28,533 nucleotides of DNA, from positions 1-28,533 of the IMG/VR virus record IMGVR_UViG_3300030382_000080. One strand, 5' to 3'. How positions within the stretch are numbered: position 1 is the first letter of the stretch; every line of letters starts with the position of its first letter. The DNA comes from a virus. This document shows positions 1 to 28,533 of this stretch, in pieces. Both the position numbers and the translations under genes were made by a program. Under the pieces are notes generated by a model. The model had not been told where the DNA came from. It did not search any database and saw only the letters and a program-made list of their open reading frames with translations.

Positions 1-95
1 CATTTGAAGATTTTGTTATCTCTTATATGGGTGGTATTATTGCTGACCAAGTAGAAACTGATATATGGCAGGGAAATGATGGAAATGGAGAATTA
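1..95. repeat. Left copy of 95-base terminal near-duplication
   Basis: Bases 1-95 match 28439-28533 without gaps at 91 of 95 positions. The differences are at 13 (T/A), 17 (T/A), 26 (T/C) and 74 (A/G). In the capsid frame they give Phe to Tyr once and three silent changes. This is best read as the overlap of a circular genome assembled from closely related strains. Confidence 0.9.
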
Positions 96-614
96 AAAGC
101 AGGATTCTTAGCAGCGACAGTTGGTTTATTATTACCAGGGGTTGATGCAACTGTAATTCAGTCATCAGCTTCAGGTGCTTATACAGCAGCGAACATCATA
201 GCAAACCTACAAACTTTAACAGCAGATATGGCGGCTAATGTACCTGCAATCTTACAAAAAGAGGACACTCATATTTATATGAACTCAAAAACTTACGCTC
301 TTTATATTTCAGCAGTATCTACTTTAGGATATGTTAATGCTTACAATATGAATGGAGATTATGAGCCAGTTTTTGAAGGATATAAAATTGCTGTTTGTCC
401 TGGAATGAACGACAACGAAATGGTAGCAGCTCAAAAATCTAACCTGTACTGGGGTACAGATTTAGTTTCTGACTTTGGAACAACAGGAACAGGTCCTAGA
501 ATCACTATCATGGATATGGCTGCTCTTGATGGCTCAGATAATTTGAGATGTGTAGCAAGATACTCAGGTGCAGTTCAAACAGGAGTTGGAGCTGATATCG
601 TAAGACAATCATAA
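1..614 (+). CDS. Major capsid protein, C-terminal part (5' end cut by window edge)
   Basis: This is the carboxy-terminal part of the major head protein, which forms the icosahedral shell. Codons run in frame from base 3 (FEDFVISYMGG...) to TAA at 612-614, so the first ATG at base 27 is an internal Met and not a start. The matching amino-terminal part lies at 28120-28533. Joined over the shared 95 bases the product is 310 residues, a usual size for an HK97-fold capsid protein. The motif YEPVFEGYKIAVCPGM and the ending GAVQTGVGADIVRQS resemble capsid proteins of flavobacterial siphophages. The protease and scaffold genes just upstream on the circle support the call. The family is recognised by eye; the fold is inferred. 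Confidence 0.85.
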   Translation, partial: FEDFVISYMGGIIADQVETDIWQGNDGNGELKAGFLAATVGLLLPGVDATVIQSSASGAYTAANIIANLQTLTADMAANVPAILQKEDTHIYMNSKTYALYISAVSTLGYVNAYNMNGDYEPVFEGYKIAVCPGMNDNEMVAAQKSNLYWGTDLVSDFGTTGTGPRITIMDMAALDGSDNLRCVARYSGAVQTGVGADIVRQS

Positions 615-628
615 TAATAATTACAAGA

Positions 629-650
629 AGTGAGGGTTTCGGCTCTCACT
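629..650 (+). terminator. Hairpin after capsid gene, terminator or attenuator
   Basis: AGTGAG at 629-634 pairs with CTCACT at 645-650, and the stem can be extended by G-T and G-C pairs around a TTTCGG loop. It sits 14 bases after the capsid stop codon. Only a weak T stretch follows (CCTTTAACCTTT), so partial termination or 3'-end protection of the abundant capsid mRNA is more likely than a full stop. Confidence 0.5.
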
Positions 651-677
651 CCTTTAACCTTTAAAAAATAAAATAAA

Positions 678-1259
678 ATGGCATGTACAGGACTAACAAG
701 GGGTAGAGGACTTGACTGTAATAGAATATCAGGTGGAGTAAAAAAAATATTTTTCTCAGTATATGATCCTGATGTTTCTTATACTTATGACGCAACACAC
801 CCTTTAGAAATTGACGCAATTGATTGGGACGGTAGCACAATTTATGAATACGTAATGCCTCTTGGAGTGGCGAGTATCACAGATACGATTGTTGGATCGA
901 GAGAAAACGGTACAATCTACTATACACCAACGGTAAATATTATACTTAACCGACTTACAAAAGAGGACCAAAACGAAATCAAGCTCTTAGGAGCGACAAA
1001 AGTAAGAATTTTTGCTCAATTAAACCAACAACTAACTAATGGACACGATGTATTTATTGCATTAGGAATGGCTAATGGATTAGAACTTAACGCAGGGACT
1101 ATGGACACAGGTGCTGCGTGGGGCGATAGAAATGGTTACACTCTAACATTTGACGGAATGGAAGCAATTCCTTTTGCTATGTTAGAAGATTATACTACAA
1201 ATCCATGGGATCAAAGTGGGTTTATTAATGAGGCAGGAACTTTCCCTACAACTTCTTAA
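678..1259 (+). CDS. Probable major tail tube protein
   Basis: The 193-residue protein begins MACTGLTRGRGLDCNRISGG and carries SRENGTIYYTPTVNIILNRLTKEDQNEIKLLG at about residues 75-106, then GYTLTFDGMEAIPFAML at about 153-169. I recognise this pattern (SRENGT..., LTKED..EIKLL, GYTLTF.GME..P) from a structural family of Bacteroidetes siphophages thought to form the tail tube. It follows the capsid gene by 63 bases and has an A-rich leader (TTTAAAAAATAAAATAAAATG). A terminator follows, so it is probably co-transcribed with the capsid gene, fitting high expression. The tail-tube role is an inference from family resemblance; a capsid decoration role is the alternative. Confidence 0.6.
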   Translation: MACTGLTRGRGLDCNRISGGVKKIFFSVYDPDVSYTYDATHPLEIDAIDWDGSTIYEYVMPLGVASITDTIVGSRENGTIYYTPTVNIILNRLTKEDQNEIKLLGATKVRIFAQLNQQLTNGHDVFIALGMANGLELNAGTMDTGAAWGDRNGYTLTFDGMEAIPFAMLEDYTTNPWDQSGFINEAGTFPTTS

Positions 1260-1288
1260 TCTTAGTAGTTTTCATATATTTCTTGATT

Positions 1289-1316
1289 AGAGTGGCTTTA
1301 AGTCACTCTTTTCTTT
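1289..1316 (+). terminator. Intrinsic terminator after tail-tube-like gene
   Basis: AGAGTGGCTT (1289-1298) can pair with AAGTCACTCT (1300-1309), giving about ten pairs with one G-T around a tiny loop. A T-rich tract TTTTCTTTT follows directly. It ends the scaffold/capsid/tail-tube transcription unit just before the next promoter-like motif at 1353. Confidence 0.75.
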
Positions 1317-1352
1317 TATAAACACTAGATAAGCAAATAAAAACACGACTTT

Positions 1353-1362
1353 TCTATTATAT
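1353..1362 (+). promoter_or_regulatory. Late promoter-like motif TCTATTATAT, copy 1
   Basis: The 10-base core TCTATTATAT lies 5 bases before the ATG at 1368 and just after the terminator at 1289-1316. The same core occurs at 13976, 17066, 26642 and 27385, always before the first gene of a block. Its placement fits a promoter for the operon running from gene 1368 through portal and connector. No canonical Bacteroidetes -7 box (TAnnTTTG) is present, which suggests a non-host sigma factor. Confidence 0.65.
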
Positions 1363-1367
1363 TATAG

Positions 1368-2087
1368 ATGATACAAGCAATTACTGAAACTAGCTTTACA
1401 GCTTACTTACAAACAGAAGACAATCGCATAGATACTTCAGTTGCTTCTACTAAGGTAAGGCACTTGGTAAAGTTTACTAATGACATGGATAAGTCTGTTG
1501 TTTATTCTTATGGAACAAACCTAACCCCTAATATCTTCAACAGATATACAAGGTTTCCTTTTGTTTATAATACCAGTCCTAATATTTATGATGGAACAAT
1601 AAAACTGCTTCCTGCTGGTTACTGGAAGTATGAAGTATATGAAGTTGTATGGTTAGGTACAGTAACAATTAGTGCAGGACATGCACCTGCAACTGAAAAT
1701 GATATATTAACACCTGCTGCAACTAACAAAGGGATAGTAAAAGGATTAGTAACTAAAGGGAAAATGTATGTAGCAGAGAAAGATGGAACAGAAGAGGTAC
1801 AATATACTCAAAATGCAAATAGTGTTCTAACTTTAACAATATCTTATGGTGGTGCAGGTTATACGTCAGCACCCACTATTACAATAACAGACCCTACAGG
1901 TGAGAATATAACAGATGCTACAGCAACTTGTACAGTTTCAGGTGGTGAAGTCAATACAGTTACAATAACTAATGGAGGGAGTGGTTATAGAACCAACCCT
2001 ACTGTGATAACTACAGGTGGTGGTGCTACAGCAGAAGCATCAATAACAGCAGAAATAGAACAAACAAATTACATATATTACGGATAA
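1368..2087 (+). CDS. Virion structural protein with C-terminal beta repeats
   Basis: The 239-residue protein has an amino-terminal domain (about 1-145) with YWKYEVYEVVWLG and KGIVKGLVTKGKMYVAEKDG, a pattern I recognise from structural proteins of flavobacterial phages, though its exact role is not known to me. Residues 150-235 contain two glycine-rich beta repeats built on GGAGYTSAPTITI and NGGSGYRTNPTVI, the type found in phage appendage proteins. A related repeat is in the 1016-residue tail protein at 20878. The start ATG lies 5 bases after the motif at 1353, leaving essentially no leader. It is the first gene of the operon that includes the portal. A head-surface or neck protein is likely. 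Confidence 0.6.
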   Translation: MIQAITETSFTAYLQTEDNRIDTSVASTKVRHLVKFTNDMDKSVVYSYGTNLTPNIFNRYTRFPFVYNTSPNIYDGTIKLLPAGYWKYEVYEVVWLGTVTISAGHAPATENDILTPAATNKGIVKGLVTKGKMYVAEKDGTEEVQYTQNANSVLTLTISYGGAGYTSAPTITITDPTGENITDATATCTVSGGEVNTVTITNGGSGYRTNPTVITTGGGATAEASITAEIEQTNYIYYG

Positions 2088-2100
2088 TAAAAATTAAAAA

Positions 2101-2385
2101 ATGGCAATAGAAAATGTACAACAGCTTTTAACAGAGCAAATGGGAAAAAATAGATGTGATGTAATAGCAACAACAGCTATGACAGGCAAAGATTACTACT
2201 GTGTTCACTTTCCTGTTGAAAGTGTGATAGCTTCAATAACAGCTACAAATGCTACAACAGCAGCAGGTTCAGCAATAGCTAATCTTCATACAACGGTGGC
2301 AGCAGGAACGACTATCTTCCTTCAGATTACTGCAATCACTTTAACGAGTGGTGTTGGTCTTTGTTACTATGAAGAAGTGTTATAA
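2101..2385 (+). CDS. Small virion-associated protein
   Basis: A 94-residue protein with an alpha-helical start (MAIENVQQLLTEQMGKNRCD) followed by a Thr/Ala-rich beta-prone part (GKDYYCVHFPVESVIASI, AAGTTIFLQITAITLTSG). Similar short proteins sit beside LamG-like proteins in flavobacterial phage structural clusters. It starts 13 bases after gene 1368 and its stop codon overlaps the next ATG by one base (TAATG), so translation is coupled. A capsid-associated or decoration role is likely, but no function is established from the sequence. Confidence 0.55.
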   Translation: MAIENVQQLLTEQMGKNRCDVIATTAMTGKDYYCVHFPVESVIASITATNATTAAGSAIANLHTTVAAGTTIFLQITAITLTSGVGLCYYEEVL

Positions 2386-3071
2386 TGTTAGCTTTAAAAC
2401 AAGCATTAAGTTTAGTTAGTACCCCTACTCCAAAATGGACACCTCGTGATGAATCAAGTTTAGTGGGTTGGTGGCAACACGCAACAGGAATTAGTGAGTT
2501 ATCTTCTAGGGTTTCACAATGGGACGACCAATCTGACAATGATAATCACTTCAAACAAGGAATTCTTGGTGAAAGACCTCTTAATGGAACAGGTGCGACT
2601 AGTGGAGTATTGACTTTCACTCCTGCTGCAAGTGAGAACTTAGATACAACTTCACAGATTAGTTTGGCAGATGATTTTACTATTGGTGTAAAACTTAATC
2701 TAGCAAATGCAGGGTGTGTTCTAATGGCTGATAATACAGCAAATGGGGAATTTATTAGGTTTTTCTCAACAAGCGTAATAAGAATAAAGATAGACAATAC
2801 TACTGCTGTTGATTTGACTAAAGATGAAGGAACTTGGCTAGGAGATGCTTACATGGTTCTAACTAGAGCTAGTGGTGTAATTACTGTACATTGGAACGGA
2901 GTAGCACAAGCAGACACAGAAGAATATGAAGGTACAGCAGATATTGATAATTTAGGTCTTAGAAAAACTAACTTGAATCCTTATGATGGAACTATTAGTG
3001 AAGTAATGATATTTAGTAGTTCAAGCGCTGCTTTAACAAAAGAAGTAAATACTAGACTTAGTTTGATATAA
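2385..3071 (+). CDS. LamG/concanavalin A-like structural protein
   Basis: A 228-residue protein whose residues 25-228 look like a LamG-type jelly roll: LVGWWQHATGISELSSRVSQWDDQS, then DDFTIGVKLNL, YMVLTRASGVITVHWNG, and YDGTISEVMIFSSS near the end. These are the usual landmarks of the laminin-G/concanavalin A-like fold, which binds glycans or forms surface domains. The gene overlaps its upstream neighbour by one base and precedes the portal by 10 bases. I infer a particle-surface protein that might bind host or mucus-like glycans; a purely structural decoration role is the alternative. Confidence 0.65.
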   Translation: MLALKQALSLVSTPTPKWTPRDESSLVGWWQHATGISELSSRVSQWDDQSDNDNHFKQGILGERPLNGTGATSGVLTFTPAASENLDTTSQISLADDFTIGVKLNLANAGCVLMADNTANGEFIRFFSTSVIRIKIDNTTAVDLTKDEGTWLGDAYMVLTRASGVITVHWNGVAQADTEEYEGTADIDNLGLRKTNLNPYDGTISEVMIFSSSSAALTKEVNTRLSLI

Positions 3072-3081
3072 AATATAAAAT

Positions 3082-5070
3082 ATGAAAGATAATTTAATTT
3101 CAATCAATTTAGAAACATCTACAACTCCTATTGTTCAAGAAGTAAGAGGAAGAGATTATATTGAATATGGAACGGAGGATTGGAGAAACCTTTACCCTCA
3201 GTTCTTAATTGATTTATACTACAACAGTTCCACCCATGCTGCTATTATTAATCAAACAGCAGAGATGATAGCAGGGGAAGATATAATTTGTTCTGATGAA
3301 GACACAAATTTAGAAGTTTTTGTTAAACTTAAAAAGTTTTTAAGACATGCAAATTCTAAAGAAAGTTTACATCAAGTAATTAAGAAAGTAGCTTTTGACT
3401 TTAAACTTCAGGGGGCTTACGCTTTACATATTGTATGGAATCGTGAAAGAACAGAAATCGCTGAAGTGTATCACGTGCCTGTTGAACGAGTTAGAGCAGG
3501 GCGACCAAACGAATTAGGTAAAGTAGATACTTATTTTATTAGTGCAGATTGGGCTAATACAAGAGCAAGTAAACCCTATCCTATTGCAGCTTTTAATGCT
3601 AATGATAGAACCGCAGGTAGTCAATTAATTTACACAGGAGCTTACAGTCCTAATATGGACGTCTATCATACCCCTGACTACTTAGCAGCGAACAATTGGG
3701 CTTTAGTAGATCAGCGAGTTGCAGAGTTTCATCTCAACAATATTAACAATTCCTTTTCAGGTAGTTACTTAGTGTCCTTCAATAATGGAGTCCCTACGCA
3801 AGAAGAAAGACTACAGATAGAACAAAGTCTTAAAGATAAATTTACTTCGGCTTCAAATGCAGGGAAGTTTGTGCTTTGTTTTAGTGACGATCGAAATAGA
3901 GCGCCTGAAGTTACTCCTTTAAATACAGCCGACCTTGATAAACAGTATTTAGCACTTCAAGAGCTTTTAACACAAAATATCCTCACAGGGCATCGAGTTA
4001 CGAGTCCTATGTTAATGGGAATAAAGAACGACACAGGTTTAGGCTCAAATGTAGATGAACTCAATGCAGCCGCAAATTTTTATCTAAATACTGTGGTAAA
4101 AGGTTTTCAGTTACATATTTTAGACACTTTACAAACTATCTTTTCTGTAAATGATATGGACTTAGAGGTTAAATTTGTACAGCTTAAACCTATCACAGTT
4201 GAATTTACTAACCAAGACTTGAAAGCTGTAATGACACAAGACGAAATTCGTGAAGAACTAGGACTTGCCCCTTTAGATGTAGAGGTTAGGGAAGATTTTA
4301 GTAAAGTTGGAATGATAGATGGTAAACCTGTTTTTAGCACAATAGAAGAGGCTCAGGCTCATTCTAAGACTTTAGGGTGTGAAGGGTATCATGAACACGA
4401 ATACGAAGGCAGAACTGCTTATATGGCTTGTGAAGGGCATAAGGAAGCAACAGAGCTTTCAAAGTTTATTGAAAACTTAGAAGATGTCCCTGAAGATTGG
4501 GAATTAATTAACGAAGAAGTAGTTGATGGAGAACATCAAGATTTTGACTTTGAAGCTGAACTTAATAATATAAAAGGAGAAAAATTAGAACTAGCATCAA
4601 CAGGCAGAGCAAATCCTAACGCAAGAAGTGAGCAAGATGGGCTTAATAAGTCAGGCACATTTTTCTATAAAGTAAGATATGTTTATACAACGGATAATTT
4701 CTTGCCAAATAGATCAGGAACAAATAGACAGTTTTGCAAATTAATGACTTCGGCACAAAAGGTATATCGTAAAGAAGATGTTGTTAGAATGGGAACTATG
4801 GCTGTTAATGCAGGTTTTGGACCTCGTGGCGCAGCAAATTATTCCATATGGCTTTACAAGGGCGGTCCTCAATGTAGGCATTTTTGGTTGCGTCAAGTCT
4901 ACCGAGCACCTGCTGCTGATGATGCTTCTGTATATTATGAAGGCAACATTAATGATGATACAATGATAGGTTATACTAAGGCGCTATCAGAAGGGTTTAC
5001 TGCGCAAAAGAATGATAACTTAGTAGCAATACCACCACAAAGAATGAAAAATAACGGATATTTAAACTAA
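3082..5070 (+). CDS. Portal protein with long C-terminal extension
   Basis: The portal forms the dodecameric ring through which DNA enters the head. Residues 1-410 match the portal pattern: YGTEDWRNLYPQFLIDLYYNSSTHAAIINQT near the start, QGAYALHIVWNRER and VYHVPVERVRAG in the middle, NILTGHRVTSPMLMGI near residue 310. At 662 residues it is longer than common portals. The extension carries GCEGYHEHEYEG (C433, H437, H439) and ACEGH (C450, H453), then a tail-end module KGGPQCRHFW (C598, H600, W602) and a final MKNNGYLN. The Cys/His sets could bind metal. Such modules are familiar from minor head proteins of Bacteroidetes phages. The gene lies 3 kb after the capsid gene and far from the terminase, an unusual order. 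Portal identity is fairly sure; the extension's function is unknown. Confidence 0.8.
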   Translation: MKDNLISINLETSTTPIVQEVRGRDYIEYGTEDWRNLYPQFLIDLYYNSSTHAAIINQTAEMIAGEDIICSDEDTNLEVFVKLKKFLRHANSKESLHQVIKKVAFDFKLQGAYALHIVWNRERTEIAEVYHVPVERVRAGRPNELGKVDTYFISADWANTRASKPYPIAAFNANDRTAGSQLIYTGAYSPNMDVYHTPDYLAANNWALVDQRVAEFHLNNINNSFSGSYLVSFNNGVPTQEERLQIEQSLKDKFTSASNAGKFVLCFSDDRNRAPEVTPLNTADLDKQYLALQELLTQNILTGHRVTSPMLMGIKNDTGLGSNVDELNAAANFYLNTVVKGFQLHILDTLQTIFSVNDMDLEVKFVQLKPITVEFTNQDLKAVMTQDEIREELGLAPLDVEVREDFSKVGMIDGKPVFSTIEEAQAHSKTLGCEGYHEHEYEGRTAYMACEGHKEATELSKFIENLEDVPEDWELINEEVVDGEHQDFDFEAELNNIKGEKLELASTGRANPNARSEQDGLNKSGTFFYKVRYVYTTDNFLPNRSGTNRQFCKLMTSAQKVYRKEDVVRMGTMAVNAGFGPRGAANYSIWLYKGGPQCRHFWLRQVYRAPAADDASVYYEGNINDDTMIGYTKALSEGFTAQKNDNLVAIPPQRMKNNGYLN

Positions 5071-5077
5071 AAAAATT

Positions 5078-5641
5078 ATGGCATACGTCTTATTTATCTC
5101 AGAAGAAAAGTTAAAGTCATCGACGGCTTTGAACCTCAATATTTCAACGGATTTGCTCCTTCCATATATAAGACAAGCGCAAAAACTGTATGTTGAAACT
5201 AAGCTTGGTACTGATTTAACTCAAAAATTGAAAGATGAAATTATTGCAGGAACTTTAGCAGGAGCTTATAAAACTTTAGTAGATGATTATATAGGCGATA
5301 TGTTGCCGAATTGGGCATTTTTTCATGCTATTCCATTCCTGCGATTCAAAATCGAGAATGGGAACATTTATTCCAAAACCTCAGAAACAGGAACAGCTTT
5401 AAGTACAGAAGAAGCGCAACATCTTAGAGAGGAGGTTAGAAATACTGCTGAGTATTATACAGAAAGAATGATAGATTATGTTACTAATAATACAAGTAGT
5501 TTTCCTGAATATAGCACTTCGAGTGGCTCTGATGTGACTCCTGATAAGAACGCATATTACAACGGAATGAACCTTGAAAAACCTACTAGACAAGGTTCTA
5601 AATTAACTTTAAGGAACTTTTTAACTCCTGATTTAACATAA
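5078..5641 (+). CDS. Head-tail connector-type protein (DUF6712-like)
   Basis: The 187-residue protein is largely helical: LLLPYIRQAQKLYVETKLGTDL near residues 25-45, then DDYIGDMLPNWAFFHAIPFLRF and EEAQHLREEVRNTAEYYTERMIDYV. This pattern resembles DUF6712 proteins of Bacteroidetes phages, which sit after the portal and resemble head-completion or adaptor proteins. The ATG follows the portal stop by 7 bases and has the AAAAATTATGG leader also seen before the SSB and capsid genes. Its stop overlaps the next small ORF's ATG. The adaptor role between portal and tail is inferred from family and position. Confidence 0.7.
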   Translation: MAYVLFISEEKLKSSTALNLNISTDLLLPYIRQAQKLYVETKLGTDLTQKLKDEIIAGTLAGAYKTLVDDYIGDMLPNWAFFHAIPFLRFKIENGNIYSKTSETGTALSTEEAQHLREEVRNTAEYYTERMIDYVTNNTSSFPEYSTSSGSDVTPDKNAYYNGMNLEKPTRQGSKLTLRNFLTPDLT

Positions 5642-5766
5642 TGAAGAAACACTACAAACCAAAAATAATAAACATAACTAAGCTGAAGTCCTACTTGGAT
5701 AAGAAGCCTAACATAGATAAAAATGACGAACCTAAAAGACACACTACAAGTAGGAATAGCAAATAG
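5641..5766 (+). CDS. Small basic protein, 41 aa, unknown function
   Basis: This short ORF starts at an ATG overlapping the connector stop codon (TAATG) and encodes a Lys/Arg-rich 41-residue peptide (MKKHYKPKIINITKLKSYL...). The coupling to the connector and complete filling of the gap suggest that it is translated. It overlaps the holin-like ORF at 5723 by 44 bases in another frame. No family is recognised. It may be a small structural or regulatory peptide. Confidence 0.4.
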   Translation: MKKHYKPKIINITKLKSYLDKKPNIDKNDEPKRHTTSRNSK

Positions 5767-5887
5767 TTCAGCAATTGCTTTAAATCTGACACAATGCAAC
5801 GAGATACTTACCTTTGTTTCTCTAACCCTTGCAATAGTGTTTACTATCTATAAATTTTTTGTTTATGAAAAAAAGAAAGCTAAATAG
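5723..5887 (+). CDS. Holin-like small membrane protein
   Basis: A 54-residue ORF with a polar start (MTNLKDTLQVGIANSSAIAL), one hydrophobic helix at about residues 28-46 (ILTFVSLTLAIVFTIYKFF) and a basic end (YEKKKAK). Single-helix proteins of this form with a positively charged tail are typical of small phage holins, and similar short proteins precede lysis genes in Bacteroidetes phages. It lies directly before the DUF5675 gene. It would sit in the inner membrane and help trigger lysis. Overlap with the neighbouring small ORF is typical of lysis cassettes. Confidence 0.55.
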   Translation: MTNLKDTLQVGIANSSAIALNLTQCNEILTFVSLTLAIVFTIYKFFVYEKKKAK

Positions 5888-5993
5888 CACCAATCCAAAA
5901 TACCATAAGAAAAATGAAAAAGCTCCTACAGTTCATAAAGAGTTGGTTCACGAAGTTAAAGGGTGTAAAATATACAAAACCTATTACCTCTAG
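5865..5993 (+). CDS. Possible small basic ORF, 42 aa, overlapping DUF5675 gene
   Basis: The ATG at 5865 opens a 42-residue Lys-rich frame (MKKRKLNSTNPKYHKKNEKA...) that overlaps the end of the holin-like gene and the first 80 bases of the DUF5675 ORF. If it is real, the DUF5675 protein may start later than 5914, because its first 30 residues are not part of the conserved domain. The evidence is only length and position; it could equally be a chance frame. Confidence 0.2.
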   Translation: MKKRKLNSTNPKYHKKNEKAPTVHKELVHEVKGCKIYKTYYL

Positions 5994-6405
5994 TTTGAGT
6001 ACAATAAATCTTTTATTAATTAGAGATACATTTACTGATGAAAGTACAATTGGTGAATTGTTTTTAAATGGGGAAAGATTTTGTGATACCTTAGAGTTAC
6101 CATATAGAGATAACCAAAGAAGTATATCATGTATTCCTAATGGGGAATATAAAGTACGATTAAGATACCCAAGAGAAAGTGCAACAAGAGATTATTTGCA
6201 CCTTTTAGTTCAAGATGTAAAAGACCGTTCATACATATTATTTCATAGAGGAAATTCAGCTAAAGATACAAGGGGGTGTATCTTGGTAGGACAAGGAACT
6301 CAACACAATATTGTTCATAATTCAACTTTAGCTATGGATTTACTCTTAAAAGAAATCATAAATTTGGGCGGCACTAATATTAATTTAACAATCAAAAATA
6401 GATAA
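5914..6405 (+). CDS. DUF5675 family protein, candidate lysis factor
   Basis: The 163-residue protein has a basic amphipathic start (about 1-30), then the DUF5675 pattern from residue 31: LLLIRDTFTDESTIGELFLNG, FCDTLELPYRDNQ, SCIPNGEYKVRLRYPRE, SYILFHRGNSAKDTRGCILVG. The invariant-looking H, N, D, G and C residues in HRGNSAKDTRGCILVG probably form its active or binding site. The family is common in Bacteroidetes phages, usually near lysis genes, but its reaction is not known to me. No recognisable lysozyme, amidase or peptidase exists elsewhere in the window, so this is the best endolysin candidate by elimination. The start is uncertain; a later start near residue 30 is possible. Confidence 0.7.
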   Translation: MKKLLQFIKSWFTKLKGVKYTKPITSSLSTINLLLIRDTFTDESTIGELFLNGERFCDTLELPYRDNQRSISCIPNGEYKVRLRYPRESATRDYLHLLVQDVKDRSYILFHRGNSAKDTRGCILVGQGTQHNIVHNSTLAMDLLLKEIINLGGTNINLTIKNR

Positions 6406-6406
6406 A

Positions 6407-6799
6407 ATGAAAAAAACAATTTTAACAACAGTAATTGCATTATTTTGTTTAAGTGCTTCAGCACAATTCAGAGTAATGAGTAATGTAACAACACCAAATG
6501 AAGACGCTAGTTGGAGTGTAGATAACTTCACTAACAACTTAGGTTTGGGTTATCAAGTAAATGATAATGTAATGGTAGGGTTTCAAAAGAATGGTGATGA
6601 CTATGATTTTTTAGGTAGATACAGTTTAAGCAACGATATGTATTTATCAGTTCAAGCCCCTACTGAAGGCGCAACAGATAATATGACATTAGGTTTTGGT
6701 ATGTCTATTAAACTTTGGAATGATCTTTATGTAGAACCAAACTATACGACTAAAGATGATGAAGGTTCTTTTAATGTAGGACTATCTTATAAACTTTAA
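6407..6799 (+). CDS. Exported beta-barrel-like outer membrane protein
   Basis: A 130-residue protein with a clear signal peptide: basic MKK, a hydrophobic core TILTTVIALFCL, and a cleavage site SASA/QF after residue 19, typical of Bacteroidetes. The mature part alternates polar and hydrophobic residues in short strands (NNLGLGYQVNDNVMVGFQK, DFLGRYSLSNDMYLSVQAP, MTLGFGMSIKLWNDLYVEPNYT, SFNVGLSYKL), as in small outer membrane barrels. The Cys at 14 is not in a proper lipobox. It starts one base after the DUF5675 stop. It would act in the host outer membrane: a role in lysis, receptor masking or superinfection exclusion is possible, but none is shown. Confidence 0.65.
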   Translation: MKKTILTTVIALFCLSASAQFRVMSNVTTPNEDASWSVDNFTNNLGLGYQVNDNVMVGFQKNGDDYDFLGRYSLSNDMYLSVQAPTEGATDNMTLGFGMSIKLWNDLYVEPNYTTKDDEGSFNVGLSYKL

Positions 6800-6820
6800 T
6801 ATTAATCAAAAATCAATAAA

Positions 6821-7003
6821 ATGAAAAATTGGCTTATTTTAACAATGATGAAATCCAAGAAGTTTTGGTATGCAGTAAGTTCTATTGTCGTTCCTATGTT
6901 AGTTCAATACTTAGGAGTTGATGAAGCAACTGCATCAAATCTATTCTATGCTTGTCTTACTTTAGTTGTTGGACAGGGAATCGCTGATAGTGCGAGAAAA
7001 TAG
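6821..7003 (+). CDS. Small two-helix membrane protein, holin-like
   Basis: The 60-residue protein has two likely membrane segments, about 16-33 (WYAVSSIVVPMLVQYLGV) and 41-55 (NLFYACLTLVVGQGIA), with a basic start and end (SARK). Similar short proteins with the KSKKFWYAV start occur in phage lysis regions. It could be a holin, pinholin or antiholin paired with the one-helix protein at 5723. Its 3' end overlaps the metallophosphoesterase frame. It acts in the inner membrane; the lysis role is inferred from topology and context. Confidence 0.55.
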   Translation: MKNWLILTMMKSKKFWYAVSSIVVPMLVQYLGVDEATASNLFYACLTLVVGQGIADSARK

Positions 7004-7709
7004 ATACAGATTAAAGCCACACGAAATAGTGGCACTTAAAAAAATGAGGGAAACCGAAGCTAGGAATGTCCTAGTTATCGGTGACCTTCATGAACCATTT
7101 TGCCTTGACGGTTATCTTGAATGGTGTTTAGAACAATACGAAATCTTTAATTGTAATCAAGTTATATTCATAGGCGATATACTTGATAATCATGCGTTTA
7201 GCTACCATGAACCTGATCCTGATGGAATGTCGGCAGGTTTAGAGCTTGAAAAAACTATTGAAAAGGTTGCTAAATGGTACACCGCTTTTGAGTATGCAGA
7301 TGTTTGTATTGGAAACCATGATCGTATGGCTTCTAGGAAATCTATGACAGGTGGTATTCCTGCTGCTTGGATAAAAACTTACAATGAAGTTTTAGGAACT
7401 CCTAATTGGAATTGGGTAGAATCAGTTGTTTATGATGATGTCCTTTACGAACATGGAGAAGGCGGACAGGCACAAGCAAAGGCAAAGAACAATCTAATGT
7501 CAAGCGTTTGTGGACATACCCATACGGAAGCCTACTGTCGTTGGTTTGTTGGAAAACGCTTTAGAGTATTTGGTATGCAGGTAGGTTGTGGCGTGGACTC
7601 AACCACTTACGCAGCAGCATACGCTAAAAATTTCAAACGCCAAGCAATCGGCGCAGCAGTAGTGCTGAATAATGGCACACTACCTATTAATCTATTAATG
7701 GACCTATAA
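6990..7709 (+). CDS. Calcineurin-like metallophosphoesterase
   Basis: The protein shows the full metallophosphoesterase metal-site series: GDLHEPF, GDILDNH, GNHDRM and GHTH, with an additional HGEGG before the last. These residues bind two metal ions for phosphoester hydrolysis. The substrate cannot be told; phage members could act on nucleic acids or nucleotides. The conserved part starts near RENRYRLKPHEIV, upstream of the first ATG (7044), and the frame upstream has only TTG (6966, 6969) and GTG (6990). I prefer the GTG at 6990, overlapping the previous gene by 14 bases; this gives 239 residues. Starting at 7044 would remove about 18 residues but keep all metal motifs. Confidence 0.8.
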   Translation: MRENRYRLKPHEIVALKKMRETEARNVLVIGDLHEPFCLDGYLEWCLEQYEIFNCNQVIFIGDILDNHAFSYHEPDPDGMSAGLELEKTIEKVAKWYTAFEYADVCIGNHDRMASRKSMTGGIPAAWIKTYNEVLGTPNWNWVESVVYDDVLYEHGEGGQAQAKAKNNLMSSVCGHTHTEAYCRWFVGKRFRVFGMQVGCGVDSTTYAAAYAKNFKRQAIGAAVVLNNGTLPINLLMDL

Positions 7710-7786
7710 TGAAACAAGACCCTACTTGGAAAATCTTTGCAATATACTTGCTTATTATAATAGTCGTTATAATGCTCAATTTATAA
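7709..7786 (+). CDS. Tiny one-helix membrane peptide, 25 aa
   Basis: The ATG at 7709 overlaps the phosphoesterase stop (TAATG) and encodes a polar start MKQDPTWKI followed by a hydrophobic helix (about residues 8-23, rich in Ile/Leu/Val) and a short end. The overlap and the clean membrane helix argue for translation. Such peptides can be lysis regulators or toxins acting on the inner membrane. It is the last ORF of the late block before the non-coding region. No family is recognised. Confidence 0.45.
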   Translation: MKQDPTWKIFAIYLLIIIVVIMLNL

Positions 7787-7834
7787 CTCCTCTTAGCCTT
7801 TTAATGCACTTTCACATCTTTTTAATGGCAATAT

Positions 7835-7865
7835 ACTAGACAGCACTTAAAGTCGCTTATCTAGT
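7835..7865. repeat. Long imperfect inverted repeat in control region
   Basis: ACTAGA (7835-7840) pairs with TCTAGT (7860-7865), AGC with GCT further in, and ACTT with AAGT at the centre, about 13 pairs with small bulges. No T tract follows, so it is not a standard terminator for either strand. It may be an operator, a replication element or an mRNA end. Confidence 0.5.
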
Positions 7866-7874
7866 CAAAACACT

Positions 7875-7913
7875 ATTAACACCTAAATTGTTAATAACTT
7901 TGTAAATAAAGTT
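7875..7913. repeat. Two adjacent perfect inverted repeats upstream of early promoter
   Basis: ATTAAC (7875-7880) and GTTAAT (7890-7895) flank a 9-base spacer, and AACTTT (7896-7901) and AAAGTT (7908-7913) flank a 6-base spacer. The second repeat abuts the first and overlaps the -33 element at 7912-7914. This is where a repressor or activator would act, or where a replication initiator could bind. Confidence 0.5.
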
Positions 7914-7942
7914 GTGAATATCATTTTATTTTTATATCTTTG
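7912..7942 (+). promoter_or_regulatory. Early promoter of Bacteroidetes vegetative type
   Basis: TTG at 7912-7914 and TATCTTTG at 7935-7942 are separated by 20 bases, matching the known Bacteroidetes primary-sigma consensus (TTG about -33, TAnnTTTG about -7). Transcription would start near 7948-7950, about 20 bases before the ATG at 7970. This would let the host polymerase start the early genes at once. Confidence 0.8.
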
Positions 7943-7969
7943 TGTCATATTAATCAAGAAGAAAAGAAA

Positions 7970-8221
7970 ATGAAAACAACTTTTAAAATGAAAGAAGCAA
8001 CTAACACAGAAGAAGCTATTGTATCTATATTAGATGTGATAGAAGAAAATCCACTTTGGCTTAACAAAATTACTGATAGCTTATTTATATTAGTAAAGAG
8101 TATTGAACCTGAACACAGAAGGTTTATGTTAGAAAAGTCAATGGACGAATCAGTTATAGATTTGTTTGTTAAAATTAAAAAAGAATACTATAACTTTAAA
8201 GACAATTCACAATGGAGTTAA
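7970..8221 (+). CDS. First early protein, 83 aa, unknown function
   Basis: A short acidic helical protein (MKTTFKMKEATNTEEAIVSILDVIEENP..., ending FKDNSQWS). The ATG at 7970 is preferred because the upstream in-frame TTG at 7940 lies inside the promoter's -7 box. As the first gene after the strongest host-type promoter it is probably made immediately after infection, where phages often place host-takeover or anti-defence proteins. That is inference from position; no family is recognised. Its end overlaps the next gene by 10 bases. Confidence 0.6.
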   Translation: MKTTFKMKEATNTEEAIVSILDVIEENPLWLNKITDSLFILVKSIEPEHRRFMLEKSMDESVIDLFVKIKKEYYNFKDNSQWS

Positions 8222-8544
8222 TTTGTGAAGATTTCCATTTTTATAACAATGGAATATATAAAACAATCTCTAAGCTATCGCCTGATGGTTGGTTTACTGA
8301 CATACACAAAGTAGAACCTAGTATTAGAATCTTTGGAACAAGAGATCAAATTGAAGAAGCCCTTAATGCTTATATTGAATTGTCAGGACTTAATCTTGAT
8401 GAATGTTATGAATTTAAAGCTGAAAAAAAGGGCTCGTTTTTTTATAATGAAGAACGTAATAAAATCATTAAAAAGAAACTTGCTGAATATAAAGAACGCT
8501 ACAATCAACTGAGTAATAACAAAGCCTTAATAACAACGATATGA
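8212..8544 (+). CDS. Early protein, 110 aa, unknown function
   Basis: A charged 110-residue protein (MELICEDFHFYNNGIYKTIS..., with GWFTDIHKVEPSIRIFGTRD in the middle and a Lys-rich helix KKKLAEYKERYNQL near the end). No known motif is visible. It overlaps its upstream neighbour by 10 bases and the next gene by ATGA, so it belongs to the early operon starting at 7970. A regulatory or host-interaction role is possible only by position. Confidence 0.55.
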   Translation: MELICEDFHFYNNGIYKTISKLSPDGWFTDIHKVEPSIRIFGTRDQIEEALNAYIELSGLNLDECYEFKAEKKGSFFYNEERNKIIKKKLAEYKERYNQLSNNKALITTI

Positions 8545-8855
8545 TACCAATACCTTTAGAAGAACCAACAACTAATTGTTGTAACGCAAAATTTATAGAA
8601 GAAAGTAGTAAATGTTCTGATTGTAAAGAAAATGCAGTATATATAGATGATGAAGAAGATGAATTAATACACAAAGCTATGCGTAGTATTAATACCTTTC
8701 AAGCACATGAAAACGAAATTTATCTAAGAGGAAAAGATGAATATGGCAACGATTTTCAAGTTGTATTTGACAGCTATGATTTTCTGAATTGGATTGATAC
8801 AGAACATTTAGCATACATAAAACAAAAATTAATAGAGTATATAGAATTAAAATAA
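8541..8855 (+). CDS. Early protein with N-terminal zinc-knuckle motif
   Basis: The 104-residue protein has a Cys cluster CCNAKFIEESSKCSDCKENA at about residues 13-32. The CC...CxxC spacing fits a small zinc ribbon. The remainder is acidic (DDEEDELIHKAMRS) then mixed alpha/beta (YGNDFQVVFDSYDFLNWID). Its start overlaps the preceding stop as ATGA. It could bind nucleic acid or protein. It has no clear relative known to me, and its function is unassigned. Confidence 0.55.
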   Translation: MIPIPLEEPTTNCCNAKFIEESSKCSDCKENAVYIDDEEDELIHKAMRSINTFQAHENEIYLRGKDEYGNDFQVVFDSYDFLNWIDTEHLAYIKQKLIEYIELK

Positions 8856-8860
8856 TTTTA

Positions 8861-8884
8861 TACTTTTGAACACAATTATTCACA
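8861..8884 (+). promoter_or_regulatory. Possible second host-type promoter with a DnaA-box-like site
   Basis: TACTTTTG at 8861-8868 fits the Bacteroidetes -7 box, but no TTG lies 20 bases upstream, so the promoter is weak or absent. TTATTCACA at 8876-8884 matches the DnaA box consensus TTWTNCACA exactly. Both lie in the short gap before the recombination-type gene at 8897. A single 9-base match can occur by chance. Confidence 0.3.
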
Positions 8885-8896
8885 AAAAAAAGAAAT

Positions 8897-9310
8897 ATGA
8901 AAACGGAAAAGATTAAGGAAAAGTACCACCATTACGGACTAGACAAAGAAGATGTCTTTAAACATCAACACTATGTAATCATCACAAGATCAGGCATAGA
9001 TAAGATTCAAGCAATAGAGAACATCACTATTGACTATGAAGTTATTAATTGTGAAAGAGATTTTTGTGTAGTAAAAGCAAACGCTTCAATGTCAAAACAT
9101 TTATTAAATAACAGCTCAGATAGAATAGCTACAATACAAACCTTTGGATCAGCTCTTAAAGGTGGGTTTAAAGATGGAAATTGCAACACTTGGTATGTCA
9201 TGGAAATGGCTGAAAAAAGAGCTATGAGCAGGGCTGTCTTAAAGCTAACAGGTTTTTATGAACTTGGAGTATTTGGCGAAGATGAATCAGAAGATTTTAA
9301 ACAGAAATAG
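8897..9310 (+). CDS. Probable single-strand annealing or recombination-associated protein
   Basis: A 137-residue protein with a basic start and the segment GNCNTWYVMEMAEKRAMSRAVLKLTGFYELGVFGEDESED at about residues 94-133. The pattern EMAEKRAxSRAVLKLxGFYxxGVxxEDE is reminiscent of Erf/Rad52-type annealing proteins, where it follows the DNA-binding core. It stands next to an SSB substitute, which supports a role in recombination or replication restart. The protein is shorter than classical Erf or RecT, so it may be a compact variant; the assignment is tentative. A structured terminator-like element follows. Confidence 0.45.
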   Translation: MKTEKIKEKYHHYGLDKEDVFKHQHYVIITRSGIDKIQAIENITIDYEVINCERDFCVVKANASMSKHLLNNSSDRIATIQTFGSALKGGFKDGNCNTWYVMEMAEKRAMSRAVLKLTGFYELGVFGEDESEDFKQK

Positions 9311-9318
9311 TATAGGTT

Positions 9319-9394
9319 GGGGTGGCTTAACGAATAACCGAAACTCGGCTCACCGAAAATCGGTACGGTAAACTAGCCACCCCTTCCTTTTTTT
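9319..9394 (+). terminator. Branched structured RNA ending in a T tract
   Basis: GGGGTGGCT (9319-9327) pairs perfectly with AGCCACCCC (9375-9383). Inside the 47-base loop are two small hairpins, CCGA-AAC-TCGG (9338-9348) and ACCGA-AAA-TCGGT (9352-9364), making a three-way junction. Seven T residues follow at 9388-9394. It works as a terminator at least partly, in the 107-base gap before the SSB gene. It does not fold as a tRNA. It could be a regulatory leader for SSB or a small RNA. Confidence 0.65.
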
Positions 9395-9417
9395 AATAAT
9401 TAAATAAATAAAAAATT

Positions 9418-9738
9418 ATGGAAGTAACAGGTAAATTAGTAAAGATACTTGATCTTGAAACAGGAACAAGTAAAGCAGGGAAAGAATGGCAAAAGCAAAC
9501 AGTTGTCATAGAAACAAATAGTGAGTTTAATAACATTATTGCAGTTAGTGCTTTTGGTGAGGATAAAATCAAACACTTAAACAAGCTAGATGTTGGAATG
9601 ACAGTAGCTATTGCGTGTAATGTTTATTCAAGAGAATACAAAGGAAAATATTATCACAATATAGACGGTTATCATTTTACAAATCAAAGTGAAAACCCTG
9701 ACTTTGTAACAAGTGATGAACAAGATATGCCATTTTAA
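9418..9738 (+). CDS. DUF3127-type single-stranded DNA-binding protein
   Basis: The 106-residue protein begins MEVTGKLVKILDLETGTSK and has SREYKGKYYHNIDGYHF in the last third. This is the DUF3127 pattern, an OB-fold family that serves as SSB-like protein in Bacteroidetes and their phages. The acidic tail ending EQDMPF resembles the SSB tail that recruits replication proteins. It would coat single-stranded DNA during replication and recombination. It follows a structured element and is preceded by the AAAAATTATGG leader shared with the connector and capsid genes. The next gene starts 2 bases after its stop. Confidence 0.8.
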   Translation: MEVTGKLVKILDLETGTSKAGKEWQKQTVVIETNSEFNNIIAVSAFGEDKIKHLNKLDVGMTVAIACNVYSREYKGKYYHNIDGYHFTNQSENPDFVTSDEQDMPF

Positions 9739-9740
9739 TT

Positions 9741-10250
9741 ATGATAGAAGAAATCAATTTTAAGATATTATGCGACCTTACTACAAATTTAGTAGGGTTG
9801 CGTAAGGGTTCTCTTTCCTATAAAAGCAGAGAACAAAAATATCAAGTTCCAAGAGCAGTTGCAAGTGTAGTTGCTAGAATGATAGATGAAACTCATAGAA
9901 CAACAATATCTAAAGAACTTAAAAGAGATAGAAGTTTAATTTATCACTATGAGAAAATGCACGAATCTAATTATAGAACATTCCCTAAATATAGAGAGGT
10001 ATTTAATAAGGTCTATAATGCTTATAGTAACATACAGGGGTCTAAGAGAACCTTTGTAGATGATAGACAATTAGAAATATATCTAAGAGATAATGGGATT
10101 GAAACTAGCGAAAAACATCAAACTACTATTAGAGTTACATCAGGTAGAGTTTCAACTGACATTAAAGTTTCATACAAAGATTTTTATGATCAATTAGAAA
10201 AGTGTAAATTTGCACTTACTGATTGCAACTATAACTTAGAAATTATATGA
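9741..10250 (+). CDS. DnaA domain IV-like DNA-binding protein
   Basis: Residues 20-95 align by eye with the carboxy-terminal DNA-binding domain of DnaA: PRAVASVVARMIDETHRTT corresponds to the conserved PRQxAMxLxxELT helix, and KRDRSLIYHYEKM corresponds to the GRDHTTVxHAxxKI signature that reads DnaA boxes. No AAA+ ATPase part is present. The rest (about 100-169) is of unknown fold. It is likely to bind the phage origin and attract host replication proteins, or to compete with host DnaA. It lies between SSB and a helix-turn-helix initiator and overlaps the latter by 4 bases. The resemblance is seen in sequence; the role is inferred. Confidence 0.6.
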   Translation: MIEEINFKILCDLTTNLVGLRKGSLSYKSREQKYQVPRAVASVVARMIDETHRTTISKELKRDRSLIYHYEKMHESNYRTFPKYREVFNKVYNAYSNIQGSKRTFVDDRQLEIYLRDNGIETSEKHQTTIRVTSGRVSTDIKVSYKDFYDQLEKCKFALTDCNYNLEII

Positions 10251-10849
10251 CAAAACCAAATTACTATGCTGTTATTCCTGCTGAGGTTAGATATAACAAA
10301 AAGCTAACACCTAATGCCAAACTTCTTTATGCAGAAATTACAGCACTATGTAATATGAATGGTAAATGTATAGCTTCAACTCAATACTTTTGTAAACTAT
10401 ATGAAGTTAGCAGGGTGTCAATACAAAAGTGGTTAAAGATTTTAGAGGACAATAACTACATAAAGCGTGTTAACATTTATAAAAAATATAGTAAACAAAT
10501 AGAAGCTAGGGTGATAACTTTGGTTAACATACCTACAAAAGAAAAGTTTACAGATAATACTAATATAAATATAACTAATAATAATCTTACAGATAGTAAT
10601 AAGAAAGCTCTCTTTAAAAAACCAACTTTAGATCAAGTTAAAAATTATTGTATCTTACGAAAAAATAATATAGATGCTGAAGCTTTTATTGACTTCTATA
10701 AAAGTAAGGGGTGGCAAATTGGAAAAGAAACAATGAAGGACTGGAAAGCTGCTGTAAGAACTTGGGAACGTAGGGAAGTAAAGAAAGCAGCAATGGGTAA
10801 ATTACATTCACAAATAAATGCTTGGGAAGAAGCTAAAAAACTATTATGA
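10247..10849 (+). CDS. Helix-turn-helix replication initiator-like protein
   Basis: The amino-terminal part (about 1-95) is a winged helix-turn-helix: NAKLLYAEITALCNMNG, then YFCKLYEVSRVSIQKWLKILEDNNYIKR. A flexible Asn/Thr-rich linker (about 105-125) leads to a conserved end, TLDQVKNYCILRKN...FIDFYKSKGWQIGK..MKDWKAAVRTWERR, the ending seen in phage replication initiators of Firmicutes and Bacteroidetes. Such proteins bind the origin and help load helicase. No phage helicase or polymerase is seen, so host enzymes must be recruited. ATGA overlaps join it to both neighbours. Confidence 0.7.
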   Translation: MTKPNYYAVIPAEVRYNKKLTPNAKLLYAEITALCNMNGKCIASTQYFCKLYEVSRVSIQKWLKILEDNNYIKRVNIYKKYSKQIEARVITLVNIPTKEKFTDNTNINITNNNLTDSNKKALFKKPTLDQVKNYCILRKNNIDAEAFIDFYKSKGWQIGKETMKDWKAAVRTWERREVKKAAMGKLHSQINAWEEAKKLL

Positions 10850-11253
10850 AAACATTATATCAAGAAGACATTAAAGAACTATCTGAGAAAGTCCTTGACT
10901 TATTAGCAAAGACATCAGTAGAAATAGGACATAAAACTGATCCTCAAACTTTGGCAACTCTTAGCAAGATATTTGCTACTGACTTAATTAGAGAAAATCG
11001 TTTTGGTAATATGACATTTAATCAAGTTGCAGACGCTTTTCATCAAGGCGTAAGATTTGGTAAAGATGAGCCTTTTTTAAATATCAGAACTTTTTACAAA
11101 TGGGTTTATGCTCACAAGAAAAGGATTGATGACGCAACATATCAAGTAGAAAAATTAGATATGCCAAAAGACAAAGTGCCTTTTTATCAAGAACCAATAA
11201 AATTACTCAAAAATGAAAACAAAAGAAGTTGTAAGAGAATTACTAACTATTAA
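10846..11253 (+). CDS. Replication-region protein, 135 aa, unknown function
   Basis: A helical protein (LYQEDIKELSEKVLDLLAK, then PQTLATLSKIFATDLIREN and FGNMTFNQVADAFHQGVRFG, FLNIRTFYKWVYAHKKRID). The arrangement of a short helical bundle with an F..mTf..v..A...G.RfG pattern is common beside initiator genes in Bacteroidetes phages. A helicase-loader or initiator-cofactor role fits the site but is not shown. It starts by ATGA overlap with the initiator and its end overlaps the next gene by 41 bases. Confidence 0.55.
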   Translation: MKTLYQEDIKELSEKVLDLLAKTSVEIGHKTDPQTLATLSKIFATDLIRENRFGNMTFNQVADAFHQGVRFGKDEPFLNIRTFYKWVYAHKKRIDDATYQVEKLDMPKDKVPFYQEPIKLLKNENKRSCKRITNY

Positions 11254-11524
11254 ACCTCATTTAAGAGATAATGACAATCTACTAATAGCTGCTTATTGGT
11301 GGAGAGAATTAAAGAGAAAAGAAATTGATCCTAATAAAATGAATGGCTTAGAGTTTATGCAAATGTTTGCTAATAACAAACTAACAAACATTAAGACAAT
11401 AGAGAGAATGAGAAGAAAGCTACAAGAAGAATGTCCTGAGCTTAGAGGTAAGATATATAAGGCAAGAAAAGAAACAATACAAGATCAATGGAAAAAGGAC
11501 TTAGGATATGAAGTCAATAAGTAA
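11213..11524 (+). CDS. Small helical basic protein, 103 aa, unknown function
   Basis: A basic helical protein (VVRELLTIKPHLRDNDNLLIAAYWW, then IDPNKMNGLEFMQMFANNKLTNIKTIERMRRKLQEECPELRGK). The segment LTNIKTIERMRRKLQEECPELRGKIY looks like a DNA-binding helix pair, as found in small phage proteins next to NinG-like genes. It overlaps both neighbours (41 and 17 bases), so it is clearly part of the replication operon. Function is unassigned. Confidence 0.55.
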   Translation: MKTKEVVRELLTIKPHLRDNDNLLIAAYWWRELKRKEIDPNKMNGLEFMQMFANNKLTNIKTIERMRRKLQEECPELRGKIYKARKETIQDQWKKDLGYEVNK

Positions 11525-11915
11525 ACTTAAAAAAGAACTAGATAAATGGTTTAGCCTTTATATAAGGCTTAGAGATGCAACTGATGAAGGACTTTGTCAA
11601 TGTTTTACTTGTGGCAAGGTGGCACATTATAAATCAGGTATGCAAAATGGCCACTTCCAATCAAGAAGACATCACGGAACTAGATGGAATGAACAAAATT
11701 GCCAGGTACAATGTGTCAAATGTAATATGTTTGAACAAGGTGAACAATGGAAGTTTGGTATATCATTAAATGCTAAATATGGTGAGGGAACTTCAAATGA
11801 ACTAGAATTTTTAGCACATATAACAGTTAAAAAAAATAGGGTAGAATACGAAGAAGATATAAGATATTATAAAGCTGTTGTTGAAAACTTAAAAAAAGAA
11901 AAGGGAATTGAGTAA
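11508..11915 (+). CDS. NinG/Rap-like recombination endonuclease
   Basis: The 135-residue protein has CQCFTCGKVAHYKSGMQNGHFQSRRH at about residues 30-55 and NCQVQCVKCNMFEQGEQWKFG next. CxxC pairs plus the GHFxSR/H motif define the NinG (lambda Rap) family, related to HNH nucleases, which process branched recombination intermediates. It is shorter than lambda NinG, keeping the zinc-binding core. Its position after the initiator and annealing genes fits DNA recombination and replication. The family is recognised with good confidence; activity on a given junction is inferred. Confidence 0.8.
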   Translation: MKSISKLKKELDKWFSLYIRLRDATDEGLCQCFTCGKVAHYKSGMQNGHFQSRRHHGTRWNEQNCQVQCVKCNMFEQGEQWKFGISLNAKYGEGTSNELEFLAHITVKKNRVEYEEDIRYYKAVVENLKKEKGIE

Positions 11916-11937
11916 ACTTTTTTTATAGATTTGGCGT

Positions 11938-12294
11938 ATGCACAAACCAATCTATTCAAGTGAAGAACACAGAACAATAATTGAAGTCTATATGGAAATG
12001 TGTAAACAGTTTGTACAAGACAGCACTACACAAACTAGAAACAACAACTATCTTGAAGTGATTGATTGTATTGTAGAATATTCAAATGGTTATGGGGAGG
12101 GGGTTAGAGAGAACAATTTTTATGATTGGATAATGATAATTCCTATTAATTTATCAGTTGCTACAAACGGATTCTTTGCAGGAATAGAAACTAAAAGTAA
12201 TGCAGCAACCATAAGAGCTTATAAAGTAGTCTTAGATCAACTGTTACAAGAAACAGTAAAGCGGTTAGATTTTGTAAATCCCAAAAATGACTGA
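11938..12294 (+). CDS. Unknown protein, 118 aa, before sigma-like gene
   Basis: A helical protein with HKPIYSSEEHRTIIEVYMEMCKQF near the start, YDWIMIIPINLSVATNGFF in the middle, and SNAATIRAYKVVLDQLLQETVKRL near the end. No family is recognised. Its end overlaps the sigma-factor-like gene by 8 bases, so the two are translated together. A TAGATTTG sequence at 11926-11933 resembles a host -7 box but has no correctly spaced -33 element. Confidence 0.5.
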   Translation: MHKPIYSSEEHRTIIEVYMEMCKQFVQDSTTQTRNNNYLEVIDCIVEYSNGYGEGVRENNFYDWIMIIPINLSVATNGFFAGIETKSNAATIRAYKVVLDQLLQETVKRLDFVNPKND

Positions 12295-12868
12295 TGTATA
12301 TAAAGAAATATCAAAGCTAAGTAATAAGTTCAGAACAATGGCTTACGGACTTACTCAGAATGAAACTGATATTGATGAAGCGGTGCAGGAGTTGATGCTT
12401 TATTTTCTTCAGATGAACCCTGACACTTTAAAGGGTATTTGGGATAAAGATGGGGAAGATGGAATAACACGTTATGGAGCAGTAGTTTTAAGAAGAAGTT
12501 TAACAAGTCCAAGAAGTCCATTCTACTATAAATATAAAAAATACTACACACATATTGACAGCAGTTGTTTCGCTACTAATTATACTAGCAGTAATGATGA
12601 TATGGCATATCGTTTTGATAATAATAACAATATATCAAACATTCCTAATGAAGCAATAGATAATTATGAATGGACTAAATTAGAGCAAATTGACAAAGTG
12701 TTAGATGGCTTAGATAGTTGGTACGACAGGGAATTATTTAAGCTCTATTATTACGAGGGCAATACACTCGACAGCCTAGCGGCTAAGACTAAAATAAGTA
12801 GAAATAGCTTATTTACAACAATAGATAAAGTAAGGGAGATTCTCAAAAAAGAATTAATAGATGAATAA
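12287..12868 (+). CDS. RNA polymerase sigma-factor-like protein
   Basis: The 193-residue protein resembles a compact sigma factor. Residues 14-42 (NKFRTMAYGLTQNETDIDEAVQELMLYFL) look like region 2, whose DIDEAVQELML mimics the DAEDLVQEVFL signature of ECF sigmas. Residues 140-190 (LDSWYDRELFKLYYYEGNTLDSLAAKTKISRNSLFTTIDKVREIL) look like region 4 with its helix-turn-helix. The linker has SLTSPRSPFYYKYKKYY and an Asn-rich loop. It likely directs host polymerase to phage promoters; the TCTATTATAT sites are candidates. Overlaps with both neighbours place it in the middle-gene operon. Sigma identity is an inference from pattern; a DNA-binding terminase-like HTH protein is the alternative. Confidence 0.65.
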   Translation: MTDVYKEISKLSNKFRTMAYGLTQNETDIDEAVQELMLYFLQMNPDTLKGIWDKDGEDGITRYGAVVLRRSLTSPRSPFYYKYKKYYTHIDSSCFATNYTSSNDDMAYRFDNNNNISNIPNEAIDNYEWTKLEQIDKVLDGLDSWYDRELFKLYYYEGNTLDSLAAKTKISRNSLFTTIDKVREILKKELIDE

Positions 12869-13262
12869 GTTTTTTGTTCCTGATGAAGTCTATGAAGAAC
12901 GGTTAGCAATATGTAAAGAATGTATTTACTATTTTAAACCCACAGGAACTTGTAAGCGGTGTTTATGTTTTATGAAAATCAAGGCACGAATAGCTCCTAT
13001 GGAATGTCCGCAGGGTTATTGGCAAAAGACTACGGAAGTAATAAAAGCACCTGATGATTTGCCACAACACTTGATAGATGAAGTCTTAGATATGTGGAAA
13101 GATTTGAAGACAGGTAGGGCAAAAGATGTTGCAGCAAAAAAACGCATGATTGAAACATATAACGCCATCTATATGAGTAATTATAGCACTACTACTAATT
13201 GCGGTTCTTGTATATCAACTTGTTTTGATGGAATAAAAAAACTATATAATAAATACAAATAA
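12861..13262 (+). CDS. Zinc-finger protein linked to sigma-like gene
   Basis: The 133-residue protein has CKECIYYFKPTGTCKRCLCF (from about residue 17) followed by MKIKARIAPMECPQGYW. The CxxC...CxxC.C...C pattern is a small zinc-binding fold known in Bacteroidetes phages. A second Cys group, NCGSCISTCFDG, lies near the end. It overlaps the sigma-like gene by 8 bases, so the two are probably made together; a transcription co-factor is one possibility. The function is not known. Confidence 0.55.
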   Translation: MNKFFVPDEVYEERLAICKECIYYFKPTGTCKRCLCFMKIKARIAPMECPQGYWQKTTEVIKAPDDLPQHLIDEVLDMWKDLKTGRAKDVAAKKRMIETYNAIYMSNYSTTTNCGSCISTCFDGIKKLYNKYK

Positions 13263-13263
13263 T

Positions 13264-13479
13264 ATGAGTTACTTAGCACACTTAAAAAGAACCAAAATGC
13301 ACCATTCAGAAAGGTGGATAGTTAAATTTGATGATAATGATTTAATAAGAGAGGTAAAATTAATTTTTAACCCTGACGAATATCGTAAGGCATTAAAACC
13401 ACGAACACTAAATACACAAGATGGTCTAATTAAAATACTAGAAAATGACAAAAGAAGAAGATTACAAAAAGAATCCTGA
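13264..13479 (+). CDS. Small basic protein, 71 aa, unknown function
   Basis: A Lys/Arg-rich short protein (MSYLAHLKRTKMHHSERWIV..., ending ENDKRRRLQKES). It lies one base after the zinc-finger gene and overlaps the DUF3310 gene by 35 bases in another frame. Its charge suggests nucleic-acid contact, but no family is recognised. Confidence 0.45.
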   Translation: MSYLAHLKRTKMHHSERWIVKFDDNDLIREVKLIFNPDEYRKALKPRTLNTQDGLIKILENDKRRRLQKES

Positions 13480-13708
13480 ACCACATTATTATACAGGAAA
13501 GAAATATGGTTACTCTGCAAGATGTGTAGTTGAGGACTTTGATTTAAGCTACAATGTAGGGACTGCTTGTTCTTACTTATTGAGAGCAGGTAAAAAAGAA
13601 GGCAACCCTGCTGAGCAAGATATTCAAAAAGCAATTAATCATTTACACTTTGAGCTTGACAGGTTGTATAAAGAAACTGAAACTAAAACAGGAGCTTTAG
13701 CAAAATGA
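13445..13708 (+). CDS. DUF3310 family protein
   Basis: The 87-residue protein carries the DUF3310 core YNVGTACSYLLRAGKKEGNPAEQDIQKAINHLHFELDRL at about residues 36-75. In this phage-specific family the RAGKK and DxxKAxxHLxxE residues are conserved. Its biochemical role is unknown; family members sit among nucleotide-metabolism and early genes of many phages. It overlaps the following gene by ATGA, showing operon membership. Confidence 0.75.
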   Translation: MTKEEDYKKNPEPHYYTGKKYGYSARCVVEDFDLSYNVGTACSYLLRAGKKEGNPAEQDIQKAINHLHFELDRLYKETETKTGALAK

Positions 13709-13959
13709 CATTATATAAATGTAAATGCGGTAAAGAGAAGGACTTATCAAAAGCAACAATAGTTTTGAAAGATGATAAGTGGGTAGCAAAGGAAGCTCAA
13801 TGCAAATGTGGGAAGTATATGGATAGTGAACCTGAAGAAGGAATGCCAAGTCTTAAAAGAACTGAAGCATCACTAAGTAAAAAAAAAAGAGGTGACAAAC
13901 TTTGGGCAGGTGCAAAAGAAAAGCTAATAGGTGAACGAGGAATCAATGAGGACTTTTAA
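13705..13959 (+). CDS. Small zinc-ribbon protein, 84 aa
   Basis: The start holds YKCKCGKEKDL and, further on, AQCKCGKYMDSEPEEG, giving two CxC(G) knuckles about 28 residues apart that could bind one zinc ion. The rest is basic (SKKKRGDKLWAGAKEKL). It is the last gene before the promoter-like motif at 13976. A nucleic-acid-binding role is plausible; function is unassigned. Confidence 0.55.
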   Translation: MTLYKCKCGKEKDLSKATIVLKDDKWVAKEAQCKCGKYMDSEPEEGMPSLKRTEASLSKKKRGDKLWAGAKEKLIGERGINEDF

Positions 13960-13975
13960 ATAAATAACAACATAT

Positions 13976-13985
13976 TCTATTATAT
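13976..13985 (+). promoter_or_regulatory. Late promoter-like motif TCTATTATAT, copy 2
   Basis: The core ends 3 bases before the ATG of the ParB-like gene at 13989. If TATTAT acts as the -10 element, the start of transcription would fall on or next to the ATG, giving a leaderless mRNA. It heads the ParB, glycosyltransferase and terminase block. Confidence 0.65.
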
Positions 13986-13988
13986 ACT

Positions 13989-14585
13989 ATGAGGCAACAA
14001 GTTAAGATCAGTAAAGTAAAGGGAAACCCTAACAATCCTAGAATAATTAAGAACGATAAGTTTAAGAAGTTAGTCAAATCAATACAAGAATTCCCTGAGA
14101 TGCTAAAGCTAAGACCAATAGTCGTAGATGAAGATATGATAGTCTTAGGTGGCAACATGAGATTGAAAGCAAGTAAAGATGCAGGATTAAAAGAAGTATG
14201 GATAGAAATAGCAGAAGGACTTACTGAAGAACAAAAGAAAGAGTTTATAGTCAAAGATAATGTAGGTTTTGGAGAATGGGATTGGGCTATGTTAGCTAAT
14301 GAATGGAATACAATTAAGATTACTGAATGGGGGTTAGATGTATGGGAAAATCAAGATGATAGAAGTCAATTAAATGCAGACGCAGAATGGGAAGGAATGC
14401 CTGAATTTAATCAAGAAGACAAAATGCCATACCGACAGATTATAGTATCTTTTAAAAATGAAGACGATATAAAGAGTTTTGCAAATCTGATGAAGCAAAA
14501 TATTACAGATAAAACTAAAAGTTTGTGGCACCCTAAAGCTGAAAAAAATATATTAAAAGACAAAGTATATATAGATGAATCCTAA
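13989..14585 (+). CDS. ParB/Srx-domain DNA-binding or nuclease-like protein
   Basis: The 198-residue protein has a ParB N-terminal-type domain at about 5-105: GNPNNPRIIKNDKFKKLVKSI, LRPIVVDEDMIVLGGNMRLKASKDAG, and IVKDNVGFGEWDWAMLANEW. GGNxRxxA is the nucleotide-binding box of this fold. The carboxy part (PYRQIIVSFKNEDDIKSFANLM...) is a module often following ParB in phage proteins. Unlike many phage homologues it has no fused methyltransferase. It precedes and overlaps the glycosyltransferase gene by 11 bases, so the two may work together on DNA, perhaps near packaging. Partitioning is unlikely in a virulent phage. Confidence 0.75.
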   Translation: MRQQVKISKVKGNPNNPRIIKNDKFKKLVKSIQEFPEMLKLRPIVVDEDMIVLGGNMRLKASKDAGLKEVWIEIAEGLTEEQKKEFIVKDNVGFGEWDWAMLANEWNTIKITEWGLDVWENQDDRSQLNADAEWEGMPEFNQEDKMPYRQIIVSFKNEDDIKSFANLMKQNITDKTKSLWHPKAEKNILKDKVYIDES

Positions 14586-15438
14586 ATATCCTTTATATAT
14601 AGTATCTAAGGGAAGAGCAGAAAGCCGATTAACAAGTAAAGCCTTAGAAAGAATGCAAGTGCCTTATTATATTGTAATTGAACAAAGCGACTACAAAGAT
14701 TATTCAGCAGTAATTGATAAAGAAAAGATTTTAATACTACCTGAAAAATATTTAGATGATTATGAAGTTCTTGATAATTTAGGCAGAAGTAAAAGTACAG
14801 GGCCAGGTGCAGCTAGAAACTTTGTATGGGAACACTCTCAGAATAATAATTTTGAATATCATTGGGTAATGGACGATAATATAACAGCTTTTTATAGACT
14901 TAATAATAATCTTAAAATAAAAGTTTTTAGTGGAGCTTTTTTTAGGGCTATGGAAGATTTTGTAGAAAGATACGAGAATGTATCAATGGCAGGACCAAAT
15001 TATGATTTTTTTGCTAAACAAAATCAAAAATTACCACCCTTTATAAAGAACACAAGAATTTATAGTTGCAACTTAATAAAGAATGATACGCCTTTTAAAT
15101 GGAGAGGTAGATATAATGAAGATACAATACTAAGTTTAGATATGCTTAAAGCAGGATATTGCACAATTCAATTTAATGCTTTTTTACAAGGTAAAGTTAA
15201 AACTCAAGTATTAAGAGGAGGGAACTCACAAGAGTTTTATGATAAAGAAGGAACTTTACCAAAAAGTCAAATGCAAGTAGATGTCCACCCTGATGTTTCT
15301 GAGTTAGTTTTTAAGTTCGGCAGAATACATCATAAAGTAGATTATAAGCCTTTTAAAAAAACAAAGCTAATTAAAAAGAAAAATATCAACATAAAAAGAA
15401 GTGTAGATAATTACGGAATGGAATTAAAGCAATTATAA
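14575..15438 (+). CDS. TET-associated-type glycosyltransferase (GREB1-like family)
   Basis: The 287-residue protein shows the family landmarks in order: YPLYIVSKGRAESRLTSKAL (5-24), GPGAARNFVWEHS (77-89), VMDDN (98-102, with D100-D101 as metal/nucleotide-sugar residues), RAMEDFVERYENVSMAG, RGRYNEDTILSL (177-188) and HPDVSELVFKFGR followed by DYKPF. This GT-A-type family, called TAGT, is known in phages to modify hydroxymethylated 5-methylcytosine made by TET/JBP enzymes. No TET/JBP or cytosine methyltransferase gene is seen here. The substrate is therefore open: host-modified DNA, another base, or a protein. It overlaps the ParB-like gene and precedes the terminase. Family assignment is strong. 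Confidence 0.8.
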   Translation: MNPKYPLYIVSKGRAESRLTSKALERMQVPYYIVIEQSDYKDYSAVIDKEKILILPEKYLDDYEVLDNLGRSKSTGPGAARNFVWEHSQNNNFEYHWVMDDNITAFYRLNNNLKIKVFSGAFFRAMEDFVERYENVSMAGPNYDFFAKQNQKLPPFIKNTRIYSCNLIKNDTPFKWRGRYNEDTILSLDMLKAGYCTIQFNAFLQGKVKTQVLRGGNSQEFYDKEGTLPKSQMQVDVHPDVSELVFKFGRIHHKVDYKPFKKTKLIKKKNINIKRSVDNYGMELKQL

Positions 15439-15439
15439 A

Positions 15440-15793
15440 ATGGAACAAAATAGAACAAAGATTAACAAAGAGAGATTGCTCAAAGCATTAGAGTCAAGTC
15501 TAGGAGTAATAACAACAGCATTAAAGTCTTGTGACTTATCAAGAACAAACTTCTATAAGTGGCTAAAAGAAGATGAAGACTTTGCTGCTAAAGTTGAAGA
15601 AATAGAAAACATACAGCAGGACTTTATTAAGTCAAAGTATTATGAATGCGTAAAAGACAAAGTACCTTCAGTTGTAATACACGCAGCTAAGACAAGACTT
15701 GGTTGGAATGAAACTAATAGAGTAGATATAACTTCAGGCGATAAAGCAATTAATATGCCTGTTATAACATTTGTTGAAACTGATACTGAATAA
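15440..15793 (+). CDS. Terminase small subunit
   Basis: The 117-residue protein has a helix-turn-helix (LGVITTALKSCDLSRTNFYKWLKEDEDFAAK, about 21-51) followed by a long helix and DKVPSVVIHAAKTRLGW. This arrangement is typical of small terminase subunits that recognise phage DNA and start packaging. It starts one base after the glycosyltransferase gene and its end overlaps the large subunit gene by 23 bases, so translation of the two is linked. Confidence 0.75.
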   Translation: MEQNRTKINKERLLKALESSLGVITTALKSCDLSRTNFYKWLKEDEDFAAKVEEIENIQQDFIKSKYYECVKDKVPSVVIHAAKTRLGWNETNRVDITSGDKAINMPVITFVETDTE

Positions 15794-16982
15794 GAAATAC
15801 AATCCTTTATTTGAATCAAAGGCTAGATACTTTATTATAACAGGTGGTAGAGGTTCAGGTAAATCTTTTGCAGCTACAGTCTTTCTTACTTTACTTACTA
15901 TGACTAAGGGTATTAGAATACTCTTTACAAGATTCACAATGACATCAGCGCATTTATCAATCATTCCTGAGTTCTTAGAAAAGATAGGACTACTAGGATT
16001 TGAAGATGTCTTTAGTATTAACAAAGCAGAAGTATTAAACACAAGCAATCAATCAGACATACTATTTAGAGGGATAAGAACTTCAGCAGGAAATCAAACA
16101 GCTTCACTTAAATCATTACAGGGTATTAGCTGCTGGGTTTTAGATGAAGCTGAGGAACTTATTGATGAAGACATATTTGATACTATTGATCTTAGTATTA
16201 GAGAAAAAGATGTGCAGAACAGAATCATCTTGATATTGAATCCTGTAACTAAAGAGCATTGGATTTACAATAGGTTCTTTCAAGACAAAGGCGTAGAAGC
16301 TGGTTTTAATGGCGTTAGAGACAATGTATGCTATATCCATAGTACATACCTAGACAACAAAGATAATCTCTCTACGAGCTTCCTAGAGCGTATTAAGACT
16401 ATAAAGCATAACAACTTTAAAAAGTATCAACACAAAATCTTAGGGGGTTGGCTTGATAAAGCAGAAGGAGTTGTCTTTGACAATTGGAGTATTGGAGAAT
16501 TTAATCCTGATGGACTTCAAACATCTTGTGGAATGGACTTTGGCTTTAGTATTGATCCTGATAGTTTAACTGAAGTAGCAATAGATAAGCGTAAGCAGAA
16601 GATATATTTAAAAGAGCATATCTATCGTAATGGTTTAAAGAGTCAAGAACTAGCACAAATAATATTAGACAAAGTAGATGATAAATTAATCATAGCTGAT
16701 TCAGCAGAACCAAGACTAATAGCAGACTTAAAGCATTTAGGAGTAAACATTAAACCTGTAAAGAAAGGAACTATTGAAAGCGGTATAACTCGTATGCAAG
16801 ACTATCATTTAGTTATAACACCTGAATCAACTAACATAGCTAAAGAATTAAACAATTACGCATATCAAGACAAGGGTTCGAAATTATATATTGACAATTG
16901 GAATCATGCAATAGATGGGGTTAGATATAATGTTATATATCACTTAGACAATCCAAATGCAGGGAAGTATTTTGTGCAATAA
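15771..16982 (+). CDS. Terminase large subunit (PBSX-like)
   Basis: The packaging motor ATPase and nuclease. Walker A GGRGSGKSF lies at residues 25-33, Walker B WVLDEAEEL with D125/E126, and nuclease acids at D256 (GMDFGFS), D310 (IIADSAEP) and D382 (HAIDGVRYN). The 403-residue length fits the family. No ATG precedes the Walker A motif; a stop codon at 15765-15767 limits the frame, so the start must be TTG at 15771 or 15774 or another rare codon within the overlap with the small subunit. That suggests coupled, limited translation. A hairpin follows the stop. Confidence 0.9.
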   Translation: MLKLILNKKYNPLFESKARYFIITGGRGSGKSFAATVFLTLLTMTKGIRILFTRFTMTSAHLSIIPEFLEKIGLLGFEDVFSINKAEVLNTSNQSDILFRGIRTSAGNQTASLKSLQGISCWVLDEAEELIDEDIFDTIDLSIREKDVQNRIILILNPVTKEHWIYNRFFQDKGVEAGFNGVRDNVCYIHSTYLDNKDNLSTSFLERIKTIKHNNFKKYQHKILGGWLDKAEGVVFDNWSIGEFNPDGLQTSCGMDFGFSIDPDSLTEVAIDKRKQKIYLKEHIYRNGLKSQELAQIILDKVDDKLIIADSAEPRLIADLKHLGVNIKPVKKGTIESGITRMQDYHLVITPESTNIAKELNNYAYQDKGSKLYIDNWNHAIDGVRYNVIYHLDNPNAGKYFVQ

Positions 16983-16990
16983 AAAGGAAA

Positions 16991-17004
16991 GCGACCTAAG
17001 TCGC
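16991..17004 (+). terminator. Short hairpin after terminase gene
   Basis: GCGAC-CTAA-GTCGC makes a five-pair stem 8 bases after the terminase stop. There is no T tract, so it is at best a weak terminator or mRNA 3'-end structure. It separates the packaging block from the motif at 17066. Confidence 0.35.
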
Positions 17005-17065
17005 AATCCCTCACAAGTATATGAAAACAGGCAAAGATAACATTTTAAACTAAAAAACAATTATT

Positions 17066-17075
17066 TCTATTATAT
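17066..17075 (+). promoter_or_regulatory. Late promoter-like motif TCTATTATAT, copy 3
   Basis: The core ends 9 bases before the ATG at 17085 and lies in a 102-base gap after the terminase gene. Its flanks extend the palindrome TATTATATAATA. It heads the tail-gene block. Confidence 0.65.
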
Positions 17076-17084
17076 AATAAGACT

Positions 17085-17744
17085 ATGAAAGTAAAGATTA
17101 AGAAAGAAGGAAAGGCACAAGAGTTTAAGTTAATTGAAAGTTGGAAAGATGTAACATTAGAGAGTTATATTAAGCTAGTTCATACAAATGATGAAAGTAA
17201 GGTTGAAGCTGCTTTAGAACAAATAGATGCACTAACAGATATTCCTAAGACGTTAGTTAAACAACTAGGAGTAAAAGAAGTTGCGATTATATTAAGTAAG
17301 TTATCTGAATTACAAAAGCAAGATAGTTATTTAAAAAACATTATTTATTTAAATGGGCAAGAGTACGGTTTTCACCCTAATTTTGATGAACTAACCCTTG
17401 GTGAGTATGCTGATATTGAGATATTATTTAAGAATGACATCTACAAAAACTTGCCTGAGTTAATGGCAGTTTTATATAGACCCATCACTAGCAAGAGTGA
17501 GACTGATGATGATGATTATACTATTGAAGCGTATGATGGTAATATAAGTCGAAGGGCAGATGAATTTAAACAAATGAAAGCGAGTATGGTGCAAGGGGCG
17601 CTGCTTTTTTTTTGGAGTTTAGGGAGCGCATCGTTACTGACTTTGCCATCGTTTTTACTGGAGCTGAAGGAAGAAATAATGAAGGAAGCGATGAAAGGCA
17701 ATTCGGTGAAACCTTTGCTGAAAAGTGGAGTTGGTTCGGAGTGA
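17085..17744 (+). CDS. Tail assembly chaperone, short form (gpG-like)
   Basis: The 219-residue protein has the pattern of tail assembly chaperones of flavobacterial phages: SWKDVTLESYIKLVHT, IIYLNGQEYGFHPNFDELTLGEYADIEILF, LPELMAVLYRPI, then YTIEAYDGN and FKQMKASMVQGALLFF. The product helps tape measure folding and tail tube assembly but is absent from the virion. A T9 run at 17605-17613 lies in its last quarter, and the -1 frame stays open to 17884, giving a longer fused form. It is the first gene of the tail block, far from the tape measure gene at 24807, which is unusual. Confidence 0.75.
   Translation: MKVKIKKEGKAQEFKLIESWKDVTLESYIKLVHTNDESKVEAALEQIDALTDIPKTLVKQLGVKEVAIILSKLSELQKQDSYLKNIIYLNGQEYGFHPNFDELTLGEYADIEILFKNDIYKNLPELMAVLYRPITSKSETDDDDYTIEAYDGNISRRADEFKQMKASMVQGALLFFWSLGSASLLTLPSFLLELKEEIMKEAMKGNSVKPLLKSGVGSE
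17606..17612 (+). promoter_or_regulatory. Slippery heptamer T_TTT_TTT for -1 ribosomal frameshift
   Basis: In the frame of gene 17085 the codons read CTG CTT TTT TTT TGG, so the heptamer T TTT TTT lies in the canonical X XXY YYZ phase. A -1 slip leads to TTG GAG TTT AGG and the open frame ending at 17884. Confidence 0.7.
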
Positions 17745-17884
17745 TGTACAGATTAACAAATGGTAATATTGTAGACTTAGATAAAATAACAAAGCTTAAT
17801 CTTTTAGAATGTTTGACGTGGTTAAGTTATGAAGCTGATTTGCAAGAACAGGAAAAAACTAAAATAGAAAGGCATGGTAACTAA
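17612..17884 (+). CDS. Tail assembly chaperone, -1 frameshift extension (gpT-like)
   Basis: This 90-residue frame has no good start of its own (TTG at 17612 inside the T run) and is best read as the extension after a -1 slip, making a fusion of about 266 residues. Its segment FAEKWSWFGVMYRLTNGNIVDLDKITKLNLLECLTWLSYEADLQEQE matches the W.W...Y.LA.GDI......L.....L..L.YE.D pattern that, in related phages, ends the chaperone protein. It overlaps the next gene by 11 bases. A sequencing error in the homopolymer is the alternative explanation. Confidence 0.7.
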   Translation: MEFRERIVTDFAIVFTGAEGRNNEGSDERQFGETFAEKWSWFGVMYRLTNGNIVDLDKITKLNLLECLTWLSYEADLQEQEKTKIERHGN

Positions 17885-18419
17885 TAAAACCTATAACAAT
17901 GTAATTAATACCTTATGTAGATTAGGCGAGTATCATGAACAAATATCTACTGTTTCTGTTGGCGATATATTTGACATCAATTTGGAAAAGATGGAAAAGC
18001 TGCCGCTATTGCACATCAATCCAACATCAGTAGCAACAGGTGATTCACAACTCATATATAACTTTCAGATTTTTATTTGCGACTTGGTTTCTGAGAAAGA
18101 GGATTGGCAAACTTATCAGACTGAACAATTAACTAAATTGCTTGACACTAAAAATAATGAGCAGGAAGTATGGAATCAAACATTAGAAATAGCAACTGAT
18201 TTGATAGGAATGTTAAGACATAGTTCAAGACAATCTTTAGCAGGAGCTGATGATATTAACACCCCTATATATTTCACACAAGATCAATTTACTTTAGAGC
18301 CATTCCAAGAGAGATTTGATAATCTCTTATGTGGTTGGACTTTTACAATAGGGATTAAAGTAATGAATGACTTTGATACTTGCACAATACCTGTAACAGG
18401 GGCAGGGGCAGGGTACTAA
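17874..18419 (+). CDS. Tail completion/terminator-like protein
   Basis: The 181-residue protein has LPLLHINPTSVATGDSQLIYNFQIFICDLVSE, VWNQTLEIATDLIGMLRH and EPFQERFDNLLCGWTFTIGIKVMNDFDTC. This set (N-term helix, NP motif, NFxxxIxDL, PFxERFDNLLxGWT) is recognised from flavobacterial phage proteins resembling tail terminators, which cap the tail tube at the head end. It overlaps the chaperone extension upstream and the micro-ORF downstream. Role inferred from family and location. Confidence 0.6.
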   Translation: MVTNKTYNNVINTLCRLGEYHEQISTVSVGDIFDINLEKMEKLPLLHINPTSVATGDSQLIYNFQIFICDLVSEKEDWQTYQTEQLTKLLDTKNNEQEVWNQTLEIATDLIGMLRHSSRQSLAGADDINTPIYFTQDQFTLEPFQERFDNLLCGWTFTIGIKVMNDFDTCTIPVTGAGAGY

Positions 18420-18484
18420 TGAAATTTAAACTAGGTAAATATACAATAGAAATAGGATTTTTTAAAATAACAATAAAATTATAA
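18419..18484 (+). CDS. Candidate micro-ORF, 21 aa
   Basis: The ATG overlaps the preceding stop (TAATG) and the frame ends one base before the next ATG at 18486, filling the gap exactly. The peptide alternates hydrophobic and basic residues (start MKFKLGKYTIEIGFF). Coupling suggests translation, perhaps only to carry ribosomes to the next gene. No family is known to me. Confidence 0.35.
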   Translation: MKFKLGKYTIEIGFFKITIKL

Positions 18485-18485
18485 A

Positions 18486-18941
18486 ATGGCAAACTTAATC
18501 ACGACCTTGTCCGAGAGTGTGACCTTAAATGGTTCGGTGCGAGGTTCTTCAAACACAGTAACAACAACAGGGATAACAGATGTCTTTGAGAGAATAGTAA
18601 CTTGCATAAATGGTAATGTCACTACAATAGCAACCTTCGGAACACAACCATATAGTTCAGCAGTAGCAATAGATGTAGATAGAGCAAAGTATATCCGCAT
18701 CACTAACTTAGATGAAAATGGGTGGATAGAAGTCGGAATAGTGGGAACAGCTACGAACTATCAAGTATTACTAACTCCAGGGAACTCACATATATTATGT
18801 CAAGCAGAAGCAGTAATGTTAGCAGAAGCTGATACAGACCCAAGTTTCGGTACATTAGAAAATCTTACAGCTATTGAAGTGCAACCTGTAGGAGCTTCTT
18901 ACGATCCTAGAGTAGAAATATTTGTAGGTGTAGCTGAGTAA
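18486..18941 (+). CDS. Virion structural protein, 151 aa, beta-rich
   Basis: The protein is beta-prone and Thr/Ser-rich: LSESVTLNGSVRGSSNTVTTTGITDVFERI, then AVAIDVDRAKYIRITNLDENGWIEVGI, YQVLLTPGNSHILCQAEAVMLAEADTDP and PRVEIFVGVAE at the end. I recognise this arrangement from conserved structural proteins of marine flavobacterial phages that lie between tail completion genes. It is likely to be a virion component, perhaps of the neck or tail surface. Exact role not known. Confidence 0.6.
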   Translation: MANLITTLSESVTLNGSVRGSSNTVTTTGITDVFERIVTCINGNVTTIATFGTQPYSSAVAIDVDRAKYIRITNLDENGWIEVGIVGTATNYQVLLTPGNSHILCQAEAVMLAEADTDPSFGTLENLTAIEVQPVGASYDPRVEIFVGVAE

Positions 18942-19483
18942 TGAAAACTGAGAATTTAGAAAGATTTTTAGAGAGCTTTGGGGGCAAAGTAGTCGAACAA
19001 GCAAAGAAGCGTTTAAAACAAAAAAAAGGAAACACAGCTTTAGGTGACTCAATACGCTTTGAAGTTAAGGCTGATGTAAATGGTTTTAGCACTAAATTCT
19101 TTATGGAAGATTATGGAACTTTTTTAGACAAAGGAGTTTCAGGTAATAAGAACCCTATTTCTTATAATACAGGGACTACTATGAAGTCAAGCCCTTATAA
19201 GTACACAAGCAAAGGACCGCCAATAGATATTCTTTCTAAGTGGATAAAGAAGAAAAGGATTAAGCCTAAAGGGTTAGGACGTGGAAGATCTAAAAAGACA
19301 GGGCAATACATCTCAGCCTTTGCTTATTTAATAAGTAGAAAAATAAAAAGAGAGGGAATTAAAAGTATTAGCTTCTTTCAAATACCTTTAGGACTAGGAC
19401 TAAAAGAAGTAAAAGATAAAATGCTTAAAGAATTAAAGTTAGATATTGAAACTTATTTAACAACATATTACAATCCAAAATAA
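18941..19483 (+). CDS. HK97 gp10-like neck or tail completion protein
   Basis: A 180-residue basic protein with AKKRLKQKKGNTALGDSIRFEV, FSTKFFMEDYGTFLDKGVSG (the EDYGxFLDKGVSG motif of gp10-like proteins), PPIDILSKWIKKKRIKPKGLGRG and FAYLISRKIKREGI. gp10 family proteins join head and tail. It starts by a one-base overlap with its neighbour. The family motif is clear; the details of its place in the particle are inferred. Confidence 0.7.
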   Translation: MKTENLERFLESFGGKVVEQAKKRLKQKKGNTALGDSIRFEVKADVNGFSTKFFMEDYGTFLDKGVSGNKNPISYNTGTTMKSSPYKYTSKGPPIDILSKWIKKKRIKPKGLGRGRSKKTGQYISAFAYLISRKIKREGIKSISFFQIPLGLGLKEVKDKMLKELKLDIETYLTTYYNPK

Positions 19484-19486
19484 ATT

Positions 19487-20878
19487 ATGGCAACACTAAT
19501 AGAACAAGAACCTTTATACACTACACTACCTGTTGGGCAAGAGGTAATATTTGTAGTATCAAATAATAATGTAGTAGCACTTCAAACAAAAGTAAAGTTC
19601 ATAGCAGAAGTTTATATTAGCTCAGGGGCAGGGACTGTAATTGGGACACCTAATTTAGCAGGTAAATTTAAGACAACCCCTAATAATGAGGGAGTCGGAA
19701 TATTTAACTTTAGCAATATCGTAGAAAATTATGTTAAAGCTGATAATATGGCTGCTGATGATAGCACATATAAAGGCGCTGCGACTAATACTAATAATCC
19801 GCACTCTATTCATTTAATAGATAAATTTTCAAAAAATAAAAATGCAATTCGTTTTTTAGCTATTAGATTTTATGTTGAATACTTAGGAGCGCTAGATTGT
19901 AGTGGTAATCAAGATGCTAATGTTGTTGCAACACAATGTGGCTCACAAGTCGATACAACTGATTATACTATTTTCAATGGTTATTTAAAACAAACTAATA
20001 TTCTTACAACAGGGGCAACAAATAATAATTTTGGATATGATATAGATAAGTTTAATCTTAGTTCTGCCACAGATCAATTACTCTCAAATATGCCTACTCA
20101 ACAATATGCAAATGTTAAAGATTATGGAGTTTGCGCTTTTTTAACTCTTAATGGTGATATAGAAAGGGTAGTTGTAAAGATTTATTACCCAGGCGGAAAT
20201 TCATCACTTTATTTTTATAAAAATCATACCAATGGTGCTTATAACACTTGGACTGCTGATACTAAAAGCCAACTATTGTACTTTGGATTTTATCCTGCTA
20301 ATCTTAGACAAAATTCTACTTTCAATTCTTATATTTCTACCATGACACATTATGAGGTTTATGTGGAGTTTAGCTCTGCAATAATCAGTCAAACTTACAC
20401 AGTAAATATATTATGTCCTGATTTGATAGGCTATGATCCTATAAGACTATGTTGGCTTAATCAATGGGGGGTTTGGGACTATTACACATTTAACAAAAAA
20501 TCTACAAGGAATCTATCAACAAAAGGAACAACATATACTCAGTTACAAGGAACATGGAACGAAAGCGTTTATAGAAGCGATAGTTATAAAGGGGGCAAAA
20601 AGGCTTTTAGAATTAATGCTACTGAAAAAATAAAAATAAATACAGACTTTGTAGCTGAAGATTATAACACAATTTTTGAAGAACTAATAAATAGTCCTGA
20701 AGTTTATATATTAGAGGGCTTTCAAACAGATATAGCAAACTCATTACTTAATCAATATGTAACTCCTGTTAGGCTTACAACTTCTAATTTCACAAGAAAA
20801 ACAGTAGTTAATGATAAATTAATACAATATACATTTGACATAGAAAAGACTAAAACACTAAGAACACAATCAGTATAA
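19487..20878 (+). CDS. Tail distal/baseplate-associated protein
   Basis: The 463-residue protein starts with a beta domain (MATLIEQEPLYTTLPVGQEVIFVVSNN, VYISSGAGTVIGTPNLAGKF) and contains IRLCWLNQWGVWDYYTFNKKSTRNL at about residues 321-345, then an alpha/beta end with EELINSPEVYILEG. The WLNxWGVWDYYTF motif is known from tail-tip proteins of Bacteroidetes phages. It overlaps the 1016-residue protein by one base, a coupling expected for tail-tip partners. Role inferred. Confidence 0.55.
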   Translation: MATLIEQEPLYTTLPVGQEVIFVVSNNNVVALQTKVKFIAEVYISSGAGTVIGTPNLAGKFKTTPNNEGVGIFNFSNIVENYVKADNMAADDSTYKGAATNTNNPHSIHLIDKFSKNKNAIRFLAIRFYVEYLGALDCSGNQDANVVATQCGSQVDTTDYTIFNGYLKQTNILTTGATNNNFGYDIDKFNLSSATDQLLSNMPTQQYANVKDYGVCAFLTLNGDIERVVVKIYYPGGNSSLYFYKNHTNGAYNTWTADTKSQLLYFGFYPANLRQNSTFNSYISTMTHYEVYVEFSSAIISQTYTVNILCPDLIGYDPIRLCWLNQWGVWDYYTFNKKSTRNLSTKGTTYTQLQGTWNESVYRSDSYKGGKKAFRINATEKIKINTDFVAEDYNTIFEELINSPEVYILEGFQTDIANSLLNQYVTPVRLTTSNFTRKTVVNDKLIQYTFDIEKTKTLRTQSV

Positions 20879-23800
20879 TGAGTGTACAACTAATATTATA
20901 TCCGCAATATTATGATGGCATGTATAATTACTCAAGTTATAGTGCCAATCCTCAATTTCTTGTTAATGGACACTTCCCTCCTGCTTCACTTCCCTCTGTA
21001 GGTAGTTCCTTTACATACGGAACAACAGCAGCAAACCCATTATTAGATGCTCTTATAAATAACCCCCCATCAGTACCAAATACTTGGTATAGTTTTACAA
21101 CTACAGGCTCCCCATGGGTTAATATTGCAGTTCCTCAAGCTGTATCAGGTAATTGCTATTTTAGTGGAGCTTATGTAGGAGCAAACCCCTTTCACACAGG
21201 AATTTATCAAAAAATAACAGGACTTACCGTAGGAGCTGTCTATAAAATTATGATAGACATAACACCATATACATCACTTGGGACTTTGATGATACAGGTA
21301 CGACAAAGTAATTTAGGTTTTATGTCACAAGATAGCTATTCTATAAACGCTTCACTTACTGACATAGAAATAGACTTTACAGCAACAGGCGTAGATCACA
21401 TTATTTTGGTAGATTGGAATGGTGGGGTTGGTGCAGGATATTCCTTGACCATTGATAGTATGAAAGTAAATGCTGCAGGTTCAAATCCATTAGGAGTTTA
21501 CAACGACTTACAAGACGGACAAGTAATATGTGACTTATATGAGAATGAAGACATACCTTTAACTTTAAGTGTTGATGATTTTAAAAATGTGGCTGAAAAA
21601 GTACAATCATATTCAAAGGCGTTTAAACTTCCTGCTACAAAAAGAAACAACCAAATCTTTGATAACATTTTCGAAGTAACAAGAAGTGATACAGGACTTA
21701 ATTTTAATCCTTATGTAAGGACACAATGCGTATTAAAGCAAGATGGCTTTATTTTATTTGAAGGTTATTTAAGACTTATAGATATACAAGATAAAAAAGG
21801 AGAGATAAGCTATAATGTAAATCTTTATTCAGAAGTGGTGGCTTTAAAAGATATATTAGAGGACGCTACATTTACACAATTAGGCTTTGAGGAGTTAAAA
21901 CATACATATAATATAACACAAATTAAAAATAGTTGGGCAGGAGCAGGAATTACTTACTTAAATTCAAATACATCAGGCATAAGAGATGCAGCGACAGTAA
22001 GATATCCATTTGTAGATTGGACACACAAGTACACTTTTGATGGAAGTAACAACCCTGTATTGCCAAATTTAGAAAGTTCATTTAGACCTTTTATAAATAT
22101 AAAGTATTTAGTTGATAGAATATTTACTCAAACTGATTTTCCCTTTACATACACAAGCGCCTTTTTTGAAACTGCTGATTTTGAGAACTTATATATGGAC
22201 TTTAATTGGGGCAATGATTCAAACCCTAATGTCGTATCACTTGGGCTAACAGGTTTAAATGGTGCTACTGTTAATTCCGCTAGTTCTTTTACAAATGTAG
22301 ATTACACTAACTCAAGCGTTTTTCCTGTTGAGTTTGGTTGGGACGACAGCGCCGATAAGTTTATTATTCCTGCAGGTCAAACTAACACAAGTGTTTATTT
22401 TCTTTATGATATTAAGACTTGGGCATTATTAGATGGAACTCTAGATTTTCAATGGCTTTATACACCTTCAGGTGGTACTGCTGTTGCTATGAATCCTAGT
22501 ACACAAACGCTAAATGGAAGAGCATATATTACTTTTTTAGATGATGGGCTTTGGGGTATTGGAGCGGTTGATACTGTTACTGTTCATTATGGGGGGTATT
22601 ATAGCTCAGCTCCGACTTTGACAGTACAAGTGCAAAGCCCAGGCGGTACAGGAGCTGACGCTGTTTTAACAGCCAATGGTAGTTTCCCAGGGACGATTAC
22701 TTCTGTAACTATTGATGACGGAGGACAGAATTATCATGATTTTTCGGATAGGATTTTAATTAATGGCGAAGCGCAGGGAGACGCAATAAATACATATAGT
22801 GGCAGTTTTACGCAGCTAATGAATACAGGTGATACTATGTCGTTACAATGGAAAACAAATGTTACTGCTGCTGCACAGTTCAATAATTTGCCATCTTATA
22901 TAGATGTTGGTGGAATGCAAGGATTGGGGGACGAAGTTCCTGTTAGTGTATCAAGCACAATGTCAATTGTAGGCGAAATAACAAATGGTGTATTCACAAG
23001 CCTAAGAGGTGACTTAGAACAATGGCAATTCCTAAAAGGCTTGATGACTATGTTTAATTTAGTTAGTATTCCTGATCCTGATAATCCTACAAATATTATT
23101 ATAGAACCCTATGCAGATGTCTTTATTAATGACACTTCAAGTGGCGTAACAACTAACTTAACTTTAGCTTCAAGGGGTATTGCTCATGATTGGACTGAAA
23201 AGGTAGATTTATCCGAAATGAAACTAACACCTTTAACAGATTTGAAGAAAAAAACAATATTTAAGTTTGTTGATGATAATGACGACTACCCATTTAATAA
23301 TTACAAAATACAAGTTAATGGTCATTTATACGGAAGTCAAGTTTTTGACGCTACAGATTTTACCTTATTATCAGGAGAAGAAGAAATAGTTGCAGAGCCA
23401 TTTGCAGCAACAGTACCTAAGCCATTAATGACACAATATCCTGATTTAATAGTCCCTGCAATTTATGCGCTAGATGATGATGGGTTGACTGAAGGCTTTG
23501 AAAATGCACCTAGAATATTATACAACAATGGCGTCAAAAGTATAACGAGCTGTACTTACGAGATTCCTGACCAAAATAATGTGTCAGGTATTGCTGCTGA
23601 AGATGAAATTTTACAATTTACTCACTTATCAACTATTCCAAGTTCTTCAGCAACAACGACAGATTTTAATTTTGGAGGGTGTCCTTATCTTGGACTAGGG
23701 GCTACAGCAGTAAATAATCTTTTCACTACATATTGGTCTCCCTATTATTATCAATTATATAATGCTGACACAAGAACTATGACTATTAAAGTTAATTTAA

Positions 23801-23928
23801 GTCCTTCAGATATAAATACTTTTAAGTTTTATGATACAGTAATGATTAAGAACCGACAATTTCGAGTAAATAAAATTGATTACAAACCAAACGACTTAGC
23901 AACCGTTGAATTTATACTTATACCATAA
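20878..23928 (+). CDS. Large tail/baseplate protein with carbohydrate-module-like N-terminus
   Basis: This is the largest protein in the window at 1016 residues. Residues 18-200 look like a jelly-roll carbohydrate-binding module (FHTGIYQKITGLTVGAVYKIMIDITPYT, LTDIEIDFTATGVDHIILVDWNG). Residues 220-360 hold the conserved core (DIPLTLSVDDFKNVAEKVQSYSKAFKLPATKRN, KQDGFILFEGYLRLIDIQDKKGEISYNVNLYSEVVALKDILED). Residues 560-640 have glycine-rich beta repeats like those of gene 1368. The end (LKKKTIFKFVDDNDDYPFNNYK onward) resembles a baseplate hub region. It is likely to form the tail tip and help contact host glycans. The general class is secure; detail is inferred. Confidence 0.6.
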   Translation: MSVQLILYPQYYDGMYNYSSYSANPQFLVNGHFPPASLPSVGSSFTYGTTAANPLLDALINNPPSVPNTWYSFTTTGSPWVNIAVPQAVSGNCYFSGAYVGANPFHTGIYQKITGLTVGAVYKIMIDITPYTSLGTLMIQVRQSNLGFMSQDSYSINASLTDIEIDFTATGVDHIILVDWNGGVGAGYSLTIDSMKVNAAGSNPLGVYNDLQDGQVICDLYENEDIPLTLSVDDFKNVAEKVQSYSKAFKLPATKRNNQIFDNIFEVTRSDTGLNFNPYVRTQCVLKQDGFILFEGYLRLIDIQDKKGEISYNVNLYSEVVALKDILEDATFTQLGFEELKHTYNITQIKNSWAGAGITYLNSNTSGIRDAATVRYPFVDWTHKYTFDGSNNPVLPNLESSFRPFINIKYLVDRIFTQTDFPFTYTSAFFETADFENLYMDFNWGNDSNPNVVSLGLTGLNGATVNSASSFTNVDYTNSSVFPVEFGWDDSADKFIIPAGQTNTSVYFLYDIKTWALLDGTLDFQWLYTPSGGTAVAMNPSTQTLNGRAYITFLDDGLWGIGAVDTVTVHYGGYYSSAPTLTVQVQSPGGTGADAVLTANGSFPGTITSVTIDDGGQNYHDFSDRILINGEAQGDAINTYSGSFTQLMNTGDTMSLQWKTNVTAAAQFNNLPSYIDVGGMQGLGDEVPVSVSSTMSIVGEITNGVFTSLRGDLEQWQFLKGLMTMFNLVSIPDPDNPTNIIIEPYADVFINDTSSGVTTNLTLASRGIAHDWTEKVDLSEMKLTPLTDLKKKTIFKFVDDNDDYPFNNYKIQVNGHLYGSQVFDATDFTLLSGEEEIVAEPFAATVPKPLMTQYPDLIVPAIYALDDDGLTEGFENAPRILYNNGVKSITSCTYEIPDQNNVSGIAAEDEILQFTHLSTIPSSSATTTDFNFGGCPYLGLGATAVNNLFTTYWSPYYYQLYNADTRTMTIKVNLSPSDINTFKFYDTVMIKNRQFRVNKIDYKPNDLATVEFILIP

Positions 23929-24785
23929 TGGCAACAGTACCCTATAGAAAAGGCTATACAATAGCCCCTTATGAAATATCCGCTCTTGGAATTGTAACAT
24001 TTACTGATGGCACAAATACAGGCATAATACCTAACCAAGTACAATGTGAAGCCTATGGATATACTTATGACGAAGAGCAGAGAGTTTGTAGAGCGCAAAC
24101 TTTTACGCCTAAAATATCTAAGGCGATGGACAATGTTAATAATACTATAAGAGGTAATAACAATGACTTAGGAATGGGAATAAATAATAGTATAGTTGTT
24201 GGCGAGAACAACAGTATTAAAGGTATATCAAGAAACAATATTGTAGTAGGTAATGCAAATGAAATTGTAAAAGGGATAAATAACTCAGTTGTATTAGGGA
24301 CTTTAGGAGAAGTAACAACAGAAAACTCTATAGTCTTAGGAGCAAATAACACAGCTAGTGATATTTTAGGGGAAAGGCAAAGTATTCAATTAATATATGG
24401 AAGACAAACAACTGACAATAGTACAGTTGATGCTTATTTAAACAATACTTCAGGTAGTTATTTTGAAGTGCCTGAAGATAGTGCTATTTATTTTCAATCA
24501 GAAACTTTAGCACTTAGAGTAGGTGGAACAGCAGGTGGAAGTGTAGGTGATTTTAAGTCTTGGGTTGAAAGGGGAGTAGTGCTTAATGTAGGCGGAACAC
24601 TTAGTATAGATAGATCAAGAACCTCACCTGCTAGTTCAGGAACAACAACAGGGTGGAGTCCTATTAACTCAGTATCAGGAAGTAATTTTTTACAAACAGT
24701 AAAAGGGGCAACAAATATGACAATATCTTGGGTAAGTAATATAAGAATAACACAAATGAAACCAAGAGGGGGGTTTCCTTCTTAG
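23928..24785 (+). CDS. YadA-head-like tail fibre/receptor-binding protein
   Basis: The 285-residue protein has residues 75-145 made of YadA-head-type beta-roll repeats (NNSIVVGENNSIKG, NNIVVGNANEIVKG, NNSVVLGTLGEV, ENSIVLGANNTA). In trimeric autotransporter adhesins these repeats form a compact left-handed beta roll. The start (MATVPYRKGYTIAPYE) and the end (GTTTGWSPINSVSGSNF...) probably give attachment and tip domains. It lies between the large tail protein and the tape measure gene. A trimeric tail fibre that binds the receptor is the best reading. Confidence 0.7.
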   Translation: MATVPYRKGYTIAPYEISALGIVTFTDGTNTGIIPNQVQCEAYGYTYDEEQRVCRAQTFTPKISKAMDNVNNTIRGNNNDLGMGINNSIVVGENNSIKGISRNNIVVGNANEIVKGINNSVVLGTLGEVTTENSIVLGANNTASDILGERQSIQLIYGRQTTDNSTVDAYLNNTSGSYFEVPEDSAIYFQSETLALRVGGTAGGSVGDFKSWVERGVVLNVGGTLSIDRSRTSPASSGTTTGWSPINSVSGSNFLQTVKGATNMTISWVSNIRITQMKPRGGFPS

Positions 24786-24806
24786 GAATACTATAAAATA
24801 AACGAC

Positions 24807-26618
24807 ATGGCAGAAGTATTAGAATTAGAAGTAAAATCAAATATAGGCGAAGCAACATCAGATGCAAAGGGGTTAGCTAGTGAGTTTCAATTCATGGGGG
24901 TTTCTTTAAATTCTCTTAATGCAGGTTTTGCATCAATGGCAAAAGTTGCGAAGGCTTCTTTTGCAACTGTTAGGGCAGGAATGATTAGCACAGGAATTGG
25001 AGCATTAGTTGTGGGTATTGGAAGTTTAGTCGCTTGGTTTACAAAAACTAAAAAAGGAGCAGAAGCCTTAACAAGAGTATTCACAGGAATAAGTGCAGCA
25101 GTTAATGTTATAGTTGATAGAATCTCAAAATTTGGAGGCGCTATTGCTAAGTTGTTTAGTGGAGATGTCAAAGGTGCTTTTAATGAGATGAAAGGTACTC
25201 TTTCAGGGATAGGCGATGAAATGGTAAGGGAGATACAATTAGCAGTTGAATTAGAAGCTCAATTACAAGGCTTAGTAGATAGAGAACGAGATTTGAATGT
25301 TGAAACAGCACAACGTAGAGCAGAGATTGAGGAATTAAAAATGGTTGCTGAAGATGTTACCAAGTCTGAAGAAGAAAGATTAGACGCAGCAGAAAGGGCT
25401 TTTGAAATAGAGAATAATCTTTTACAAGCTAGAGTAGCAAACGCTGAAGAGGCAGTACGAATACAACAGCAGCAAATGGAACTGTCTGAAAATATGGCTG
25501 CTGACTTAGATGAACTAGCTCAGAAAGAAATAGCTCTTGCTACTATAAGACAAGAAAGTGCAACAAAACAAATTGAATTAAATAATAAAATCAATGCTAT
25601 AAAAGCTCAAACTGAAGCAAAAGAAAAGGCGGCTTATCAAAGATGGGTACAAAGAGAAAATTCAAGAATAGCTAAACAGAACCAAACTGTTATATCATTT
25701 AATAAAATGCGTAGGGAAGAAGCTTTAAAGACTTTGACGAGTGACAGGGCAAGAGAAATAACACAAGCTAATTGGAAAAGAGATGAAAGAGAGAAGCTAA
25801 TTATGGACACAGTTAGGAAAGGTAAGTTAAGAGATAAACTGATAGCTGAGAATTTTACTTTTCACCAAATGGAGTTAGATAGAATTGAAGATAAATGGGA
25901 GGATATTCGTGAAGAAAATAGGAAGAAAAAAGCTGCTGATTTATTAGCTATTCAAAATGAAACAATTGTAATGGAAATTGAGAACGAAAGAATGAAGGCT
26001 GATAAGCTATTGGAAATACAAAAAGAGTTAGAGTTAAAAGAAGTTGAGGGAAGAACTGATACCGAAGTGCTTAAAGCAGCTATTGAGGATAAATATAGAG
26101 CAATCCATAAAAAGAAAGATGATAAGAGAGCAAAAGAAGACAAAGATAGAGATGACGCAGTCAATAAACATAAAGAACAAGCCTTTATGAATGTATTAGG
26201 GGCAGTAGGAGCTTTAGCAGGAGAAAATAGCGCATTAGGGAAGGGGGTTGCAGCAGCACAAATTGTATATAATACTCAGCAAGGAATTATGGCAGCTATG
26301 GGAGCAACTTCGGTTGCTGATAAATTATTACCATACCCTGTAAGACTTGCAAACGCAATTGCAACAGGAGTGATGGGAGCAATAGCCTTAAAGAAGGTTA
26401 TGTCTACTGATCCTATGGGTGGTGGTGCGTCAGCAGGTGGTGGTGGTGGTGGGGCAGTATCAGCAGGAGCAACAGCACCGTCAAGTCAAATGATGTCAGG
26501 AACTTTTGATATAAGCGGAGGGGAAGCCCCTGAAGCTATGAGAGCTTACGTTGTAACTGATGAAATGTCTAACAGTCAGAATCAATTAGCTAATATAAGA
26601 CGTAGAGCAACAATTTAA
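24807..26618 (+). CDS. Tail tape measure protein
   Basis: The 603-residue protein has a hydrophobic segment at about 59-79 (MISTGIGALVVGIGSLVAWF), a long coiled coil (about 140-460, many E/K/Q/R heptads), then a second hydrophobic part (about 465-535) and a Gly/Ala/Ser-rich stretch (GGGASAGGGGGG), ending with AYVVTDEMSNSQNQLANIRRRATI. This is the layout of tape measure proteins, which set tail length. By the usual rule of about 0.15 nm per residue it predicts a tail near 90 nm. It follows the fibre gene by 21 bases. Confidence 0.8.
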   Translation: MAEVLELEVKSNIGEATSDAKGLASEFQFMGVSLNSLNAGFASMAKVAKASFATVRAGMISTGIGALVVGIGSLVAWFTKTKKGAEALTRVFTGISAAVNVIVDRISKFGGAIAKLFSGDVKGAFNEMKGTLSGIGDEMVREIQLAVELEAQLQGLVDRERDLNVETAQRRAEIEELKMVAEDVTKSEEERLDAAERAFEIENNLLQARVANAEEAVRIQQQQMELSENMAADLDELAQKEIALATIRQESATKQIELNNKINAIKAQTEAKEKAAYQRWVQRENSRIAKQNQTVISFNKMRREEALKTLTSDRAREITQANWKRDEREKLIMDTVRKGKLRDKLIAENFTFHQMELDRIEDKWEDIREENRKKKAADLLAIQNETIVMEIENERMKADKLLEIQKELELKEVEGRTDTEVLKAAIEDKYRAIHKKKDDKRAKEDKDRDDAVNKHKEQAFMNVLGAVGALAGENSALGKGVAAAQIVYNTQQGIMAAMGATSVADKLLPYPVRLANAIATGVMGAIALKKVMSTDPMGGGASAGGGGGGAVSAGATAPSSQMMSGTFDISGGEAPEAMRAYVVTDEMSNSQNQLANIRRRATI

Positions 26619-26641
26619 AAATCAAATAAATATTAATTAAA

Positions 26642-26651
26642 TCTATTATAT
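26642..26651 (+). promoter_or_regulatory. Late promoter-like motif TCTATTATAT, copy 4
   Basis: The core ends 3 bases before the protease ATG at 26655, in the 36-base gap after the tape measure gene. As with copy 2, a -10-like reading predicts a leaderless mRNA. The protein's conserved start (MPCEQCENG) argues that the ATG is genuine. Confidence 0.65.
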
Positions 26652-26654
26652 AAT

Positions 26655-27377
26655 ATGCCTTGTGAACAATGTGAAAACGGAAAAGTAAAATGGGGAAAGA
26701 CAGGAAGCTGTGAATACGATTCAATAGCTGAATGCGAAGAAGCCAATAAAGACTATTACGAAAAAACTACATCTATTACTTCAATTGTAGAATTGGTAAT
26801 TGATGATGAAAGCCAAGAGTTGGCAATTGATGCGATAAGCCTTGTGTCAGCACCTGCCATAGAAGAAGATATGGTGTTTTTTGGGAAAGAGAAAAACAAC
26901 TTGACTTTTGCTAAAGTAGATAAAGAAAAGCGTATGCTAGTTTCACCTGCTTTAATCCCTAATAAAAATATTTTCAGATATGATCCAAATACGGATTCAG
27001 AATACTATGTCTATTTTAGCCCTGAAACCGTAAGAAAGGCTAGTGAATTATACTTAAAACATAATAATCATCATAAAGCTACTTATGAACATCAAGACAG
27101 AGTATCAGGAGTATTGACTGTTGAATCTTGGATTAAAGAAGGTGATATGGATAAGTCAAAACTTTATGGCTATAACTTGCCTAATGGCACTTGGTTTGTG
27201 AAAATGCGGATAGACAATGATGAACTATGGTCTAAGATCAAGGACGGTGAACTTAAAGGACTATCCATTGAAGGATATTTCACTAATAAGTTTGAAGCTA
27301 TGCAGCAAAAACAAGCAACAACAGAAGAAATACTATCAGCTCTTAATGAGATAATAAGAGAAAATCAAATAAAGTAA
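26655..27377 (+). CDS. XkdF-like prohead serine protease
   Basis: The 240-residue protein begins with a CxxC-bearing knuckle (PCEQCENGKVKW...C) and holds the protease core from about residue 45: AIDAISLVSAPAIEEDMVFF, SPALIPNKNIFRYDP, KATYEHQDRVSGVLTVESWI with likely catalytic H146, and GELKGLSIEGYF with likely catalytic S204. This matches the XkdF-like phage serine protease family, which cleaves scaffold and capsid proteins during head maturation. The scaffold and capsid genes follow directly. Confidence 0.8.
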   Translation: MPCEQCENGKVKWGKTGSCEYDSIAECEEANKDYYEKTTSITSIVELVIDDESQELAIDAISLVSAPAIEEDMVFFGKEKNNLTFAKVDKEKRMLVSPALIPNKNIFRYDPNTDSEYYVYFSPETVRKASELYLKHNNHHKATYEHQDRVSGVLTVESWIKEGDMDKSKLYGYNLPNGTWFVKMRIDNDELWSKIKDGELKGLSIEGYFTNKFEAMQQKQATTEEILSALNEIIRENQIK

Positions 27378-27384
27378 TAACTAT

Positions 27385-27394
27385 TCTATTATAT
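27385..27394 (+). promoter_or_regulatory. Late promoter-like motif TCTATTATAT, copy 5
   Basis: The core lies 22 bases before the scaffold ATG at 27417, leaving room for a short A-rich leader (CCTAAAAAAGAAACT). This would drive the scaffold, capsid and tail-tube genes, ending at the terminator at 1289-1316 on the circle. Confidence 0.65.
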
Positions 27395-27416
27395 AACAGA
27401 ACCTAAAAAAGAAACT

Positions 27417-28094
27417 ATGGACTTAAAAGAACAAATATTAGTAGCACTTGGCTTAAACAAAGCTGAAGACACAATTAAATTAGAATGGCAGTCTAAAAGC
27501 GAAGATGGAACAATCTTTGTATCTACTGCTGAAGAACTAGAAGCAGGGGTAGACATCTCAGTCCTAACCGAAGATGGCACTACAATACCTTTGCCTGTTG
27601 GAACGTATAAAACGGACACAGGCGTTAGCTTTAGAGTTGAAGAAGAAGGTGTAGTTGCTGAGGTAATTGAATCAGAAACAGAAGAAAAAGAAACAGTTGA
27701 AGAAGTTGAAGCAGCTAAAGAAGATGAAGATTATGAAGAAGAAGCAGATGTTGGCGATTGGAAAGGAATGGAAAAAAGGATTGAGAATCTTGAAATAGCG
27801 GTTGCAAAACTTAAAGAAGCTAAAGAAGGTGGTGATGACGAAGTTGAAGAAATGGCAGAAGAAGTGTCTGACAAACCTAAGTCAATCAAGACAACAGAAA
27901 CAGTTGAATTTTCAGCAGAAGAAGTAGCAGCAATAAAAGCTGAGAATGAAAAACTTAAAACGGAGTTAGCAGAAAGTCCTGCTGAAGCACCTATCAACAC
28001 AAATAAATTTAGTTCGGAAAGACCTGAACTAACTAAAAAACAATACAACAAGTTATCTAGACAAGAAAGATTCTTGCATAACTTAAATAAATAA
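27417..28094 (+). CDS. Head scaffolding protein
   Basis: The 225-residue protein is strongly acidic, with a Glu-rich middle (EKETVEEVEAAKEDEDYEEE), predicted coiled coils (MEKRIENLEIAVAKLKEAKE; AAIKAENEKLKTELAE) and a basic carboxy end (PELTKKQYNKLSRQERFLHNLNK). Acidic coiled-coil proteins between protease and capsid genes are typical scaffolds, whose basic ends bind the capsid protein. It is followed by the capsid gene after 25 bases. Confidence 0.75.
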   Translation: MDLKEQILVALGLNKAEDTIKLEWQSKSEDGTIFVSTAEELEAGVDISVLTEDGTTIPLPVGTYKTDTGVSFRVEEEGVVAEVIESETEEKETVEEVEAAKEDEDYEEEADVGDWKGMEKRIENLEIAVAKLKEAKEGGDDEVEEMAEEVSDKPKSIKTTETVEFSAEEVAAIKAENEKLKTELAESPAEAPINTNKFSSERPELTKKQYNKLSRQERFLHNLNK

Positions 28095-28119
28095 TAATAA
28101 CTTTAAAAAATAAAAAATT

Positions 28120-28533
28120 ATGGCATTTAGTGTAACATCAAATTTCGCAGGGAAAGCAGCAGGATTTTATATCGCCGCGGCTTTAAAAGAAGCGAAAAGT
28201 TTAGACTACTTAACGCAAATAAATAATGTGCGTTATAAGTCTAACATTCAATCAATGGCGAACGCAAATATGGTAAGGAATGCAGAATGCGACTTTACTG
28301 ATTATGGAACTCTCACAATGACTGAGAAGGTACTCGAAGTAAAACCGCTACAAATCAATATTGATTTATGTAAGCAAAATTTAGTTTCAAGCTGGGAATC
28401 GCTTGAGATGTCAGGAGCTTATGGCAACCCACCAGCTTCATTTGAAGATTATGTAATCTCTTACATGGGTGGTATTATTGCTGACCAAGTAGAAACTGAT
28501 ATATGGCAGGGGAATGATGGAAATGGAGAATTA
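28120..28533 (+). CDS. Major capsid protein, N-terminal part (3' end cut by window edge)
   Basis: An open frame of 138 codons runs from the ATG at 28120 to the last base without a stop, starting MAFSVTSNFAGKAAGFYIAA. Its last 31 residues repeat the first 31 residues of the frame at the window start except for Tyr versus Phe. It has the A-rich AAAAATTATGG leader and follows the scaffold gene, as expected for the capsid gene. The rest is at 1-614. The 95-base overlap makes one 310-residue protein if the genome is circular. Confidence 0.85.
   Translation, partial: MAFSVTSNFAGKAAGFYIAAALKEAKSLDYLTQINNVRYKSNIQSMANANMVRNAECDFTDYGTLTMTEKVLEVKPLQINIDLCKQNLVSSWESLEMSGAYGNPPASFEDYVISYMGGIIADQVETDIWQGNDGNGEL
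28439..28533. repeat. Right copy of 95-base terminal near-duplication
   Basis: This matches bases 1-95 in exact register with four substitutions, described at the left copy. The match runs precisely to the last base, which fits an assembly overlap better than an internal gene duplication. Confidence 0.9.

Follow-up and report, generated by a model that had tools for sequence, protein, structure and literature searches.

The window, by which we mean the whole 28,533-base virus record, carries all of its main genes on the plus strand. The early and middle genes lie between 7.9 and 13.96 kb and include those for a DnaD-like replication protein, NinG and the sigma-like protein that is the subject of this analysis (Table 1). 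The late genes run from 13.99 kb round to ~7 kb and encode ParB-like, glycosyltransferase and terminase proteins, the tail proteins and tape measure, the protease and capsid proteins, and the portal protein with the genes that follow it. Because both ends of the record (positions 1-100 and 28430-28533) repeat the same stretch of ~95 nt, which lies in the major capsid gene and differs at several positions between the two copies, this nominally linear record probably represents an almost complete genome in circularly permuted form, assembled from a population with sequence variation. It probably derives from a small marine phage with a Bacteroidota host. A search of genome contigs gave only two matches (L160, PAPR01000004.1, and L161, PBGL02000003.1), in MAGs named Pseudooceanicola and Euryarchaeota; these contigs of the phage group are most likely binning errors and therefore give no direct proof of the host.

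Table 1. Predicted features of the sigma locus and of the late promoters in the window (all positions on the record; late-promoter targets are on the plus strand).
Feature	Position	Strand	Elements and remarks	Target
Host-type early promoter (Bacteroidota primary-sigma-like)	7912..7942	+	TTG-N20-TATCTTTG	heads early/middle block encoding sigma
Predicted phage sigma factor, 193 aa, two-domain (sigma2 + sigma4), ECF-like	12287..12868	+	ATG at 12287, stop ends at 12868	
sigma2 domain, residues ~1-78	12287..12520	+	DIDEAVQELMLYF segment, equivalent to region 2.1/2.2 DDLVQE	
sigma4 domain, residues ~126-191	12662..12859	+	helix-turn-helix LDSLAAKTKISRNSLFTTIDKVREIL	
Zinc-ribbon protein (DUF6171, phrog_13558)	12861..13262	+	overlaps sigma ORF by 8 nt	
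Late promoter 1	1335..1366	+	-35-like AAATAAAA (1335-1342), -10-like TCTATTATAT (1353-1362); PWM 25.4	ORF with ATG at 1368; late block with portal gene 3082
Late promoter 2	13958..13989	+	-35-like AAATAAAT (13958-13965), -10-like TCTATTATAT (13976-13985); PWM 32.3	ATG 13989; ParB-like, glycosyltransferase, terminase small and large subunits
Late promoter 3	17047..17079	+	-35-like AAACTAAA (17047-17054), -10-like TCTATTATAT (17066-17075); PWM 34.6	ATG 17085; tail gene block 17085-26618
Late promoter 4	26624..26655	+	-35-like AAATAAAT (26624-26631), -10-like TCTATTATAT (26642-26651); PWM 29.7	ATG 26655; head maturation protease, Peptidase_S78_2
Late promoter 5	27367..27398	+	-35-like AAATAAAG (27367-27374), -10-like TCTATTATAT (27385-27394); PWM 23.1	ATG 27417; possible scaffold, then major capsid gene

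Sequence families and predicted fold of the sigma protein

A preliminary description of this DNA, made from the letters alone, had called the protein sigma-factor-like, with segments resembling regions 2 and 4, and both sequence families and structural models agree with that identification. Taken alone, the window protein scores below the Pfam gathering cut-offs, and against PHROG it matches two transcription families, phrog_36 at 3.5e-6 and phrog_1740, "RNA polymerase sigma factor", at 0.003. A tblastn search for the sigma protein in annotated phages gave nothing significant, and a profile of the close family searched against PDB sequences returned no sigma factor, only chance matches to coiled-coil and designed proteins. 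Because the family has diverged too far to be placed by direct sequence search, the case rests on intermediate homologues and on folds.

The family comprises at least 528 confirmed relatives in IMG/VR. Among 65 aligned relatives, Sigma70_r4 is matched by 28 and Sigma70_r4_2 by 18, with E values down to 2.8e-6, and phrog_1740, the PHROG sigma-factor family, by 44. Diverged homologues are encoded by the cultured Nonlabens (Persicivirga) phages P12024S (gp33) and P12024L (gp35) of the genus Inhavirus, in each case a few genes upstream of the large terminase gene, as in the window; P12024S differs in its larger genome (35.7 kb), its shorter sigma protein (159 aa) and the lack of a zinc-ribbon partner. 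The GenBank annotation of gp33 reads "containing Sigma-70 region 2", and gp33 passes the Pfam Sigma70_r2 cut-off, as do the homologues at loci L165 and L209. In a profile comparison the N-terminus of gp33 aligns with the window family at E = 3e-4, and an iterated HMM seeded with gp33 alone recovers that family, one ORF per locus, at 217 loci.

AlphaFold models built from a close and from a diverse alignment have pLDDT values of 70 and 75, respectively, with the sigma2 part of the latter at ~90 (~87-93 across residues 1-70), and the models place their helices in the sigma2 and sigma4 arrangement, joined by a disordered linker. In Foldseek searches both models match ECF sigma factors best (SigL, SigH, sigmaE, AlgU, SigW), alongside other sigmas, and among the PDB matches listed the top-ranked are sigma factors, many of them ECF. 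The sigma2 domain of SigR (1h3l) fits over 69 aa at 1.9 Å and sigma4 structures fit over ~53-63 aa at 1.2-2.1 Å, within a range of 1.2-2.6 Å for single domains of the models against ECF and other sigmas. The whole-model rmsd is large (pTM ~0.42-0.44), since the models do not fix how the two domains lie relative to each other. The 193-residue chain has no region 3 element, and its low-pLDDT linker of ~40-48 aa stays below the 50-residue limit for ECF factors. Sigma-70 region 2 is thus recognized through the Sigma70_r2 matches of the homologues and the structural match to 1h3l, and the region 4 helix-turn-helix through the Pfam matches and the sigma4 structures. Neither Pfam nor Foldseek, the latter run on both models, gave a confident match to a non-sigma family, and it is near certain that the ORF encodes a sigma factor.

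The zinc-ribbon ORF that follows does overlap the sigma gene, as had been noted; the accompanying suggestion that it assists sigma found no support. Throughout the window's subclade it is kept next to sigma (a match at 173 loci), and it has no match to a known anti-sigma factor in Pfam or PHROG. Because P12024S carries an unrelated ORF in its place, with a 65-aa product devoid of cysteines, the zinc ribbon is at most accessory.

The probable bipartite late promoter

The preliminary description had also pointed to the repeat TCTATTATAT as a promoter motif. The repeat is real, with exactly five copies in the window, all on the plus strand, but it is only half of a bipartite promoter whose -35-like upstream element had been missed. 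As a 10-mer alone it is modestly enriched, the window holding 18 matches with one mismatch where 8.5 are expected, or about twofold. Aligned copies in relatives reveal the second element, AA[AC]TAAAT, at -18 to -11 from the first T, and conserved flanks, with TT before the repeat and A, T and A after it, giving a late promoter of the form AA[AC]TAAA-N10-TTTCTATTATATAnTA.

A 34-column position weight matrix (PWM) of the bipartite motif, trained only on the loci of other phages with the window excluded, finds exactly five sites in the window, all on the plus strand, with scores of 23.1-34.6, and 300 dinucleotide shuffles of the window produced no score above 20 (best, 18.4). Each of the five sites heads a late gene block (packaging, head or tail), and the early/middle block of the window contains none. 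The -35-like element reads AAAT in four of the five sites and AAAC in the remaining one.

The same placement recurs in the relatives. At 159 family loci we count 211 forward versus 5 reverse matches above a PWM score of 14, and 208 versus 0 above 16. With overlapping loci counted as fetched, 237 matches fall in 864 kb downstream of the sigma gene, against 1 in 629 kb upstream of and through it, where upstream denotes the 5 kb leading into the gene. Late promoter 3 is conserved before the homologous post-terminase gene in all 52 relatives compared and late promoter 2 before the homologous ParB-like gene in 70 of 76, so that a shared, conserved promoter heads the late units, as is characteristic of phage late sigma factors of the phiEco32 gp36 type. 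Motif-free family-A contigs longer than 7 kb were considered as exceptions and set aside, most of them extending no farther than sigma.

Co-occurrence and co-divergence of sigma and promoter

Two selections made independently of the sigma gene bear on its association with the motif. When phages were picked by the P12024S terminase, the sigma gene was present in 34/34 loci having more than 3 kb upstream of the terminase, and in 122/122 counting all loci; L197, L216 and L229, examined as sigma-less candidates, have less than 3 kb of upstream sequence. With the DNA motif as the sole criterion for picking contigs out of 2.9 million viral ones, all 111 loci obtained belonged to the same clade and carried its terminase or neighbouring genes. 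The sigma gene is visible in 42 of these, and the remainder appear to end before it, so that phages with the motif and lacking the gene, which would have counted against the preliminary description, were not found among the 111. Two motif-bearing contigs, L307 and L327, end just short of the expected sigma position and are most likely incomplete, because their relative L346 has the same genes after its sigma gene. In these three contigs the interval between sigma and terminase is an insertion hot spot, with tandem DNA methyltransferases among the inserted genes.

The cultured phages extend this comparison to a diverged promoter. TCTATTATAT is absent from P12024S and P12024L, and P12024S, where the best plus-strand score of the window PWM is 6.2, was considered as a counter-example until inspection of the gene starts revealed a collinear variant promoter. 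In both phages this promoter reads TAAAACAAA-N13-15-CGTTAAT and lies just upstream of late-gene ATGs. Seven late/structural genes of P12024S are preceded by [T]AAAACAAA-N13-15-CGTTAAT(AT), ending 3-6 nt before the ATG, and one copy, before gene 1, is degenerate. The -10-like element thus differs (CGTTAAT versus CTATTAT in the window), whereas the architecture before late genes is shared. We found no paper on the promoters or regulon of P12024S/L. Other clades have the cores [CT]GTTTAT, CGTTATAT and related forms, which keep the same register with respect to the ATG. On a maximum-likelihood sigma tree of 112 rows, with long branches and with 47 rows bearing no motif label, the four promoter classes require 3 changes, the minimum for four states. 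Sequence comparison thus suggests that factor and promoter changed together between phage lineages, which supports direct recognition; like the co-occurrence, this falls short of proof, because whole phages of one clade share ancestry.

Alternatively, a different phage factor might read the motif, be it the HTH/DnaA_C-like protein encoded at 9741, the ParB-like protein or an activator working with the host sigma, with the sigma-like protein working at other sites or serving as an anti-sigma factor or appropriator. An association within one clade points to sigma no more than to other early genes that may be just as well conserved, and the 9741 protein does have a weak DnaA_C helix-turn-helix match. 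However, the bipartite architecture and its spacing suit a -35/-10 pair of the sigma type, the P12024 form, with AAAC and CGTT, agrees specifically with the ECF consensus, and the 193-aa protein retains both DNA-binding domains. We consider a different reader unlikely, and very likely the sigma factor itself recognizes the bipartite late promoters.

Proposed late switch and relation to known sigma factors

We propose, with high confidence in the explanation as a whole, that the window encodes a compact ECF-like alternative sigma factor that redirects the host polymerase to dedicated late promoters. An early-to-late cascade had been anticipated in the preliminary description; the host-type promoter does precede the sigma block and the motif occurs only at late blocks. 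The position of sigma in an early/middle block ahead of the late ones stands, with the refinement that the cascade runs from early, at the host-type promoter, to late. TTG-N20-TAnnTTTG is a Bacteroidota promoter type, and the relatives show an enrichment of similar sites 4-6 kb ahead of sigma; these host-type promoters therefore also point to a Bacteroidota host. In the proposed sequence of events, host RNA polymerase would transcribe the early/middle operon from this promoter, yielding the sigma factor, which would bind the host core RNA polymerase and direct it to the five bipartite late promoters. There, sigma4 would contact the -35-like AA[AC]TAAA and sigma2 the -10-like CTATTATAT, switching on the late units for packaging, tail, protease, scaffold/capsid and portal. 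The sigma fold, the motif and its placement, the mutual co-occurrence, and the co-divergence of sigma and promoter were computed directly, and we infer the binding to core, the recognition of the promoters, the sites where transcription starts and the timing.

In phiEco32, the usual distance from the -10 element to the transcription start is 6-8 nt (PMC4281155). The motif ends no more than 5 nt before the ATG in 54% of distinct promoters, usually 3-5 nt, and by analogy transcription would begin at or beside the AUG, with the consequence that many late mRNAs may be leaderless or nearly so. The same proximity, together with the fact that translation in Bacteroidota does not rely on Shine-Dalgarno sequences, might instead mark the motif as a translation or RNA-processing signal upstream of start codons. 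Yet it stands at only 5 of the ~43 window genes, all of them block heads, it includes a conserved upstream element at a fixed distance, and a sizeable class of sites has its ATG 31-35 nt away, so that the motif can stand apart from the start codon; we regard such a signal as very improbable and retain the promoter reading.

Enterobacteriaceae phages offer a parallel in phiEco32 (gp36), 7-11 and SU10, where an ECF-type sigma takes host RNA polymerase to few strongly conserved promoters, as proposed here. The phiEco32 type pairs an ECF phage sigma with a small conserved promoter set whose motif consists of one -10-like element, tAATGTATAtA, lying 6-8 nt ahead of the start, and which serves middle genes too (PMC4281155, PMC4331800); for the inhibition of sigma70 the phage has a further small protein, called gp73 in PMC4281155. 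In contrast, the window promoter is bipartite, precedes late genes only and belongs to a different phage lineage. T4 gp55, another sigma-like phage protein, likewise serves late genes through an AT-rich -10 element, and reportedly lacks a canonical sigma4, using T4 gp33 and the sliding clamp; the window protein adds a sigma4 domain and a -35-like element.

With bacterial ECF factors (SigW, SigR, sigmaE, and SigL and SigH of Mtb) the window protein shares the combination of sigma2 and sigma4 without region 3. Further hallmarks of ECF factors are promoters with AAC at -35 and CGT at -10, a linker of fewer than 50 residues, a co-transcribed cognate anti-sigma factor and positive autoregulation (PMC8103513). 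The AAC/CGT pattern is seen in P12024S/L (AAAAC...CGTTAAT), whereas the window has AA[AC]TAAA and CTATTAT. Unlike bacterial ECFs, the window sigma has no adjacent recognizable anti-sigma factor and no autoregulatory promoter, and would act as a viral late switch that is not signal-gated. It appears not to be autoregulated, in contrast to typical ECFs, because no motif lies near the sigma operon, with none in the early/middle block of the window and 1 match in 629 kb upstream of and through sigma in the relatives. We use the label "ECF-like", and assign the protein to no named ECF group, because the structural hallmark is present, the promoter hallmark is clear only in the cultured relatives and autoregulation fails. 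That the protein is instead a non-sigma helix-turn-helix regulator (YlxM/UPF0122-like or Mga-like) merely resembling region 4, as the best single Pfam matches of some members (UPF0122, Mga) might suggest, is hardly credible, since the helix-turn-helix is common to UPF0122 and sigma4, making such matches expected, and the N-terminal domain is homologous to proteins passing Sigma70_r2 and models as sigma2.

Phage-encoded sigma factors are already known, few of them with defined regulons, and in the open-access literature we found no defined sigma regulon for a Bacteroidota phage. Here one can see the sigma factor, its promoter and a late regulon predicted in full, both in a 28-kb genome and in over 500 uncultured relatives and two cultured phages; the homologues in cultured phages make the prediction testable now, in Nonlabens phage P12024S. 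The natural pairs of sigma and promoter (CTATTAT, CGTTAAT, GTTTAT, CGTTATAT) form a series that constitutes a data set on the reading of the -10 element by sigma2, and they are a possible source of orthogonal Bacteroidota promoters. For a marine phage group that is large and mostly uncultured, the sigma gene and motif also provide a simple marker together with temporal gene classes. More tentatively, these phages may form a widespread clade of small, probably Bacteroidota-infecting members with a non-autoregulated ECF-derived sigma and leaderless structural operons, in which sigma and -10 element have drifted together in at least four pairs.

In the second class of late promoters, where the ATG follows after 31-35 nt (e.g., L006:5049-5110), the leader contains GATTGAATAATCAATC, in which a small hairpin starts just past the presumed transcription start. 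This 5' hairpin is only weakly better than in shuffles (z = -1.6) and is possibly a 5' stabilizer. Lastly, the late terminase operon of the window encodes a TET-associated glycosyltransferase (TAGT, 14575-15438; Pfam PF20691, E = 1e-42), beside which no TET-like oxygenase was noticed in the window; the early region of P12024L encodes a 2OG-Fe(II) oxygenase and a similar glycosyltransferase.
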